Below are positions 1 through 64,000 of a stretch of 64,000 bases of DNA, piece by piece. Source of the stretch: Adhaeribacter aerolatus (GTDB lineage Bacteria > Bacteroidota > Bacteroidia > Cytophagales > Hymenobacteraceae). The notes under the pieces were generated by a model. That model was not told the DNA's origin. It saw only the letters and a program-made list of their open reading frames with translations, and did no database searches. The stretch covers positions 1 through 64,000 of the forward strand of contig NZ_BJYS01000007.1 in the NCBI RefSeq assembly GCF_007991635.1, given 5' to 3'. How positions within the stretch are numbered: the stretch's first letter is position 1; every line of letters starts with the position of its first letter. The translations under genes were made by a program, and so were the position numbers.

Positions 1-261
1 ACAGAAACGTGATAAAACTACAGGTTAAATCAAAGGTTAAAATAGCTTTTTACAGATTAGTAATATTTATATTTCCCCCTCTTCTAGTACAGCTTTTATA
101 ATGCTTGTATATAATTTAAATAAGGAATATAGGTCTTTTGATTTATTTTTTAATACATGAGATTAGACCTTCTTTTTGTTGCTAACATTGCTTTATAGCA
201 ACCACAAAATTAGCTGCCTCTATTATCTTTATTCTTATTAGGTTTATCCTTTTCCCATCAA
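1..261. other. AT-rich non-coding stretch
   Basis: No open frame, RNA gene or clear hairpin is visible. The sequence is strongly AT-rich and probably carries the promoter of the membrane-protein gene that follows. Confidence 0.4.
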
Positions 262-777
262 TTGCAAACAGATGCTTTATTATATTTTGAAAAGCAGATG
301 AAAGAACTGAAAACGAGGCATGCCGTTGTGCTCGCCATTTGGGCAGTTTTTATTTTGATTTTCGGGGGAATATCAATGGTTATCACTACGGATGAACAGC
401 TTTCTTCCTTCCATGCGATGAACAGTAGTTGGGGTTTGGTGAATTTGGGAGTCGCGTGGTTCCTCTATGCACATCATAATGAGGTATTTGAGCAGCCGCA
501 AACGCTCCTGCAACAAATGGACCATCAACGGCATATTGAAAAAATGGTGCTGTTCAGTATTGGTTTGGATTTGGCATTTATAGCCAGTGGCTTTGCACTA
601 CAGCGGCTAGGACATACCCCAAAGCTTTCCTACCCGGCCATGTGGAAGGGCTTCGGCACATCTGTAATCATGCAAAGAGCCTTTTTACTCGGGCAAGACA
701 CCTTCTTTTACCGGCTTCATTTAAGAAATCGCTTGAAGGTTTATCCAATTTGGCAGCATCGGACGGAAGGACGTTAG
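262..777 (+). CDS. Small integral membrane protein (DUF6992-like)
   Basis: A 171-residue protein with about four hydrophobic segments, near residues 20-42, 55-70, 94-112 and 128-148, so an inner-membrane protein. The pattern of FHAMNSSWGLVNLGVAW after the first helix resembles small Bacteroidota membrane proteins annotated DUF6992; that family name is from memory. The frame opens with TTG at 262. An ATG at 298 (MKELKTRH) would remove only 12 residues and is an equally good start, and no Shine-Dalgarno site decides between them. The gene stands alone, with non-coding sequence on both sides. Function unknown. Confidence 0.65.
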   Translation: MQTDALLYFEKQMKELKTRHAVVLAIWAVFILIFGGISMVITTDEQLSSFHAMNSSWGLVNLGVAWFLYAHHNEVFEQPQTLLQQMDHQRHIEKMVLFSIGLDLAFIASGFALQRLGHTPKLSYPAMWKGFGTSVIMQRAFLLGQDTFFYRLHLRNRLKVYPIWQHRTEGR

Positions 778-1085
778 CAAACCTAACTGGCAGTGCTCAT
801 TATAAGATAACTCAGGTACTTTGAAAGGCTATTAGTGTAAATAAACCATACTAAAAAATCATGAGCATAAATGCTGTACCACTCTTTAGATCTAAATAAA
901 TGATTTACAACATCTGACTTTAACAACCTTATAAATTTAACTTAAGTAAATAGCTGTTAAAGCCTTAACCAACTAAAGTTGCGACAAGCTATTAATCAAA
1001 CCCCTATTGGATGCGTTTATCGAATCTGATCATTTAATAGACTACGCGAATAATAGACTACGCGAAGTTTTTGGGGAAACACAAA
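778..1085. other. Non-coding spacer
   Basis: AT-rich stretch between convergent genes. No plausible gene is seen. It contains the 16-bp tandem duplication listed separately and runs into the operon terminator at 1086-1119. Confidence 0.4.
1035..1066. repeat. Perfect 16-bp tandem duplication
   Basis: The unit TAATAGACTACGCGAA occurs twice in immediate succession (1035-1050 and 1051-1066) in non-coding sequence. It looks like a recent slippage duplication. Confidence 0.9.
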
Positions 1086-1119
1086 CAGCAAAGCCGATAA
1101 AAACTTATCGGCTTTGCTG
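1086..1119 (-). terminator. Rho-independent terminator of the YceI/porin operon
   Basis: A perfect 15-bp stem (CAGCAAAGCCGATAA and its complement) closes a 4-nt loop. On the minus strand it is followed by the T-rich TTTGTGTTT, about 30 nt after the stop of the last operon gene. The plus-strand flank is also T-rich (TTTTATGG), so it may work both ways. Confidence 0.8.
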
Positions 1120-1150
1120 CTTTTATGGTTATTACTTATATAAAGATTTT

Positions 1151-1705
1151 TTACAGGAATGTTTGCGGAGCCAGGAGCAGTTCTACGGTTACCTGTAGTT
1201 CTTCTTCCACTTTTACCAACCCACCTAGCTTCTGCGGGGTAGATAGCTCGTAATCCGGAAAGCTCAGGCAAAGTTTGGTGCTTAGCTTTTGACCGGCTTG
1301 CCGGCGGAAGTCAACTCCCCGCAATACCTGGTTTTTTCCGGCCACTTGCAACCGAAGTTTTCCCAGAAAATGTGGACCATTCTGCACCAGTTCCAACACT
1401 TCTACCTGCACCAGCGGATGGTCTCCTGATTTAAGCGTCCGCTGGAAGTCTCGGTTAAGAAGCATATTGCCACAAGCAAATTCTTTAACCGGCAGGTTTA
1501 ACACCAACCGCTCCCGCGGCCCTATTGGCCTATTCAGATACAGGGTATCGCCCGGCCGGTTTTCAGAATAGCTGCAATTGATGTCTCCCAGAGAGGTGGA
1601 GGCTTGCACCGTGATGCGCTCTCCTCGCACCACTAAGTAAGCCTCTTTGGCTACTCTTCCCGGGAAGAGTATAAACAATGGCATCAAAAAATACAGCGGT
1701 AACAT
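1151..1705 (-). CDS. YceI-like secreted protein
   Basis: A 184-residue protein that opens with a hydrophobic signal-like segment (residues 1-14). The body is beta-rich and resembles the YceI lipocalin-like fold, in which an 8-stranded barrel binds amphiphilic molecules. The C-terminal LGGLVKVEEELQVTVELLL matches the last strands of YceI proteins, and PLVQVEVLELV resembles a central strand. It is third in a minus-strand operon after YceI and a porin, 39 nt behind the porin. It diverges from the clear YceI at 3048-3635, so it may be a specialised paralogue. The family call is moderate and the ligand is unknown. Confidence 0.6.
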   Translation of the reverse strand: MLPLYFLMPLFILFPGRVAKEAYLVVRGERITVQASTSLGDINCSYSENRPGDTLYLNRPIGPRERLVLNLPVKEFACGNMLLNRDFQRTLKSGDHPLVQVEVLELVQNGPHFLGKLRLQVAGKNQVLRGVDFRRQAGQKLSTKLCLSFPDYELSTPQKLGGLVKVEEELQVTVELLLAPQTFL

Positions 1706-1744
1706 TATGTTTGGTAGTTAATTATTAAAGTACTTGTGCTTCTT

Positions 1745-3040
1745 TTAGAAGGAAATTGCTCCTTCCAGCATAACACCATTAAACTTGCCACCGTTATAAA
1801 TGCTGCTGGTTGGGAAGTTATTGTATTCCTGGTTAACATATTCTGCTTTGGCCAGAATGTTCCGGGTTACAAACCAACCGGCACTGAAAGCGGTACGTTT
1901 GATATTCGCACTGGTGTTTACGGTTGCCAGCTTGCCACTTACTTTGTTGTAACGGCCGCCTATGTAGATGTTTTCTTTAGGACCAAAGCGGTAAATCAGG
2001 TCGGTACCTATCTGGTTCCAGGTCCGGTCGCGGGTTTCAGCGGCGGCTTTACCAGTGGCTCTTTCAAAATTTCCGAAGAACTCCAGGCCACCAAACTTGA
2101 TGAAAGGGTTGACCACCAAGGCAGTAATATTATCGGTTAGGCCCGGGTTAAACCGGCCGGAAGTAAACTGCGCATTAGGAGTAGCTGCCTCGTTCTCCAT
2201 TATCAGATAATACCTGGAACCGGCCCGGTCGCCACCATAGAGGGTATTTCTTACAGAACTGTTGGTGGTGTAGACTGAGCCGGTCAGGCGTACCCGCAGG
2301 AGCTCATTCAGATAGCCGTCGTAACCTGCCTTGCCGTAAAAGGAAGGAGCTCTGTCGTCCGGGCTGGTTAATCCACCCTGTAACTCGCCGCCGGTTATAC
2401 CGCCCAGCGCCAGGAAGCCATTCTTCTGGAAAACTGCCTCCGCTCCAATTTCAGTGGTAAAGGCATCCATAATGTAATTGCCTACAAAGGGATTTTGCAG
2501 CGCCTGCGCATTGTCTGTTCTTCGGAAGTGGGCATCGCCGTAGTTAATTTCCATGTGGCCCACCCGCAAGGTCACGTTTTCCATTACTTTATCTGCCAGG
2601 GCATTGTGCAGGAAACCGAGCTTGTCAATCTGCAGATATCCTCCTTTTACCCAGGTTTCATTATGGTGACGAGAAGACAGGTAGCTAATCAGGTTAAGGC
2701 GGATACCATCGGCCAACTGCACATCCAGGTTCAGGTTAGCGGTAGCCAGGTTAAAGCCTTTGCCAATCTTAATGAGTTTGTTGGGACTTGTTTCACCGGC
2801 TCCCAGGTTTTTGGTAACGGTGTTGGAATGTTCAAGACCCTGAAACTGCTGGGCAAAGCTGCCGCCCAGCCGTACCTTAATGCCGTCGAACCCGAGGGTA
2901 TCTTCTTTTTTTGTTTCGAATACATTGACCCCTCGCTGGTCGTAAGGTCTCCAATAAGGAATATCGCCAAGGGTCATTTGGGCAGAAGCGCTAAGCTGAA
3001 GCCCGGCCAACAGGCCTAGGGAAAGTAGTATCTTTTTCAT
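1745..3040 (-). CDS. Outer-membrane porin-like beta-barrel protein
   Basis: A 431-residue protein with a clear Sec signal peptide (MKKILLSLGLLAGLQLSASA, cleavage near residue 20). The rest is a long series of alternating amphipathic strands ending in aromatic F, the usual C-terminal signature of outer-membrane barrels. Length and strand pattern suit a 16-strand OprO/OprP-type or alginate-type porin, but no substrate can be inferred. It starts 7 nt after the stop of the upstream YceI gene and is followed by a second YceI-like gene, so the three are probably co-transcribed. Pairing with two YceI proteins suggests a role in moving or sensing lipophilic molecules, which is inference. Confidence 0.75.
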   Translation of the reverse strand: MKKILLSLGLLAGLQLSASAQMTLGDIPYWRPYDQRGVNVFETKKEDTLGFDGIKVRLGGSFAQQFQGLEHSNTVTKNLGAGETSPNKLIKIGKGFNLATANLNLDVQLADGIRLNLISYLSSRHHNETWVKGGYLQIDKLGFLHNALADKVMENVTLRVGHMEINYGDAHFRRTDNAQALQNPFVGNYIMDAFTTEIGAEAVFQKNGFLALGGITGGELQGGLTSPDDRAPSFYGKAGYDGYLNELLRVRLTGSVYTTNSSVRNTLYGGDRAGSRYYLIMENEAATPNAQFTSGRFNPGLTDNITALVVNPFIKFGGLEFFGNFERATGKAAAETRDRTWNQIGTDLIYRFGPKENIYIGGRYNKVSGKLATVNTSANIKRTAFSAGWFVTRNILAKAEYVNQEYNNFPTSSIYNGGKFNGVMLEGAISF

Positions 3041-3047
3041 GACTGTA

Positions 3048-3635
3048 TTATAAATTAATAGTATTGAAATTAGCTTTAAATGAAATGGTTACTTCGTCTT
3101 CTGTTTTAATGGTGCCAAACATAGCCGTTGGTGGGGTTACCTGAAAATCGGTCATTTTAAAGGTTGATTCACCTTTCAGTTCTACCGTTTGGCCCTTAAC
3201 CAGAGAAAGTACCTCGAAGTTGACAGGTCGGGTTGTACCGGCAATAGTAAGGTAGCCAGCTACGTTGGCCTTGTTGCCGCCCAGGCTTTTGAAAGAGGTT
3301 AGCCGAAAGTTGATGTTCGGATTCTTTTCCGCTTTTAAAGCTTTGTAGGCAATATCGTCCATCTGGCCTTTGCCGCTTTTCAGAGCAGTGGTTTTCATGG
3401 TTACTTCAGCCAGGCGAATACCTTGTATACTTTGGTTGTCGAGCGTTATTTCGGCCTTACCCGTAGCTGCGGTGGCTACCATCTCCCAATCGTGGAGCGT
3501 AGAGCCGCCCATTACTTTTAATTCAGGTTTGCCGGTAAGGTGGTAAATGTTTTGAGCACTTAAGGAGAGGCTCAGCCCCAGCATCAGACCCAGCGTTGCT
3601 GTCAGGTGAGGCATATTGGAATATTTCAGTTTCAT
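3048..3635 (-). CDS. YceI family protein
   Basis: A 195-residue exported protein. The signal segment is about residues 10-27, ending LSAQ. The mature part shows the YceI landmarks: GGSTLHDWEM near the N terminus, KAEKNPNINFRLTSF, and a GYLTIAGTTRPVNFEV strand-turn-strand. YceI proteins are periplasmic lipocalin-like barrels that bind isoprenoid-type ligands, as in bacterial polyprenyl-binding members. First gene of a three-gene minus-strand operon with a porin. The second start MPHLTATLG (codon 8) is possible. Confidence 0.85.
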   Translation of the reverse strand: MKLKYSNMPHLTATLGLMLGLSLSLSAQNIYHLTGKPELKVMGGSTLHDWEMVATAATGKAEITLDNQSIQGIRLAEVTMKTTALKSGKGQMDDIAYKALKAEKNPNINFRLTSFKSLGGNKANVAGYLTIAGTTRPVNFEVLSLVKGQTVELKGESTFKMTDFQVTPPTAMFGTIKTEDEVTISFKANFNTINL

Positions 3636-3914
3636 ATCCTTTGCTTTAATTGTTGATACAAAGCTAGGGTAGGAAAACCAGAGAAAAGATGAGCGATATC
3701 AGGCTACTATATGATTTTGGATATCTTCGATAAGTTATAAAGCCGCATGAATATACCCTTCTGGATTTCAGCTTAGAATTTAATTTGAGCATTGAGACAA
3801 TTGTGCTTAGGAATACCGGCACAAAGTAGTGCTGCGGCATCTTAGACCTTAATTATTCTCAATATTTTAGATTAGAAAAGACGCTACGAATGACAATGCT
3901 AAATTATTGGTAAC
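3636..3914. other. Non-coding spacer upstream of the YceI operon
   Basis: Carries the operon's promoter region and ends at the left end of the IS element. No gene is visible. Confidence 0.35.
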
Positions 3915-3944
3915 TGGAATTGCAAGGTTTTACTGGAGAATTTT

Positions 3945-4830
3945 TTAGGCAGCCATAGGCTGTTGCTTCAAAAGTTTTTCGTATTGGCAAGAAGTTAAAT
4001 ATCCCAGCGCCGAGTGTCTTCTTTGTCGGTTATACCAAACTTGCAAATATTCAAATACCGCCAGCTTTGCGTGCGCTCTGGTCTGAAAGAAACATGATAA
4101 ACCAGCTCAGTTTTCATCGTTTCAAAGAAACTTTCGGCTACCGCATTGTTACAACAATTACCTTTTCTACTCATATTCTGCCACACCGGCATCCCTGTCA
4201 ATTGCTCTCGGAAATCCTAACAGGCAATCTGCACGCCTTGGTCAGAATGAAACAAAAGTGGTTAGTTTAGTTTACCGGCCTGTTGCAGATGGCCATCTGC
4301 CAGGCCGCCACACTGGTTACTTTGTAGGGCCATCGTATTGCTTAAAGCCCAGCCCACCTCCTTCCGGTCCGCCAGTTCCAAGATAGCCCTCAGGTAGAGC
4401 CAGCCTTCTTCTGTTTTGATATAAGTAAGGTCGGACACCCATTTTGGCTGGTCTTTCCGCTGAAAAATCCCTGTTAAGAAGATTCTCCGCTACCGGATAG
4501 TTGTGGTTAGAATCTGTGGTACCCGGTATTTCTGCCGGTTGATACTTCTGATGCCCGCTTTTTGCATCAGCCGGGCTATACGTGGCCTGGAAGTCATAAC
4601 ACCTTGTGCTTTCAATTCTACCGTAATTCTGGGGCTGCCGTAGCGGCCATTACTTTTCTGATAGAGCTGCTGTATTCGACTCAAAAGCTCCTGCTCCTTA
4701 TCCGCTCTTGTTCCTACCGGGTGTTGGATCCAGTAATAGTACCCACTGGCGCTTACCTTAAAAATCCGGCCATCTTTTCAACAGGAAATTGGTTCCGGTG
4801 CTCTTTTATAATTCCGAATATCGCCCGTCT
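3945..4830 (-). pseudogene. IS3-family transposase OrfB, broken
   Basis: Pieces of an orfB DDE integrase-like transposase can be read in sequence but in different frames. An HTH_21 part (SNGRYGSPRI) lies within 4490-4684. Around 4310-4435 is the first-Asp strand (DLTYIKTEEGWLYL), then a HSDQG motif near 4240 followed by an in-frame TAG, and then the last catalytic region (NAVAESFFETMKTEL, 3995-4201). The end QRRHSALGYL...QPMAA is reached only after another frameshift. At least three frame changes plus the stop make this non-functional. Confidence 0.85.
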
Positions 4831-5095
4831 CTCTTGGAAAAGATGCCACCGTCTTTTTTAGGATGTATCTTCCCAGTTGTATTTCTTTCAGCTCTTTTTG
4901 CAGCCTTCTAATCTCTTTTTGCTCGTCTGTAAGCCCAGTAAAAGCTTTCTCAACGGTACTGCACTGTTGGCGCCATTTACTGATGCGGCCTGGAGCTATT
5001 CCCAGTTCCTCGGCCACTTCTTTTACCGGGCCCCTCGCATAGGAAAGGTTGATAGCCATCCTTTTAAAGGAGGCATCAAATACCCGTTTGCTCAT
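4778..5095 (-). pseudogene. IS3-family transposase OrfA, probably frameshifted at its end
   Basis: A 105-residue frame. Its first 85 residues are a standard IS3 OrfA: helix-turn-helix (AINLSYARGPVKEVAEELGI...ISKWR) followed by the leucine-zipper-like LTDEQKEIRRLQKELKEIQL and ILKK. The tail after residue 85 (RETGDIRNYKRAPE) is orfB-type sequence read through, so the normal orfA end and the programmed frameshift region are no longer cleanly arranged. It lies inside the terminal inverted repeats. Confidence 0.75.
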
Positions 5096-5181
5096 CTAGT
5101 CAAATTTAATACTTTATCTAAATCTGCCTATTAAAATCCCTCCAGTCAAAGGTAGCAAGTTCAATACAACAGTGTAATAAT

Positions 5182-5360
5182 TTACAATTCTTTTGCAATT
5201 AAGTTTTCGTTTTCAGTTGGAACAGCATGTTGTACAATCCCCCGTTCTGCATTACCTCCTTTAAAAGTATAAATACGCCTAGAAACTCGTTGATCAGACG
5301 AAGCTAAGCCAATGCCTGGTTTTGTTAGATCAGCAGTAATCTTCCCAGATGCATCTTTAT
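5182..5360 (-). pseudogene. C-terminal fragment of an unrecognised protein
   Basis: About 59 residues in the minus frame (YKDASGKITADLTKPG ... ENENLIAKEL) ending in TAA at 5182. Codon-like composition suggests a real coding remnant. Its 5' part is missing: at 5361 it is joined, out of frame, to the first 42 codons of a duplicated MocR regulator gene. The IS element begins 18 nt after its stop. I do not recognise the family. Confidence 0.45.
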
Positions 5361-5486
5361 AAGTGCCTGCCCTGGTTTCAAGATGCCACGACAAATCAGC
5401 TGAATAATTTCCGACTCTAATTGCAGGTATAAAGGACTATGCCCGCCGTCTTTTCTAAATGAAATCTCAAGAAGTTTATTTATCAT
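5325..5486 (-). pseudogene. Truncated MocR regulator copy (first 42 codons)
   Basis: Bases 5361-5486 are identical to the start of the intact MocR gene at 9165-10688 and encode its first 42 residues, the beginning of the GntR-type winged helix. The frame then runs into unrelated sequence for 11 codons and stops at 5325. No DNA-reading domain is complete, so it is non-functional. Confidence 0.9.
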
Positions 5487-5594
5487 AACTGGACCCCTAT
5501 ATATTTTAAAATTGGACCACTAAGGTATCCAACTTAAGATATAATTTTATCCTAACATTAAAAATCTTGTACAACTTTAAATAGTAAAATCATG
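5361..5594. repeat. 234-bp direct repeat, copy 1 (MocR 5' end plus divergent promoter)
   Basis: By reading, this is base-for-base identical to 10563-10796, at a constant offset of 5202. It holds 126 bp of MocR coding start, the divergent promoter region, and ends exactly on an ATG (5592-5594). Two direct TGGACC repeats 23 bp apart (5490-5495, 5513-5518) are candidate MocR binding sites. The identity implies a recent duplication. Confidence 0.95.
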
Positions 5595-5672
5595 CTGAAA
5601 GCAATAGTGTACGGCAACATCACTTCATCAAGTGGGTGTTTGCTGATGAGCAAAAAAGGAGGTTTGTTATGA
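5592..5672 (+). CDS. 26-codon leader ORF coupled to the MDR oxidoreductase
   Basis: Starting on the ATG at the end of the 234-bp repeat, a short frame runs MLKAIVYGNITSS ... and ends TTATGA. That stop overlaps the ATG of the downstream oxidoreductase (ATGA, 5669-5672). The downstream Shine-Dalgarno (AAAGGAGG, 5656-5662) lies inside this frame. The opening MLKAIVYG resembles the first residues of MDR-type dehydrogenases, so it may be the remnant N terminus of a resident gene. Termination-reinitiation coupling is inferred from the layout. Confidence 0.5.
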   Translation: MLKAIVYGNITSSSGCLLMSKKGGLL

Positions 5673-6586
5673 AGGCGATAGTTGTAACAGACCAGGCTGC
5701 GGGAGCAGCCGGGATGAAACTGGTAGATCGGCCCGAGCCGCAGGCAGCGATTAACGACGTTGTCGTTCAGGTGCACGCGTCGAGTATAACCGGGGATGAG
5801 ATCTCATGGCCCTCCACTTGGACCGATCGCCTCGGCCGAGACCGGAACCCGTCGATCCCTGGCCATGAACTGGCCGGAGTGGTCACCGCTCTCGGCTATG
5901 GCACAACGGGGCTGTCGGTGGGACAGCGGGTTTTCGGCCTTACGGACTGGCATCGCGACGGTACCCTGGCGGAGTATGTGGCCGTAGAGGCACGCAATCT
6001 CGCGCCGCTTCCGGGCGACGTTGATTTCACGGTGGGCGCGGCCCTCGTGATGCCGGGGCTAACCGCGTGGCAGGGGCTGTTCGAGCACGGCCGCCTTCGG
6101 GCGGGGCAGAGCGTACTCGTGCATGGTGCGGCCGGCATAGTCGGTTCGATGGCAGCCCAGCTCGCACGTGAGGCCGGCGCGTACGTCATCGGCACCGGGC
6201 GCACTGCAAGCCGTCAGACGGCTCTCGACTTCGGCGCGCAGGAGTTCGTCGACCTCGATAACGACATCTTAGAAGATGTTGGTGGGGTCGATCTGGTTTT
6301 TGATGTCCTCGGCGGCGACATCGTGAAGCGGTCTGCGGGCATGATTCGCACCGGAGGAACGCTGGTAACCATCACCGGCCCAACTGAGGCGCGGCCCGTT
6401 GGCGGTCTGACTATTGACTTCGTCGTCGTACCTGATCGCGCCCAATTGAGTGAGATCGTCCAGCGGTTAAGGGAGGGTCGGCTGCGGACAAACATCGGCG
6501 TCGTCTCCACTCTCGATGACGCCGTCCTCGCCTTCAATCCGGCCAAGCGGGTCAAGGGGAAGACGATCATCCGCGTTCGCCCATAA
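5669..6586 (+). CDS. MDR-family NADPH:quinone oxidoreductase / zinc-less alcohol dehydrogenase
   Basis: A 305-residue medium-chain dehydrogenase/reductase. It has an N-terminal GroES-like fold (GHELAGVVTALGYG near residue 68) and a Rossmann domain with the nucleotide-binding VHGAAGIVGSMAAQLARE (about residues 150-167). It likely reduces a quinone or enone with NADPH. I chose ATG 5669 over 5636 because AAAGGAGG sits 6 nt upstream and MKAIVV is the family's normal start. The gene is clearly foreign: bases 5881-5940 are 40/60 G+C, codons end mostly in G/C, and the strong Shine-Dalgarno is unlike its neighbours. Expression is probably driven by the duplicated MocR promoter. Confidence 0.85.
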   Translation: MKAIVVTDQAAGAAGMKLVDRPEPQAAINDVVVQVHASSITGDEISWPSTWTDRLGRDRNPSIPGHELAGVVTALGYGTTGLSVGQRVFGLTDWHRDGTLAEYVAVEARNLAPLPGDVDFTVGAALVMPGLTAWQGLFEHGRLRAGQSVLVHGAAGIVGSMAAQLAREAGAYVIGTGRTASRQTALDFGAQEFVDLDNDILEDVGGVDLVFDVLGGDIVKRSAGMIRTGGTLVTITGPTEARPVGGLTIDFVVVPDRAQLSEIVQRLREGRLRTNIGVVSTLDDAVLAFNPAKRVKGKTIIRVRP

Positions 6587-6892
6587 GGACTCAGGGAGGA
6601 CGATTAGTCATGGCCTCCTCGTGGATGAATATAGCGATAAACACAGGTTGCAGAAAATGTAAAAATGCTCCGTGGGGCCACTGGGAGGAAAAACAAGTGG
6701 CTCTCCCACCTCCAGCAGGTGAATTTTAATCATAGCCTTGTCACGCCCGCCGGAAATTATATGGTCCAGTGTAGCTAGTCAGCTAGTTTAACCTGCAGGT
6801 TGTGCACAGGCTTAGCATTTAGGTGAAGAATTAACCAAAACACCAACGGGATTTCAGACAGATTCGGAATACAGGACTGCTTTTACTTTCAC
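6587..6892. other. Spacer with remnant start of a second foreign gene
   Basis: Right after the oxidoreductase stop, GGGAGGA (6594-6600) precedes an ATG at 6610 (ATGGCCTCCTCGTGG), in the same GC-rich style. Composition drops to the local AT-rich level after about 6630 and no frame continues. It looks like a truncated second gene of the imported segment. The rest holds nothing recognised. Confidence 0.5.
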
Positions 6893-9049
6893 ATGGATAA
6901 TAGGATCAAAATTTTATTGCTGGTGCACGCCCCTTATGATATTGGTAGGCTGGAGCTGTCCTTGCATGCGGGTGGCCTCCAACCTGTTATGGAAATAGTT
7001 CACAACCAGGAGGAATATGAAAAGGCCATTACCAGCAGCAATCCCGATATTATTTTAACTGACTACGCACATCCCTTTTCTGACGTACTTGCTGCCTTTC
7101 ATATCAGACAACAGGCTGCCCCGCAAACGCCTTTAATTGTTTTGTCGGGCAATATTAGCGTGGATAATGCGGTAAACTTAATTAAGATGGGGGCTACGGA
7201 TCTGGTTTTGAAAGAAAAAATAGATCAGCTAACACCTAAAATCCTTCTGGCTTTACAAGAATCAAAGAAGCGGATTCAAAAGAAAGTTAAGGCCTTCCAG
7301 CTGAACCAACGATGGAGGCTGCTCCAAAAAATTATGAGCCTTTCTTTGGGCGTGATCTGCATCTTGGATGAGGAAGGAAGATTTGTTGCGGTTAGTAATG
7401 CTGCTTTAGCCGCATGGGGTTATTTGCCGGAAGAGCTTGCAGGCAGAAGTGCGTTCGAGCTGGTGGATGAAGAAGATCGGGCAAGCACCCTTAAGGCCTT
7501 TGCTGATTTAAAGGATGGGGCGAAAATAGTGAATTTAGAAAACCATATTATCCGGAAAGATGGCCAGACGATTACGGTATACTGGTCCTGGCACTGGGAT
7601 CCACTTACCAAGCGAGGATATGGTGTGGCCAGGGATGCTGCCGCCATCAGGCAAACCGCACAAAAGGTCGAACACATCGAAAAGCGACTCTGTATCCTTT
7701 TGCAGCATAGCACCGAAGGAATTTGTTTGATTGCCGCAGATGGTTACGTTCTGGAAAGATGGCCCTCCTCCCTGAAAGTGCTTGAACTAGGTGAAGAAGA
7801 GAGGAGCGGGAAGTTAAGATTCGACCTGGTTCATCCGGAAGATTTGGCTGACTTCCGGCAAGCATGGGAAAAGGTAAAGGACCGCCTTGGTCATACCCAC
7901 ACCTTAGAAATTCGTTTCCGGAAGGCCAATGGTTCTTACAAATGGCTGGAGGCAACCTTCCACAACCACCTCCAGGAACCAGCGGTTGAGGCTATTGTTT
8001 TGTTTTTCCGGGATATCACCATCCGCAAAACGGCTGAAATAGCACTTCAAACGAGCGAAGCCAGGTTAAAGCAGGCTCAGGCCATTGGCCGGATGGGCAA
8101 TTGGGAATTGAATTTAACCGATGGAAGCTGCCTTTGGTCAGATGAAATGTACCGCATGTTTGGCGCCGACAGAAACCTAATCATACCTTCCTTTGATAGT
8201 TTAGCATCTTTTATTCATCCGGGAGATCGGCAGGCCGTTTTATCCAGGTTAGAACAGGCTTGTGCCGGATTGGAAAACGATTCCATCCAATTTCGTATCC
8301 TGCGCCAGCAGGGCCAGGTAAGACATGTATTTTTAGCCTGGTGCTTTGAATTTGATCATCAGGGCAAGCCTTTCCGCATTTTCGGAATTCAACAGGATAT
8401 TTCAGAGCGTAAGCTAACCAAAAAAGCGCTGGAAAAAAGTGAAGGGAAATACCGCAACTTATTTAAATTGAGTCCTACCCCCATGTGGGTGTATGACGTG
8501 GCAACGGGCCGTTTTCTGGATGTAAATGAGGCGGCTGTTAACCAGTTAGGTTACAGCAAAGAGGAGTTCCTAGGTATGACCTTGGCGGATATCCGCCCTA
8601 AAGCAGAAGAACCTGGCAAGCTGGAGCAAATTGCCAATACCCTGCAAGGAGACCCGGTGCACTACCACTATATTATCAAGTTGGTTAAGAAAAGCGGAGA
8701 AGTGATGGATGCCGATATTAATAATAGCTTTGTAGATCTGGGCGGCAGGAAAACAAGATTAATTATTGCTACTTATATCAGCGAACGGATGAAGTATCTC
8801 CAAGCAATCAAAGAGCAAAACAATAGGCTGCGGGAGATCGCCTGGATTCAATCCCATGTGGTCAGGGCGCCCTTGGCCAAGTTGATGGGATTGATTACCC
8901 TGCTTCAAAATCATCCCCCGGAAATGGCTTACCAAGCTGATATATTAAGTTTTATCTTGGCCTCGGCTTATGAATTGGATAGTGTTATAAGAGACATTGT
9001 CAGAAAAACGGAACAGATTCAAGACCAACCAAAACTACCGAAGGATTAG
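6893..9049 (+). CDS. REC-PAS(x4) signalling protein with a kinase-type H-box but no ATPase domain
   Basis: 718 residues. Residues 1-125 are a response-regulator receiver (DIILTDYA with phospho-acceptor-like D57, and the switch LVLKEK). Four PAS/PAC units follow at roughly 145-255, 265-385, 390-510 and 520-635. The C terminus (about 640-718) contains a HisKA-like helix with IQSHVVRAPLAKLMGL and candidate phospho-accepting H655. The protein then stops without N, G1 or G2 boxes, so no HATPase domain is present. Such short H-box ends occur in Cytophagales PAS proteins and may be phosphotransfer or dimerisation modules. It lies between the two 234-bp repeats. The sensed signal is unknown. Confidence 0.8.
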   Translation: MDNRIKILLLVHAPYDIGRLELSLHAGGLQPVMEIVHNQEEYEKAITSSNPDIILTDYAHPFSDVLAAFHIRQQAAPQTPLIVLSGNISVDNAVNLIKMGATDLVLKEKIDQLTPKILLALQESKKRIQKKVKAFQLNQRWRLLQKIMSLSLGVICILDEEGRFVAVSNAALAAWGYLPEELAGRSAFELVDEEDRASTLKAFADLKDGAKIVNLENHIIRKDGQTITVYWSWHWDPLTKRGYGVARDAAAIRQTAQKVEHIEKRLCILLQHSTEGICLIAADGYVLERWPSSLKVLELGEEERSGKLRFDLVHPEDLADFRQAWEKVKDRLGHTHTLEIRFRKANGSYKWLEATFHNHLQEPAVEAIVLFFRDITIRKTAEIALQTSEARLKQAQAIGRMGNWELNLTDGSCLWSDEMYRMFGADRNLIIPSFDSLASFIHPGDRQAVLSRLEQACAGLENDSIQFRILRQQGQVRHVFLAWCFEFDHQGKPFRIFGIQQDISERKLTKKALEKSEGKYRNLFKLSPTPMWVYDVATGRFLDVNEAAVNQLGYSKEEFLGMTLADIRPKAEEPGKLEQIANTLQGDPVHYHYIIKLVKKSGEVMDADINNSFVDLGGRKTRLIIATYISERMKYLQAIKEQNNRLREIAWIQSHVVRAPLAKLMGLITLLQNHPPEMAYQADILSFILASAYELDSVIRDIVRKTEQIQDQPKLPKD

Positions 9050-9164
9050 CTCGAACCGATACAAATTCGTCAGTTGGGGATAATTATGTTTTTATTGTCC
9101 TCAGGTAGCTTATATCTACTTAAATATCTAATTGGCGTATAGTGTATTTTGTAATTTTCACCTA

Positions 9165-10688
9165 TTATTTTACAGCAAATGTAGTAAGGGCCTGTTTCCA
9201 TATATCAATTGCACTGGCCATTTCTGTTTCATCTAAAGAACAGTAACCTATGCGTATGAAGTCGTGTGGCATAGAAACATTGGGTTGAAAAAAATAATTA
9301 CGTCCATCACTGATTTTTAATCCCAACTTTCCTGCATTCAGGGCAACTGCGCTAGCACTTATATTTTTTCTGTAGGCTGCCCAGATGGCCAACCCACCGT
9401 TCGGCTTCTCAAAAGTTAAATATTCTCCCAACTGCTCCCGGAGCAATCGGCAAGTATTTTCCAACCGCTCCTGATAAACCTTGTGCGACTTTTTGATGTG
9501 CCGGGAAATATCACCAGCGCTCAAAAGTTCGGCGGTCGCTTCTTCCAGCAACTGTTCACCTTGCCGGTCTATTAATTTACGAATTGCAGCGGCTTCGTTT
9601 ATTACCACTTCCGGAGCCACCATAAACCCGATTCGGATACCGGGTGCAATGCTTTTGCAGAAGGAACCTACATAAATAATGTGTCCACCCGTATCCAGAC
9701 TTGCCAAAGGTAAAAGAGGGTTGCTTGTAAAATGATAATCAAAATCATAATCATCTTCAAGCAAAGCAAATCCGTACTTGTGTGCCAGGTCCATAAGTCG
9801 CATACGTCGCTCTGCACTCAGCGTAACAGTGGTAGGCCGGTGGTGATGCGGGATAATATAGATCATCTGGGGCACCTTCGTTTTACACAACTGCTCAATG
9901 CTGTCTACATCCATGCCCTCTTTATCTACTGGAACATATTCCAGATTAGCTCCAGCCAGCTTAAAGGTTTGATTCGCATCCAGATAGCCTGGTTCCGGCA
10001 CAAATACAGTGTCCCCGGGACGGATGAGTAGCTGCGTAGTTAAATAGATGGCCATCTGCGTTCCTTTGGTTATCAGGATTTCTTTTTCAGTGACCTGCAT
10101 CCCCCTGGTCCGGTTTAAAAATTTAGCAAGTTCGACCCTGAGCCGGTAGGAGCCTTGCTCCGGGCCATACGTGAGGAACCGGTTTGCAAAGTGGTTCTTC
10201 CCAAATCTTCTGTATTCTCGCACCAGCTGCTCAATAGGTGCGATTCTGGGATCAGGAAAACCGTCATCGATTTTATACAATGGCGGTGGCGCGCCTGCGG
10301 CATTGAGTTCCATATCTGAATTTGTTCTGGTTGCTCCATCAGAAGGTCGTTTTACCATCGGATAAGCGGGTTGCCAGTTTCGTATCAATTTTTTGCCATT
10401 TTGGTTAATGGCCCGAGCCGAAGTATCAGGGAGGTGGCTGGAAACATAAACGCCACTTCTTTCCCTGGTTTCTACCCAGCCCTGCGCATCCAATTCCTCG
10501 TAGGTCGCCACCACTGTTTTACGATTGAGCCCTAGGCTCTGCGCCAGTTCACGTGAAGAGGGAAGTGCCTGCCCTGGTTTCAAGATGCCACGACAAATCA
10601 GCTGAATAATTTCCGACTCTAATTGCAGGTATAAAGGACTATGCCCGCCGTCTTTTCTAAATGAAATCTCAAGAAGTTTATTTATCAT
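9165..10688 (-). CDS. MocR/PdxR-type transcriptional regulator (GntR wHTH fused to class I aminotransferase)
   Basis: 507 residues. The N-terminal GntR winged helix (about 12-83; PSSRELAQSLGLNRKTVV) is joined by a linker to a fold-type I aminotransferase-like domain (about 140-507). That domain has the PLP-binding lysine in SFCKSIAPGIRIGF (K345) and the pyridine-nitrogen Asp in LLEDDYDFDYHF (D313). MocR proteins sense PLP or an amino compound and commonly regulate a divergent gene plus themselves. Here the divergent gene is a foreign nitroreductase starting 105 bp away. Paired TGGACC repeats in the shared promoter (10692-10697, 10715-10720) are likely sites. Its first 42 codons and promoter are duplicated at 5361-5594. 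The effector is unknown. Confidence 0.9.
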   Translation of the reverse strand: MINKLLEISFRKDGGHSPLYLQLESEIIQLICRGILKPGQALPSSRELAQSLGLNRKTVVATYEELDAQGWVETRERSGVYVSSHLPDTSARAINQNGKKLIRNWQPAYPMVKRPSDGATRTNSDMELNAAGAPPPLYKIDDGFPDPRIAPIEQLVREYRRFGKNHFANRFLTYGPEQGSYRLRVELAKFLNRTRGMQVTEKEILITKGTQMAIYLTTQLLIRPGDTVFVPEPGYLDANQTFKLAGANLEYVPVDKEGMDVDSIEQLCKTKVPQMIYIIPHHHRPTTVTLSAERRMRLMDLAHKYGFALLEDDYDFDYHFTSNPLLPLASLDTGGHIIYVGSFCKSIAPGIRIGFMVAPEVVINEAAAIRKLIDRQGEQLLEEATAELLSAGDISRHIKKSHKVYQERLENTCRLLREQLGEYLTFEKPNGGLAIWAAYRKNISASAVALNAGKLGLKISDGRNYFFQPNVSMPHDFIRIGYCSLDETEMASAIDIWKQALTTFAVK

Positions 10689-10796
10689 AACTGGACCCCT
10701 ATATATTTTAAAATTGGACCACTAAGGTATCCAACTTAAGATATAATTTTATCCTAACATTAAAAATCTTGTACAACTTTAAATAGTAAAATCATG
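10563..10796. repeat. 234-bp direct repeat, copy 2
   Basis: Identical to 5361-5594. This copy is in its native setting on the regulator side, running into the full MocR gene. On the other side it ends on the ATG of the nitroreductase (10794-10796). Recombination between the copies would excise 5202 bp carrying the MDR oxidoreductase, the PAS protein and most of the MocR gene. Confidence 0.95.
10692..10720. promoter_or_regulatory. Putative MocR operator (paired TGGACC)
   Basis: TGGACC occurs at 10692-10697 and again at 10715-10720, 23 bp apart (about two helical turns) and in the same orientation. It lies directly upstream of the regulator start, in the region shared with the divergent gene. 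Spaced direct repeats are the usual MocR/GabR operator design. The same pair is in the duplicate at 5490-5518. Confidence 0.55.
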
Positions 10797-11411
10797 ACCA
10801 ACGCTGTCATCGAAACGATCTTGAGCCGCAGCGCCGCCAAGTACTACGACCCTGCTGCCACCTTAAGCGACGACCAAATCCGCGAGCTGGTGCGAATTGG
10901 CACCACCGCACCGACATCCTTCCACTTGCAGAACTGGCGCTTCATCGCCGTACGCACGCCTGAAGCCAAGGCTCGGTTGCGTCCGATCGCCTGGAGCCAG
11001 CCCGCGATCTCCGAAGCAGCTGTTACCTTCATCGTCTGCGGCCAGTTGGCCGATTCCAGCGTAATTCCAGAGCGCCTGTCACCGCTGGTGGAAGCGGGCA
11101 TCATGCCGGCAAAGATGGTACCGGAATGGGAAATCCCCGCACGCGATCTGTACATGCACTACCCGCAACGCCAACGCGACGAAGCAGTACGCAGCGGCAC
11201 CTTTGGCGCGGCGGCGATGATCTATGCAGCTCGCTCGCTCGGCCTGGGTTCGACGCCGATGATCGGTTTTGATGCCGAAGCGGTGGCCCGCGAGTTCGGA
11301 CTGGCCGAGGACGAAGTGCCGGTCATGTTGTTGTCCATAGGCGCTGAGCGTCCTGGAAACTGGCAGCAGAAGCCGCGCCGACCGATCGCCGACGTGCTGG
11401 ATTTGGTATAA
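10794..11411 (+). CDS. Nitroreductase family protein (FMN-dependent)
   Basis: A 205-residue NAD(P)H:FMN oxidoreductase fold. The N terminus has the FMN-phosphate motif RSAAKYYDPAA, then APTSFHLQNWRFIAV (residues 37-51). The C terminus has GLGSTPMIGFD and AERPGNW, typical of the NfsA/NfsB-related group. It probably reduces nitroaromatics or quinones. Base composition is unlike the host: 33/60 G+C in 11101-11160 against AT-rich surroundings, so it looks acquired, perhaps from a proteobacterium. The start codon is exactly the last codon of the 234-bp repeat, so the gene sits flush behind the MocR promoter. An AhpD-like gene follows 34 nt later. Confidence 0.85.
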   Translation: MTNAVIETILSRSAAKYYDPAATLSDDQIRELVRIGTTAPTSFHLQNWRFIAVRTPEAKARLRPIAWSQPAISEAAVTFIVCGQLADSSVIPERLSPLVEAGIMPAKMVPEWEIPARDLYMHYPQRQRDEAVRSGTFGAAAMIYAARSLGLGSTPMIGFDAEAVAREFGLAEDEVPVMLLSIGAERPGNWQQKPRRPIADVLDLV

Positions 11412-11445
11412 TTATTAGTTAAATCAGTAACTTAAGGAAACTACG

Positions 11446-11991
11446 ATGCCAAGAACTGAAGCTCTAAAGCCGGAACATGTGCCGGCCGATTCGAAACCGA
11501 CTCTCGATAGGTTCACCAAGAACATCGGGTTCACCCCAAATATGATGGCGACTTTCGCGCAGAGCCCGATCGCGTTCAACGCATGGGCTACACTGCTCGG
11601 CTCCTTGAGCAAGACGCTAGACGTAAAGACGCGTGACAGCATCGGCCTAGCCGTCTCCGAAGTGAATGGCTGCAACTACTGCCTGACGATTCACAGCTTT
11701 ACGGCCGAGCATATGGCCAAGCTGCCGGCCGATGAAATTATTCTCGCTCGGAAAGGCCATGCCAGCGACCCGAAGCGGGACGCCGCCGTCCAGTTTGCGC
11801 GCAAAGTCATAGAAACACGCGGTAATGTCAGTGACGCCGATGTAACTGCCGTCCGCAATGCTGGCTACACGGATGCGAACATCATGGAGATTATCGCGCT
11901 GGTGGCGATGTACTCCCTGACGAACTTTCTCAATAACGTGTTCGATCCCAGGAAGGACTTTCCCGCCGTTACGCCGGCTGGCTCGATCTAA
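11446..11991 (+). CDS. Carboxymuconolactone decarboxylase / AhpD-family peroxidase-related protein
   Basis: 181 residues, all helical. The redox-active CxxC of AhpD-like proteins is clear in EVNGCNYCLTIHSF (about residues 73-86), with the downstream His three residues after the second Cys. Members act as alkylhydroperoxidases or thiol-dependent reductases. The nearby nitroreductase and MocR suggest a role in electrophile or oxidative stress. GC-rich like the nitroreductase and probably imported with it. TAAGGAAACTACG precedes the start as a weak Shine-Dalgarno. The foreign composition ends shortly after the stop. Confidence 0.85.
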   Translation: MPRTEALKPEHVPADSKPTLDRFTKNIGFTPNMMATFAQSPIAFNAWATLLGSLSKTLDVKTRDSIGLAVSEVNGCNYCLTIHSFTAEHMAKLPADEIILARKGHASDPKRDAAVQFARKVIETRGNVSDADVTAVRNAGYTDANIMEIIALVAMYSLTNFLNNVFDPRKDFPAVTPAGSI

Positions 11992-12142
11992 CCTCAATCC
12001 GGTCGCATCGACAATCTCCGAGCCAGCCCAATGAACTGCGTGTGCAATCTCAAAAGCGACTGCATTATTTTATTATATCTATCCGGTACCTTTAGCATTA
12101 CAGGCATCCAAAGACTTTTGTACCTATTCATATAAATCCATA

Positions 12143-12580
12143 ATGAAAAAGATTTTTCCAAAGGCACAGGCACTATTACGATTCTCGTTAGGGGCTGGCT
12201 TCATATTACCGGTATTTGACCGCTTAGGTTTTTTAGGCGCTCCGGGCAGTGTTCATGTAACATGGGGGAATTGGACCAATTTTGTAAACTATATACACAG
12301 TTTGATGCCTTATGTATCTGCACAAATGGCTGCCTACTTTGGTCTTGTAGCTACTATTGGAGAAGCATTATGCGGCATAATGCTTATTGTCGGTTATAAA
12401 ATCAAGCTCGCCGCCTTCGGTAGTTTCGTGCTTACACTGGTATTTGCACTAAGTATGCTGTTCTTCATCCACTATCGGGCCCAGTTTAATTATTCCGTTT
12501 TCGTGGTCAGTTTTTCCTGCCTGCTTTTAGCCTCTCTCCAAGATAGGGAATCAATCAAGTGGTCTATAAATCATTTTTGA
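12143..12580 (+). CDS. DoxX-family membrane protein
   Basis: 145 residues with four hydrophobic helices (about 8-28, 52-80, 86-104, 110-130), matching the small DoxX/DoxD-like group (LRFSLGAGFILPVFDRLG at the N terminus). DoxX proteins are membrane partners of redox systems. Composition is AT-rich, like the host and unlike the two genes upstream. It may therefore be the original downstream neighbour of the MocR locus, with the nitroreductase/AhpD pair inserted in front. That order of events is inference. Confidence 0.75.
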   Translation: MKKIFPKAQALLRFSLGAGFILPVFDRLGFLGAPGSVHVTWGNWTNFVNYIHSLMPYVSAQMAAYFGLVATIGEALCGIMLIVGYKIKLAAFGSFVLTLVFALSMLFFIHYRAQFNYSVFVVSFSCLLLASLQDRESIKWSINHF

Positions 12581-12935
12581 CATTTAAACATAAATTACGT
12601 GGCAAACAGATTCAATCCTAAGGAAATCAACCCGGTTATGCGCCAAATTAAGTAGAGTTACGTCAAATCGCTCTTCTGCTAAAGCTTACAACAAGTCCTA
12701 TGTAATATCAATCCTGCTGCGGCCAGGTATAAAGTCCTTAAGTTTCTGCTTAAACTCAACTCCTAACCCTTTTATTTTTGTAAATTGAAGATACTTGTCT
12801 CATCGTATCTGATGAAATATTAGTGCACCTCTGTTAAATATACCCTTTTCTGCATAAACCTGGTTATCAGCTTGGGTCAGAAAAGCTGATAAATCTGTAT
12901 TAGGGGGAATTGGCACTTGAGTTTAAAATTAATTT
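12581..12935. other. Non-coding spacer with one hairpin
   Basis: Between convergent genes. A perfect 10-bp inverted repeat (TTATCAGCTT / AAGCTGATAA, 12864-12892) with a 9-nt loop is present but has no T-run on either side, so it is at best a weak terminator. Nothing else is recognised. Confidence 0.4.
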
Positions 12936-13331
12936 TTAAAGTGTCGCAGTAGGTAAATCCTCTTTGTGCTTTTTGAGCACTTTAATATAACGTACCAGGT
13001 CGTTTAGCTCCTGTCTGGAAATCTCGTGCTTTTTAAAGGAAGGCATACGGCCCAAACCCAATAAAAATGCTTTACTTCGTACCCGAAACTTAAGTATTCC
13101 TTTGGTCAGGGGAACATTATTAATGGAGGGCCCAACACCGGCTTCACCGCCCGGATGGCACTTGTGGCAATTATTCATAAATACTATTTGGCCGCGTTGC
13201 AACTGTTCGTTTAGCGTAAGTGGGCCCCGAAGCGGTTCACTGCGCCTGGCTGAGCCACAACCAGCAGCCAGCAATATTACAGCTACCCCAAAAAACAGGC
13301 TGAATCCAGTTAAAGAATAAGTATTTTTCAT
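12936..13331 (-). CDS. Class I cytochrome c lipoprotein
   Basis: 131 residues from the chosen start. The N terminus is a lipoprotein signal (ILLAAGC lipobox). One heme-binding CHKCH and a distal Met in GLGRMPSF define a mono-heme c-type cytochrome. I start at ATG 13331 (MKNTYS), not 13358, because it forms an ATGA overlap with the stop of the upstream dehydrogenase gene and removes a non-signal extension. The overlap shows translational coupling, so it is probably the electron acceptor of that dehydrogenase in the periplasm. Confidence 0.85.
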   Translation of the reverse strand: MKNTYSLTGFSLFFGVAVILLAAGCGSARRSEPLRGPLTLNEQLQRGQIVFMNNCHKCHPGGEAGVGPSINNVPLTKGILKFRVRSKAFLLGLGRMPSFKKHEISRQELNDLVRYIKVLKKHKEDLPTATL

Positions 13332-14800
13332 CTGTTCACTTCCCTGGTTATTTTCCAAACCACGCCTGTCCCTTTTCTAGGCGATTCTCCTTCCTCGGTA
13401 ATCGGCATAATACCAAAATCCACCACGTACAAAGCTTCTCCATTTGGGTCGAACTGTACGGCAATGGGACGCTCCAGGCCACCGTGTTTCTGCATAGAGG
13501 CAGGGCCATTCACCCGTCCTTTATTTACCGCAAAATCCTGGATTACACCATTGGTGGGATTTACCCGCACTACCTTATAACCTACCGGTCCGTAGATGCG
13601 GCCCACATTGGGAGCTTGGTCGCCAAACTCCGCAATAAATGCCTCACCTACATGCCCAAAACTGGTATTAGTAGAAAAATCTAATCCATTGGCGGAAGAA
13701 TGAACACCTAGGGTGGCAGCAGGTTTAGGCGGCTTATTAGGGTGCTTGGCCAGAATAAATTTAGGGTCTTGTTTACCGGTTTCGTAATCGGAAGTATTTA
13801 ATGGATTGCCATCAGAATAATCTGGCCAGCCATACCAAGTACCCGGTTTTATAGCCCAGAGGTAATCCCCGGAACCGTAGATAGGACGGCTGCCCCGGGT
13901 ATCGTAGCCATTATCGGTAACAAACAAGGTATTACCAGGGCCAAACGCCATACCGAAAGGATTACGGAAGCCCCAGGCCACTAACTCCAGGTTGCCGCCG
14001 GCTACCGGCAGGCGCATAATTGCGCCGGAACAAGGTAATTGGCCTTTTATAACCTGACCGGCCGTAGCAGGAGTACCAAACTTAGAAAAAGGTCCTGTAA
14101 CCGTTTTATCTTTGGTATCCGGCGTTAAGGGATTGTCAGACTCAAAGTTTTGGCCGGTAAGCGTTATGTCCTGGCAGGGAATATCATGAAAATCCGGGTT
14201 ACGCTTCAGCCACCCAAACTGGTAATTGTCCGGTCCAACCACGCCCGAATTAGTGGCCGTACCTTGGCCAAAATACAAATAGCCATCGGGGCTGATTACC
14301 GGTCCGGTAGTAAAATGGTCGCCACTACTGGGCAGATTTTGCACCAATGGGGTAACTTCGCCATCACGGGTGATTTTCAGAATGCGGCCGCTCTGCTTGG
14401 TGCCTCCTTCCGAAACATAAAAAGCATCGCGGAAAAAGGTTAATCCGGACCAGGGGCCATTTTCTTCGCCGGTAGCTACAATGGTCGTTTTCCCCCCGGT
14501 CTCCAGGCGTAGCAAGCGGGGTTGCGTCCAGACTTCACCGTATGAATATCCGGCTTCTGTTACATATATATCGCCATTGTCATCGAAGGTGAGCGCTGTA
14601 GGATAGGTTAAACCCTGGGCTATAGCTTCTATTTTATAACCGGTTGGTAGAGCCACATCGGTAGGCCGCACCAGGCGCTCCACTGGCTCGAATGACTTAG
14701 GACCACCATAGTGTCCCCGTAGTTTCCAGCAGCTGTTTAAGCCTAGGCAGCATAACAAAACCAGCAAGTGCGGTTTAAAAAGTAAGTAAATTTTCTTCAT
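13328..14800 (-). CDS. PQQ-type sugar (glucose/sorbosone) dehydrogenase-like lipoprotein
   Basis: 490 residues from ATG 14800 (MKKIYLLFKPHLL). That start gives a proper lipoprotein signal ending LGLNSC; the longer frame from 14884 adds 28 residues without a function. The rest is a six-bladed beta-propeller of the soluble glucose dehydrogenase/sorbosone dehydrogenase type: GLTYPTALTFDDNGDIYVTE opens blade 1, and GFRNPFGMAFGPGN plus HSSANGLDF mark later blades. Such enzymes oxidise sugars with PQQ and pass electrons to a cytochrome, here the coupled downstream gene. Substrate unknown; PQQ use is by family analogy. Confidence 0.8.
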   Translation of the reverse strand: MKKIYLLFKPHLLVLLCCLGLNSCWKLRGHYGGPKSFEPVERLVRPTDVALPTGYKIEAIAQGLTYPTALTFDDNGDIYVTEAGYSYGEVWTQPRLLRLETGGKTTIVATGEENGPWSGLTFFRDAFYVSEGGTKQSGRILKITRDGEVTPLVQNLPSSGDHFTTGPVISPDGYLYFGQGTATNSGVVGPDNYQFGWLKRNPDFHDIPCQDITLTGQNFESDNPLTPDTKDKTVTGPFSKFGTPATAGQVIKGQLPCSGAIMRLPVAGGNLELVAWGFRNPFGMAFGPGNTLFVTDNGYDTRGSRPIYGSGDYLWAIKPGTWYGWPDYSDGNPLNTSDYETGKQDPKFILAKHPNKPPKPAATLGVHSSANGLDFSTNTSFGHVGEAFIAEFGDQAPNVGRIYGPVGYKVVRVNPTNGVIQDFAVNKGRVNGPASMQKHGGLERPIAVQFDPNGEALYVVDFGIMPITEEGESPRKGTGVVWKITREVNR

Positions 14801-15033
14801 AGTTTGGTTTGTGTAGCCGGAACCTTTGTATATAAATATACCAATAAGGCTAAAAATGGTTTTAGTCCGGGAAAAATCTTTCACCAGGTATCTTAAGGCA
14901 GGAAATAATTATTAAAAATCAGGTAATAGCTAGCCAATAACGAGGAGCGCTCGTAGATGGGAATAAAGCAAAGTATTTACCAACTTAAGACTTTGCCACC
15001 TCTTTAATGTACAACTTAGCCATACAAACCGCC

Positions 15034-15996
15034 ATGAATAAATTTACGAAGCTCCTATTTGCAATGGTATTGCTTTGCTGCATTTCTTGTGAAGATAGTA
15101 ACGATACTACAAAGACCTTTGAGGCTAAACAGGAAACGTATTCCTTGCCAGGAGATCAGCTGTTTCCGGAAGGAATTGCTTACAACCCCAATAAAGGAAT
15201 GTTTTACGTGGGCAGTACCATGAATGGAGATGTGGTACAGGTAAACGTAGAAAACGGCGAAAGCAGTTTGTTTTCGAGCGGTGCCGGGCAAAGCCGAACC
15301 GATGTAAGAGGAATAAAAACAGATGCCCAAAACCGATTATGGCTCTGTGGCGGGCAGGAAAATAAGATTCATGTATTAGACCCCAATGGTCACCTCATTA
15401 GAACATGGGACACTTTTGCCCTTTTTAAATCCGGCTTTATCAATGATTGTGTAACAGATGGTTCTTTTATATATTTTACGGATTCCCGGGTGCAAAAAAT
15501 TTACCGCACCCAGGTAAATACAGATGCACCAGGTCAAATGGAAGAATGGCTCTCTTTTACAGACCAGCAAATTCCGTATGGTGCCGGATTTAATGCCAAT
15601 GGGGCTGCCCTCAGCTCCGACGGTAAATACCTTTTAATTGTAATTTCCAATACTGGAAAATTATACCGCATCGACACCGCCAGCAAAGCCATTACCGAAA
15701 TTCAATTGAATGCTGCCCTAACCTCCGGGGATGGTTTGTGGTTAGATGATAAAACGTTGTATGTATCCAGAAATGCAAATGGGCAGATTTTTTCGGTTGT
15801 TCTAAATGAAAATTTTACCCAAGGTACAGTTGGTACGGGGTTTGGCCAAAATCTTAAATTTAATACAACTATAGCCAAGGTGGAAGATTATTTATTGGTT
15901 CTTAACAGCCAACTTAATCTTCGGCCCAGTAGTACCAATCCTAACCCTGCTTTACCAAACTTACCATTTACCGTTTCAAGAGTAGCCATTCCATAA
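15034..15996 (+). CDS. SMP-30/gluconolactonase-like beta-propeller lipoprotein
   Basis: 320 residues from ATG 15034 (MNKFTKLLF), chosen because it starts a lipoprotein signal with lipobox CISC; ATG 15007 would prepend nine residues. The mature part is a beta-propeller (LFPEGIAYNPNKGMFYVGST, VRGIKTDAQNRLWLCGG, SGDGLWLDDKTLYVSRN) like SMP-30/gluconolactonase proteins. It is divergent from the sugar-dehydrogenase/cytochrome pair with about 230 bp between. A role in the same sugar or lactone metabolism is plausible but not shown. Confidence 0.7.
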   Translation: MNKFTKLLFAMVLLCCISCEDSNDTTKTFEAKQETYSLPGDQLFPEGIAYNPNKGMFYVGSTMNGDVVQVNVENGESSLFSSGAGQSRTDVRGIKTDAQNRLWLCGGQENKIHVLDPNGHLIRTWDTFALFKSGFINDCVTDGSFIYFTDSRVQKIYRTQVNTDAPGQMEEWLSFTDQQIPYGAGFNANGAALSSDGKYLLIVISNTGKLYRIDTASKAITEIQLNAALTSGDGLWLDDKTLYVSRNANGQIFSVVLNENFTQGTVGTGFGQNLKFNTTIAKVEDYLLVLNSQLNLRPSSTNPNPALPNLPFTVSRVAIP

Positions 15997-16232
15997 GCTA
16001 AGACATCTGTTAAATACCAATAGTTGCCTAATATAGCCTAACCAATAGATAGTGAAAAATGCTGAAATACTAGCAGCTAGCGTAAAGATTTTAGCAGCTA
16101 TTTCTGTCCGTTTACCAGCACCGCTATTAAAACCCCTTACCTGTTCTAATTGCTTATCGGAATCACTTACTCATCGAATCACTCACCCCTTTATGATAAA
16201 TCGTGAATAATCTGGTAGTATTCGGAAAAGAA

Positions 16233-16265
16233 AAAATCCTGCAAACATTTCATTCGCAGGATTTT
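16233..16265 (-). terminator. Terminator of the tRNA-Ser gene
   Basis: A perfect 10-bp stem (AAAATCCTGC / GCAGGATTTT) around a 13-nt loop, followed on the minus strand by TTCTTTTCC. It begins 25 nt after the tRNA 3' end. Confidence 0.8.
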
Positions 16266-16289
16266 AGTTGGTTATTTAAAGTTAATCAG

Positions 16290-16377
16290 CAGAGAGGATG
16301 GGATTCGAACCCACGATACCCTTTTGAGGTATACACACTTTCCAGGCGTGCTCCTTCAACCACTCGGACACCTCTCT
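16290..16377 (-). tRNA. tRNA-Ser (anticodon GGA)
   Basis: 88 nt. The 7-bp acceptor stem AGAGAGG/CCTCTCT and a T-arm with GGTTCGAATCC are visible. The anticodon loop holds CTGGAAA (anticodon GGA, reads UCC/UCU). A long class II variable arm (ATACCTCAAAAGGGTAT) is typical of serine. CCA is not encoded. It has its own terminator at 16233-16265. Confidence 0.95.
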
Positions 16378-16446
16378 GTAATTGGGTTTGCAAATTAAAG
16401 GATTAAAACGGCACTATGCAAATATTTCAAATTTATTACGCCGGGT

Positions 16447-17523
16447 TTACAATGGTTCTAAAGATATTTCTCCGCGCAAATTGCTCTCCAGCATTTTCCG
16501 GCTTTGCTCCGGCGACCATCCCTGCCCCAGTACAAACATAAGCTTGGTTACGGCCGCCTCACTGGTAATATCATAGCCACCAATTACCCCCAAATCGCTT
16601 AAAAATTTACTTGTCTGGTACATGCCCTGCTCTACCCGGCCACCATCGCACTGGCTTACGTTTAAAATAAAAGTACCCCGGTCTACTGCTTCGCGTATGG
16701 CGTTTAAGAACCAGGGAGCCGTTGGGGCATTACCCGAGCCGTAACTTTCCAGTACTACGCCTTTCAGGCCTTTTGTAGCCAATAAGTTTCGGATAACCCG
16801 CTCGGCTAAGCCCGGAAATAGCCTTAACCGGACAATATTTTTTTCGAGTTTTTGGTGCGCTTTAAAGGTTCCCGTTGGGAATGGCAGCAAAACCATAGAA
16901 TGATACTCAATATTTACGCCGGCATGGGCCAGGGGCGGATAATTTGACGAACGAAAAGCATTGAATTGCCGGCTTTCCACTTTTTTAGACCGGTTACCCC
17001 GCAACAACAAACGCCCAAACATAATGCAAACTTCCGGCACAATGCACCTTCCTTTCCGGGTAGATACCGCCACCTCTAAAGCCGTAATTAGGTTTTCGCG
17101 AGCATCGGTACGCATTTTACCAATGGGTACCTGGGCGCCGGTAAATACCACGGGTTTTTGCAAATTTTCTAGCAGATAACTTAAAGCGGAGGCGCTGTAA
17201 GCCATGGTATCAGTACCGTGCAGGATTACAAAACCATCATAATCTTCATAATTTTCCTGGATGATAGCAGCTAGTTTAATCCAGTCTTCTTCGGTAATAT
17301 CAGAGGAATCAATGGGCTCGTCGTAACTGATGAGCGATAAAGCAATATTTAATTGTCTTAATTCCGGCACCCGCACCAATATTTCCTCAAAATTAAAAGG
17401 CACCAAATGACTCCCGGTCCGGTCGTAAATCATACCAATAGTACCACCGGTATAAATTAGCAGCACCGAGCCTTCCGGTTCGAGGGTTAAAGCCGTATTG
17501 AGATTTATTTTGCGTAAGGCCAT
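16447..17523 (-). CDS. ansA: Type I L-asparaginase
   Basis: 358 residues. It hydrolyses asparagine to aspartate and ammonia in the cytoplasm. Both catalytic threonine signatures are present: IYTGGTIGMIYD (T25) and VILHGTDTMAYSA (T104-D105). GAQVPIGKMRTDARENL carries the conserved lysine. There is no signal peptide, consistent with the cytoplasmic type I form. It starts 1 nt after the TatD-family gene stops and is last in a five-gene minus-strand run that also includes two glycosyltransferases and a deacetylase. Confidence 0.9.
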   Translation of the reverse strand: MALRKINLNTALTLEPEGSVLLIYTGGTIGMIYDRTGSHLVPFNFEEILVRVPELRQLNIALSLISYDEPIDSSDITEEDWIKLAAIIQENYEDYDGFVILHGTDTMAYSASALSYLLENLQKPVVFTGAQVPIGKMRTDARENLITALEVAVSTRKGRCIVPEVCIMFGRLLLRGNRSKKVESRQFNAFRSSNYPPLAHAGVNIEYHSMVLLPFPTGTFKAHQKLEKNIVRLRLFPGLAERVIRNLLATKGLKGVVLESYGSGNAPTAPWFLNAIREAVDRGTFILNVSQCDGGRVEQGMYQTSKFLSDLGVIGGYDITSEAAVTKLMFVLGQGWSPEQSRKMLESNLRGEISLEPL

Positions 17524-17524
17524 G

Positions 17525-18301
17525 CTACAAATTAAATAGTTTTTTAGTATTTGCCGTGCAGGCCACCACCAATTCCTCCGTTGGTATTTTCTTTAACTCG
17601 GCTACCCGCTTCGCAATTAAAGGCAGATAAGCCGGTTCGTTGCGTTTTCCCCGGAAGGGCACCGGCGCCAGATACGGACAATCGGTTTCGAGTAAAATAG
17701 ATGCCAAGGGTACTTCGGGCAAAACTTTATCCAGGCCGCCATTCTTAAAAGTAGCTACCCCTCCTATGCCCAAATAAAAACCGAGTTTTATCACTTGCTG
17801 CGCTTCTTCGGCAGTACCTGAAAAACAGTGAAAAACACCTTGCAGGCTACCGTCCTGATTCTGTTCTATTATTTCAAAAACTTCTTTAAAAGCCTCGCGG
17901 GTATGCAGCACAATCGGAATATTAAATTTCTTAGCCCAATCTACCTGAATTTGTAAAGCTTCCTGTTGTTGCGGCAAAAAAGTTTTATCCCAATACAAAT
18001 CAACCCCGGTTTCACCAATTGCAATGAACTTCCTTTTATTAAGCCAGCTTTCTACAGTATACAATTCTTTTTCAAAATGCTTCTGAACCGAGCAAGGGTG
18101 TAAACCCATCATGGCCAGGCAGCTTTCCGAATGATCCGCTTCCGTTTGCAGCATCACGTCGATGGAAGTATGATCCACATTGGGCATGAGAATTTGGATT
18201 ACCCCAGCTTCAGTTGCTTTCCGGATAGCCTCATTCCGGTCGGGTTTAAATTGTTCCGAATAAATATGAGCGTGTGAATCTATGTAGTTTAAAACGGACA
18301 T
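17525..18301 (-). CDS. TatD-family metal-dependent hydrolase (DNase)
   Basis: 258 residues of the amidohydrolase TIM-barrel family. Metal-site residues are all visible: YIDSHAHIY (H10, H12), GETGVDLYW (Glu), VLHTREAF (His), GVFHCFSG (His) and LLETDCPYLAP (Asp). TatD proteins are Mg-dependent 3'-5' exonucleases or deoxyribonucleases. Length is normal. It starts 25 nt after the glycosyltransferase stop and runs into the asparaginase gene. Confidence 0.9.
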   Translation of the reverse strand: MSVLNYIDSHAHIYSEQFKPDRNEAIRKATEAGVIQILMPNVDHTSIDVMLQTEADHSESCLAMMGLHPCSVQKHFEKELYTVESWLNKRKFIAIGETGVDLYWDKTFLPQQQEALQIQVDWAKKFNIPIVLHTREAFKEVFEIIEQNQDGSLQGVFHCFSGTAEEAQQVIKLGFYLGIGGVATFKNGGLDKVLPEVPLASILLETDCPYLAPVPFRGKRNEPAYLPLIAKRVAELKKIPTEELVVACTANTKKLFNL

Positions 18302-18326
18302 ACGGCAGCTTAATATTTAGCCCTGG

Positions 18327-19421
18327 TTAATATTTCCGTTCTTTCCAGGATACCTTTACAGGTAGCAGAAAGAACAGAATGGTGATCAGGGATACAAATA
18401 TGGCATAAAACTCAAACAAAATAACGGTACTAATGCGATACCTTAACCCCAGCCGGGCTAAGCACCTGTTTATGAACCATGTTTGCAGAAATAATTTAGC
18501 CAGGAAAATACCTAACACCACCCACCCGGAGGTATACGCCCCAAAGGGCAGACAAAAGGCGTAAAAAGAAGCATACACCACCAAAACCATACTCATGTAC
18601 CAGGGCAAGTGCCAGATGCCCTGCATCCAGCGTTTTCGCTGGTGCAACAGTTGCCGCCAACTAGGCGACGGCGACGAAAAAGCCAGTACCCCCGGATGAA
18701 ATAAATTAGTAGTCCAGAATTTGTGGCGGATAACGGCTTTAAACAACTGCACATCTTCGGTTACTGAAAAAGGCATATTTTCGTAACCGCCCGTTGTTTC
18801 GTAAGCCACCCGCGTTACCAGCATATTATTGCCCATGGTACTGACCGGTAATTTCAAATCCGAAACAACCTGCATCAGGCCCAGGGCATTTATCCAGTCT
18901 ATGGCCTGTAGTTCCGGAAACAGGCCCCCGCCCTTTACGGTGGTAACTCCGGTAACAATGCCAATATTTTGCCCGCGGGTGCCGGCCAGCATATCTCTTA
19001 TCCAGGTGCGGGGCACTTGTATATCGGCATCGGTAATAAAATAAATATCGGAGGTAGCTAAACGGGTTAAATGGGCCAGCACATTGGCTTTTCCCCGCGC
19101 CTGACCTAAATACTCTTTAATGCGGACACAGCGGTAAAAAGGCTTTTGGCGGATATATTGCCGGATTACGTCGTAGGTGCTATCGGTAGAGGCATCGTCG
19201 CCGAGCAATATTTCTATTTTGTTTTGGGGATAATCCAAGCGGCCGATGGCCTCTAAGCATTTTATAATGGTGTGTTCTTCGTTGCGGACAGCAATTAAAA
19301 TACTAACGTAGGGTTCTAAGGTTAAAGGCGCAGGCAGCTTCGGTTTATTAACCACCTGCAATACCACCACCAATAAAAATATACCGAAAAAGATACTGAA
19401 GTAAATGAGCGATACAATCAT
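18327..19421 (-). CDS. Membrane glycosyltransferase, family 2
   Basis: 364 residues. An N-terminal membrane helix (3-24) is followed by a GT-A domain with VSILIAVRNEEHTII, the nucleotide-sugar LLGDDASTDS, the DxD-like ITDADIQVP and the QxxRW-type HQRKRWMQGIW. Three C-terminal membrane helices follow (about 270-350). This layout is that of processive GT2 enzymes or polyprenyl-linked transferases. It overlaps the deacetylase upstream by 4 nt (ATGA). With the deacetylase and the family 4 enzyme it probably makes an envelope polysaccharide or glycolipid. Confidence 0.85.
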   Translation of the reverse strand: MIVSLIYFSIFFGIFLLVVVLQVVNKPKLPAPLTLEPYVSILIAVRNEEHTIIKCLEAIGRLDYPQNKIEILLGDDASTDSTYDVIRQYIRQKPFYRCVRIKEYLGQARGKANVLAHLTRLATSDIYFITDADIQVPRTWIRDMLAGTRGQNIGIVTGVTTVKGGGLFPELQAIDWINALGLMQVVSDLKLPVSTMGNNMLVTRVAYETTGGYENMPFSVTEDVQLFKAVIRHKFWTTNLFHPGVLAFSSPSPSWRQLLHQRKRWMQGIWHLPWYMSMVLVVYASFYAFCLPFGAYTSGWVVLGIFLAKLFLQTWFINRCLARLGLRYRISTVILFEFYAIFVSLITILFFLLPVKVSWKERKY

Positions 19422-20047
19422 AAAGCGCCGAACCGGTAACCCAAAGCGGTAAAATGAGCCAGATACTGCGGCAAAACAAACTGCATATTGCGGCCGGCCT
19501 TTTGGCTATCGTGAAACACAACGATAGAACCGGGCCTGGTGTTTTTAATAGCATGGTGCAAACAAGCCGCTGGTGTTAATTTATTATCAAAGTCATAGGT
19601 TAAAACATCCCACATAATTATCTGATAATCTGATTTTAATAAATTGTATTGCGACCTGGTTAACTTACCGTAGGGCGGCCGGAATAATTTATTTTTTTTT
19701 ACCGGAACTATTATTCCCAGTTCTTCCTGGCATTGGCGAATATTAGTTAAATAAGCTGCCGTTGGTGTTTGCCAGCCTTTTAAATGATGATACGTGTGGT
19801 TGGCCAGCGTATGGCCGGCGGCGGCGACCTGCCGGGCAATGTCGGGGTATTTGCGCAGGTTATCGCCCACGCAGAAGAAAGTACCCAAAGCGCCGTAAAG
19901 GGCCAGTTGGTTTAAAACAAATGGGGTATATTCGGGCACCGGGCCATCGTCGAAGGTGAGGTAAATAATATCCGAACGGGTGGATTGGTCCCAGATCAGG
20001 CCCGGTAATAATTTCTTTACCAACGAAGGCGTTTTAAAGATGCGCAC
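19418..20047 (-). CDS. Polysaccharide deacetylase (NodB domain)
   Basis: 209 residues, nearly all NodB homology domain. Motifs: YLTFDDGPVPEYT (catalytic base and metal Asp), HTLANHTYHHLKG (metal-binding HxxxH), FRPPYGKL, and VVFHDSQKAG near the end. It removes N- or O-acetyl groups from a polysaccharide. No signal peptide is seen, so the substrate may be met at the cytoplasmic membrane. It overlaps both neighbours (14 nt upstream, 4 nt downstream), so co-expression with the two glycosyltransferases is nearly certain. Confidence 0.9.
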   Translation of the reverse strand: MRIFKTPSLVKKLLPGLIWDQSTRSDIIYLTFDDGPVPEYTPFVLNQLALYGALGTFFCVGDNLRKYPDIARQVAAAGHTLANHTYHHLKGWQTPTAAYLTNIRQCQEELGIIVPVKKNKLFRPPYGKLTRSQYNLLKSDYQIIMWDVLTYDFDNKLTPAACLHHAIKNTRPGSIVVFHDSQKAGRNMQFVLPQYLAHFTALGYRFGAL

Positions 20048-21254
20048 GGGATGTTGCCTGGGTTTTAACTGTTTCTTCGAGGAGCCGCATTACTTTCTCC
20101 GCGCTTTTATCCCATGAAAATTTTTCCGTATTTCTAAACCCTGCTTGTACCAACCGGGAGCGCACTTCTAAATCGTGGTATACCTGAATCAGCGCCTCGG
20201 AGATTTCTTCTATTGCTACCGGATTTACCAGCAGGGCGCCCGCGCCGGCGACTTCGGGCAGGGCACCGGTAGCGGCGGCAACAACCGGACAACCACACTT
20301 TTGCGCTTCGATAACCGAAATACCGGCATCTGCCCGGAGCGGCACATATACCGCAGCCACAGCAGCGCCGTATAGTTCAATAAGTTCGGCATCCTTTACC
20401 CTGTCCGTAAAAACCACCTCAGATTTAAACCGCATCTGCTTATAAACCTGCTTTATTCCCCTGGATTTTAATTTATTATTACCTGCTATCAACAATTTTA
20501 CTTCACTGCCGGTTTTCTCTTTAAATAAATCAAACGCCCGGAAAAGATTAGCGATATTCTGGCGCGGCTGCAACGCCCCAACGGATATAAAATAAGCCTC
20601 GCCATTGGTATATTTTTGCCGTACGGCTACCTGCCTTCCAAAGTCTATTTTCCGGAATTCTTCGCCGGCGGCCGGCGCCACCACTTCTATTTTGCCTGAA
20701 TTTATTTTGTACAGCCTGCTAATTTCCTGGCGGGTAAAAGCGGAAAAAGTAATTATTTTAGCGGATATCTGGGCAAAACGTGGATTGTAATTTTTTAGAT
20801 ATTTCCGGCTGAGGTAGTCTACTTCCTGGGGGAAATGCTCCACTACCAAATCGGACATTACCGTTACACGCGGCACCCTAGCATTCAGGGTAGTCATGCC
20901 ATCGGTAGACAAAAATACATCGGGCTTGATTTTTTGCAGGGCGCGGGCCAAACTTACCTGGTACCACCAATAATATAAAACCGGGTGCCGCACCGAAGGA
21001 TAAACCACCACCGGTTTTACATTGACGCTGTAAATATATTGTGGATCAAAAGCCCGGTCGAAAAGAAAGTAAAACTCGTGTTCCGGATATTTAACCGCTA
21101 GCCGGCGCAATACTTCGTGGGTAAATTTCCCGACATCCGTTAATCTGTCTGGTATTAAAAAACGGGTATTTACGGCTATCTTCAAAAACAATTGGGTTTT
21201 AAAATTTTGTTTTGTACCGGCATATTTTTTTGCCAATAACAGTTTTTCCGGCAA
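20034..21254 (-). CDS. Glycosyltransferase family 4/1 (GT-B)
   Basis: 406 residues in the open frame. The GT-B N-terminal half starts at LKIAVNTRFL, so a TTG at 21185 may be the true start (383 residues) and the first 23 residues look untypical. The C-terminal half has FISVGALQPRQNI, VVFTDRVKDAELIELYGAA and the EX7E-like DAGISVIEAQKCGCPVVAA, typical of GT4 enzymes. First gene of the envelope-sugar operon and 14 nt overlapping the deacetylase. Acceptor and donor unknown. Confidence 0.8.
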   Translation of the reverse strand: MPEKLLLAKKYAGTKQNFKTQLFLKIAVNTRFLIPDRLTDVGKFTHEVLRRLAVKYPEHEFYFLFDRAFDPQYIYSVNVKPVVVYPSVRHPVLYYWWYQVSLARALQKIKPDVFLSTDGMTTLNARVPRVTVMSDLVVEHFPQEVDYLSRKYLKNYNPRFAQISAKIITFSAFTRQEISRLYKINSGKIEVVAPAAGEEFRKIDFGRQVAVRQKYTNGEAYFISVGALQPRQNIANLFRAFDLFKEKTGSEVKLLIAGNNKLKSRGIKQVYKQMRFKSEVVFTDRVKDAELIELYGAAVAAVYVPLRADAGISVIEAQKCGCPVVAAATGALPEVAGAGALLVNPVAIEEISEALIQVYHDLEVRSRLVQAGFRNTEKFSWDKSAEKVMRLLEETVKTQATSRAHL

Positions 21255-21311
21255 AAGTTAATGTACGTCCGGTAAACGAATATGGTGCCGGAAAAGGATA
21301 AAAGAAAAATT

Positions 21312-22037
21312 TCAAAACTGTAAATCTACCACGTTGCCGATTACAATAATGGCCGGCGAACCAAAATGCTGCTCTTTTACTAAGGTTTCAATTGTTTCGA
21401 CGGTACCCACTACTATCCGTTGGTTGGGCCGGGTACCATTCTGGATAACCGCCACCGGGGTCTGGCTTTTACCTACCGCTTTAAATACTGCGGTAATATG
21501 GCCCAGGTTATTCATGCCCATTAATATTACTACCGTAGCCGTTGACTGCGCCGCGAGTTGTAAATCGGAAGAAATATGGCCCTGGGTAGTAGCGCCGGTA
21601 ATCACCCAGAAACTCTCGGAAACGCCGCGGCTGGTAAGCGGAATATTAAAAGCCTCGGGCACCGCCACTGCACTACTAATACCTGGTATAACCGAAGTTT
21701 CAATACCAAAAGAACTGGCATAAGCTATTTCTTCGTAGCCCCGGCCAAAAACAAAAGGATCGCCGCCTTTCAGGCGCACAATGTGGCCGTAATTTTGGGC
21801 GTACGACACAATGAGTTCGTTTATCTCGGTTTGGGTGTACTCGTGGTTACCCGAACGCTTGCCTACAAAAATGCGGGGCGCATTGGCCGGCGCCAAATCC
21901 AGCAGTTCGGTATTTATTAAAGCATCATAAAGAACAGCATTGGCTTGCGACAGGGCCTTGACGCCCCGGAGGGTAATTAAATCGGTGGCTCCCGGGCCAG
22001 CGCCTATTAGAGTTACTTTCGGCTGTTGAGCTTGCAT
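21312..22037 (-). CDS. cobA: Uroporphyrinogen-III C-methyltransferase
   Basis: 241 residues. It transfers two methyl groups from SAM to uroporphyrinogen III, giving precorrin-2 for siroheme or cobalamin. Motifs: VTLIGAGPGATDLIT (SAM loop), IVRLKGGDPFVFGRG (signature) and VIPGISSAVAVPE. Length fits the single-domain SUMT; there is no CysG dehydrogenase/chelatase part. It stands alone here, so siroheme completion must be encoded elsewhere. Confidence 0.9.
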   Translation of the reverse strand: MQAQQPKVTLIGAGPGATDLITLRGVKALSQANAVLYDALINTELLDLAPANAPRIFVGKRSGNHEYTQTEINELIVSYAQNYGHIVRLKGGDPFVFGRGYEEIAYASSFGIETSVIPGISSAVAVPEAFNIPLTSRGVSESFWVITGATTQGHISSDLQLAAQSTATVVILMGMNNLGHITAVFKAVGKSQTPVAVIQNGTRPNQRIVVGTVETIETLVKEQHFGSPAIIVIGNVVDLQF

Positions 22038-22269
22038 TTATAAAAGGCCGGTATTTTAAGAGCGGCAATATAAAACAATTTTCAGCAGGCTTCCAAGTGT
22101 GGTTAATCTACCTCCACCCTGCTACACCATACTTTAACTGGTTCAGAACTGATGGTATTCGGAAATATTTTGGCTTAAATACATTATCAGCTTCCGTCAC
22201 TACAGGTTTTTTTACGGCAAGTAATGGGAAGGAATTTGTTGCCTATTTGATTTAACTGACGGTAAAATA

Positions 22270-23604
22270 TTAACCGGCCGGAGTTTCTGCTGCCGGTAGC
22301 CGGGCCAGGTACTTATCTACAATAGGGGTAAATATGGCCAGTAAGGTAAAGCCGAATAACAAGTACAAATACCAGGCATGGGCCAATAATTGGGTAAATG
22401 ATACCGAATTTTTTGTAAACCCGATGATGATTAGAACTTGAGCCCCGTAAGGCAATAAACCCTGGATTACACACGAGAAAATATCCATCAAGGCCGCCGT
22501 TTTCCGTTTATCAACGGCGTAATTGCGGCTTATTTCTTTCACCACCGGTCCGGTTACCACAATCGAAACGGTATTGTTGGCAATGGCCGCATTGGTACCG
22601 CTCACCAGCGCTCCTATTCCAACTTGCGCTGTTTTGTGGCTGCCAATGGCTTTGCTTATTCCGGATACCAGGTAATCTATGCCGCCGGCGGCTCTGACCA
22701 TTTCGGCTAGACCGCCCGTTAACATCGATAGCAGGAATATTTCCGTCATACCTGTAAAGCCTTCGTAAACTTTCTGCGCAAACAGCAGCGGTTGCAAACT
22801 ACCATCTATAAAACCGATTAAACCTGCTAATAAAGTTCCGATGGATAGCACCACAAATACATTAACGCCGGTTACAGCCAGCACAATTACCAGTAGATAC
22901 GGCACAATGGGCCAGAAAGAAAAGGCAGCGGCTTCGGGCAAAAGACCTTCGGGCGCCACCGCATATTGCCCGGCCAGAAATAATAAAAAAATATTAAGCA
23001 AAGCGGCAGGTCCAGCAATGAGAATATTTACTTTAAACTTATCTTTCATGCTGCACTCCTGCGACTGCGTAGCCGCAATAGTAGTATCCGATATAAAAGA
23101 TAAATTATCGCCAAACATGGCACCGCCTAATAAAGCGCCCAGCATCAGGGGCATAGAAGTCTGGCTTTGTTCGGCTAACCCTACGGCAATGGGCCCCAGC
23201 GCCACAATAGAACCTACCGAAGTTCCGGAGGCGGTTGAAAGAAAGCCGGCCAGTAAAAATATACCTAAAGCCAAAAATTTTACCGGCACCAGCGCAAGTC
23301 CCAGATTTACGGTAGCATCCACCCCACCCATCGCTTTACTAACGGTGGCAAAAGCCCCGGCTAACAAATAAATCAGGCACATGGTCATAATCCGGGAATC
23401 GCCGCAACCCCGGATAAGGGCGTCTACCTTGGCCGTTATCGAACCTTTTAAAATTAAAAAAGCTACTATAATACCCAGCACAACGGCCACCGGCGAAGGA
23501 AACGCATAAAAGTCAGCTAGACCTATTCCGGCGCCTAAAAACGTCAGCACAAAAACCAAAAACGGCAGTAAAGCCACTCCGCCACTTTTCTGCAATTGAT
23601 TCAT
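22270..23604 (-). CDS. Na+/H+ antiporter, NhaC family
   Basis: 444 residues from ATG 23604 (MNQLQKSGGVALLP); the longer frame to 23706 adds 34 residues of non-conserved sequence. About 11-12 membrane helices. Conserved stretches include LSTASGTSVGSIVALGPIA, GGAMFGDNLSFISDTTIAA and VSGTNAAIANNTVSIV, all typical of NhaC-type antiporters. Exchanges Na+ for H+ at the inner membrane. Single gene flanked by spacers. Confidence 0.85.
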   Translation of the reverse strand: MNQLQKSGGVALLPFLVFVLTFLGAGIGLADFYAFPSPVAVVLGIIVAFLILKGSITAKVDALIRGCGDSRIMTMCLIYLLAGAFATVSKAMGGVDATVNLGLALVPVKFLALGIFLLAGFLSTASGTSVGSIVALGPIAVGLAEQSQTSMPLMLGALLGGAMFGDNLSFISDTTIAATQSQECSMKDKFKVNILIAGPAALLNIFLLFLAGQYAVAPEGLLPEAAAFSFWPIVPYLLVIVLAVTGVNVFVVLSIGTLLAGLIGFIDGSLQPLLFAQKVYEGFTGMTEIFLLSMLTGGLAEMVRAAGGIDYLVSGISKAIGSHKTAQVGIGALVSGTNAAIANNTVSIVVTGPVVKEISRNYAVDKRKTAALMDIFSCVIQGLLPYGAQVLIIIGFTKNSVSFTQLLAHAWYLYLLFGFTLLAIFTPIVDKYLARLPAAETPAG

Positions 23605-23672
23605 TAAACTTATTATTGGGAAGCAAAAATAATTGAAAAAACCAAAGCGAAAGACTTTTACTAAAAACCATG

Positions 23673-23722
23673 AAGCCTGAACCCAGGCATGCATATTGTT
23701 TGCCAAGTATGAGTTCAGGCTT
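23673..23722 (-). terminator. Hairpin terminator of the LLM oxidoreductase gene
   Basis: A 10-bp stem (AAGCCTGAAC / GTTCAGGCTT) with a 30-nt loop, 30 nt past the stop of the oxidoreductase gene. On the minus strand it is followed by CATGGTTTTTAG and preceded by an A-run; on the plus strand a T7 run follows. Confidence 0.6.
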
Positions 23723-23753
23723 TTTTTGATATTTGGTCGCTATTAAAGTAAAA

Positions 23754-24725
23754 TTAAGCTGAAACGTCTTTTAAAGCCGGAATCACTTTTGCCCCAAAAT
23801 CCTCAATAAATGGTAAATGGTTCAGGTTTACATTGTGTAAGTACAGGTTATTGAAACCCAGTTGAATATATTCACCCAGCCAGTCAATGTGTTGCTGAAC
23901 ACTTGAAGATATTCGCACAAAATTATCCAGCTCGTTCAGATTCACAAATTCGGCCGCAGCTTCAAATTGCTCCGGTATGCGCAAGTCGGTTAGTAAACTA
24001 TTATTAAAAATATTGCCCCGCCATTGGTCGTGGGCACCTTGCCGGGCTTCCTGCTCGCTGCGGGCATAAGATAATTGCACTTTCAGGTACATCGGTTTAC
24101 CTTCACCTCCGCCCCGCCGGAAAGCCTCTACCGTTTTCTTCAGTTCTTGTGGTGGCTTGGAAACTGTAATCAAAGCATCGGCCCAACTCCCAACCCACTC
24201 GGCAGTTTTATCGGAAACGGCAGCGCCTACTATTAAGGGCTGTACTTCGGGTAAGGTATAAAGCTGGGCTTCTTCAACGTTAACCAGGCCTTTATGCGTT
24301 ACACGCTCGCCGTTCCAGAGGGCCCGTATGATTTCTACTGATTCTTTTAACCGGGCATTGCGTTCAGCTTTGGCAGGCCATTTATCGCCGGTTATCATTT
24401 CGTTCAAGGCTTGGCCCGATCCCAGGCAAATAAAGAACCGCTCCGGAAACATTTCGGCGAGGGTGGCCGCTGCCTGTGCAATAATTGCCGGATGGTAACG
24501 CTGACCGGGCGCATTTACCACGCCAAAGGTAAGATTAGTAGCTTGCAAAGCCGCCCCTAACCACGACCAGGCAAAGCCGCTTTCGCCCTGACTGTTGCTC
24601 CACGGGTGAAAATGATCCGAAGACAAAGCTCCCTGGAAGCCAGCTTGTTCCGCCAGCCGCACGTAGTCTAATAAAACACTGGGTTTAAATTGCTCGTGTG
24701 AATTGTGATACCCTAATATGGCCAT
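23754..24725 (-). CDS. LLM-class flavin oxidoreductase (TIGR03885-like, non-F420)
   Basis: 323 residues of the luciferase-like monooxygenase TIM barrel. Landmarks are GALSSDHFHPW near the N terminus, FGVVNAPGQRYHPAIIAQAAATL and ERFFICLGSGQALNEMITG, with LYLHNVNLN near the end. These match the non-F420 FMN subgroup called TIGR03885, a name given from memory. Substrate unknown. Single gene with its own terminator. Confidence 0.8.
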   Translation of the reverse strand: MAILGYHNSHEQFKPSVLLDYVRLAEQAGFQGALSSDHFHPWSNSQGESGFAWSWLGAALQATNLTFGVVNAPGQRYHPAIIAQAAATLAEMFPERFFICLGSGQALNEMITGDKWPAKAERNARLKESVEIIRALWNGERVTHKGLVNVEEAQLYTLPEVQPLIVGAAVSDKTAEWVGSWADALITVSKPPQELKKTVEAFRRGGGEGKPMYLKVQLSYARSEQEARQGAHDQWRGNIFNNSLLTDLRIPEQFEAAAEFVNLNELDNFVRISSSVQQHIDWLGEYIQLGFNNLYLHNVNLNHLPFIEDFGAKVIPALKDVSA

Positions 24726-25113
24726 AAAATATTTTCTTCAAATTAAAATATTACGCTCTTACACTTTTACTTCTAAAGCTGTATAGCAATTTAATAATTC
24801 GTTAGTCTGTACCCCTTGCGAGTGTTTTCACGGGCAAGTAGTTGGGCGAAAGCCCCAAAATTGGTGGTAATAACATCATCAATGGCGACTATTATTTGGT
24901 TTTAGTTTAAAAACCATACAGCTTCTATATTAATGACATATCTAAATGGCCTTTATTCAGATTAAAAGGCGCTCTGGATTATACCAATTAAATGTTTTTA
25001 GGTAAATAAATCTGTCTGGTACTTAGTAAAATACAAACTAACCTTATACCCAAAAGCGGTCAGAAAGTTGAAGGAAATAAATGGATTTTGAGAAAAACCT
25101 GACTAAGGTTTAA
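24726..25113. other. Non-coding spacer
   Basis: AT-rich sequence with no frame, RNA or strong hairpin. It probably contains the promoter of the LLM gene. Confidence 0.35.
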
Positions 25114-25551
25114 CTAATGCTTAATAGGATCCGGCTTGATGTCTTTGTGTAAAGCGTTCTGCAACTTTTCGAATTGCCCCGGCGACAGCAAATCGTGCAA
25201 AGCCGCCATCACCCCTTCGTAAGCTCGCCGGGCATCATGCAAGGTTGGTAAATCTTTAATTTCAGCCAGCGCGTCTTTTGAGCGAATAAATTCCAGCCAT
25301 TGGTCTTCGTGCCTAATCCGCATAGGTTCGTGGTCGGGCCGGTAGCCGTCGTAATAAATGCCCTTCCAAATAATGGGTAACTGCGCGCCTAAATGGGTGG
25401 CTTCGCCGGAAGGTAAACGGTCGCGCAAGGCATGTAATACAGCCCGGAATATACGGCCGGCTTTATTTCGGTCCTGAATATCTATATGCTCAGCTACCCG
25501 GTTCAGCCAGGTATTTGCCTTGGTAACGTAGTCTTCAAAATGTAAGGACAT
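25114..25551 (-). CDS. DUF2267 domain protein
   Basis: 145 residues, helical, matching DUF2267: FEDYVTKANTWLNRVAEHI at the N terminus, then AGRIFRAVLHALRDRLPSGEATHLGAQLP, the most conserved part of the family. A C-terminal helical extension (about 95-135) is present. Family function is unknown; members are often stress-induced. Single gene. Confidence 0.8.
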   Translation of the reverse strand: MSLHFEDYVTKANTWLNRVAEHIDIQDRNKAGRIFRAVLHALRDRLPSGEATHLGAQLPIIWKGIYYDGYRPDHEPMRIRHEDQWLEFIRSKDALAEIKDLPTLHDARRAYEGVMAALHDLLSPGQFEKLQNALHKDIKPDPIKH

Positions 25552-26095
25552 ATCTCTGCGAAGCTGGAATTAACAAAAAAACGTTAATACTACAACGGCA
25601 GGTTAGGAAAAGGGGTTTACGCGGATTGAAAATCCTTGCAACTAATTCTTCTAAACAGATTAAATATCCGATAAAACAGAAAATACGAAGTTGTAAACGG
25701 CCAAAGTATTCAGGAACACAGAAGTAGCTGGAGCTTTACTGTTGGGAAATGTAGATTATTCAGTTAATCCCTGCGTAAACGAGCCAATTCTGCCTTAAAA
25801 GTATCCTGGTAAATGGAGATGGTTGCTCCTGGTTACTATATTTTTGAATAATTAATTAACTTAAAGTAGTAGCCCACCTGGCGCTGCCGTGAAAACGAAG
25901 ATAAATAGACTATTTTTTCTTCTAAGAAAAGAAATTATTTCTCCTGATTTTTCATGCACAGGACGGGTGGGCTAACGTAAATTATTCTTATTTTAGGCTT
26001 TGGACTATAAAACTGTTTAGCATTTAGTTAGTTGGTAATAACCACTGCTCTTAAAGCGTATATTCATCAGCGAGTAGTCAGGCAGAAGCTTTAAA
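25552..26095. other. Long spacer with a structured element
   Basis: No gene is visible. It contains the extended inverted repeat at 25870-25974 and ends at the terminator of the S74-domain gene. Confidence 0.4.
25870..25974. repeat. 105-bp element bounded by a perfect 9-bp inverted repeat
   Basis: TAGCCCACC (25870-25878) and GGTGGGCTA (25966-25974) bound it. Inside, TGAAAA (25890-25895) pairs with TTTTCA (25949-25954), and GAAGATAAATAG is nearly complementary to CTATTTTTTCTTC. The nested pairing could be a small structured RNA or a miniature mobile element. Confidence 0.4.
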
Positions 26096-26119
26096 ATTGG
26101 TGAGGCTAACCTCACCAAT
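26096..26119 (-). terminator. Terminator of the S74-domain gene
   Basis: A perfect 10-bp stem (ATTGGTGAGG / CCTCACCAAT) with a 4-nt loop, followed on the minus strand by TTTTAAAG, 40 nt after the gene's stop. Confidence 0.75.
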
Positions 26120-26159
26120 GTCACCTAATGCTGCTCAAAACCATAATACGAAACAGCTT

Positions 26160-26588
26160 CTAGTTTCGCTGAGCTTCTAGCTGGCGCCTTAAATCTTCAA
26201 TCTGTTTTTGTTGCTCCTGAATAGCAGCGACCAATAACGGCACCATGCTATCCAAATCGGTGCTTTTGAGGGTAGCCTGCTGGTAATTATTCTTACCTAC
26301 CCGAGTTGAGCGGCTTTCGGAACGTACCAGTTCAGGTAAAACTTTTTGTACATCTTCGGCAATGAAGCCGTATTGCTTGCCGGCCGGCAATTTTAACTGG
26401 CCATACTTATCGGTGTTATACTCAAACTTTTTTGGTTCCAATTGCTGCACTGTAACCAAGGCATTTTTTACCGGCATTACATTTTTCTTCAGTTCCCGGT
26501 CCGAAAAATGCTGCCCAAACACGAAAAAACTAACGCTTAATAATGCAAAAACCGCCGTTAAAAACTTTATCTTCTTAAATTTATTCAT
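26160..26588 (-). CDS. Secreted stand-alone peptidase S74 (endosialidase chaperone) domain
   Basis: 142 residues. A signal peptide (about 1-25, ending VFGQ) is followed directly by an intramolecular chaperone domain: HFSDRELKKNVMPV (the SDxxLKxN start where autocleavage occurs in phage tailspikes), KQYGFIAEDVQKVLPELV, MVPLLVAAIQEQQ and a coiled-coil tail. In phages this domain sits at the C terminus of trimeric fibres. Here it has no fibre in front of it. Bacteroidota do carry such short forms, but their role is unclear. The Ser-Asp of the cleavage site is kept. Confidence 0.8.
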   Translation of the reverse strand: MNKFKKIKFLTAVFALLSVSFFVFGQHFSDRELKKNVMPVKNALVTVQQLEPKKFEYNTDKYGQLKLPAGKQYGFIAEDVQKVLPELVRSESRSTRVGKNNYQQATLKSTDLDSMVPLLVAAIQEQQKQIEDLRRQLEAQRN

Positions 26589-27156
26589 AACTAATAACTT
26601 TTGAAATTTATCTTTTTTTGATACCGCAAATATAGATTTACCAGATTAAAGACGTATTAAATATAGATTAAAATAAAATTAAAATCCATTAAAGATAGCA
26701 TCCTATCAATTTTCAAAAACTTTATAAGTTCTAAATATGAGTACTTTTGAAAAATTTTTAACTAATCCTAAAACTCTAAAGCATATTTTAATTTTACTTC
26801 TTTTTGGATAAAACCTATAAAAAAAACAAACATGAGTTTAAATATGAAGTGCTTATTCAAATTTTATTAAGGATTTCATTTAATAGGCTTTTTGATACAG
26901 ATGCCACTATTCATTTTGGCAGTAAACCTGAAGCAGGTTTAACTTAAGTATAGGAAAGGATAAATTTAAAAATCTAATCTGCTTTGTCATGTTAAAGTCT
27001 GGCTTGCGACTTTAAATTGGGTGCTAAACTTCTAATATTAGCAGTGTTGGGGTTACTTCTTTTTATTTTCCTTCAAAACTTGGCTCTGGCAAAAAATAAA
27101 TTTATTTGGACCGAATTTCGCGATAACATTAAAGCTAAATTGTAAAACTGGTACAT
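26589..27156. other. AT-rich spacer
   Basis: Strongly AT-rich, with no credible frame or RNA. It presumably contains the S74 gene's promoter. Confidence 0.35.
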
Positions 27157-27189
27157 AAAAAAAGAGGAAGCAATTGCCTCCTCTTTTTT
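27157..27189 (-). terminator. Terminator of the small membrane protein gene
   Basis: AAAAAAGAGGAAGC pairs with GCCTCCTCTTTTTT (one mismatch) around AATT, with T-runs on both sides. It lies 20 nt after the stop of the gene at 27209-27481. Confidence 0.8.
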
Positions 27190-27208
27190 AAAATAGTTTA
27201 AAAAGCTA

Positions 27209-27481
27209 CTATTTATCTTTTTCGTAACCTTCCATTTTTACCAATTTGTTATATAAACCTAATAGTAAAAATGGGGCTGGCCATTGTCCTACAAAAAGAG
27301 CTTCGTCATCCTTTTTCATTACTTTTAGCGTAGCCGAAATGGCCATTGAACCCAAGGCGGCCCATAAAAACAAGTCTGATGGTAACTTAGCGGTATATTT
27401 TTCGATGGCGGCAGCAACAGGTCCTTCTTTGTGCTCCGGATTAAAATTGTCGGCTTTTGCTTTTAAGTTTGATGATTCCAT
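27209..27481 (-). CDS. Small hypothetical membrane protein
   Basis: 90 residues. A charged N-terminal third is followed by two hydrophobic segments (about 36-53 and 65-80, PAPFLLLGLYNKL) and a charged end (EGYEKDK). I do not recognise a named family. Its own terminator and coding-like composition support a real gene. Single transcription unit. Confidence 0.65.
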   Translation of the reverse strand: MESSNLKAKADNFNPEHKEGPVAAAIEKYTAKLPSDLFLWAALGSMAISATLKVMKKDDEALFVGQWPAPFLLLGLYNKLVKMEGYEKDK

Positions 27482-27894
27482 AGTTTTATATTAATTTATT
27501 AATGAATGGTTAATACCTAATTATCAAAACGGAGATACCATTTCTAATGTTTTAAAAATTAATTTAATCATATTTAAATTAGATTTAGGTTACGACTTAA
27601 TTTAGGTTAAGGTTAAGCTTGTTGTTGTAATATTCTGCAAAATCCTTATTTTACGGATAAAGAATTTATATAATTCCCCCTTTTGGATTTGTAATTTTAG
27701 AAAGGCATTATACAATTTAGCAACTCAATTTTACCGTTTTATGCGTAAAAAGCAGGTTTGTTTAAGGAAGAGAAGGACAGGGAGCTATTGAATTCTAATG
27801 TGATGAATCTAGAACAGTCCTGTTGGCAGTACACTGGTAGCGGCAGAAATATTCAGGTTAATATTTTCTTCAGGTTTCTCGGCCCTAAAAAGAA
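27482..27894. other. Non-coding spacer
   Basis: AT-rich. The open frame at 27758-27967 reads across a terminator hairpin and is not credible. Nothing else is seen. Confidence 0.35.
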
Positions 27895-27922
27895 AAGCCA
27901 TAGCAGACCTGTTATGGCTTTT
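27895..27922 (-). terminator. Terminator
   Basis: AAGCCATA and TATGGCTT pair around a 12-nt loop. On the minus strand TTCTTTTTAGG follows, suiting the small broken gene just upstream (27947-28181). T-runs lie on both sides. Confidence 0.7.
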
Positions 27923-27946
27923 TTTTCCGGATGGTTTCTTTTAAGG

Positions 27947-28181
27947 TTATGGCCTTGCTTTTTCTGAATCGCTTGTGCTGCTTTCCCGGCTGTCTTCTAC
28001 CCTGGCTCCCTCTACGGCTATCGATCCTGCCGAATAAAAATAACCATTGCAGTTGTAGTGCCGTTTTTTAGTGCTTCGGTATCACAGTTGTAAGTCATAA
28101 CAGTTGTAAGTCATATTGTCTTCGGCAGTTGCCTTTTTGCCTTGCGTTTGGTTCTGTTCTTTTGCTTTATCTTCTTCCATA
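27947..28181 (-). pseudogene. Small gene interrupted by a 16-bp duplication
   Basis: One minus-strand frame runs from ATG 28181 (MEEDKAKEQNQTQGKKATAE ...) to a TAA at 27947, broken by a single TGA after codon 32. The stop lies directly behind a perfect 16-bp tandem duplication (TATGACTTACAACTGT twice). The part after it reads RHYNCNGYFYSAGS ... SDSEKARP. Without the duplication the frame would read MTYNCDTEALK and continue only if one more A were present in the A6 run. So duplication and A-loss nearly cancel, leaving a nonsense codon. The terminator at 27895-27922 supports an original gene. Family not recognised. Confidence 0.4.
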
Positions 28182-28335
28182 AAGCTTATTTTAATTCAAC
28201 TTATGCGCTAAACCAAGAGGCCTATTTATTTTTACGACAATGGCTTTCCTGGGTCCAGCCTTACAGCAGCAAACCATCAAGAAATAAAAAGAAAGCAGTG
28301 ACGCGATTCTGTTAATTGGCATAAAAAAATATTGA

Positions 28336-28950
28336 TCATAAAAGGGGCAGTAAATTTTCTTCGCCTTTAGGAGTTAAGTAAGGCACAAAGGATTGAAACA
28401 ATAGCTTTAAATGGTGGCGGCGTTTTTCCTCGTCGGTTTTGTCGGCGTTGTAAATGGCCGATTCCTGCACCCAGTAAACAGCCAGCATGTTTTGCACAAG
28501 CATAATATTCCGGCTGTGCGGCAGCATTTCCGCTCCCCGCAAGTAACCGTTCGCATCTAGTAGGGTAATAATTCCATCTAATTGAGCATAGCGGCCCTCC
28601 AGCACCTTTTTAAAATAGTCGTTCAACTCCTGATCGGCGGTAATAATAGGCGCATAATTGAGTAATAAAAAACGGTAACGGAGATGTATCTGCATTACCC
28701 GATCTATTAATTGGTAGAAGTAAGAAAAAGAAAAGGCGTGTGGATCTACCATCTCAAAAGGTTGGTCTACCTCCTGTATCATCTGTTTTCCCAAAGCATT
28801 TATAATAGCCAATTTAGTTGGGAAGTAATAAGTAATGTTACTTTGCCTGATATTCAGCGCCCGGGCAATGTCATAGGTAGACACCTTCTCCAGTCCTTTT
28901 TCATTCATCATTTCTAAAGCTTTACCTAGGATGCGGTCTTTTGTTTTCAT
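28336..28950 (-). CDS. TetR-family transcriptional regulator
   Basis: 204 residues from ATG 28950 (MKTKDRILGKALEMM); ATG 28959 adds three residues. The N-terminal HTH is clear (KGLEKVSTYDIARALNIRQSNITYYFPTKLAIINAL, TetR helix 2-4 region). The C-terminal ligand domain is about 65-200 and the ligand is unknown. It is divergent from a cupin/membrane protein pair. Two identical 15-bp palindromes lie between them, one over its own promoter, so it probably represses itself and the divergent operon. Confidence 0.85.
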   Translation of the reverse strand: MKTKDRILGKALEMMNEKGLEKVSTYDIARALNIRQSNITYYFPTKLAIINALGKQMIQEVDQPFEMVDPHAFSFSYFYQLIDRVMQIHLRYRFLLLNYAPIITADQELNDYFKKVLEGRYAQLDGIITLLDANGYLRGAEMLPHSRNIMLVQNMLAVYWVQESAIYNADKTDEEKRRHHLKLLFQSFVPYLTPKGEENLLPLL

Positions 28951-28973
28951 GCCAGACAAAACTAAAAATTATT

Positions 28974-28988
28974 TTGGTTAATAACCAA
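28974..28988. promoter_or_regulatory. TetR operator O1
   Basis: TTGGTTAATAACCAA: two perfect 7-bp half sites around a central A. On the minus strand its TTG is placed 21 nt ahead of TAGTTTTG (28964-28957), a TAnnTTTG-type -7 element for the tetR gene. The site therefore overlaps the -33 region of that promoter. Confidence 0.75.
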
Positions 28989-28996
28989 TAAAACAC

Positions 28997-29027
28997 TTGA
29001 CAAACGCTTTTTCCAACCGTATCTTTG
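28997..29027 (+). promoter_or_regulatory. Bacteroidota-type promoter of the cupin operon
   Basis: TTG at 28997-28999 and TATCTTTG at 29020-29027 (exact TAnnTTTG) are separated by 20 nt. The start site would fall around 29032-29036, where operator O2 begins. The cupin start follows at 29087. Confidence 0.7.
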
Positions 29028-29034
29028 TTAAGAA

Positions 29035-29049
29035 TTGGTTAATAACCAA
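29035..29049. promoter_or_regulatory. TetR operator O2
   Basis: Identical to O1 (TTGGTTAATAACCAA), 61 bp from it, centre to centre. It covers the expected transcription start of the cupin operon, so binding would block initiation. Confidence 0.75.
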
Positions 29050-29086
29050 ATATAAAAATTTACGGACCCTTAAAACACCAAAAACT

Positions 29087-29659
29087 ATGAATGCTTTAAC
29101 TTTCCCCGAACCGCCTTTCAGCCAAAGAATTTATGAGAACCCCATTATCAAAGACAAAGCAATTTTCCTGAAAACTTCGCGTGAGACCAATGGTGAATAT
29201 ACTTTGATTGAAGTAGAAGTGGCCCCGGGAGGCGGCAATGAACTGCACATTCACCGCACATTTTCTGAAACCTTCCGGCCCTTAGCCGGCGATCTGGAAG
29301 TACAGGTAGGCAAAAAACGTACTTTATTAAAGCAAGGCGAATCCTATACAGTGCAACCGCTTACGCATCATGCTTTCCATAACCCTTCGGATAAACCTGT
29401 TAAATTTCTGGTTGAATTACGGCCGGGGCACGAAGGGTTTGAACAAAGCATAAAAATAGCTTACGGATTGGCTTGCGACGGGCTCACGAACAATAAAAGT
29501 GTACCTAAAAAGTTTTCGCACCTGGCACTGGTATTAACCCTAAGCGATACTTACCTCCCCGGTTTTCTTTCGCTGCTGATGCCGGTTTTTAAATGGAAAG
29601 CCCGTCAGGCCCGGAAACGTGGCATTGAGAAAGAATTGCTAAATACTTATTGCGATTGA
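29087..29659 (+). CDS. Cupin-domain protein
   Basis: 190 residues from ATG 29087 (MNALTFPEPPFSQ); the frame from 28997 would overlap the promoter and operator. A cupin_2 barrel spans about 45-115: GGGNELHIHRTFSETF (His-x-His and Glu metal ligands), QGESYTVQPLTHHAFHN (second cupin motif with His). The C-terminal 70 residues hold a hydrophobic stretch (FLSLLMPVFKW) followed by a basic end. Probably a metal-binding protein or enzyme under TetR control. A membrane protein follows 1 nt later. Confidence 0.75.
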   Translation: MNALTFPEPPFSQRIYENPIIKDKAIFLKTSRETNGEYTLIEVEVAPGGGNELHIHRTFSETFRPLAGDLEVQVGKKRTLLKQGESYTVQPLTHHAFHNPSDKPVKFLVELRPGHEGFEQSIKIAYGLACDGLTNNKSVPKKFSHLALVLTLSDTYLPGFLSLLMPVFKWKARQARKRGIEKELLNTYCD

Positions 29660-29660
29660 A

Positions 29661-30053
29661 ATGGAACCAGCAATCTATAAAGACCGAATTACCTTATGCT
29701 ACCTGGTGGCCGCTTACCTGATTTCCATGACATACCAATATTACCGCTTCACCTTAAATCAGCATCCCGCTGATACTTTCGGCACCATTGAAATAGCAGG
29801 TTATGCCTTCTTCCTGATTTGGTCAGCCTTGAGCGTGGTAGATAAACGATGGGCGGTAATCTCTACCCTGGTTTTGTGTGTAACCCAAATAAGCATTGGA
29901 GTCTTTTACTACTTCCCAGCTATTTTCCGTTACCGGCATGGCAGTTTTTGGGACTGGGCCGAAGCTTTTGTTTTTATTCTATTGATTGCACTGGCTGGCC
30001 TGCGGTCTGTTCTGCATCTTACCCGTCTAAAACATAAATTCCATTTCGGATAA
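29661..30053 (+). CDS. Hypothetical four-helix membrane protein
   Basis: 130 residues with four predicted membrane segments (about 12-28, 45-60, 66-85 and 98-115). The ATG starts 1 nt after the cupin stop (TGAAATGG), so it is co-translated with it. It resembles small DoxX-like or DUF membrane proteins in length, but no family motif is recognised. The spacer to the next gene (about 260 bp) is non-coding. Confidence 0.65.
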   Translation: MEPAIYKDRITLCYLVAAYLISMTYQYYRFTLNQHPADTFGTIEIAGYAFFLIWSALSVVDKRWAVISTLVLCVTQISIGVFYYFPAIFRYRHGSFWDWAEAFVFILLIALAGLRSVLHLTRLKHKFHFG

Positions 30054-30311
30054 TTTACTTCCGATTATTAAATTTTTAATAATTCCAGTTAATCCTTTAA
30101 AACCGGTTATATAATTCAGGTGCATGCTTTTACTTAAAGAAATGCTGGTAAAGGCGATCCAACCTGGTATGGAGCTAAAATAAATTTCTATAAATATTTT
30201 TAAAAAATTGACCTGAAGCACCGAAAAAGCTGCCATGGAAAAAGTATGCCTGGTTTGAAGCTTAAATTTTCACCCGATCTAATTCTAACATAATATTCTA
30301 TTTACATTACT

Positions 30312-31223
30312 ATGAAAAAAATCATTAAAAAATTAGGTAAGTGGCTGGGCTATCTGGTATTGGCTTGCCTGTTGTTGGCCACAGTGGCTTATGGCTACGC
30401 TTACCTGAATACCGAGCACCGCCTGAACAAAGTATACCCGACCCAAACGCCGGCGATTACCATTTCCAAAGGTTCCGCATCTGTAACCCGGGGAGCTCAC
30501 CTTTACGTGGTACACGCCTGCCGCGATTGCCACGGTCCGGATTTAAGCGGAAGAATAGTTTTAGATAATCCTGTAATGGGCCGTTTGGTAGCCCGTAACC
30601 TGACCCGTGGCAAAGGTGGTTTGCCGGCAGATTTTAAAGAACAGGATTGGCTCCGGACCCTGAAGCACGGAGTAAACCGGGAAGGCAAACCACTCTTGAT
30701 CATGCCCGCCCACGAAACCACAAAAATATCAGACCAGGACTTAGCCGATATTATCTCTTTTTGCCAGAGTAGTGCGCCCGTAAATAAACAGTTGCCTCCG
30801 CAACAAATGGGCCCTTTGCTCCGGATGGTTGCCGGCCTGATGGACCCTAAATTTTTCCCAGCCGAAAAAATAAACCATAATCTCCAGCCTATTCGCAAAA
30901 TACAACCCGATGCTACCGTTGCCTACGGAGAATACTTAGCTACCAACTGCACGGCCTGTCACCAGTCCGATTTTCAGGGTGGTCCTCCCCTGGCCCCCGG
31001 CTACCCGCCCGTACCTAATATTACGGCAAACGGCCGGGTGGGTAAATGGACAGAGACAGAGTTTATGCGCACCCTGCGCACCGGTTTAACCCCCGAAGGT
31101 CAGCAACTGGACAGCACCAAGATGCCCTGGCCCAGAACCCGGGAGTTCTCCGAAACCGAACTAAAAGCCGTAAGGAAATTTTTGTTGAGCCTGCCCAAAG
31201 CCAAAAGCCTGGCTACTAATTAA
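30312..31223 (+). CDS. Membrane-anchored di-heme cytochrome c
   Basis: 303 residues. An N-terminal uncleaved anchor (about 10-32) precedes two cytochrome c domains. The first has heme motif HACRDCHGPDLSG (about residue 68) and candidate ligand Met in IMPAHE. The second has NCTACHQSDFQGG (about 213) and STKMPWP. Typical of alcohol/aldehyde or sugar dehydrogenase cytochrome subunits in the periplasm. No dehydrogenase lies next to it here; the partner is elsewhere. It is downstream of the TetR/cupin genes but separated by 258 bp, so independent expression is likely. Confidence 0.85.
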   Translation: MKKIIKKLGKWLGYLVLACLLLATVAYGYAYLNTEHRLNKVYPTQTPAITISKGSASVTRGAHLYVVHACRDCHGPDLSGRIVLDNPVMGRLVARNLTRGKGGLPADFKEQDWLRTLKHGVNREGKPLLIMPAHETTKISDQDLADIISFCQSSAPVNKQLPPQQMGPLLRMVAGLMDPKFFPAEKINHNLQPIRKIQPDATVAYGEYLATNCTACHQSDFQGGPPLAPGYPPVPNITANGRVGKWTETEFMRTLRTGLTPEGQQLDSTKMPWPRTREFSETELKAVRKFLLSLPKAKSLATN

Positions 31224-31302
31224 TCATTAGTAAAGTCGTTTAAGCTTATGGTTGGATTTTAAAGTATCAAAGGGATATTGCTCCATTTGTGCATTTATCC
31301 TT

Positions 31303-31346
31303 AAAAGAAAAGAGCAGGCTAATTAAATAGCCTGCTCTTTTCTTTT
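31303..31346. terminator. Strong bidirectional terminator
   Basis: A perfect 19-bp stem with 6-nt loop ATTAAA (AGAGCAGGCTA / TAGCCTGCTCT core, with A- and T-runs at the base). It lies between the convergent cytochrome and oxidoreductase genes and touches the latter's stop codon. Confidence 0.9.
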
Positions 31347-32659
31347 TAAACTTTAATCGCCCATTCCGGCCGCATATTGCGGGAGCGCATAGCATTGGCC
31401 TCTTTATCGCCTTTAAATTTTTCTTTCTTAGGATTCCAGGTTAAAGGCCGCTTCAGTTCGTAAGCAATATTGCCCAGGGTACAAACGGTAGCGGTGCGGT
31501 GGCCTACTTCTACGTCGCAAATAGGTTTTTCGCGGGTGCGAATGGCGCTAAGCCAGTTTTTATAATGGTTTTCGCTTAAATATACGTGCTTTTCGTTGGA
31601 GCCAATTACCTGGGTTTGCAGGGTGCTGGGGGTAGTTTCGAGTTTGCCGCGCTGCACATCTATCTGGCCTTTGGTACCAACAAACCGGATGGCATTATTT
31701 TTACCAAAATTTTCGTGGGTCATGGTAATGCCGTTGGCGTATTTATAAGTTAAATATTTATACTCTTTGCCGTCGGGTGGAATAATGGCTACCGGTCCAC
31801 TATTATCCATATCCAGCGCCCACTGCCCAATATCAAACATATGCGCACCCCAATCGGTCATACCGCCGCCGCCAAAACCTTTGTAATCGCGCCACCTGGC
31901 CCAGAAAGTAGCCGTTGGGTCCGGAGCCAGGTAATTATGAAAGGGTTTAAATTCGTTAGGCCCCAGCCATAAATCCCAGTTCACGCCGGCCGGTACCGGC
32001 TCGGCGCCCAGGGTATAAGGTAGCGGCGGGCCGCCCACATTAACTTTCACCGTCTGAATATCGCCGATATAGCCATTACGAACCAATTCTGCCGCCTGCC
32101 GGAACTCGGGCCAGGAACGTTGCATATTACCGGTCTGGAAAACCCGTTTGTGCTTGCGCGTAGCCGCTACCATGGCCCGGCCTTCTTTAATGGTGAGCGA
32201 TAACGGCTTTTCGCAGTAAATATCTTTTCCGGCTTCGGCAGCCCGCACTGCGTGCACCGCGTGCCAATGATCCGGGGTTGCAATTACCACGGCATCTATA
32301 TCAGGACGTGCCAGTACTTCCCGGAAATCGCCGTATAGTTTACAACTCTCGTAACTTTCCTGGCCGGCTTTTTCGGCATAAAACTGGTTTACCTTTTGGG
32401 TGAAATCATTTAATTTGCTTTGGTACACATCGCAGGCAGCTACAATCTGGGCTTCGCCGGTTTTAAGGAAGTTATTACGCAGGCCACCGCTTTGCCGGCC
32501 GGTTCCAATAAAACCCAGGTTGATCATGTCGCTTGGGGCCACATAGCCTTTACCACCCAACACGTAGCGCGGCACAATCATGAAAGCCGTAATGGCCGCA
32601 GCTTTGCCCATAAACTGGCGCCGCGAAATACCTTTATTTTCCTTGTAATTTTTTTCCAT
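31346..32659 (-). CDS. Gfo/Idh/MocA-family oxidoreductase with Tat signal
   Basis: 437 residues. A twin-arginine signal (ISRRQFMGKAAAITAF) directs it to the periplasm. The Rossmann domain follows (NLGFIGTGRQSGG, about 48-60; VIATPDHWHAVHAV; the EKPLSLT motif with the catalytic-region Lys). The C-terminal alpha/beta domain shows GGGGMTDWGAHMFDI. This is the common exported Bacteroidota subgroup acting on sugars or glycosides with tightly bound NAD(P). Substrate unknown. Single gene with a shared terminator. Confidence 0.9.
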   Translation of the reverse strand: MEKNYKENKGISRRQFMGKAAAITAFMIVPRYVLGGKGYVAPSDMINLGFIGTGRQSGGLRNNFLKTGEAQIVAACDVYQSKLNDFTQKVNQFYAEKAGQESYESCKLYGDFREVLARPDIDAVVIATPDHWHAVHAVRAAEAGKDIYCEKPLSLTIKEGRAMVAATRKHKRVFQTGNMQRSWPEFRQAAELVRNGYIGDIQTVKVNVGGPPLPYTLGAEPVPAGVNWDLWLGPNEFKPFHNYLAPDPTATFWARWRDYKGFGGGGMTDWGAHMFDIGQWALDMDNSGPVAIIPPDGKEYKYLTYKYANGITMTHENFGKNNAIRFVGTKGQIDVQRGKLETTPSTLQTQVIGSNEKHVYLSENHYKNWLSAIRTREKPICDVEVGHRTATVCTLGNIAYELKRPLTWNPKKEKFKGDKEANAMRSRNMRPEWAIKV

Positions 32660-33097
32660 TGGTAACTTTAAATTGATGGACCGTATTTGGGCTTAAAATA
32701 ATCATTTATTCTCAATTTGCAGATCAAAGGAGATAAATTAGGTGCCTTGTGGTTGATAATTAAAAAAGAAAATATCACTACATACCTTTAAGCATCTAAT
32801 AAATTGCTTTACCGGATAGGTTACTCTCCCCGGCCGATGCACTGTTATTATAGAAGGCCAATTGGCGTTTCAGACTTCGAGAAAGAAATTAAACATATCG
32901 GGTTCTCCTCTACCATGGGTTCCATGTTACTGAGCAGACCTATGAAAGCAAAAACAGTTTCCCACCTATTAATTAATCCGCCGCACATAAAAGAAGGGTA
33001 GCTCGTGGAATATTATAGAAAGCAGAAAGTACTTTTTTTAGCCTTCTATTCCGAAATTGCTTAACTTATGTTAAATACAATGCAGTTTAAGCCGAAG
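32660..33097. other. Non-coding spacer
   Basis: Holds the oxidoreductase promoter region. The open frame at 32804-33001 has no coding signature or homology I recognise. Nothing else is visible. Confidence 0.35.
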
Positions 33098-34300
33098 TTA
33101 AGTCTTGTAGGTGGGCAACTTTTCTTCCACGTAAATTTCTGCCTGACGCGTTAACCGCCAACCGCTGGTACCCCGGTCTATTACTTTCTGAAACCAAATC
33201 CGGCTATTCTTCAGGTTTACAATAACTTGTTTCAGATGCACCGGTTTGCCATGTAAATTTAAAATTCGGTATGCAAAATCAATATTTCCTTCGGTAAAAT
33301 ATTCCTGGTGGTTTATTTTGGTAATGTAGTAAGCAATTGCAACGATCCGGTTAGGATTACCAGCGCCCGGCATTTTACGCGCAAAAAATTCTTCCAGCGA
33401 TGGTTTCAGTTCATTTTTATAAACGTCAAATTCATCGGCTACTATAGAATGGGCTGCCGTTTTCCGGGAAGCCGGCAACGCTCGGTGTGAATTTGCAGAC
33501 TGCTGCGCAAAGGCTATGGTTTTCCGGAGAGAACGAGGTGAAAATTTACTGTCGTTGGTGGCTGCCAATAGCAACTCGTTCGCTTTATCCAATCCCTGGG
33601 CGGTAAATTTAAATTCATTTTCTCGTACGGTGCATATATATTTTTTAAATAAGCTTTTCCAATTGGTTCCTAAATTCTTGAAACGAGTTTCGGTTAAACG
33701 CTTATCTTTATATTGTTGCCATACTACCTCTTTGGTAAAAGTACTGTTGCCATAACCCGAGCTATAGAAGGCATAAAGCAGTAACCATTCATTTTCACGA
33801 CAATCCAGTTTTACTTCCAGGTCGTTCAGGTGCGGGTAGGTGGGTGATCCTGGCGTTGATGCCGTGTATTCTTCTGCAACTGTTTCGGTATTTAGCTCCG
33901 TCTTTCCGGCTAAAGCAACCGGGTTTACGGCCAGGGTACCAGAAATATTCTCCTCCATTATATTTTCCCGGATAGTAACTGGCTGCCCAGGTAGCCGGCC
34001 GAATTTATTTTTAAGCAAATCGGCCATTACGTCTTTTATTTCTTTGCCTACATCATCGGTAAACTCTATTTCGTAGAGCCGCTCATCGCCGTTTTCCTTA
34101 ATTTTTATTTTATTAAAAGGCTTCTGTGCTTGCTGACCCTGATTTTCTCCCACGGGAGTACCACAGGCTATGCAGTGCTTGGCACCGGGCACCAATACTT
34201 CCAGGCAGTCTTTACATCTTACCTGATTACCGCATTGGTAACAGAAAATGGCCTTTTCTAAGGCCGTTGCACCGCAAGAATTGCAGATAATCTCTTCCAT
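33098..34300 (-). CDS. Double zinc-ribbon protein with two winged-helix-like regions
   Basis: 400 residues. Four CxxC pairs lie in the first 50 residues (CNSC, CYQC, CKDC, CIAC), giving two treble-clef/zinc-ribbon units. A flexible, low-complexity part follows (about 52-165). A compact region at about 166-255 reads LLLYAFYSSGYGNSTF ... TRFKNLGTNWKSLFKKY, and one at about 305-400 reads IVAIAYYITKIN ... FAYRILNLHGKPVHLKQVIV; both look like winged helices. The combination suggests nucleic-acid or protein binding, but I do not recognise the family. It stands alone beside a long spacer with DnaA-box-like sites. Confidence 0.7.
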   Translation of the reverse strand: MEEIICNSCGATALEKAIFCYQCGNQVRCKDCLEVLVPGAKHCIACGTPVGENQGQQAQKPFNKIKIKENGDERLYEIEFTDDVGKEIKDVMADLLKNKFGRLPGQPVTIRENIMEENISGTLAVNPVALAGKTELNTETVAEEYTASTPGSPTYPHLNDLEVKLDCRENEWLLLYAFYSSGYGNSTFTKEVVWQQYKDKRLTETRFKNLGTNWKSLFKKYICTVRENEFKFTAQGLDKANELLLAATNDSKFSPRSLRKTIAFAQQSANSHRALPASRKTAAHSIVADEFDVYKNELKPSLEEFFARKMPGAGNPNRIVAIAYYITKINHQEYFTEGNIDFAYRILNLHGKPVHLKQVIVNLKNSRIWFQKVIDRGTSGWRLTRQAEIYVEEKLPTYKT

Positions 34301-35095
34301 AATGCCTAGAATAAAACCATACCTATTTGCAGGTAGCTTAACAAATATAAGAACTACTTAACTAAATATAAGATAATATACGGATATTTTTCTGTTATGG
34401 ATAATTAACACTTATCCACACTTGTCTACAGTTATGGATAACTATCAATTATTAACATCTTTTAAATAAAAAGAATTTTAATAGAATCAATTTTTATCCT
34501 TATAAAAACCTTTCTTACAAACTAAATCCATCAGCTGCAAATATAATTTCATTTATAAGATTTTTCTTAAATAATCTTTACCTCGAAAACAACTTTTCGT
34601 CTGTATCTTATTTCTACTAAAAGAATTTTTATGGGTTTTTAATTTGATTATAGCATAAACTTGGCCTACCCTTAAGGAATATGTGTTAGTTTAATTTGAA
34701 TATAGCTTCCATAATCCAGGGGAAGGTTGGATAAGTCGGGAGATTAACATTAAGTAAAACTTAAGTTAGATGGTCAAAAGCGCAGGCCTAAATTAGGTTG
34801 GTATATAGTATAGTTTGATTAGGAATATTTGATAAATATTTGCCCGCTATTAGCTTACTGCGTTAAGCAAATGCAACCCCTCCCCTACCCTGCTATGCCA
34901 AACCCTACTCTGGTAATTACCTTATTCACTTAAAGCCAAAACCGCTATAACCTTTCCATGGGTTTGCCAGATGAGTGCCGCATTAAATATTATTACCCGC
35001 TTAGTGCCAGGATTTCAAGGCTCGCCAGCTTCGAAACGTAGCTCACCGGCCTCCTTTATTCCATTTAGTATTAATAAAAACTACGACCATAAAAA
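34301..35095. other. Very AT-rich 0.8-kb spacer
   Basis: The longest gene-free stretch in the window. It contains the cluster of DnaA-box-like nonamers listed separately (34396-34441) and otherwise no credible frame, RNA gene or repeat. Confidence 0.45.
34396..34441. other. Cluster of DnaA-box-like nonamers
   Basis: A perfect consensus box TTATCCACA (34412-34420) is flanked on both sides by TATGGATAA (34396-34404, 34433-34441), the reverse complement of TTATCCATA, one mismatch from consensus. It is followed by long A/T tracts. This may be a DnaA-binding cluster; no dnaA gene is present in the window. Confidence 0.4.
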
Positions 35096-35123
35096 AAGCG
35101 CTACCCTAATTGGAACAGCGCTT
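35096..35123 (-). terminator. Terminator of the PEP carboxylase gene
   Basis: AAGCGCT / AGCGCTT stem with a 14-nt loop, followed on the minus strand by TTTTTATGG, 22 nt past the ppc stop. Confidence 0.75.
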
Positions 35124-35144
35124 ATTTATGTCTGAAAAATTGCT

Positions 35145-37721
35145 TTAAGCTGAATTTCTTTCAGCATTAATAATCCCGAAAGAGCAACGCATCACCAGTT
35201 TTTCGTATATTTTTTTATCAGCGGCACTTTGTTCGGCTTCTTCTATTTCCCTGATTTTGGTTAAAGCGTATTGCTGTATGGTTATGAGAGGCAATTCTAT
35301 GCGCTGGCGCAGTTGAATAGATAATTGGTCGATCGGCTTATCGGCCATTAACTCGTTAGCACCCGATAAACGTAAAAGGTATTTTTTAGTGCGCTCAAAT
35401 TCTTCGTACATAATTTTCCAAAGCACCCCGTATTTGGAATGTTTGGCCAGATAAGCCGTTGCCGGAAAAAAGCATTTATTCATAGCCATTTCACAGTTAT
35501 CTAACAGGGTCTTGAAAAACAGCGACCCCTCGTATAATTGTTTTACTTCCTGCCACTGACCGGTTTCTTCTAAGCGTTGCAGGGCGGTACCTACCCCAAA
35601 ATAACCCGGCACGTTTTGCTTTAACTGGCTCCAAGCGCCCACATAAGGCACAGCCCGCAAATCGTCGAGGTTCAACTGGCCCGATTTACGCTTCGAAGGG
35701 CGGCTGCCAATATTTGCTTCAGCGTAATAGCGCAGGGGACTTACATAGTTCAGGTATTCCAGAAAGTCGGGATGATTTTTTAGCTCTTTATAAGATTCAT
35801 ATGCCTCCTGAGCTAAAGTAAGCAGCAAGTCTTCTTCCTGTGTACTAAGTGTAATTTCCCGGTCCGCAAATAAGCCATTGCTGATGCCTGCGTGCATTAG
35901 CTGCTCTATATTATAACGGGCCGCATCGGCTGTACCAAAGTTAGAGCTAATGGTTTGCCCCTGGATGGTAAGCTGAATTTCTTTATTCGCAATATTGCGC
36001 CCCATGGAAGCATAAAACTGGTGCGTTTTACCCCCGCCCCGGGCCGGTGGCCCACCCCGGCCGTCGAAGAATACCACTTCAATATCGTATTGTGTCGAGA
36101 TACTGGTCAGCTCCTCTTTGGCTTTATAAATACTCCAGTTGGCCATCAGGTAGCCCCCATCTTTGGTGCCATCCGAAAAGCCCAACATTATGGTTTGGGT
36201 ATGGTTGCGTTTAGCTAAATGCCGGCGGTAAGTTGGGTTTTCGTAAAGGGTTTGCATTACCGGAGCCGCATTCTTCAAATCATCTATGGTTTCGAATAAT
36301 GGCACGATATCTATATTCAAACGATCATGCTGCCAGCCACTCAGTAAAAACAAACCGTAAACCTCCATAATATTTAAGGCACTGGTGCTGTGGCTGATAA
36401 TATACCGGTGGCAGCCTTCGGGGCCATTGCATTTCTGAATAGTTTTAATTACCCCAATAGTTTCCAGGGTATCGCGGTATAATTCGTTACTGAAAATAGC
36501 CGGGTCAACCTTTTCATTTACCCGGAGCAACGCATCTATTTTGTCAGACTCGGGTAATTTTTGGTAATCGGCGGGCAAAGCCGTAGTTAATTCAGCAACT
36601 TTCTGCAACAACTGGCTGTGCACCGAACTATCCTGACGAATATCGAGCGAGGCAAAATAGAGACCAAACAAGTCGAGCTTATTTAACAGGCTTTCTACCT
36701 GGTTAATAAATAAGCCGTTATGAAACTTAGTTATAGTTTCTTTTATCTGAATTAAAGTATTCTGAATTTCTTCTTTGGTCAGGTCGGCTTTGTAACCCGG
36801 TACAAATAAGTTGTTATAAAGCCGCTGCTCTAAATCGGCCAGAAGATTAGCTACTCCTTTAAAAGTTAGCCGTTTTTTCAGGCGGCGTACCTCCAGGTAA
36901 TAAGATTTTACAATTCCGCCCCGCAGGGCTTCCGACACCTTTAAAGTGGTTTCGGCGGTAACAAACGGGTTGCCGTCACGGTCGCCTCCGGGCCAGAAAC
37001 CCATTCTAATTAACGGATTTTTAGTGTTAACCGCTTCCGGGAACTGGTTTTTCAGGTAAGATAATAATTGCCCGGCGGCGTTATAAAATACGTTTTCTAA
37101 GAACCAGATGAGGTTAACGGCTTCGTCGTAGGGTGTTGGTTTTTCCTTTTTGAAAAATGGCGTTTTGCCCAGCTGCTGCAAATAAGAATTCGTAAGCGCC
37201 GTGTTATCGTTATTCAGGGCCTTCGACAAATCGTTGATAATACCTAGCACCTCGCTGGGATAAAACTGAGTAGGATGCGCTGTTAATACCAGGCGAACCG
37301 AAAAATCTTTTAATTTTTCTTTCAGCTTAGCCTGCGCCCGGTTTTGCACCACATTGGCCTCTAAATTCTTGAGGGTGCCCAAGCCCTGCATATCGTTAAT
37401 TTGGCTAAAAGCCGCGTCTTCTAATGCATCAAACAAAACGACTTGTCGCTCAGCAAATTGCACGAACCGGAAAAGCAAATCCAACTGTTCTTTTTCAGTA
37501 CCATAGGTGGTATACTGGCGGAAGAATGAATCTATAATTTCGTCGGGACTGGCTTCTTTTTTTAAACCTTCTTCACAATGCAACAGGAATAAAGATAAGT
37601 AAACGCCTGTTTTTTCCATCCGGTAAAATGGAAGAGAAGAAAAAAGGCTGTTGTACATCTCATATTTAAACCCAACCAACGTTCGAAAAATCTGGGTAGG
37701 GTTGTTGGCATAAGCGCTCAT
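35145..37721 (-). CDS. ppc: Phosphoenolpyruvate carboxylase
   Basis: 858 residues. It carboxylates PEP to oxaloacetate to refill the TCA cycle. Signatures: VLTAHPTQFYP (catalytic His region), FWPGGDRDGNPFV, MLGFSDGTKDGGYL and FFDGRGGPPARGGGKT (the glycine-rich active-site loop). The protein is somewhat shorter than the usual 880-960 residues but has all motifs, as in other Cytophagales. A single gene with its own terminator. Confidence 0.95.
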   Translation of the reverse strand: MSAYANNPTQIFRTLVGFKYEMYNSLFSSLPFYRMEKTGVYLSLFLLHCEEGLKKEASPDEIIDSFFRQYTTYGTEKEQLDLLFRFVQFAERQVVLFDALEDAAFSQINDMQGLGTLKNLEANVVQNRAQAKLKEKLKDFSVRLVLTAHPTQFYPSEVLGIINDLSKALNNDNTALTNSYLQQLGKTPFFKKEKPTPYDEAVNLIWFLENVFYNAAGQLLSYLKNQFPEAVNTKNPLIRMGFWPGGDRDGNPFVTAETTLKVSEALRGGIVKSYYLEVRRLKKRLTFKGVANLLADLEQRLYNNLFVPGYKADLTKEEIQNTLIQIKETITKFHNGLFINQVESLLNKLDLFGLYFASLDIRQDSSVHSQLLQKVAELTTALPADYQKLPESDKIDALLRVNEKVDPAIFSNELYRDTLETIGVIKTIQKCNGPEGCHRYIISHSTSALNIMEVYGLFLLSGWQHDRLNIDIVPLFETIDDLKNAAPVMQTLYENPTYRRHLAKRNHTQTIMLGFSDGTKDGGYLMANWSIYKAKEELTSISTQYDIEVVFFDGRGGPPARGGGKTHQFYASMGRNIANKEIQLTIQGQTISSNFGTADAARYNIEQLMHAGISNGLFADREITLSTQEEDLLLTLAQEAYESYKELKNHPDFLEYLNYVSPLRYYAEANIGSRPSKRKSGQLNLDDLRAVPYVGAWSQLKQNVPGYFGVGTALQRLEETGQWQEVKQLYEGSLFFKTLLDNCEMAMNKCFFPATAYLAKHSKYGVLWKIMYEEFERTKKYLLRLSGANELMADKPIDQLSIQLRQRIELPLITIQQYALTKIREIEEAEQSAADKKIYEKLVMRCSFGIINAERNSA

Positions 37722-38040
37722 GGTGTTTTAATTAATTCCGAACAAATCTATCGTTTTCTTACAATTTTAAAGCTATTCCGGAATAAAAATTAAATAAATT
37801 CTGGCCTTCAGCCTTAACCATGCTAAGGATAGGTTCTTTTCCGGCAAAGATAACTTCAACTGGCTAAACTGATAATCTAATTAGATCAAAACAAAAGCTT
37901 CTGACTATTGTTTGAGAATTGGCAAAATGGAGCGGCCCGGTTATAAGAATATACTGTTTGGATTTCCTTTGGTAAACTAAAAGTTTAAAAGGAGTTTTTG
38001 GAATAACTGGAAAGCAAGCAAATAGGTATCTGAACCCAAA
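37722..38040. other. Non-coding spacer upstream of ppc
   Basis: AT-rich, probably the ppc promoter region. No gene or RNA is seen. Confidence 0.35.
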
Positions 38041-38289
38041 TTAACTCTTGGGTACTAAAATAAACTTTACCCCGTCGTACTCGCTGCTTTTAAAAGCTTC
38101 CTTTTTGATTGTTTCCAGGCGGTTTTCGTAGTTTTCAATAACCTGATCTGGAATAAAAAGTTTCTTGGTATTACGAAGGTCAAGAACCAATATGTAGCGG
38201 TTTGTCTCAACAATCTTAACCACCTGTTTTAAAAACAAGTGAGAAGGCTGAATAAGATAGCTATAAATATGTTCTTTTGTCCGTAACAT
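38041..38289 (-). CDS. Small hypothetical protein
   Basis: 82 residues, no signal or membrane segment. It reads like a compact alpha/beta protein (QVVKIVETNRYILVLDLRNTKKLFI). Codon use is coding-like and it sits alone between spacers. I do not recognise a family. Confidence 0.5.
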   Translation of the reverse strand: MLRTKEHIYSYLIQPSHLFLKQVVKIVETNRYILVLDLRNTKKLFIPDQVIENYENRLETIKKEAFKSSEYDGVKFILVPKS

Positions 38290-38548
38290 TTTTGGGTGAG
38301 TAGTATTTTTATATCATCGTTAATCTTTTAAAAGTTTAACTTTACACTCTCTTAACTGTCTATACTGAAAATATGATTTTTAGTTTTACTTAGAACAGAA
38401 TTTAACATTATTTAAGAGGTAAACAGAACCATACAGATGTTTTTACATTAATTTAAATAGGATTATTCACATAATTTCATTAGACTCTTAAGTCTGATAA
38501 ATTACCCTGCTCGCTATTTAATATTTAATTATAGCAATAATTAAAAAG
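38290..38548. other. Non-coding spacer
   Basis: AT-rich, with no gene seen. It ends at the terminator of the holin-like gene. Confidence 0.3.
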
Positions 38549-38577
38549 AAGCCTGCCCTGCTTAGCAGAACAGGCTT
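38549..38577 (-). terminator. Terminator of the holin-like gene
   Basis: AAGCCTG / CAGGCTT stem whose 15-nt loop contains a second small stem (CTGC/GCAG). CTTTTTAATT follows on the minus strand. Confidence 0.75.
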
Positions 38578-38601
38578 TGTAACTTTTTCAAAAGGCTTTT
38601 A

Positions 38602-39003
38602 TTAAGCCCATTCATACAGTTCTTCGGTTTTAGCCGGCTGTAAAGCCTCCCCGGCATATTCATCATCGGCCCGGGCCCGATCTACTAAAGTACTCGCAAT
38701 GGCCAGCGCGATTGCGATTATCAAGGCTGGCCAGAAACCTTTCACCTCGAAGTTGCGGGTAAGTTTATCCGCAATTTTTATAACAACAGCCGTAACTATT
38801 AGCTTAATAATAAAACTAAGCAGAAATAAAGTAAATAAATTACCAATAAAGCGTAAAACTAAGCCCACTGTTGCATTTAAAAGACCAATTAGCAGCGCCA
38901 CCCATAAGGCTGTTAAAAAACTTTTAACGTGAACCTGGGGCATCAAATAGGCTAATACTAAAAGCACACCAGCGCTTACCAGAAGATTAATGATAAAGTC
39001 CAT
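38602..39003 (-). CDS. Phage holin family 4 / YvlD-like membrane protein
   Basis: 133 residues. Four hydrophobic helices (about 3-20, 29-47, 53-78, 88-108) match the small phage-holin-4 superfamily (DUF360/YvlD), which is mostly chromosomal and not phage-linked. VLLVLAYLMPQVHVKSFLTA is its typical start. The acidic C terminus (DDEYAGEALQ...) is soluble. No phage genes are nearby, so this is a housekeeping membrane protein of unknown function. Confidence 0.8.
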   Translation of the reverse strand: MDFIINLLVSAGVLLVLAYLMPQVHVKSFLTALWVALLIGLLNATVGLVLRFIGNLFTLFLLSFIIKLIVTAVVIKIADKLTRNFEVKGFWPALIIAIALAIASTLVDRARADDEYAGEALQPAKTEELYEWA

Positions 39004-39617
39004 AGTTTTATAGATTTTAAAAGTCGATGTAAAATGATTTGTTCTACGAGACTTTCTTATTTTGGATTTTTTGCCGGGGATAATTTAGAAGTCGGATCAG
39101 GTTTACCTCTTTAAGAGAGTTAAAAAGCGAACCCGTCCATTCGTCAAAAGAGGCGAGTTATTAAGCTTATGGAACATCCATATATTTGCGCTTACTGCGC
39201 TGCTTTCTTATTGCTGGTGGATCACATATTGTTAATCACTGAGGAGCACCGGATTTTCACCAGGCCACATTAGCTGGTAGCAAACCTATTAGGCACGCCT
39301 CTCGCAGAAGAAAGCGCCACTGCAATTTCTTTAGTAGGAACCAAAAATAAGGTTACCTAATAACCATTACAAGCGGCTTTTCAAAAATGCGCAGGTAAAA
39401 TGCCGAAATACTTTACTTGTTTGATATTAGTAAGATAGCCTGAAAAAAATGAATCTTAAATTGAGTAAGTTAATTCATTTCCCACTGTACCTTTTTTATT
39501 ACCTTCTTAGTAATTCTTAATTATCGAACTGAAAATCAATTTATTATATCAGTTTAAATAAACTACATATATTTTAAGATGAAGATAAATAATCTCAGAA
39601 ATTTTGTTTAATTTCAC
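39004..39617. other. Non-coding spacer
   Basis: About 0.6 kb between divergent genes with no credible frame, RNA or repeat. The end carries the orphan TetR promoter. Confidence 0.35.
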
Positions 39618-39631
39618 TGAACAAACGTTCA
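39618..39631. promoter_or_regulatory. Putative TetR operator
   Basis: TGAACAAACGTTCA: 5-bp half sites TGAAC/GTTCA around AAAC, 9 bp ahead of the TetR start at 39641. Its position suggests autoregulation. Confidence 0.6.
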
Positions 39632-39640
39632 TTCATAAGT

Positions 39641-40210
39641 ATGAATAAATTTGAGCAACAACGAGAACAGAGTAAACAGCAAATAGAAGAAGCAGCCTTA
39701 ATCCTGTTTGCGGAGCACGGATTTGAGAAGACTTCTATCCGAATGATTGCCCAAAGAGTTAATATTTCTTTGGGCTTACTTTATAATTATTATGCTGGTA
39801 AAGATGAATTACTGAAAGAAATATTCCGGCGAGGCAGGCAGGATGCTCAGGTTGCCCTTACCCCTGACGGCGATAAAAACCGGTATAATGATATTGAAAA
39901 TCATATCCGGTTAACCTTTAAAATACTAAAGCAGAACCGTTCTTATTGGAAGCTGCTGCACGGTATCCGGATGCAATCGCCGGTTATTCAGAAACTGGAA
40001 GCAGAGATGAAAGCTGAAACAGAATTCATGCAGAAAAGAATAGAAGAAAATTTAATAAATGGCGGCATTCCTTTTCCGGGTTTGGAAGCGAAGCTTTTAT
40101 TTGCCACCCTGGATGGTATTACCAACCACTACCTGCTCTACGAGAACTACCCCGTTGATGATATAGCCAATTTGCTTATACTGAAATATCGGGAACAAAT
40201 CCGAAAGTAA
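39641..40210 (+). CDS. Orphan TetR-family regulator
   Basis: 189 residues. TetR HTH in residues 10-57 (LFAEHGFEKTSIRMIAQRVNISLGLLYNYYAGKDELLKEI). The ligand domain ends around 185. The nearest genes are convergent (hisIE) or 640 bp away (holin-like), so the regulated gene is not next door. The palindrome TGAACAAACGTTCA just before the start suggests autorepression. AcrR/FadR-like targets are possible but not shown. Confidence 0.85.
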   Translation: MNKFEQQREQSKQQIEEAALILFAEHGFEKTSIRMIAQRVNISLGLLYNYYAGKDELLKEIFRRGRQDAQVALTPDGDKNRYNDIENHIRLTFKILKQNRSYWKLLHGIRMQSPVIQKLEAEMKAETEFMQKRIEENLINGGIPFPGLEAKLLFATLDGITNHYLLYENYPVDDIANLLILKYREQIRK

Positions 40211-40307
40211 TGATACTAAAAAACAATTTAATGTGTGCTTTGGCCAAGGTTTCTGCTGGTGTAATGCCGGTGATGGTCTCCTGCCGGAATCTACCCTTTA
40301 GTTATTA

Positions 40308-40351
40308 TTAATTAGAAATATTAAGACAGTTAATTAGAAATATTAAGACAG
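40308..40351. repeat. Perfect 22-bp tandem duplication
   Basis: Two adjacent copies of a 22-bp unit beginning TTAATTAGAAATATTAAG (40308-40329, 40330-40351) in the spacer after the TetR gene. Confidence 0.9.
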
Positions 40352-40402
40352 CAGCAATACGAAAGTAATGTTAATTCAAATTATTTAACATAATGATTAC
40401 AC

Positions 40403-40453
40403 TTACAGAAAACAAAAGACTTAAAATACTTTAAGTCCTTTTGTTTTCTGTAA
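40403..40453. terminator. Bidirectional terminator between tetR and hisIE
   Basis: A 22-bp stem with one bulged C: TTACAGAAAACAAAAGACTT pairs with its complement (40431-40453) around a 6-nt loop. It lies between the convergent TetR and histidine operon genes and would end both. Confidence 0.8.
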
Positions 40454-40522
40454 CAGGTATATAAGAATTTACAACTGAAATGGTCTGAGGCAAAGCTAAA
40501 AATATAGGAAACCTATATACTT

Positions 40523-41137
40523 CTATCTTTTGTGTCTTTCTTCCAGCACCTGAATCACGTCGCTGAGTTTCATGTCGGAACCCGCTAACAGCACTAACAG
40601 GTGATAAAGCAAATCGGCGGCTTCGCCTTTCATGGGTTCCCGGTTACCAGCCACGGCATCTATCACTACTTCTACGGCTTCCTCTCCTACTTTCTGGGCC
40701 ATTTTCTGGATGCCGCGCTGGAAAAGCGAATTAGTATAAGAGTTTTCGGAAGGATTATTTTTGCGATCCTGGATTAAATTTTCGAGGTATTCCAGGAACA
40801 AAGCGCTGCCATTATGCGTGGGATAAACTTCTTTTTGATCGGTGAAACAGGTAGCCGAGCCGGTATGGCAAACCGGACCAACCGGGTTAACTTTAATCAA
40901 CAAGGTATCGGCATCGCAATCCTGCTGGATGCTAACCACATTTAAAAAGTTACCGGAGGTCTCGCCTTTGGTCCAGAGTCGATTTTTAGTCCGGGAAAAG
41001 AAAGTAACTTTTTTTTCCTGCTGGGTCTGCGCTAAAGCTTCCTCGTTCATGTAGCCCAGCATTAATACCTGCCCGGTGGCGTGGTCCTGAATAATGGCCG
41101 GGATTAATCCGCCCGTTTTTTGAAAGTCTAAATTCAT
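40523..41137 (-). CDS. hisIE: Bifunctional phosphoribosyl-AMP cyclohydrolase / phosphoribosyl-ATP pyrophosphatase
   Basis: 204 residues: HisI domain (about 1-105; [40 protein letters not shown] with zinc Cys) fused to HisE (about 110-204; [34 protein letters not shown]). Catalyses steps 2 and 3 of histidine synthesis. Last gene of the his operon, overlapping hisF by 4 nt. Confidence 0.95.
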
Positions 41138-41889
41138 AAGCGTATGGGTAAATTCTGGGCAGCCAGGTAGTTTTTTAAATAAGGTATTTCTATTTCGCCG
41201 AAGTGAAAGATACTGGCCGCTAAAGCCGCGTCAGCCTGGGCTTCCTGAAATACTTCGGAGAAATGTTCGACGGAGCCAGCGCCACCAGAGGCAATAACCG
41301 GAATACTGACTTCTTTGGAAACTGCGCCGGTGATATCTAAGGCAAAACCATTTTTTGTACCATCGTTGCTCATCGAGGTTAATAATATTTCGCCGGCCCC
41401 TAAATCTGTAACCATTTTGGCCCACTCTACGGTTTCGTAAGGGGTTTCGAGGGTACCGGCCCGGCTAAATACTTTCCAGCCCTGAGGAGTGAATTTGGTA
41501 TCGATGGCTACGGTTATACATTGGCTGCCGAAGCGCTTGGCCAGCTCATTTACCAGTTCCGGAGTTTTAATGGCCGCTGAATTAACGGAAACCTTATCGG
41601 CTCCTTCCAGCAACAATAATTCCACATCGGCCACACAACTAATGCCACCGCCTACGGTAAACGGAATATCTAAATGGCGGGCAATATCCCTAACCAGCGC
41701 GGCAAAGGTTTTACGCTCTTCGTTCGTAGCGGTTATGTCCAGGAAAACCAGTTCATCAGCTCCCTGGCGGGCGTATTCGGCGCCGAGTTCAACCGGGTCG
41801 CCAGCATCCCGGATGTTCTCGAACATAATGCCTTTAACCGTACGCCCGTTTTTAATATCGAGGCACGGAATAATGCGTTTGGTTAACAT
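41134..41889 (-). CDS. hisF: Imidazole glycerol phosphate synthase, cyclase subunit
   Basis: 251-residue TIM barrel. It joins PRFAR with ammonia from HisH to give imidazole glycerol phosphate and [16 protein letters not shown] holds the catalytic Asp; a second Asp is in [25 protein letters not shown] and [11 protein letters not shown] are the phosphate-binding and late loop motifs. It overlaps hisA by 7 nt and hisIE by 4 nt. Confidence 0.96.
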
Positions 41890-42605
41890 ACAAATCGTTT
41901 TAATTCGAGCAGGGTAATGGTGCCCTCGTAAATAGCTTTGCCAATAATGGCCCCGAACAGACCGGCTGCTTCTAATTCTTCTAAGTCCTGGATGGTGGTT
42001 ACACCGCCACTAGCAATAATCTGGGCTTCCGGGTAGGTTTTTACCAGGTTGGTGTAAGTTTCGGTAGCGGGGCCTTGCAGTTTGCCGTCTTTACTAACAT
42101 CGGTACAAATAAAAGTACTGGCGCCTTTTGCTAAGTAATCCGAAACAAAATTAGCTACCGTAATATCTGATTGATCAGCCCAGGCATTGATGGAGATGGT
42201 GTTGTCCCGGAAATCGGCCCCAATAAATATTCTTTCCTCACCGTATTTTGCCAGCCACTGGGTAACCGTTTCGGGTTCGCGTACGGCAATACTGCCAGCA
42301 GTAATGTGCCCGGCTCCCGCCGAAAAGGCCTGTTCTATCGCTTCTTGTGATTGAATGCCACCGCCAAAATCAATATCCAGGTTGGTTGCTTTAGCAATAG
42401 CTTCGAGCACGGCTAAGTTTACTGGTTTGCGGGCGCGGGCACCATCCAAATCTACTAAGTGCAGGTGCGTAATACCTTCGCCTTCAAAACGCTTGGCTAC
42501 TTCTACCGGGTTGCTGTCGTAGGTTTTTTGCTGACTGAAATCGCCTTCGGTGAGGCGCACACATTGGCCGTTAATAATATCAATAGCCGGAATAATTCGC
42601 ATCAT
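41883..42605 (-). CDS. hisA: ProFAR isomerase (HisA)
   Basis: 240-residue TIM barrel, homologous to HisF. It isomerises ProFAR to [22 protein letters not shown] contains the catalytic Asp, HLVDLDGA and DFGGGIQS the barrel motifs, [15 protein letters not shown] the second catalytic Asp loop, and [11 protein letters not shown] the phosphate site. It overlaps hisH by 4 nt. Confidence 0.96.
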
Positions 42606-43183
42606 AAATCTAAAAAATTCTGCAGGATTTTAGTGCCGGTAGGGCCGCTCTTTTCGGCATGAAACTGCACGGCGTAAAAATTCTGGTACTGTACGGCCGC
42701 ACTAAAAGGTTGGGGGTAATCGGCGGCTGCTATGGTGTGTTCGCTCTGGGGCACGTGGTAGCTGTGTACGAAATAAACGTAATCCTGCTCGTTCAGCCCT
42801 TTCATTAAGGGGCTTTTTAAGTTATAAATATTGTTCCAGCCCATGTGCGGCACCTTCAGATCGGTTACAAACCGTTTTACGTCTAAAGGAATAATATTCA
42901 GCATGGGCGTATCATTTTCTTCACTGTGGCGGCACATGAGTTGCATTCCCAGGCAAATACCCAGAAAGGGTTGTGTCAGTGCTGGAATAATTTTATCCAG
43001 CCCATCGGCTGTTAGTTGGCGCATAGCCGAATTTGCTTCGCCTTCCCCCGGAAAGATAACCTTATCAGCTTGCTGAATAGTTTCGCGGTCCTCGGTTAAG
43101 GTAGCCTGCACGCCTAAGCGCTCCAGCGCAAACCGCACCGACTGCACATTCCCGCCTTTATAATCAATAATAACTACGTTCAT
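42602..43183 (-). CDS. hisH: Imidazole glycerol phosphate synthase, glutaminase subunit
   Basis: 193-residue class I glutamine amidotransferase. It feeds ammonia to HisF. The nucleophile is in FLGICLGMQLM (Cys), with the His and Glu in AVQFHAEKSGPTG. IDYKGGNVQSV and VIFPGEGEA are the usual N-terminal motifs. A 71-nt gap separates it from hisB, the largest in the operon, and contains a short imperfect repeat (43194-43221). Confidence 0.96.
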   Translation of the reverse strand: MNVVIIDYKGGNVQSVRFALERLGVQATLTEDRETIQQADKVIFPGEGEANSAMRQLTADGLDKIIPALTQPFLGICLGMQLMCRHSEENDTPMLNIIPLDVKRFVTDLKVPHMGWNNIYNLKSPLMKGLNEQDYVYFVHSYHVPQSEHTIAAADYPQPFSAAVQYQNFYAVQFHAEKSGPTGTKILQNFLDL

Positions 43184-43193
43184 ATTTAAGTGG

Positions 43194-43221
43194 TTAGTAG
43201 TTAGTTATTAGTAGTTAGTTT
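43194..43221. repeat. 14-bp imperfect tandem repeat in the hisB-hisH gap
   Basis: TTAGTAGTTAGTTA is followed directly by TTAGTAGTTAGTTT. It lies in the only sizeable gap of the operon. No hairpin or promoter motif is evident. Confidence 0.7.
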
Positions 43222-43254
43222 TAATATTTCCCTGTGCAATACCTAATTACTAAA

Positions 43255-44358
43255 TTATAAAACTCCTTTGGTACTGGGCAAAGCCATATTGGTAACATCG
43301 CGAGCAACGGCCATTTTAATAGATTTGGCAACGGCTTTAAAGATGGCTTCAATTTTATGGTGTTCGTTGGCGCCTTCGGCTTTTACGTTCAGGTTGCACT
43401 TGGCCGCATCACTAAACGATTTGAAGAAATGGTAAAACATTTCGGTGGGCATATCGCCTACTTTTTCGCGTTTAAACTCGGCTTCCCAAACCAGCCAAGG
43501 GCGGCCGGAAAAATCGATTGCTACTTGCGCCAGTACATCATCCATTGGCAATAAATAACCGTAACGGCTGATGCCCATTTTATTTCCTAAAGCTTGGCTG
43601 AAGGCTTCGCCTAAAGCTATAGCGGTGTCTTCAATGGTATGGTGCTCGTCGATGTGTAAATCACCTTGTACCTGAATGGCCATATCGGCGCCAGAATGTT
43701 TACTGAGCTGCTCCAGCATATGGTCGAAGAAACCCAAACCCGTATGAATTTGCATGTGGCCTTTGCCATCCAGGTTCAGGCTTACTTGTATTTTGGTTTC
43801 ATTCGTGTTCCGGACAACCGAAGCGGTTCGATCGGGCAGCCTTAGGAATTTATAAATTTCGTCCCAGTTGGTAGTGGTTATGGTTGCACGTTCATTCGGC
43901 GCAGTTGCCAATAAAATACTTTTAGCGCCCAGGTTTTCGGCTAATTGAATATCGGTCAGGCGATCGCCGATGACATAAGAGTTGGCTAAATCGTAAGTCT
44001 CGGCAAAATATTCATTTAACATGCCAATACCCGGTTTGCGCGAAGGCAAGTTCTCGTGCTCGAAACTCCGGTCGATGTGAATATTGCTGAATGTAATGCC
44101 CTCCCCTTCCAGGATTTCCAACATTTTGTTTTGGTAAGGCCAGAATGTTTCTTCGGGGTAGGAAGTAGTGCCTAACCCGTCCTGGTTCGTAACCATTACA
44201 AAATCGTAATCCAGTTCGGTTTGTATTTTATATAAGTTCCGGATAACACCGGGGTAAAAACTAAATTTCTCGAAAGAATCTACCTGAAAATCGGTAGGTG
44301 GCTCTAGCAGGATGGTGCCATCCCGGTCGATAAACAAAACCTTCTTTTTGCTAATCAT
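43255..44358 (-). CDS. hisB: Bifunctional histidinol-phosphatase / imidazoleglycerol-phosphate dehydratase
   Basis: 367 residues. An N-terminal HAD phosphatase (about 1-165; [14 protein letters not shown] nucleophile Asp, [23 protein letters not shown]) is fused to IGPD (about 175-367; [33 protein letters not shown] manganese ligands, [12 protein letters not shown]). It catalyses the seventh and last-but-two steps. The fused form is usual in Bacteroidota. 7 nt separate it from hisC. Confidence 0.96.
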
Positions 44359-44365
44359 GCTTTAT

Positions 44366-45430
44366 TTAACTAAATCTTTTTTCGGCCAACGCTTTTAAAG
44401 CTTCTACCAACGCTTTGTTCTCGGAGTCGGTGCCGACAGACACCCGCAAACAATTATAACAATTAAGCTGATTGGTACGGTTACGCACCACAATGCCCTG
44501 CTGCAACAAATAATCATAGATTTTATTTGCATCGGTTACCTGAATGAGGAGGAAGTTGGCATCCGACGGATAAACTTTCTGCACCACCGGCACTTGTTTT
44601 AGAGCTTGCTGCAAATATTCCCGGCCCTGGTTTATTTCGGCAATCATTTCGGGCAGTTGGTCAGCGCGCTGCAAAGCATCCAGCGCAATGAGTTGGGTGG
44701 CTTCGCTGATATTGTAAGGCGGCTTAATTTTGTTCAGGAAATTGATAATTTCGGGTGAGGCAAAAGCCATTCCTAACCGCACCGCCGCCATACCCCAGGC
44801 CTTGGAAAAAGTTTGCAGCACCACTAAGTTCGGAAACTCGGCCAAGCGTTTGGACCAGCTTTCGGCATCCGCAAAATCAATATAAGCTTCGTCTACCACC
44901 ACCAAGCCGGCAAAATTCCGCAGAATATATTCGATGCTTTTGGGGTTTATCAAATTACCTGTGGGGTTATTCGGCGAGCATAGAAATATGATTTTGGTGT
45001 TGGCGTGAATCTGCCCCTGCAGTTTACTGATTTGCACCTGAAAATTCTCGTCGAGGCTGATGTGCCGGAGAAAAACATCGTTCAGGTTGGCCGCCACATC
45101 GTACATGCCGTAAGTAGGGCCAAACGTTAATATTTCGTCGTGACCCGGTTTGCAAACCAGCCGGATTAATAAATCAATGGCTTCGTCGCTGCCATTGCCC
45201 AAAAACAGCTGGCTGGGGTCTACCCCTTTAATAAAGCCAATTTTTGCTTTTAGCTTCCGCTGGTAGGGGTCCGGGTAGCGGTTAAAAGACTGGTTCTGCG
45301 CCAGACTACCCAAATTATTTTCGTTGGCATCAATGTAAATGCTGGCTTCTCCTTTAAACTCATCGCGGGCCGAGGAGTAAGGTTTCATAGCCAGAATATT
45401 GGCCCGGACCAGCGTTTTTATATCAAACAT
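44366..45430 (-). CDS. hisC: Histidinol-phosphate aminotransferase
   Basis: 354 residues, class I/II PLP aminotransferase. The PLP lysine is in VLQTFSKAWGMAAVRLG; CSPNNPTGNLI and VVDEAYIDFA are other signatures, with a final arginine region NCLRVSVGT. Converts imidazole acetol phosphate to histidinol phosphate with glutamate. It follows hisD by 4 nt. Confidence 0.95.
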   Translation of the reverse strand: MFDIKTLVRANILAMKPYSSARDEFKGEASIYIDANENNLGSLAQNQSFNRYPDPYQRKLKAKIGFIKGVDPSQLFLGNGSDEAIDLLIRLVCKPGHDEILTFGPTYGMYDVAANLNDVFLRHISLDENFQVQISKLQGQIHANTKIIFLCSPNNPTGNLINPKSIEYILRNFAGLVVVDEAYIDFADAESWSKRLAEFPNLVVLQTFSKAWGMAAVRLGMAFASPEIINFLNKIKPPYNISEATQLIALDALQRADQLPEMIAEINQGREYLQQALKQVPVVQKVYPSDANFLLIQVTDANKIYDYLLQQGIVVRNRTNQLNCYNCLRVSVGTDSENKALVEALKALAEKRFS

Positions 45431-45434
45431 AATA

Positions 45435-46727
45435 TTATAAACTTTCTAATTGCTTTAACCGGATAGAAACCGCATTTTTATGGGCATCTAAACCTTCGGC
45501 GGCCGCCATCGTTTCCACGGTTTTACCTAATTGCTGCAAACCCGCAGCCGATATTTCCTGAAAGGTAATTTTTTTCACAAAACTATCCAGGGAAACGCCG
45601 CTGTAAGCCCGGGCAAATCCGTTGGTAGGTAAGGTATGGTTGGTACCGGAGGCGTAATCGCCGAACGATTCGGAACTATAATTTCCTAAAAACACGGAGC
45701 CGGCATTTGTTACTTTTTCGGCTACCTGCTCATAATTTTCCACAGCCAATATTAAATGCTCGGGCGCATATAAATCCGAAAAAGCCAGCATCTGGTCAAC
45801 ACTTGGCAGCACCACACCTAGGCTATTATTTAAGGCTTTTTGGGCCACTTCGCGACGCGGCAAAACCTTTAATTGCACTTCCAGTTCTGCTTCAACCTGA
45901 GTAACAAAATCTACTGATTCCGAAAGTAATACAACCTGTGAATCCGGGCCATGCTCGGCTTGGGAAAGCAGATCGGCCGCCACGAAAGCCGGGTTAGCTG
46001 TAGCATCTGCCATTACCAATACTTCGGAAGGCCCGGCCGGCATATCAATCGCCACGCCTAATTTTCCAACCAGTTGTTTGGCAACTGTAACGTACTGGTT
46101 ACCTGGACCAAATATTTTATGAACGGCCGGAATACTTTCAGTGCCAAATGCCAAAGCCGCAACGGCCTGGGCACCTCCTACTTTCACAATTTTAGTAATG
46201 CCTAGTAAACCGGCGGTGTACAAAATAGCCGGGTGAACAGAACCGTCTTTGGCAGGCGGAGTACATAAAATAATATTGCGGCAACCAGCTAATTGGGCTG
46301 GTATGCCCAGCATTAGTAACGTCGAAAACAACGGTGCCGAACCGCCCGGAATATATAAACCTACCTTATCAATGGGTACACTTTTCCGCCAGCAGGTCAC
46401 GCCGTTAACCGTTTCTATCCGCCGGCTGGGTTCGCGTTGTTGTTCATGAAAAGCTTTAATATTTTGGGCTGCCTTTTGGATGGCTATTTGCAATTCCGGT
46501 GCTACAAAACCAGTGGCAGCCGTAATTTCATTTTCGGTTACCCAAAAATTATTCAGCAAAACGCCGTCAAACTTTTCGGTTAATGCCCGTAAGCCGGCGT
46601 CTCCTTCGGCTTTTACCCGCTCAAAAATGGCCTGAATAGCGGGCTCAATGGCGGCTAGTTGCTGAACCGGCCGTTGTGTAAGCGCCGGCCATTCGTCGGG
46701 GGTAGGATAAAGGACTTGCCGGATCAT
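45435..46727 (-). CDS. hisD: Histidinol dehydrogenase
   Basis: 430 residues. It oxidises histidinol to histidine in two NAD steps. VGLYIPGGSAPLFSTLLMLG, GGAQAVAALAFGTESIP, MPAGPSEVLVMADATANP and AEHGPDSQVVLL (zinc-site Gln/His) are diagnostic. It overlaps hisG by 4 nt (ATGA). Confidence 0.96.
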   Translation of the reverse strand: MIRQVLYPTPDEWPALTQRPVQQLAAIEPAIQAIFERVKAEGDAGLRALTEKFDGVLLNNFWVTENEITAATGFVAPELQIAIQKAAQNIKAFHEQQREPSRRIETVNGVTCWRKSVPIDKVGLYIPGGSAPLFSTLLMLGIPAQLAGCRNIILCTPPAKDGSVHPAILYTAGLLGITKIVKVGGAQAVAALAFGTESIPAVHKIFGPGNQYVTVAKQLVGKLGVAIDMPAGPSEVLVMADATANPAFVAADLLSQAEHGPDSQVVLLSESVDFVTQVEAELEVQLKVLPRREVAQKALNNSLGVVLPSVDQMLAFSDLYAPEHLILAVENYEQVAEKVTNAGSVFLGNYSSESFGDYASGTNHTLPTNGFARAYSGVSLDSFVKKITFQEISAAGLQQLGKTVETMAAAEGLDAHKNAVSIRLKQLESL

Positions 46728-47575
46728 AAAATCATTTTTTCGATAGGCACTACCAATATACCCTGCGCGCCGGCCTCCCGTAGCTTTTCAATAATTTCCC
46801 AGAAATCGTCTTCGTTCACAACCGAATGTACCGAGCTCCAACCTTCTTCAGCCAAGGGCAGAATAGAAGGCGCTTTCATGCCGGGTAATAAAGATTTAAT
46901 AGTCGGGATGGCCTCGTTGGGCGCATTTAACAAGATATATTTCGCCTTTTGAGCCTTCCGGACCGATTGAATTCGGAATACCAATTGGTTTAGAATCCGG
47001 GTCTTCTCGGCGGTTAACTCTGTATTCGAAATCAGGACGGCTTCGGAACGGAACACGCTTTCAACTTCGCGCAGCCCATTACTGATTAAAGTACTGCCGG
47101 AACTCACAATATCGCAGATAGCATCGGCCAAGCCAATACTGGGCGCAATTTCTACGGAGCCGCTAATGGTGTGAATATTGGCAGTTACGCCCTGCTGGGT
47201 TAAATAAGCCTGTAATAAATTAGGATAGGAAGTAGCCAGGTTTTTATCCTGTAAATCCTGTATGTTGCGGTACTCAGCGGATTTTGGAACGGCGATGGAA
47301 AGCCGGCACTTGGAAAAGCCTAACTTCTGAATGGCCAGTTCCTGCTTGCCTTCTTCCACGAGTACGTTTTCACCAACAATACCAATATCGGCAACTCCGT
47401 CGGCTACATAGCCCGGAATATCGTCGTCGCGCAGAAATAAGATTTCGAGCGGAAAATTAGTGGCTTCGGTTTTTAGTTTAAGCGAACTGTTGATAAAAGA
47501 AATACCGCACTCCCGAATCAGGTTTAGAGAATCTTCACTTAACCGACCGGACTTTTGAATAGCTAAACGGATCAT
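46724..47575 (-). CDS. hisG: ATP phosphoribosyltransferase (long form)
   Basis: 283 residues. The first, feedback-regulated step of histidine synthesis. The catalytic bilobed domain shows IRLAIQKSGRLSEDS, YVADGVADIGIVGENVL and the PRPP loop DIVSSGSTLISNGL. The C-terminal ACT-like domain (about 210-283) marks the hexameric long form that binds histidine. No HisZ is needed. First structural gene of the operon, 56 nt after the leader terminator. Confidence 0.95.
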   Translation of the reverse strand: MIRLAIQKSGRLSEDSLNLIRECGISFINSSLKLKTEATNFPLEILFLRDDDIPGYVADGVADIGIVGENVLVEEGKQELAIQKLGFSKCRLSIAVPKSAEYRNIQDLQDKNLATSYPNLLQAYLTQQGVTANIHTISGSVEIAPSIGLADAICDIVSSGSTLISNGLREVESVFRSEAVLISNTELTAEKTRILNQLVFRIQSVRKAQKAKYILLNAPNEAIPTIKSLLPGMKAPSILPLAEEGWSSVHSVVNEDDFWEIIEKLREAGAQGILVVPIEKMIL

Positions 47576-47631
47576 GAATTAAAAAATATTTTCAAAGATA
47601 TAACCCAAACACGAATAATGTGCTTAAAAAT

Positions 47632-47678
47632 GAGGAATAATCCCGTATAGAGATTTTGTAAGAAATTAATTATTCCTC
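47632..47678 (-). terminator. Attenuator terminator of the his operon
   Basis: GAGGAATAAT (minus strand, 47678-47669) and ATTATTCCTC (47641-47632) form a perfect 10-bp stem with a 27-nt loop, followed by ATTTTTAAG. The 5' arm is the last two Glu codons and stop of the leader peptide, immediately after its last His codon. A ribosome stalled on the His codons would cover this arm and prevent termination. Confidence 0.75.
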
Positions 47679-47783
47679 GTGCGAAGAATGGTGATGATGA
47701 AAGCAATGCAAAAAAGTGGCTGGGCTGCCGGAAAATACTTCGGTAGAAACAGGAGAAGAAATATTTTTTTTGCTGGTGCTCAT
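47670..47783 (-). CDS. hisL: Histidine leader peptide
   Basis: A 37-residue frame, ATG 47783 to TAA 47670. It opens MSTSKKNISSPVSTEVF and ends HCFHHHHSSHEE: six His among the last 12 residues, four of them consecutive. It lies between a good TAnnTTTG promoter and hisG, with its final codons forming one arm of a terminator. This is the hallmark of a his attenuator leader. The predicted start of transcription is almost at the ATG, so translation may be near-leaderless. The family sequence is not conserved between phyla, so homology cannot be used; the symbol is by function. Confidence 0.85.
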   Translation of the reverse strand: MSTSKKNISSPVSTEVFSGSPATFLHCFHHHHSSHEE

Positions 47784-47791
47784 TATGAGTC

Positions 47792-47821
47792 CAAAGGTAA
47801 ACGGTTTTGGCGAATTACAAA
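47792..47821 (-). promoter_or_regulatory. his operon promoter
   Basis: On the minus strand TTTG (47821-47818), 18 nt, then TACCTTTG (47799-47792, exact TAnnTTTG). Transcription would begin near 47785, two to three bases before the leader ATG. Confidence 0.65.
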
Positions 47822-47978
47822 AATGCGTTAGCCTTAAGTTTGATTTTTTAGGAAAATTTACTTATAAAGGTATATTTTTGTAAAAAGATTTAATAAGTAG
47901 AACCTATCTGGCATCATTTTTCCTTTGTTACAAAACAGAGCCTGGCTGTTGTACTAATTTGTTGGCTAAAATTAAGAT

Positions 47979-48848
47979 ATGAATAAGCATTTTTTAACCA
48001 CTTTGCTCCTCTTTATATGTTGTAGCTATACATTTGCCCAAATCCGTTTGCCGCAACCCAGCCCGGAAGCGGTGGTTTCGCAAACCATTGGCTTAACCGA
48101 TATAACCGTTACTTACCATACGCCGGGTGTAAAAGGCCGACCGGTATGGGGCAAGTTGGTACCATACGGCCAAGTTTGGCGGAGCGGGGCGAACGAAGCA
48201 ACGGTAATTTCCTTTTCTGATGATGTTAAAATAAACGGACAGGACTTGCCGGCGGGTACTTATTCCTTTTTTACCTTACCCGAATCCGAAACCAACTGGT
48301 TCGTAATATTTAACCGCAATACCGAATTATGGGGCACCGAGGGCTACAAGCCGGAAGAAGATGTGCTGCGGGTGCCGGTAAAACCAGAAGCGGCCCCTTT
48401 CCACGAATCGCTGCTTTATTATTTTTCGGATATGAAAGCCACGGAGGGGCGCTTGAACCTGGTGTGGGAAAAGCTTAAAATTCCGTTTACCATTACAGTT
48501 GAAGTTTTTAACAAAACGGTAGCCACTTTAAAAGAAGATTTAGCTAGTGTAAAAGCCGATGACTGGAACAGCTATGCCCAAGCTGCCCATTTTCTGATTC
48601 AGAACAACAAGCAACACGAACTGGCCTTGCAGTGGATTAATAAATCGATTAAGATAAAAGAGAACTTTTATAACAACTGGCTGAAAGCCCAGCTCCTGGC
48701 CCAAAAAGACGAATACGAAGAAGCCATTAACCTGACGAAAAAGGCTTTAAAATTAGGCAGCAAAGACGATAAAACCTTTACGCCATTAACTCACGAAATG
48801 GAGCGCTCTTTAGACGTGTGGAAAGTTAAAATGCACAGCCGGGATTAA
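47979..48848 (+). CDS. DUF2911 protein with C-terminal TPR-like helices
   Basis: 289 residues. Signal peptide about 1-20 (ending TFAQ). DUF2911 covers about 25-165: PSPEAVVSQTIGLTDITVTYHTPGVKGR, VPYGQVWRSGANEATVISF and LPAGTYSFFTLP are the most conserved stretches. The rest (about 185-285) consists of helical pairs like TPR motifs (HELALQWINKSIKIKENFYN, YEEAINLTKKALKLG). Exported, function unknown. Convergent with the TonB-dependent receptor gene, with a 4-nt overlap of their ends. Confidence 0.85.
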   Translation: MNKHFLTTLLLFICCSYTFAQIRLPQPSPEAVVSQTIGLTDITVTYHTPGVKGRPVWGKLVPYGQVWRSGANEATVISFSDDVKINGQDLPAGTYSFFTLPESETNWFVIFNRNTELWGTEGYKPEEDVLRVPVKPEAAPFHESLLYYFSDMKATEGRLNLVWEKLKIPFTITVEVFNKTVATLKEDLASVKADDWNSYAQAAHFLIQNNKQHELALQWINKSIKIKENFYNNWLKAQLLAQKDEYEEAINLTKKALKLGSKDDKTFTPLTHEMERSLDVWKVKMHSRD

Positions 48849-51286
48849 AAACGGGCGATAAAGCGCACGTTGAGCAACCTTGACGATAAATAATTAGGAA
48901 CGGCGTAAGTAATTTCATTTACGTCCTGCACGTAATTGTACGAAACCACATTATTAGTAGCGAGTAAATTTAAAACCTCCAGGGCGAGCCACAAACTCTC
49001 CAAGCCAAATTTATCTTCGTTCTCGTGCCGCAGGGTAATTAATTTAGAAAAACCAATATCTACCCGTTTGTAGCCCGGCATATTATACTGGTTGCGAATG
49101 CCTTCAATACCGGGCGGACTAAACGGCAGACCGGTACCATACACCAGGTTCAGGTTCATTTTAACGGTGGGATCGTTGGGTAACTGGTCCTGGAAAAATA
49201 TGCCTAACGTAATCCGCTGATCAGTTGGTCGCCGGATATAGCCTAGTGGCGCCCGTCCGATTATTTTCCGGGTTTTTGCGTCGTAAATATTCGTGGAATC
49301 GCCGGTAATATCTTCGCGCGCCGACAATATACCCAAACTAAACCACGACTCAGCACCCTTAATAAATTCGCCATTAATACGGGTATCGAATCCAACAGCA
49401 TAAGCCTTGGCATTGTTTTTCGCATAATACCGCAGCCGGACATTATCTACCTCGTAAGGGACTACGTTGGTCAGATATTTATAATAAGCTTCGGTAACTA
49501 GCTTAAAGTCGCGGTTCCAGGCTTTAAACCGGTACTCGTTGCCCGCAATAAAATGGACGGAACGTTGCGCTTTCAGGTTCTGGTTCAGGTTACCGGCCTG
49601 GTCGCGGAGTTCGCGGTAAAATGGTGGTTGGTAGTAAACGCCGGCCGCCACTTTAAACGAAAGCCGATCGTTTGTAGGCGCCACAAAAGCATACTGGATG
49701 CGCGGGCTAAAGGTTAATTCTTTGTTAAAACTCCAGTAGTTAGCCCTTACGCCATACGTCAGGGTTTCGCCACCGTCCCAGCGCAACGTTTGCTGGGCAT
49801 ATCCGCTGAAGCGATTGGAATTGAGTAAAATATCTGTCTTCAGTGAATTTTTAAGAAAAACAAAGTCAGCTGAATCGACAAACCGGTATTCATCCAATAT
49901 ATCCTGTATCCGTTCCTGGCTCCATTTAATGCCCCATTGTACCTGGTTGCGGTTACCTAATTCCCAAACGTGGCGGGTTTCCAGGGCAAAAATACGGGCC
50001 GTTAAATTATTACGCGCGTAGTTGTATTCGGTACCTGCATCGCGCTCCTGTACGCATTTGTTAAAGTCTTTGGAGTTGGGGTCCAGATCGATATCGCAAA
50101 AGTTATAACCGGCTTCAATGTTTCGCAACTCCCGCTCCCGCGATAGCAAAGAAGAAATAATAAAATGAGCTGTGTAGGCATCGTTAAACCGGTGCTGTAA
50201 ATTCAGGCCGCCCTGGTAAGCATCATACTCCATCCGCTCCCGCCCTTCGTAAGCTACCCGCAGTCGCACGTACTGGTTTACGGTACCAAAAGTAGTTTCG
50301 CGTAAGCTGGGAATTACGAGGTATTTATTCCGGGCTAAACTGCCCACGAAACCTAATGTCGTACGTTCCGGATTTTCCTTTTTACCTAAACTCAGGTTAA
50401 AGTAACCCTGTATGTCACCGAATTTAGGCTGATAATTACCACTGGTTTGCAAACTTTTATTAAAGAGTAACTGGGCGTTTTTATAACGGGTACCTATCAG
50501 GTAAGTAAATCGTTTATTACGGGTAATACCTTCCAAGTGCGCAGCTCCACCCAGCAAACCACCCGTAACCGAACCGGCAAAGTGTGTGGGTATTTTGTAA
50601 TCAATATTTAAAACGGAGGAAAGTTTGTCACCATATTTCGGTTGCCAACCGCCGGCCGAAAATTCAATATTACCAACCAGGTCGGGGTTAATAAAGCTTA
50701 AGCCTTCCTGTTGGGCGTTCGAAACCAAAAACGGCCGGTAGATCTCAATGCCATTTACATACACGAGGTTTTCGTCGTAATTACCGCCCCGCACCGAATA
50801 AGTAGAAGATAATTCGTTGTTGCTGATTACGCCGGGCAGCGTTACCAATATTTTATTAAACTCGCCGAAAGGCGTGGGTAGTTGTTTGGTAAGCCGGGGC
50901 TCCAGGCGGGTAATGCTTACCTCCTCGCGCGTGTTATTGCGTTTAAGCCCGGTAATTGTAACGGTTTGTAGGGCAGTGGTATCATTTGTCAGCACCACTG
51001 TTATTTCGCGTTGTTCTCCTGTTTTCAGGCGTAAAGCCACCTGCTGCTCCCGATAGTTTATATACTTTATAATGAGCTGAATATCCTCTTCTGCCGGAAC
51101 AGATAATTTAAATACGCCCTGGGCATTAGTGAGGGTTCCGGTGTTGGTACCTTTTAGGCCTACCGAAGCCGAAAACAGGGGCGTTTGGGATTGCGATACG
51201 ACCTTACCGGTTACTGTAGCTTGCTGGGCAAATACCCTTAAAGAAAATAAAAAAAGCAAACAACAGGTAAATAGTTTCGGGTGCAT
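48845..51286 (-). CDS. TonB-dependent receptor (outer membrane)
   Basis: 813 residues: signal peptide (about 1-20, LRVFAQQ), a carboxypeptidase-regulatory-like beta-sandwich (about 23-105; VTGKVVSQSQTPLFSASVGLKGT), plug domain (about 125-235; IEIYRPFLVSNAQQEGLSFI in its middle) and a 22-strand barrel ending in F. No SusD partner follows, so it is more likely an iron/cofactor or peptide importer than a glycan importer. Gene order then gives rpe 4 nt upstream, possibly the same transcript. Confidence 0.85.
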   Translation of the reverse strand: MHPKLFTCCLLFLFSLRVFAQQATVTGKVVSQSQTPLFSASVGLKGTNTGTLTNAQGVFKLSVPAEEDIQLIIKYINYREQQVALRLKTGEQREITVVLTNDTTALQTVTITGLKRNNTREEVSITRLEPRLTKQLPTPFGEFNKILVTLPGVISNNELSSTYSVRGGNYDENLVYVNGIEIYRPFLVSNAQQEGLSFINPDLVGNIEFSAGGWQPKYGDKLSSVLNIDYKIPTHFAGSVTGGLLGGAAHLEGITRNKRFTYLIGTRYKNAQLLFNKSLQTSGNYQPKFGDIQGYFNLSLGKKENPERTTLGFVGSLARNKYLVIPSLRETTFGTVNQYVRLRVAYEGRERMEYDAYQGGLNLQHRFNDAYTAHFIISSLLSRERELRNIEAGYNFCDIDLDPNSKDFNKCVQERDAGTEYNYARNNLTARIFALETRHVWELGNRNQVQWGIKWSQERIQDILDEYRFVDSADFVFLKNSLKTDILLNSNRFSGYAQQTLRWDGGETLTYGVRANYWSFNKELTFSPRIQYAFVAPTNDRLSFKVAAGVYYQPPFYRELRDQAGNLNQNLKAQRSVHFIAGNEYRFKAWNRDFKLVTEAYYKYLTNVVPYEVDNVRLRYYAKNNAKAYAVGFDTRINGEFIKGAESWFSLGILSAREDITGDSTNIYDAKTRKIIGRAPLGYIRRPTDQRITLGIFFQDQLPNDPTVKMNLNLVYGTGLPFSPPGIEGIRNQYNMPGYKRVDIGFSKLITLRHENEDKFGLESLWLALEVLNLLATNNVVSYNYVQDVNEITYAVPNYLSSRLLNVRFIARF

Positions 51287-51290
51287 TCAA

Positions 51291-51950
51291 TTAAACGTTA
51301 ACTGAATTTTTTAAAGCCGCAATGGTTTTTAAAGGTTCCGGCGATGAAAACACGAAATTACCGGCTACCAATACATTGGCCCCTTGTTCTATTAACGCCA
51401 CCGAATTTTGTTGGTTTACGCCCCCATCTATTTCAATTAAAGCTTTAGAGCCACTCTCCCGGATTAATTCTTTTGCCTCTTGTACTTTTTGGAAAGTACG
51501 CTGAATAAATTTCTGGCCACCAAACCCGGGGTTTACCGACATGATGAGCACCAGATCTAAATCCTGAATAATTTCAGATAAAACCTGCACTGGTGTGTGG
51601 GGGTTTAATGCAACGCCGGCTTTGGCGCCGGAATCTTTTATTTGCTGAACCGTGCGGTGCAGGTGCGGACAAGCCTCGTAGTGCACGGTAATATTTCCGG
51701 CTCCGGCAGCCCGGAACTGCTCTACATAACGGCCAGGTTCCTGAATCATTAAATGCACGTCCAGCACCTTGGTCGCGTATTTTTTAACTGCCTCCAGTAC
51801 CGGAAATCCGAAAGAAATATTGGGCACAAACACCCCATCCATTACATCAAAGTGAATCCATTCGGCTTCGCTTTGGTTAAGCATGTTTACTTCGGATTGG
51901 AGGTTAGCAAAATTGGCGGCTAAAAGAGATGGCGCAATAATCGTGTTCAC
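51291..51950 (-). CDS. rpe: Ribulose-phosphate 3-epimerase
   Basis: 219-residue TIM barrel. It interconverts ribulose-5-P and xylulose-5-P in the pentose phosphate pathway. IAPSLLAANFANLQSE, WIHFDVMDGVFVPNISFG, LDVHLMIQEP, MSVNPGFGGQKFI and IEIDGGVNQQN are all present, including the metal-binding Asp and His residues. It directly precedes the TonB-dependent receptor gene on the minus strand. Confidence 0.96.
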   Translation of the reverse strand: MNTIIAPSLLAANFANLQSEVNMLNQSEAEWIHFDVMDGVFVPNISFGFPVLEAVKKYATKVLDVHLMIQEPGRYVEQFRAAGAGNITVHYEACPHLHRTVQQIKDSGAKAGVALNPHTPVQVLSEIIQDLDLVLIMSVNPGFGGQKFIQRTFQKVQEAKELIRESGSKALIEIDGGVNQQNSVALIEQGANVLVAGNFVFSSPEPLKTIAALKNSVNV

Positions 51951-52099
51951 GGGCTTGTTGTTGGTTAGGCTATTTACCAGCTTTGTTTGCTGATTCCGGT
52001 ACGTTGCTTTAATAATTTATAAATATTAATAGTAGACTTAATTAAGGTTTATTAAAAGTTTAGCCTTTGACTGGCAAACCCTTGCTTAACCCTTTATTT

Positions 52100-53770
52100 T
52101 TAAATTTTTAAGAATTTAAAAATCTTCGGACCATCATTGCCATTGATCACACAATTGTATATGCCCGGACTTAGCGAGGAAATATCAACCACTACATTCC
52201 GACTAACCGGTGTCGTGGCAATAATTTCTTTTACAACTTTTTGGGCAACGGTATTGTAAATGGTTACGTTTATCCGCTGGTTTATAAACTCCTTACTCAT
52301 CCGAATCTGCAGTTGGTTATTCTGCACCGGGTTCGGGAAAATTACAGACTTATTTTCTTCTTCCTGCGCTAGTTTATGGGCCTGGGAAAAATTAGGTATA
52401 CCGTAACCTATAAGGAAATCAGGAATACTAGCCTGTGAAGCGGTTCTTTCGAGGTATTTTATCACCTGCATATTGGTAAGCGTAGGATTGGCCTGCCAGA
52501 AACCTACGGCTAGTCCACATAATATTGGACCCGAAAATGAAGTACCGTTAGCCCGCACAACCTGGCCGCCCGGTGTAACTACCGCAGCCAATAAACCTTG
52601 CGCTACCAAATTAGGTTTAATCCGGCCATCAGCCGTAGGACCAACCGAACTAAAAGCAGCCCGCCGCCCTAGGGAATCAACCGCCCCTACACTCAGCGCC
52701 GAATCGGCATCGGCCGGGGCACTAATGTACCGCCAGGGCTTGTTGCCTTCGTTGCCGGCACTGTTTACCACCAGCATACCGGTTGCGGCGGCATAATCTG
52801 CCGCCCGGGTTACAATAGCCAGGCTGCCGTTTAAATCGTTGTAAGAATAGCTGCGCGAAGGTGCATCAAAAGTGGTATAACCCAACGAAGAGTTAATTAC
52901 ATCTACACCGGCACTATCGGCAAATTCCGCGGCCAATAACCAGTTTACTTCTTCAATGTTGTGCTCGCCGCGTGAATCTTCGGTTATAAACAAATAATAA
53001 TTGGCCTTGTACGCATTGCCCACGTAGGTTCCGGGCTGATAGGCGGCTAACGTAGATAATACATTGGTGCCATGCGTGTCCTTTTCAAACACATCTTCGT
53101 TTTTATCTACAAAATCAAAAGTAGCTTTTACCCGGCTTTCCTCGAACAAATGGGCAAATGCCGGTACCCGGTGAACCCCGCTAAAGCCCCCGTCGAAAAC
53201 TGCCACGTGCATGCCCTCGCCCCGAAAGCCTGCTTCGTGCATTTGCAACACCCCCAGCATATTGGCCTGGTTGTAAGCCGCCCCGTATGTCTGCCGGTCG
53301 GTTTTAAGCCGGCGATTATTGGCCGGGGCCGGTTTAGGCGAGGCACTGCCATTCCGGATAGTAACGGTGCTGGTATTGCGCCGGCTCAACGTTTGTCCGT
53401 TCTTCACAAAAGGCAGCTTTACCAACTCGGTATAAACCGAAGAGTCGCAATAAACTACGGCCGCATTAAACCACCGGGAAGCATACAATACCTCTGCACC
53501 TTTGCTTTTTAGGCCGGCAGTGTACAAAGGATTGACCGGCAGGTCGCGCGCGGTAATATTAATTTGCTGCTTGTGCCGTCGGCTGATGGCTCTATCAGAT
53601 AAATATTGCTGTGGGTTATCTACCGAAAAAGGCGAATTAGCTTTATCCCGAAAATAAATGAGGTGTTTACGGGCCTGGCCGCCTGATTGCGCAGCTACTG
53701 GTAAGCATAAGCCTAAACAGTATATTAAAAAGAATATTATTGTAGCTGTTTCACCTTTATGAGCCGTCAT
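52100..53770 (-). CDS. Secreted subtilisin-like peptidase with T9SS sorting tail
   Basis: 556 residues. Signal segment about 8-27. The S8 triad is D193 (VAVFDGGFSG), H233 (DTHGTNVLS) and S411 (ANGTSFSGP), with oxyanion N340 (NSAGNEG). The region before the domain (30-160) resembles an inhibitor prosequence. The last 80 residues (VIFPNPVQNNQLQI ... GIYNCVI ... KIFKFLKI) are a type A T9SS C-terminal domain, which directs export through the type IX system. Extracellular or surface protease. It overlaps nothing; the lipoprotein gene lies 2 nt upstream. Confidence 0.9.
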   Translation of the reverse strand: MTAHKGETATIIFFLIYCLGLCLPVAAQSGGQARKHLIYFRDKANSPFSVDNPQQYLSDRAISRRHKQQINITARDLPVNPLYTAGLKSKGAEVLYASRWFNAAVVYCDSSVYTELVKLPFVKNGQTLSRRNTSTVTIRNGSASPKPAPANNRRLKTDRQTYGAAYNQANMLGVLQMHEAGFRGEGMHVAVFDGGFSGVHRVPAFAHLFEESRVKATFDFVDKNEDVFEKDTHGTNVLSTLAAYQPGTYVGNAYKANYYLFITEDSRGEHNIEEVNWLLAAEFADSAGVDVINSSLGYTTFDAPSRSYSYNDLNGSLAIVTRAADYAAATGMLVVNSAGNEGNKPWRYISAPADADSALSVGAVDSLGRRAAFSSVGPTADGRIKPNLVAQGLLAAVVTPGGQVVRANGTSFSGPILCGLAVGFWQANPTLTNMQVIKYLERTASQASIPDFLIGYGIPNFSQAHKLAQEEENKSVIFPNPVQNNQLQIRMSKEFINQRINVTIYNTVAQKVVKEIIATTPVSRNVVVDISSLSPGIYNCVINGNDGPKIFKFLKI

Positions 53771-53772
53771 TA

Positions 53773-54459
53773 TTATTCCGCTGCGTGAAAAGTATTTAAT
53801 TTAAAAACCCGCCGAAGCCCTCTTGCTACTTTGTTTTTGTCGGACACACCCTGAGTCTGCACATACTCATAAACTGTAAAGTTTTTATAAATCAACCCAA
53901 TATTATAAGCATAAACTTCGGTCCGGTCATCCAACATTACTTCATTGGGTTCACCCTGAACCACAGTTACGGTTGAGTCATACGTAATATTATGCAACAC
54001 AAACGGCTGGTTAACCCGGGCGTAGCTGAAATCATCCGCATCCAGAATATTAAAGGCGTTGGTATCCCATTGTTTACCCTCCTGTACCGGAAACAACAAT
54101 TTTATAGTTTTAAAATTATTATGGGTTCTCAGGACATCCGATAAGGATTTATTTACCAGAACCAATGAATCATTACCCCAGTTAGCATCTGCCCTGTTTT
54201 TCCGGGAAAGGACCAGCTGATAGGTTAATTCATCCGCGGCATTCCGGAAAACTGTATCTACACGTTCCCGCACCTGGTATTTAGTGGAGTCGTATTTGTT
54301 GTTAGACACTCGGGTTTCCACTACATCATAAATCCAGTAGTTGCCAATTTTAATTGGGTAATACTCCCGACCTATTTCGGCATCGGTAGTGGTTACTTCT
54401 TCCGAGCACCGGGCGAAGCAAAATATTACAGACAACCCCAAAAGCAGATTTCTAAGCAT
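53773..54459 (-). CDS. Hypothetical lipoprotein
   Basis: 228 residues. An N-terminal lipoprotein signal ends CFARC (lipobox near Cys 18). The body is beta-rich with repeated EYYPIKIGNYWIYDVVE-like stretches common in secreted Bacteroidota lipoproteins; no family name is certain. It sits between mnmA (5 nt upstream) and the T9SS subtilase (2 nt downstream), so it is probably co-transcribed with both. Confidence 0.75.
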   Translation of the reverse strand: MLRNLLLGLSVIFCFARCSEEVTTTDAEIGREYYPIKIGNYWIYDVVETRVSNNKYDSTKYQVRERVDTVFRNAADELTYQLVLSRKNRADANWGNDSLVLVNKSLSDVLRTHNNFKTIKLLFPVQEGKQWDTNAFNILDADDFSYARVNQPFVLHNITYDSTVTVVQGEPNEVMLDDRTEVYAYNIGLIYKNFTVYEYVQTQGVSDKNKVARGLRRVFKLNTFHAAE

Positions 54460-54464
54460 ATATT

Positions 54465-55568
54465 CTATTCGTTGTAGCTGGCTTCTATCCAGCCGCCACC
54501 TATTACGTCGTTGCCTTCGTAAAAAACAGCCGCCTGGCCGGGCGCAATAGCATGTACTCCTTCCTGGAAACGCACTACCATTTTGCCTTCTACCTGCTCA
54601 ATTATAGCAGGCGTACCGGCATCATTATAACGTACTTTTGTAACAGTTTGGGTAGGCCGACCCCACAAATCAGCGTATTTGCTCATATTCAGTTTGCCTA
54701 CGGTCATGCCATTTTTAGCTAAATCGTTGTAATTTCCTAAAATTACCCGGTTTTTATCTTTCTCGATGCGGGTTACGTAAGCGGGGAAGCCCAGCGCCAC
54801 CCCTAATCCTTTCCGCTGGCCAATGGTATAAAACGGATAACCTTCGTGTTTTCCTACTACGGTGCCGTCTTCCATTACAAACTCCCCACCGGCTACTTCG
54901 GCTTCGAGGCCATTTACCCGGCGCTTCAGAAAACCGCGGTAGTCGTTATCCGGAATGAAACAAATTTCGTAAGACTCAGGCTTTTGCACCAATTCGTTGA
55001 AACCACGTTCCAGCGCCATTTCCCGGATTTGGGTTTTTCTTAAGTTACCCAACGGGAATAGTGTGCGGCTCAGGCTTTGCTGCGAAATGCCCCACAAGGC
55101 ATACGATTGATCTTTATGCTCATCCAGACCTTTGGAAATAACAAAGCGGCCGTCTTCTTCTCTTAAATTGGCGTAATGTCCCGTGGCAATAAAATCACAG
55201 TCTAACTGGTCGGCCCGGCGCAACAGGGCGTCCCATTTAATGTGGGTATTACACAAAACGCACGGATTAGGCGTGCGACCGGCAATATATTCATCGGTAA
55301 AATGGTTAATAACAAAATCACCAAACTCTTCCCGGATGTCAATTATATAATGCGGAAAACCCAGGTTAACGGCAATATTCCGGGCATCGTTGATGGAATC
55401 GAGGCTGCAGCAACCGGTTTCTTTGCGGTTACCACCCGATGAAGCATAATCCCAGGTTTTCATCGTCATGCCTACAACCTCGTAGCCTTGCTCGTGCAGC
55501 ATAACAGCCGCCACCGACGAATCTATACCGCCGCTCATGGCTACCAATACCCTCCCTAACTTACTCAT
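54465..55568 (-). CDS. mnmA: tRNA-specific 2-thiouridylase
   Basis: 367 residues. It thiolates U34 of tRNAs for Lys, Glu and Gln. The PP-loop is VLVAMSGGIDSSVAAVML; catalytic cysteines lie in TPNPCVLCN and SYEICFIPD. DEHKDQSYALWGI and PFYTIGQRKGLGV are further MnmA signatures. Full-length. First gene of a run with a lipoprotein and a T9SS protease. Confidence 0.96.
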   Translation of the reverse strand: MSKLGRVLVAMSGGIDSSVAAVMLHEQGYEVVGMTMKTWDYASSGGNRKETGCCSLDSINDARNIAVNLGFPHYIIDIREEFGDFVINHFTDEYIAGRTPNPCVLCNTHIKWDALLRRADQLDCDFIATGHYANLREEDGRFVISKGLDEHKDQSYALWGISQQSLSRTLFPLGNLRKTQIREMALERGFNELVQKPESYEICFIPDNDYRGFLKRRVNGLEAEVAGGEFVMEDGTVVGKHEGYPFYTIGQRKGLGVALGFPAYVTRIEKDKNRVILGNYNDLAKNGMTVGKLNMSKYADLWGRPTQTVTKVRYNDAGTPAIIEQVEGKMVVRFQEGVHAIAPGQAAVFYEGNDVIGGGWIEASYNE

Positions 55569-55818
55569 CTATATTATATTAAATTTACTCAAATAAAAAC
55601 TTCTGCAAATATACCAACAACGATTGAGCAATATAGGTTTATCTCTTTATTTTTAATTTTTTAAGGTTAATCTTTTCTGCGTCAAAAGCAGTAAAAAAGA
55701 TAATTACACCGTAAACAGCATTAATATTTATCAGAAAAGAATAGAATGTTACTTTTACGCAGGATTTAGAAGAGACACATAGCTTCTAGTTTAAGTTTAA
55801 ACCAACCAGCATAAAAGC

Positions 55819-56439
55819 ATGAATTTAAAAACCTTAGTAGCTGTTAACAATATTAATAATTTAAGTGATGCCCGGTATTGTGCGGGCATGGGTGTAGACA
55901 TTTTAGGCTTTTGTTTAAGCGAAGGGCAACCGGGTTATACTTCTCCTACGGCCGTCAAAGAAATTGCAGGTTGGGTTTCGGGGATTAAATTGGCCGGCGA
56001 ATTCTTAGATGAAGCACCCGACTTAATTAATGAGCTGGTAGATACCTGCGGCTTGCATCTGGTACAATTAAACCAACCTTATTTGCTGGACGATATTTCA
56101 GCCATAAAAGTGCCGGTTATTCAGCGCGTACTAATTAACAAAGATACCGACGAAAGCGAACTGGTCGATTATTTCCGGGTTTACCAAAACAAAATACGGT
56201 ACTTTTTAATAGCCACGGACGATTTCAACGGCATCGACGAAACAAATATTCCGTTCCTGGCCGATTTAGCCCGGAGCTTTCCAATTCTAATTGGTTTTGG
56301 CATCAGTAAAGAAAATATACTGAATCTGTTAGAAGAAGTAAATCCGGCCGGTATTGCCCTGAAAGGTGGTCACGAAATAAAACCGGGGCTGAAAACCTTT
56401 GACGAATTAAGCCACATCTTAGAAGAATTAGAAGATTAG
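55819..56439 (+). CDS. TrpF-like TIM-barrel protein lacking the catalytic residues
   Basis: 206 residues aligning along its whole length with phosphoribosylanthranilate isomerase: NNLSDARYCAGMGVDILGFCL corresponds to the NLEDAL...ADAVGFVF part, then HLVQLNQPY, FGISKENILNL and ALKGGHEIKPGLKTFDEL. The catalytic Cys of the KxCGIT loop is Asn here (VAVNNINN), and the catalytic Asp of the LLDT strand is Ala (FLIATDD). It is therefore unlikely to be a working isomerase and may have a new role. No trp genes are nearby. Confidence 0.7.
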   Translation: MNLKTLVAVNNINNLSDARYCAGMGVDILGFCLSEGQPGYTSPTAVKEIAGWVSGIKLAGEFLDEAPDLINELVDTCGLHLVQLNQPYLLDDISAIKVPVIQRVLINKDTDESELVDYFRVYQNKIRYFLIATDDFNGIDETNIPFLADLARSFPILIGFGISKENILNLLEEVNPAGIALKGGHEIKPGLKTFDELSHILEELED

Positions 56440-56464
56440 CCGCAACGGTTCACCGGAATCACCT

Positions 56465-56510
56465 TAAAAGCAAAGCACTATTTCTGCAGGGAAACAGCGC
56501 TTTGCTTTTA
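56465..56510. terminator. Bidirectional terminator
   Basis: TAAAAGCAAAGC and its exact complement (12 bp) pair around a 22-nt loop, between the convergent TrpF-like and trmB genes. Confidence 0.8.
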
Positions 56511-56553
56511 GGTTGATTAGAAACTATATCTTAATAGAACAAAGTAAAATCTA

Positions 56554-57222
56554 CTAGGCAGTTGCCGGATTGTTTGTATACTGCAAATATTTAATAGGCA
56601 AACCTTCAGCCAGAAAACGCTTTTCGTAGGTAGTCTGAATATTTAGGGTGTGGTGCTGCAAATCGGAGGCATACAGGTCGAAGGAGTAAATTAAGTTAGT
56701 AACCTTTCGCTCCTGCAGTAAATCCAGGGTGTACTGGAACAACTCCAGGTTATCGGTCTTGAAATGAATAATCCCGCCGGGTTTCACCAACGATTCGTAT
56801 AAATCTAAGTAACGCGGCGAAGTAAGTCTTTTCTTGATATCGCCTTTCTTGGGACGAGGATCCGGGAAAGTAATCCAGATTTCGCTTATTTCGCCCGGAG
56901 TAAAATTCTCGCCGAGGTGTTCAATAAAATTCCGCAAGAAGGCTGCATTCGTTAATTCGTTTTCTTCGGCAACGGTGCTGCCCTTCCACAACCGCGAACC
57001 TTTAATATCGACGCCAATAAAGTTTTTATTTGGGAATAAATTGGCCATGCCCACTGTATAGTCGCCTTTACCGCAGCCAATTTCCAGTATTAAATCGTGG
57101 TTATTACCAAAATATTCTTCCGACCACTTTCCTTTTAAATTGGTAAATAGTTCTTTCCCGTTTTCAATTACATTTTGCCGCTCGGCAATTACTGCAAAGC
57201 GCTCTAATTTCGATCTTCCCAT
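56554..57222 (-). CDS. trmB: tRNA (guanine(46)-N7)-methyltransferase
   Basis: 222 residues, class I SAM-dependent methyltransferase. LILEIGCGKGDYTVGMA is the SAM loop, and WITFPDPRPKKGDIKKRLTS the TrmB signature. It methylates G46 in the tRNA variable loop. It starts 7 nt after the folC stop and is the last gene of the long minus-strand run beginning beyond 64 kb. Confidence 0.95.
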   Translation of the reverse strand: MGRSKLERFAVIAERQNVIENGKELFTNLKGKWSEEYFGNNHDLILEIGCGKGDYTVGMANLFPNKNFIGVDIKGSRLWKGSTVAEENELTNAAFLRNFIEHLGENFTPGEISEIWITFPDPRPKKGDIKKRLTSPRYLDLYESLVKPGGIIHFKTDNLELFQYTLDLLQERKVTNLIYSFDLYASDLQHHTLNIQTTYEKRFLAEGLPIKYLQYTNNPATA

Positions 57223-57229
57223 TAATTCT

Positions 57230-58522
57230 TTACAATTCTGCTAACTCGGCTACCACAAAGGTACTACCGCCAATAAAAATAACATCATCCGGATTGGCCA
57301 CTTTGCGGGCAGCCGCATAAGCTTCGTTCACATCCGGGTAGGCTTTTCCTTTTAAATTAAAATCACTTGCCATCAGCGCCAGTTCTTGCGCAGGTAAGGC
57401 GCGCGGCAAATGAGCCTGGCAAAAATAATATTTATAACCGGTAGGCAATAAGCTTAGTATTTTAGTTACATCCTTATCCTTAACTAAGCCCAAAACCAGG
57501 TGCACAGCCGGACGTTGGAGGCTTTCTAATTGCTGGAGTATTTGTTTAATCCCATCTTCGTTGTGACCTGTATCGCAGATAGTTAAAGGACTCTGTCTGA
57601 TTACCTGCCACCGACCTTTAAAACCAGTTATTTCGTTTACCCGGGCTAAACCATTTTGCAGTGCATCTGCCGGGACCGGAAATTCTTTTTGGTTTAACAG
57701 CTCTATAGTCTTTAAAACACCCGGTAAGTTAAATTGCTGATAATTGCCGGCTAAGCCTAATTCTAGATTTGGATACAAGATCTGATTTTCCTTTTCAACC
57801 CTAAAATATTGCCGGGTTAATTCGTTTTTTAGGGAAGTAACTTTTAGATCCTGGTCGGCGAAGTAAAGGGGTGCGGCTTCAGCTTCGGCTTTTTGGGTAA
57901 ATACCGCTGCAATGTCGGGTTGGGTTTTGCTGATGACAGCCGGTACTCCTTTTTTAATAATACCGGCCTTTTCCGCCGCAATAGTTGCTAAATCATCGCC
58001 CAGAATATTCTGGTGGTCGAGGCTTATATTGGTAATTAAAGAAACCAAAGGGGTAATAATATTGGTAGAATCGAGGCGACCACCTAGACCAACCTCCACC
58101 ACCGCAATATCAATTTGGTTATCGGCAAAATATTTAAAAGCCAGTGCCACCGTCATTTCAAAAAAGGACGGCTTTATTTCTTCGAATAAAGATTTATGCG
58201 CTTGAACAAAGCTGATTAAATAATCGGCCGGAATATCGGCACCGTTTACTTTAATTCTTTCGGTGAATTCCTTTAAATGCGGCGAAGTGTAGAGTCCGGT
58301 ACGATACCCGGCACTTTGCAGCACAGCAGCCAGCATGTTAGAGCTACTACCCTTCCCGTTGGTACCCGCAATATGTATACAGGAAAAATTAGCTTGCGGA
58401 TTACCCACAACTGCACAAAGCGCAATGGTATTATTTAAATCTTTGGTTAGGGCGCTGCTGCCTACCCGCTGAAACATGGGCAACTGCTCATACAAATAAG
58501 CAAGGCATTCCTGGTAAGTCAT
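57230..58522 (-). CDS. folC: Bifunctional dihydrofolate synthase / folylpolyglutamate synthase
   Basis: 430 residues of the Mur ligase family. ATP loop HIAGTNGKGSSSNMLAA, VVEVGLGGRLDSTNI, NISLDHQNILGDDLATIAAEKAGI and ICDTGHNEDGIKQ are the FolC landmarks. Adds glutamate to dihydropteroate and folates. It starts 24 nt after the tonB-like gene stop. Confidence 0.95.
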   Translation of the reverse strand: MTYQECLAYLYEQLPMFQRVGSSALTKDLNNTIALCAVVGNPQANFSCIHIAGTNGKGSSSNMLAAVLQSAGYRTGLYTSPHLKEFTERIKVNGADIPADYLISFVQAHKSLFEEIKPSFFEMTVALAFKYFADNQIDIAVVEVGLGGRLDSTNIITPLVSLITNISLDHQNILGDDLATIAAEKAGIIKKGVPAVISKTQPDIAAVFTQKAEAEAAPLYFADQDLKVTSLKNELTRQYFRVEKENQILYPNLELGLAGNYQQFNLPGVLKTIELLNQKEFPVPADALQNGLARVNEITGFKGRWQVIRQSPLTICDTGHNEDGIKQILQQLESLQRPAVHLVLGLVKDKDVTKILSLLPTGYKYYFCQAHLPRALPAQELALMASDFNLKGKAYPDVNEAYAAARKVANPDDVIFIGGSTFVVAELAEL

Positions 58523-58546
58523 AAGCGAAAACCGCAGCGTAAATTA

Positions 58547-59413
58547 CTAGCGCGACCGGATAATGAAAGTAATGGTACCAGTAGCACCTTTATCAGTGGG
58601 AGCACTCGCATTCGTCCGGCTGAAAGATGTTTTAAAAACTTCGTCGCGGTACCATTTTACTACCTGCGGCGATACGTTCGTTTCTACCACCTGAACTGAC
58701 TCTATGTTACCATCCGGATCAATGGTGATGCGAAAAACTACCTTGCCGGTTTCATTTTCATACGGGTCATCTTTGGGCTTAAGATCGTAGCGCCAGCCCG
58801 GCATATTCAAACTGGGGCCTCCGCCCCCGCCGCCTGGTTTACCGTACAAACTTTTGGCTTCCATTTTGCCGTTGGGGTCACCTTTGTCGCCCACGGCGTC
58901 CTTGTCGTCGCCGTTATTATTGCCGGTGGGCCGATTGCTGGTGCCAGCTGTGCCATTACCTGAACTATTCGTAACAGTTTTGCCCGGATACAAAGATTTT
59001 GGTTTTTCCACAACCTTCACTTCTTCTTTAGGCGGCTCGGGAGTAGGCTTTACTTCTTCTTTCTTAAATGCTACCGGATTATCGTTGTTCGTAGCCAACG
59101 CCTGCTGAGGCTCTGCTTTTACGGCTGTCCGCACAGGTTCTACTACTTCCGGTTTGGTGGGGGTTGGGGCCTTGGTGGGAGGCCGGCTGTCTTCCCGGTT
59201 AGGGGTTTCGTTGGCCACAGCCGCACTTTGCACATCGCCACTACCCGTAGCATCCATGCCAAAGTTTAATTCAATGCCAAACTCCGGCAACGGCGGATCC
59301 GGAGCCCGCCAGGCCATAATGTAAAACAACAGCAATAACAGCAAGGCATGAAAAACAATGCTTACCGTTAAGGCTATTCTCCTATCTTTTTGTTCCTGGC
59401 TCGTTTCTAACAT
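58547..59413 (-). CDS. TonB-like energy transducer
   Basis: 288 residues. A cytoplasmic stub and one membrane helix (about 12-32, ALTVSIVFHALLLLLLFYI) are followed by a long Pro/Lys/Glu-rich periplasmic stretch (about 70-150) and Gly/Asn/Asp-rich linker. The last 90 residues form a TonB-type domain (YENETGKVVFRITIDPDGNI). The set ExbB-ExbD-TonB in order supports the call. The protein spans the periplasm and powers TonB-dependent receptors. Confidence 0.85.
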   Translation of the reverse strand: MLETSQEQKDRRIALTVSIVFHALLLLLLFYIMAWRAPDPPLPEFGIELNFGMDATGSGDVQSAAVANETPNREDSRPPTKAPTPTKPEVVEPVRTAVKAEPQQALATNNDNPVAFKKEEVKPTPEPPKEEVKVVEKPKSLYPGKTVTNSSGNGTAGTSNRPTGNNNGDDKDAVGDKGDPNGKMEAKSLYGKPGGGGGGPSLNMPGWRYDLKPKDDPYENETGKVVFRITIDPDGNIESVQVVETNVSPQVVKWYRDEVFKTSFSRTNASAPTDKGATGTITFIIRSR

Positions 59414-59414
59414 T

Positions 59415-59819
59415 TTATTCGGTTGGCAAAGTTGCCAAAGTTACTTTTGCTTTTAATTCAGTGGCAATGCCGGCTACTTTTACCAAATATTCTACCGGTA
59501 CCGATTTGTCCACGTGTAATACCACAACACCTTCTCCCCCGGCAGCCGTTCCGGCTAATAAACTTTTCAGTTCCGGCTCAATATTTTCGAAGGCCATTGG
59601 TTTATCATTTACGAAATATTGCAGGTCTGGGGTAATGGTTACGCTTATCTTCTGCATTACAATAGTAGAAGATTTACTTGACGGTAAATTCACCGGCAAA
59701 CCCGAAGGCGTAACAAAATTGGAAGTCAGCATAAAAAATATCAATAACAGAAATATAATATCTGTCATTGACGACATGCTGAACTCCGGATTAACTTTAT
59801 TTTTAGAGCGAAAATTCAT
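59415..59819 (-). CDS. exbD: ExbD/TolR-type biopolymer transport protein
   Basis: 134 residues. One N-terminal membrane helix (about 16-36; SMTDIIFLLLIFFML with the conserved proton-path Asp) and a periplasmic C-terminal domain (about 50-134). Partner of the ExbB-like protein encoded 2 nt upstream. It forms the proton-driven motor of the Ton/Tol system. Confidence 0.9.
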   Translation of the reverse strand: MNFRSKNKVNPEFSMSSMTDIIFLLLIFFMLTSNFVTPSGLPVNLPSSKSSTIVMQKISVTITPDLQYFVNDKPMAFENIEPELKSLLAGTAAGGEGVVVLHVDKSVPVEYLVKVAGIATELKAKVTLATLPTE

Positions 59820-59821
59820 GT

Positions 59822-60535
59822 TTATAACTGTGGTTCCTGTAGTAAATCCATAAACTCAATGGCGCTGTACTCCATGGCATGCACAATTTTGTCAATTTTG
59901 GAAACCAGGTAATTGTAACCCACATACGCTGGTAAACCAATAATCAGGCCGGCCGCCGTGGTTACCATCGCTTCGTAAATCCCGCTCGATAGTAACTTAG
60001 GGCTTACCGAACCTTCGGCCTGGGCGATGGCAATAAAGGCCTGAATCATACCGGTTACTGTTCCCAGGAAGCCCAGCATTGGTGCAGCCCCCGCTACAGT
60101 TGCCAAAGTTGATAAATTCTTCTCCAGGTTACTTACTTCAATTTTGCCTACGTTCTCAATAGCCGCTTCAATATCTTTTAAGGGATTGCCTAAGCGCGAG
60201 ATACCTTTCTGCAACATGCGCGAAACCGGCGTGTTGGTTTGGGCACATAATAATTTGGCTCCGTTAATATCGCCGGCCAGTACCATATTTTTAATCCGAT
60301 CTACAAACCGCATTGAACTAGCTGCCTGCGCCTTTTTCAAAGACAACAACCGTTCCACAAAAATGTAAATACCAACAATGGATAACAATAAAAGTGGGAT
60401 CATGGCCCACCCGCCAGCCATGGCTAAATCGAGTAACGAAACAGATTCGGGAGCCCCGGTGGCTCCGGTGGCGGCAGCCGTGCTATCGGCAACAGTGGTG
60501 GTAGTGGTAATTTGTAAGAGAAGATTAAGGTGCAT
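59822..60535 (-). CDS. exbB: ExbB/TolQ/MotA-type proton channel protein
   Basis: 237 residues. Three membrane helices (about 33-55, 140-165, 185-205) with the MotA/TolQ/ExbB signatures AGAAPMLGFLGTVTGMIQAF and GLIIGLPAYVGYNYL. The second and third helices line the proton path. It starts 1 nt after the HU/SPOR gene and precedes exbD. Confidence 0.9.
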   Translation of the reverse strand: MHLNLLLQITTTTTVADSTAAATGATGAPESVSLLDLAMAGGWAMIPLLLLSIVGIYIFVERLLSLKKAQAASSMRFVDRIKNMVLAGDINGAKLLCAQTNTPVSRMLQKGISRLGNPLKDIEAAIENVGKIEVSNLEKNLSTLATVAGAAPMLGFLGTVTGMIQAFIAIAQAEGSVSPKLLSSGIYEAMVTTAAGLIIGLPAYVGYNYLVSKIDKIVHAMEYSAIEFMDLLQEPQL

Positions 60536-60536
60536 G

Positions 60537-61745
60537 TTAATATTTAAGTATCCAGATGTTTTTTCCGTAATTTATTTTAAGCTTAGGTAAATAAACCAGC
60601 GCTTCTTCTTTGCTATCAAAGTCAGCGATTGAGACCCGGTAAAGCTTACCATCTCCGAAAGGGAAGATGATCCGCCCCTGAGCGCCAAAACGATTGGCTA
60701 CTTTCCGGCTGTAATCGGCTTTTGGCAAAGTTGAATAACCGCCGGCAATTACATAATACCGGTCGGTAGCTTCCTTAATGTTAATACCCAACTTTTTAGC
60801 GGGTGCTACGGCGGGTACAGCTACAATAGCTACTGCAGCAGAATTAGCGTTTTCAGTTTTTAACTTCTCCGTTTTAGAGGCGGCAACATTTTTATTTGTT
60901 TCAACCAATCCGGCAGAAGCAGGACTTTCTGCTGTAGGTAAAGTTTCCGGGGTACTTTCTACTTCTGTTGATTTTATTTCTTCAGTTGCTGCTGAATTAA
61001 TCGGGCTAATATTATCGGTGGCCGTAAATTCGGCCGGAGTCTCCTCGGGGTAAATAGCGGTGATTTGCTCTTCCAGCGTGGCCGGTTTAGGCGCAACGGT
61101 ATTGGCCGCAATATTTAACACCGCAAATGGGTTTAAAGAGCTTTGGCTGTATTCGTTTTGTAAAGATAAAACGTAGAGGGCGGTAACGCTTAAACCCGCA
61201 ATTACGACCACCGCAGCCGTATCGTATATTTTTCTTAGCCGTCGGCGCCAGGTTAATGTAGTAAGAGGGGCTGGTTGCTCGGTTCTCTTCTCCTGAAGTA
61301 AAGTGCGCAGACTATTAGCCGCATCCGGCGTTTCGAGGGGCCGCGCTAATAATTCGGGCAAGCCGAAGCTATCGTTCAGGAAATTATCGGCCGGCACATA
61401 ATCAAACTCTAACTTTTGGGCGGCATTATACCGGAATATCCCAATTCCTTTTAGCTCGTGCCGCTGATGCTGCAACAAAGAATCCTGCAGTTGCCGCACA
61501 AATGCGTTTACTTCCGTTTGAGCTGCTTCGGTGGTTAGCTTCCGTTCGTAAGCCAGGGTGCTGATGAGCAGACCATCGTTCAGCTTCAGCTTCTCGTTAA
61601 AAGCAATGCGCTTCGAAGGCGGGGTCAGCGTATTTTTTACCGGATGAATTCGGGCTGGCGCATAATGGGTAATTAAACCGCCAAAGTCCGGAATAATTAC
61701 ACAATCGTGCTCAAATAAAAGTTTGTTAATATGCTCCTCTACCAT
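60537..61745 (-). CDS. HU-CCDC81 and SPOR domain protein
   Basis: 402 residues. The N-terminal third (about 1-130) matches the two prokaryotic HU-CCDC81 modules (MVEEHINKLLFEHDCVIIPDFGG; AFVRQLQDSLLQ). A single membrane helix follows (about 165-185), then an Ala/Glu/Thr-rich linker and a C-terminal SPOR domain (about 325-402; RYYVIAGGYSTLPKADYSRK) which binds denuded peptidoglycan strands. Found in Bacteroidota only to my knowledge. It may tie nucleoid- or cytosol-facing HU modules to the septal wall. It precedes exbB by 1 nt. Confidence 0.85.
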   Translation of the reverse strand: MVEEHINKLLFEHDCVIIPDFGGLITHYAPARIHPVKNTLTPPSKRIAFNEKLKLNDGLLISTLAYERKLTTEAAQTEVNAFVRQLQDSLLQHQRHELKGIGIFRYNAAQKLEFDYVPADNFLNDSFGLPELLARPLETPDAANSLRTLLQEKRTEQPAPLTTLTWRRRLRKIYDTAAVVVIAGLSVTALYVLSLQNEYSQSSLNPFAVLNIAANTVAPKPATLEEQITAIYPEETPAEFTATDNISPINSAATEEIKSTEVESTPETLPTAESPASAGLVETNKNVAASKTEKLKTENANSAAVAIVAVPAVAPAKKLGINIKEATDRYYVIAGGYSTLPKADYSRKVANRFGAQGRIIFPFGDGKLYRVSIADFDSKEEALVYLPKLKINYGKNIWILKY

Positions 61746-61747
61746 AT

Positions 61748-63445
61748 TTAAAATATATATGACGCACCAATAATCAACTGCAAACCTTTGTTGGGGTAAT
61801 TAACAAAGCGCTGGTACTGGTTGCCCAGCAGGTTATTTCCCATTACAAATGTTGAAAATTTATTCGAGAATCTATAATCTACTTTTAAATTTAAGTCAGT
61901 TATATTGTCGGTCTCTTTCAGGGCAGGTCGGTAAATACCTTCATTATCGCGGCGGAAAACCTGGCCATACGTGCGGCTGAGGTAATATAACTCAGTATGG
62001 AAATATATTTTATCGTTGTAGTTATAGCTACCCGAAATATTGGTCTGGAAAGCCGGCCGGTGGAATGGTTTGGCTAATAAATCGGTTGTATATTTGTTAA
62101 TTTCGGTTTTAAGGCCTAACCGGAACCGCTCGGAATAATTATAAGATAACTCGCCTAAAAAGTTGATTACCTTGGTGGTACCATTGTCGTAAACTAAATC
62201 GAATTTGGTAGAATCGGTTTGGCTGGCGTTAAAGAAATACAAATTACGGAAGCTCTGGTAACCGGCCCGGGCCGTGAATTTCAGGCTGCTGCCCAGGTTA
62301 CCTGTTAAGCCGCCGTAAAAATCCAGCACTTTGTTTTCGTCGGCTACTTGTACATCCTGGTTCAGGTAAGGATTTTCCTGGGTTAGATCATGCAACGTTA
62401 CCCGTTTCAGGTCGCCTTCGACGCCGGCAAATAATTGGAATTGATCATCCACCACTTCGTAACCCACCCGCACCGACGGATAAATATTTAATTTACGGGC
62501 ATTGTTTACTTCGTCGCCGGTATAAGCAATAACCGCCCCCAACGATAAACTTACCAAATCCGAAACACTTTCGTAAGAAGGCCGCAACCTAAAATACCCG
62601 CGGTTTATAGACGTTGAATCTTTATATCCTACAAAAGAAGCTTTGGCATCTACGTTAATTTTGGCATTTTCGTCTAAGGCGTAGCCTACCCCAATATTGG
62701 TTAAAATATTAGACTCGCGGGCCCCAAACCGGTTGGTAAAATATTTAAAGCCTACGCCGCCCTGAAACTGCAATTCACTTTTAGATACCTTGTTGTTAAA
62801 AAATATATCGGCTCCAATCCGGTTAAACACCTGCTTGATGGTATCGCGGTCAATCTTTTCGATAACAGGGCTGTATCCGTAAAAATTATAGCGATCATGA
62901 TTGTAATACAAGTTACCGCCTACGGTCAAATCGCGGGTATACGACTCCGCATTGAATTTAATTTCTGAATTGGAAACGCCGGAATTGCTACCGTCCACGG
63001 GGCCTTTGGCAGAAGCAACGTGGCTCACATCAGCCCCGTAAGAGAATTGATTGTCGCGCTTGTTATGAAAATAACCTTTAACGTAAGCGGTGCTGTAATT
63101 GCCCAATCCCAATTTTATATAATTGCCGTTTACCTGGGTCAAATCCTCTTGCTTAATGGTTAAAACCCGCATGGGCAGGTTTAAATTATTAGTTGCCAAC
63201 CGGTAATCGGCAAAGCGGTAATTTACCTGACGCGGCTTTTTTTCGGGCGGCGGAATTCTCAGTTTCTCGAAATTACGGGTTGCTTCCGGCAATTCGTTCA
63301 CGCGGTTTTTTTCCACTACAATTTCCGCGTCTTCGAGTTTATTTTTTTCGCCCCAGCCGGTTTGCTGGGCCGCCAATGGCAATGACCAGAAAACACCCAG
63401 GCTGCAAAACGTAATTAAACTTATTTTTTTCAGATTACTACTCAT
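61748..63445 (-). CDS. Outer-membrane beta-barrel protein (TonB-receptor-like)
   Basis: 565 residues. Signal peptide about 5-27 (LPLAAQQ). A short region (28-95) carries KNRVNELPEATRNFEKLRIP, then strands repeat up to a C-terminal aromatic end (LQLIIGASYIF). It has the shape of a barrel without a clear full-length plug, found next to Ton/Tol motor genes. Substrate unknown. It starts 27 nt after the TPR protein stop and is followed by the HU/SPOR gene at 2 nt. Confidence 0.75.
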   Translation of the reverse strand: MSSNLKKISLITFCSLGVFWSLPLAAQQTGWGEKNKLEDAEIVVEKNRVNELPEATRNFEKLRIPPPEKKPRQVNYRFADYRLATNNLNLPMRVLTIKQEDLTQVNGNYIKLGLGNYSTAYVKGYFHNKRDNQFSYGADVSHVASAKGPVDGSNSGVSNSEIKFNAESYTRDLTVGGNLYYNHDRYNFYGYSPVIEKIDRDTIKQVFNRIGADIFFNNKVSKSELQFQGGVGFKYFTNRFGARESNILTNIGVGYALDENAKINVDAKASFVGYKDSTSINRGYFRLRPSYESVSDLVSLSLGAVIAYTGDEVNNARKLNIYPSVRVGYEVVDDQFQLFAGVEGDLKRVTLHDLTQENPYLNQDVQVADENKVLDFYGGLTGNLGSSLKFTARAGYQSFRNLYFFNASQTDSTKFDLVYDNGTTKVINFLGELSYNYSERFRLGLKTEINKYTTDLLAKPFHRPAFQTNISGSYNYNDKIYFHTELYYLSRTYGQVFRRDNEGIYRPALKETDNITDLNLKVDYRFSNKFSTFVMGNNLLGNQYQRFVNYPNKGLQLIIGASYIF

Positions 63446-63472
63446 ATCGGGACTATTAGCGCTTTGCTTTAA

Positions 63473-64000
63473 TTACTTATTTGGATTTGCCTCACTGGTA
63501 CTGGTAGTATCGGGCGCAGGGGCCGGAGCGGCGGCTGGTTGGTCCAGGGCGGTCAATTTAGCTTTAGCTTCGTCTACCAGTTCTTTAATGGTGGCATTTT
63601 CGATAATAGAATTAAGGGTGGCTTTGGCCTGGAAGGTTTCTTTCTGAGCCACATAATTGTCGGCGATCAGCAAAAACGATTTTACCAGCCAGTAGTCGTA
63701 ATTAGCAAAGTTGGCGCTTACTTTCTGAGCTGCCTCCAGCGACTCTTTGTATTTGTTTTGCTTATAATATATTTCGGCGATAGCGTACTGGGCTTCAGCG
63801 CCGTTTACATCGGTAGCCGAAGTAGCCGTAGCCGTAAATTGTTTCAGGGCCTCATCTAGATTGCCCTGCGCATAAGTTGCCTTGGCCTTAAACAGGAGCG
63901 CCGAGTTATAAGCATTCAGGGCTGCATTTCCTTCGGCAATTAACTGATCGGCAACCTTGGTGGTATTAGCATAATCGTTCAGCAAAAAGTAGCTTCGCAT
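63473..64000 (-). CDS. TPR-repeat protein (C-terminal part, runs off the window)
   Basis: The 175 residues visible consist of TPR pairs (YANTTKVADQLIAEGNAALN, AQYAIAEIYYKQNKYKESLEAAQKV) and a Pro/Ala/Thr-rich tail ending EANPNK. The gene almost certainly continues beyond base 64000, since the first Met sits on the border and TPR proteins of this kind are much longer. Its place ahead of the barrel, HU/SPOR and Ton genes suggests an envelope (YbgF-like) scaffold. Confidence 0.7.
   Translation of the reverse strand: MRSYFLLNDYANTTKVADQLIAEGNAALNAYNSALLFKAKATYAQGNLDEALKQFTATATSATDVNGAEAQYAIAEIYYKQNKYKESLEAAQKVSANFANYDYWLVKSFLLIADNYVAQKETFQAKATLNSIIENATIKELVDEAKAKLTALDQPAAAPAPAPDTTSTSEANPNK

Follow-up and report, generated by a model that had tools for sequence, protein, structure and literature searches.

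The his operon of Adhaeribacter aerolatus is preceded by a short leader frame ending in a cluster of histidine codons, which almost certainly represents a his attenuator of a kind already known, although in an unusual arrangement. Our analysis of the window (the whole stretch studied, i.e., positions 1 to 64,000 of contig NZ_BJYS01000007.1) points, with somewhat better than even confidence, to a ribosome-mediated version of this device, wherein one RNA strand (strand b) is common to an upstream hairpin (H1) and an intrinsic terminator, and starvation for histidine would result in read-through into hisG. The main interest of the locus lies in a family-wide his leader RNA that is outside the existing catalogues, and less so in the direct occlusion of a terminator by the ribosome.

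The leader ORF (MSTSKKNISSPVSTEVFSGSPATFLHCFHHHHSSHEE, followed by the stop codon; 47,670–47,783, minus strand) has 37 codons, with histidines at codons 26, 29–32 and 35, i.e., six among its last 12 residues. The sequence reads CAT CAT CAC CAT across the His29–32 run (47,688–47,699, minus), and the codon of His35 (CAC; 47,681–47,679, minus) directly adjoins strand b. The stop codon lies 94 nt ahead of the ATG of hisG (47,575). A re-reading of the window thus confirmed what the first-pass annotation had recorded of the frame, its six histidines, its distance from hisG and the contact between the last His codon and a hairpin arm. The first gene of the operon, hisG (46,724–47,575, minus), is identified by TIGR00070/TIGR03455 and by the neighbouring his genes, with the order after the leader being hisG-hisD-hisC-hisB-hisH-hisA. 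Hence, the leader is directly upstream of the his operon and rich in codons for the operon's own amino acid. On its other side is a divergent gene coding for a DUF2911 protein (47,979–48,848); since this gene is on the plus strand, we rejected the possibility that the hairpin described below is its terminator. In a six-frame scan of the whole window, a single one of the 479 ATG-started frames of 15–80 codons, namely the leader itself, displayed at least five His in 10 codons.

For comparison we assembled hisG loci at three taxonomic levels (150 genomes for the family, 118 for the order and 128 for the phylum), along with 80 named contigs and 120 further stretches retrieved by place; the window genome belongs to a genus with Adhaeribacter (named relatives L031 and L048). 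A frame with at least four His in 10 codons was present in all 119 distinct hisG upstream regions of Hymenobacteraceae, and the antisense control never exceeded three His per 10 codons in 177 distinct regions from the family and order. These counts, together with the uniqueness of the frame among the 479 in the window, lead us to reject a chance frame, and the 119 of 119, taken with the operon order, support the original identification of a his leader peptide acting as an attenuator. CAT and CAC interchange at all His positions but the last, indicating that the regulatory codons are conserved as codons. In most of the family the leader ends at HHSS-stop, its C-terminus taking the form HHxHHSS-stop in Pontibacter and Rufibacter, HHHxHGHHSS(F)-stop in most Hymenobacter and HHSSxGE(E)-stop in others. 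We give hardly any credence to a non-regulatory reading, with the ORF either coding for a small functional protein that is rich in His (metal-binding) or having arisen by chance: metal proteins also have His-rich stretches, and the other His4-Ser-Ser match in the genome marks the beginning of a P-type ATPase; however, the frame lies upstream of hisG in the whole family, its peptide matched no Pfam family, its N-terminus is divergent among relatives, and the codon choice at its end is dictated by RNA pairing. The ATPase (L262, contig C57; MDHSHHHHSSN...) was the only match to the His4-Ser-Ser DNA pattern elsewhere in the genome; it illustrates that this motif alone does not make a leader, and, with it being the sole other match, the idea that further genes stand under the same leader was rejected.

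The end of the frame also specifies a hairpin. In the window, strand a (AUUCUUC; 47,683–47,689, minus), which overlaps His32-Ser-Ser and combines coding and structural constraint in the family, would pair with the GAGGAAU of strand b to form H1 (AUUCUUC-GCAC-GAGGAAU; 47,689–47,672, minus), a structure that the first-pass annotation overlooked. In nearly all family loci the last His codon, together with the Ser codons and the stop, gives an equivalent H1, with at least five pairs in 118 of 121 loci. In Pontibacter it takes the form AUUCCUC-GUAA-GAGGAAU, with the stop codon in the loop, and in many Hymenobacter AUUCCUCU-UUCU-AGAGGAAU. The H1 region folds well below shuffled sequences (mean z of -2.4 to -5.1 by genus). 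Within the window alone, the seven pairs between strand a and the terminator arm do not stand out significantly from shuffles (p 0.14), and the support for them comes from conservation. With this hairpin competing for strand b and conserved family-wide, the earlier suggestion that no separate antiterminator is needed finds no support.

Covariation in H1 is sparse because its sequence is nearly invariant: no pair varies in the RNAalifold consensus for Pontibacter, and there are few double changes. More telling is the use of synonymous codons. Among 116 H1-bearing leaders, 115 use CAT for the last His, the codon that contributes its A and U to pairs of H1, as against a CAT:CAC ratio of 351:144 at their other His positions (Fisher p 2.5e-14). 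For the first Ser, TCC is used in 113 of the 116, with Ser elsewhere in these leaders being mostly TCT or AGC. Given this codon choice at the last His and first Ser, selection acts on the leader peptide and the RNA together, and for H1 we consider codon choice a stronger argument than covariation. Separately, two Bacteroidota MAGs (L074 and L098) have leaders ending in HHSK-stop or HHS-stop with a hairpin CACTCC..GGAGTG, in which the third position of the His codon takes part in a C-G pair instead of a U-A pair, as a structure would demand. In a subgroup of the Hymenobacter-like genus g5 within the family (L118, L119, L120, L125, L239, L240 and L258–L260), the leaders end, for example, in QHHHHHL-stop or HHRHHHLWEAGLCAGC-stop and are without H1.

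The alternative partner of strand b is downstream. Strand b (GAGGAATAAT / GAGGAAUAAU, i.e., GAGGAAU-AAU; 47,669–47,678, minus) includes the stop codon and serves twice, as the 3' arm in H1 and as the 5' arm in the putative terminator, whose own 3' arm is strand c (ATTATTCCTC / AUUAUUCCUC; 47,632–47,641, minus). The two can form 10 Watson-Crick pairs and one U.G pair around a loop of about 25–27 nt, followed by the tract AUUUUU (ATTTTT in the DNA; 47,626–47,631, minus), in agreement with the first description of the final codons as the 5' arm of a perfect 10-bp hairpin (47,678–47,669 with 47,641–47,632) that precedes a U-run. A stem of at least 10 pairs with a loop of at most 30 and at least five T in the next 6 nt arose in one of 3000 dinucleotide shuffles of the leader region, by criteria chosen after the sequence had been seen. 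The b:c hairpin was not called in a generic terminator scan (loops of 3–8) because its loop is long and just three of its pairs are G-C; its predicted energy is -9.9 kcal/mol, with H1 at -4.9 kcal/mol. Immediately beyond the tract is a small hairpin (AAGCAC-AUUAUUC-GUGUUU; 47,607–47,625, minus) that is kept as far as A. aquaticus (AGCAC versus AACAC against GUGUU).

Conservation of the terminator is narrower than that of the leader. Across four Adhaeribacter, b:c keeps 7–10 pairs: the sisters L002 and L003 retain the stem along with UUUUUU, and in A. aquaticus (L048) seven pairs are left, with no U-run. One pair varies, being A-U in the window and L002, G.U in L003 and G-C in L048, and this single double change is not above shuffles (242 of 500). 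Among the 109 family loci with H1, a stem plus five T between H1 and hisG was found only in L001–L003 and, marginally, in one Pontibacter (L026). Hence, the U-run terminator is specific to the window's three-species subclade, and the His run and H1 constitute the conserved device. The alignment of hisG upstream regions thus bears out the first-pass annotation for the His run throughout the family and for the hairpin with its U-run in the two closest sisters, but not for a U-run terminator outside this subclade: between leader and hisG, an intrinsic terminator is present in the window and its two sisters, where it is weak by composition, and absent in most of the family.

What follows H1 in the rest of the family is a different arrangement. 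A YATAYNG motif follows H1 in 94 of 109 family loci, and in Pontibacter, Rufibacter and Hymenobacter it is succeeded by a C-run, a G-run and a further C-run, without a U-run. These observations, and the contrast between a universal His run with H1 and a terminator confined to three sisters and a marginal fourth locus, speak for a conserved device that acts by another route, be it a pause of RNA polymerase at H1, termination by Rho or translational control of hisG, with the U-run terminator being late or minor. We nevertheless regard this as unlikely, since folds downstream of H1 are only modestly better than shuffled ones (mean z of -0.8 to -1.7), no pairing was found that links H1 to the downstream C/G-run segments, and a plausible terminator is present in the window. 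A covarying structure 3' of H1 in Pontibacter and Rufibacter was rejected: RNAalifold returned H1 alone in the combined and Pontibacter sets and one additional short stem in Rufibacter. By eye, single sequences show a candidate three-strand C/G/C switch. The loci of Pontibacter, Hymenobacter and Rufibacter (L008–L060, L061–L073 and L201–L257) might be grouped as a candidate new RNA family. Four other Adhaeribacter (L004–L007), as read by eye, present yet another picture: a longer stem just after the last His codons, differing in sequence between species and enclosing the stop, is followed by AGGAGGAAACUCCU and, further on, by an AGCUGUU..AACAGCU stem, with a U-run in some only; CUCCUG could also pair with CAGGA near the hisG start.

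Transcription of the leader would begin from a promoter of the Bacteroidetes type. The consensus TTTG/TAnnTTTG, with 4–5 nt from the -7 box to the start site as measured in F. johnsoniae (PMC6847099), has a candidate -7 element in the TAnnTTTG box TACCTTTG (47,792–47,799, minus) and a candidate -33 element in a TTTG 18 nt before it (47,818–47,821, minus). The F. johnsoniae spacing, when applied to TACCTTTG, predicts a start site at 47,787/47,786 and consequently a 5' UTR of only about 3–4 nt. Of 150 His-leader loci, 109 have a TAnnTTTG box at most 25 nt ahead of the leader start, and near matches such as TTTACTTTG occur in many of the other loci. A further perfect TAnnTTTG box, TATCTTTG (47,600–47,593, minus), is situated between the leader and hisG in a block, CACA..ATTCGTGTTTG.GTT.TATCTTTGA, that is conserved down to A. 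aquaticus, more so than the terminator. It could be a second promoter bypassing the attenuator, in which case the hisG 5' UTR would be 12–13 nt, and no clear -33 element was seen for it.

The position of the stop codon within strand b raises the issue of how a translating ribosome would affect the terminator. We folded the transcript up to the U-run at equilibrium with a ribosome at each codon (12-nt footprint from the A site). With His 26 or His 29–32 in the A site, the modelled terminator has a probability of 0.97–0.99; from codon 33 through the stop this falls from 0.99 to about 0.3. Leader translation would accordingly overlap the terminator, and a ribosome at any of these last positions would block it. 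For all ribosome positions up to codon 32 the terminator wins over H1, which can fold fully only while the ribosome has not moved beyond codon 26 and disappears from the model once the ribosome is past codons 26–29. We use these values for the geometry of occlusion only: antiterminators work by folding first, and equilibrium folding therefore favours the terminator in most ribosome positions of classical leaders too, so that it cannot decide a kinetic competition.

This geometry bears on the proposal of the first-pass annotation that a ribosome stalled at a His codon covers the 5' arm of the terminator, with no antiterminator being involved. In its favour, His35 abuts the arm, the model shows a block from codon 33 to the stop, and ribosomes near a terminator are known to repress it in pyrBI (PMC5021804) and in synthetic constructs (PMC4824070), the latter having shown repression by a ribosome at a stop codon within a few bases of the terminator, and its relief at distances of more than about 27 nt. 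Against it, stalls at His 26 and 29–32 leave the arm free and the terminator intact; His35 is missing in L003, although this sister keeps the terminator; most leaders of the family end at HHSS-stop; and every ribosome that reaches the stop codon would occlude equally, so that starvation is not discriminated. As blocking starts only at codon 33, any ribosome completing the leader would occlude the arm, and a stall would do so at just one of the six His codons, a non-conserved one. On balance, we judge direct occlusion as the sole mechanism to be unlikely. The same features could alternatively be read as a pyrBI-type coupling sensor of reverse sign, with a close ribosome covering the terminator to allow read-through and a lagging one permitting termination. 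The overlap of the terminator arm with the stop codon, the intact terminator in the model upon upstream stalls and the established repression by ribosomes of terminators near stop codons (PMC4824070) are compatible with it, but such a sensor would turn the his operon off when histidine is short, against both biosynthetic logic and the classical his leaders of the phylum, and we deem it quite improbable.

We thus favour the attenuator with strand b shared between H1 and the terminator, for which we advance the following mechanism. Transcription from the Bacteroidetes promoter would give the leader next to no 5' UTR, and translation through the His run late in the frame would report the supply of charged His-tRNA. 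Strand b could pair either upstream with strand a, as H1, or downstream with strand c, as the intrinsic terminator before U5. Under a shortage of His-tRNA, a ribosome waiting at codon 26, the first for His, would allow H1 to fold before strand c has been made, and a ribosome slowed past codon 26 would sit on strand b itself; by either route the terminator would be hindered and hisG read. When histidine is plentiful, the ribosome would melt H1, finish and leave, upon which the more stable b:c pairing would form. To our knowledge, Bacteroidota initiate translation without Shine-Dalgarno sequences, and we take the coupling of transcription and translation in them to be little studied. The classical antiterminator anatomy of relatives at hisG supports a histidine sensor. 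On the other side, the window's H1 is weak, and strand c could displace it; the stop is inside the terminator arm, as against 21–49 nt upstream of it in the clear classical relatives; a finishing ribosome would itself repress the terminator (cf. PMC4824070); and the U-run is found in three related species only.

Considering the family as a whole, we tentatively entertain, at less than even confidence, the possibility that Hymenobacteraceae possess a non-classical his leader, in which a ribosome-gated hairpin formed by the last His, two Ser and the stop is followed by YATAYNG and the C/G-runs and controls hisG, in most species with no intrinsic terminator; the subclade of the window would then have recruited a strand of this hairpin into a terminator. 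The Hymenobacteraceae element can be delineated as a candidate RNA family with a strict overlap of coding and structural constraint. It raises the question of how, in species with no U-run terminator, a ribosome starved for histidine would be registered.

The papers we found on leader-peptide control of his operons mainly concern Proteobacteria, Firmicutes and Actinobacteria, and a single transcriptome study offers a hint from Flavobacterium: for F. psychrophilum it reported strong clues that leader-peptide attenuation operates ahead of amino-acid operons, along with a conserved structured 5' element upstream of hisG in this species and other Flavobacteriaceae (PMC9723704), and the general idea is therefore already known. 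In our survey, several Cytophagales outside the family and all Flavobacteriales-like loci examined have short leaders, e.g., MKNTQNIHGHHHHANHMYGRSLF and MFINQLHHHHFHYCSQAMC, and 22 of 27 newly fetched loci of the phylum survey display a strong U-run terminator downstream of a short His-rich frame. In the classical phylum loci, 21–49 nt separate the stop from the beginning of the terminator's 5' arm. In many phylum loci a separate strand, 23–35 nt after the first His, pairs with this arm, such as TGGCAAGTCT with AGGCTTGCCA in L091 and TCAAGCG with CGTTTGA in L276; shuffle p values for this antiterminator strand are 0.00–0.10 where it is present, and several loci are without it. These hisG leaders of Flavobacteriales and other Cytophagales have the textbook anatomy of an attenuator. 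Two Bacteroidales loci (L085 and L086) have a very short leader ending in MIHHHSI-stop, again followed by a strong U-run terminator.

Known RNA families do not account for the element. Rfam His_leader gave no match up to E = 1 in positions 40,000–55,000 of the window, nor up to E = 0.1 in nine relatives; a known Rfam leader was rejected at these thresholds. Bacteroid-trp (RF01692), which going by its name we take to be a trp leader, was likewise rejected, with its covariance model matching none of eight genomes of the genus and matching a control genome. It has been described as a candidate cis-regulatory RNA motif of Bacteroidetes (PMC2864571).

Among known systems, the his attenuator of Proteobacteria (Rfam His_leader; E. 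coli and Salmonella) shares with the window a His-run ORF before hisG, an alternative pairing and a terminator. The window differs in that its leader closes with the His run, the stop being inside the terminator arm, and in that its competing hairpin uses the upstream His-Ser codons. With pyrBI of E. coli it has in common that the position of the ribosome can directly prevent the terminator, which the ORF overlaps or abuts. However, pyrBI senses how translation is coupled to the speed of RNA polymerase, not a run of codons for one amino acid, and the second hairpin of the window, H1, shares the terminator arm, at odds with the pyrBI-type pattern of no competing hairpin. Closest by phylum and gene are the His-run leader ORFs of Flavobacteriales (L272–L284) and the structured hisG element of Flavobacterium (PMC9723704). 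The former have a separate antiterminator strand, located about 23–29 nt after the first His codon, and a terminator arm at least 21 nt after the stop, in contrast to the window, which is without such spacing. Our comparison thereby places leader-peptide control of hisG across Bacteroidota, in a classical form in Flavobacteriales and other families and through a different, strongly conserved RNA element in Hymenobacteraceae.
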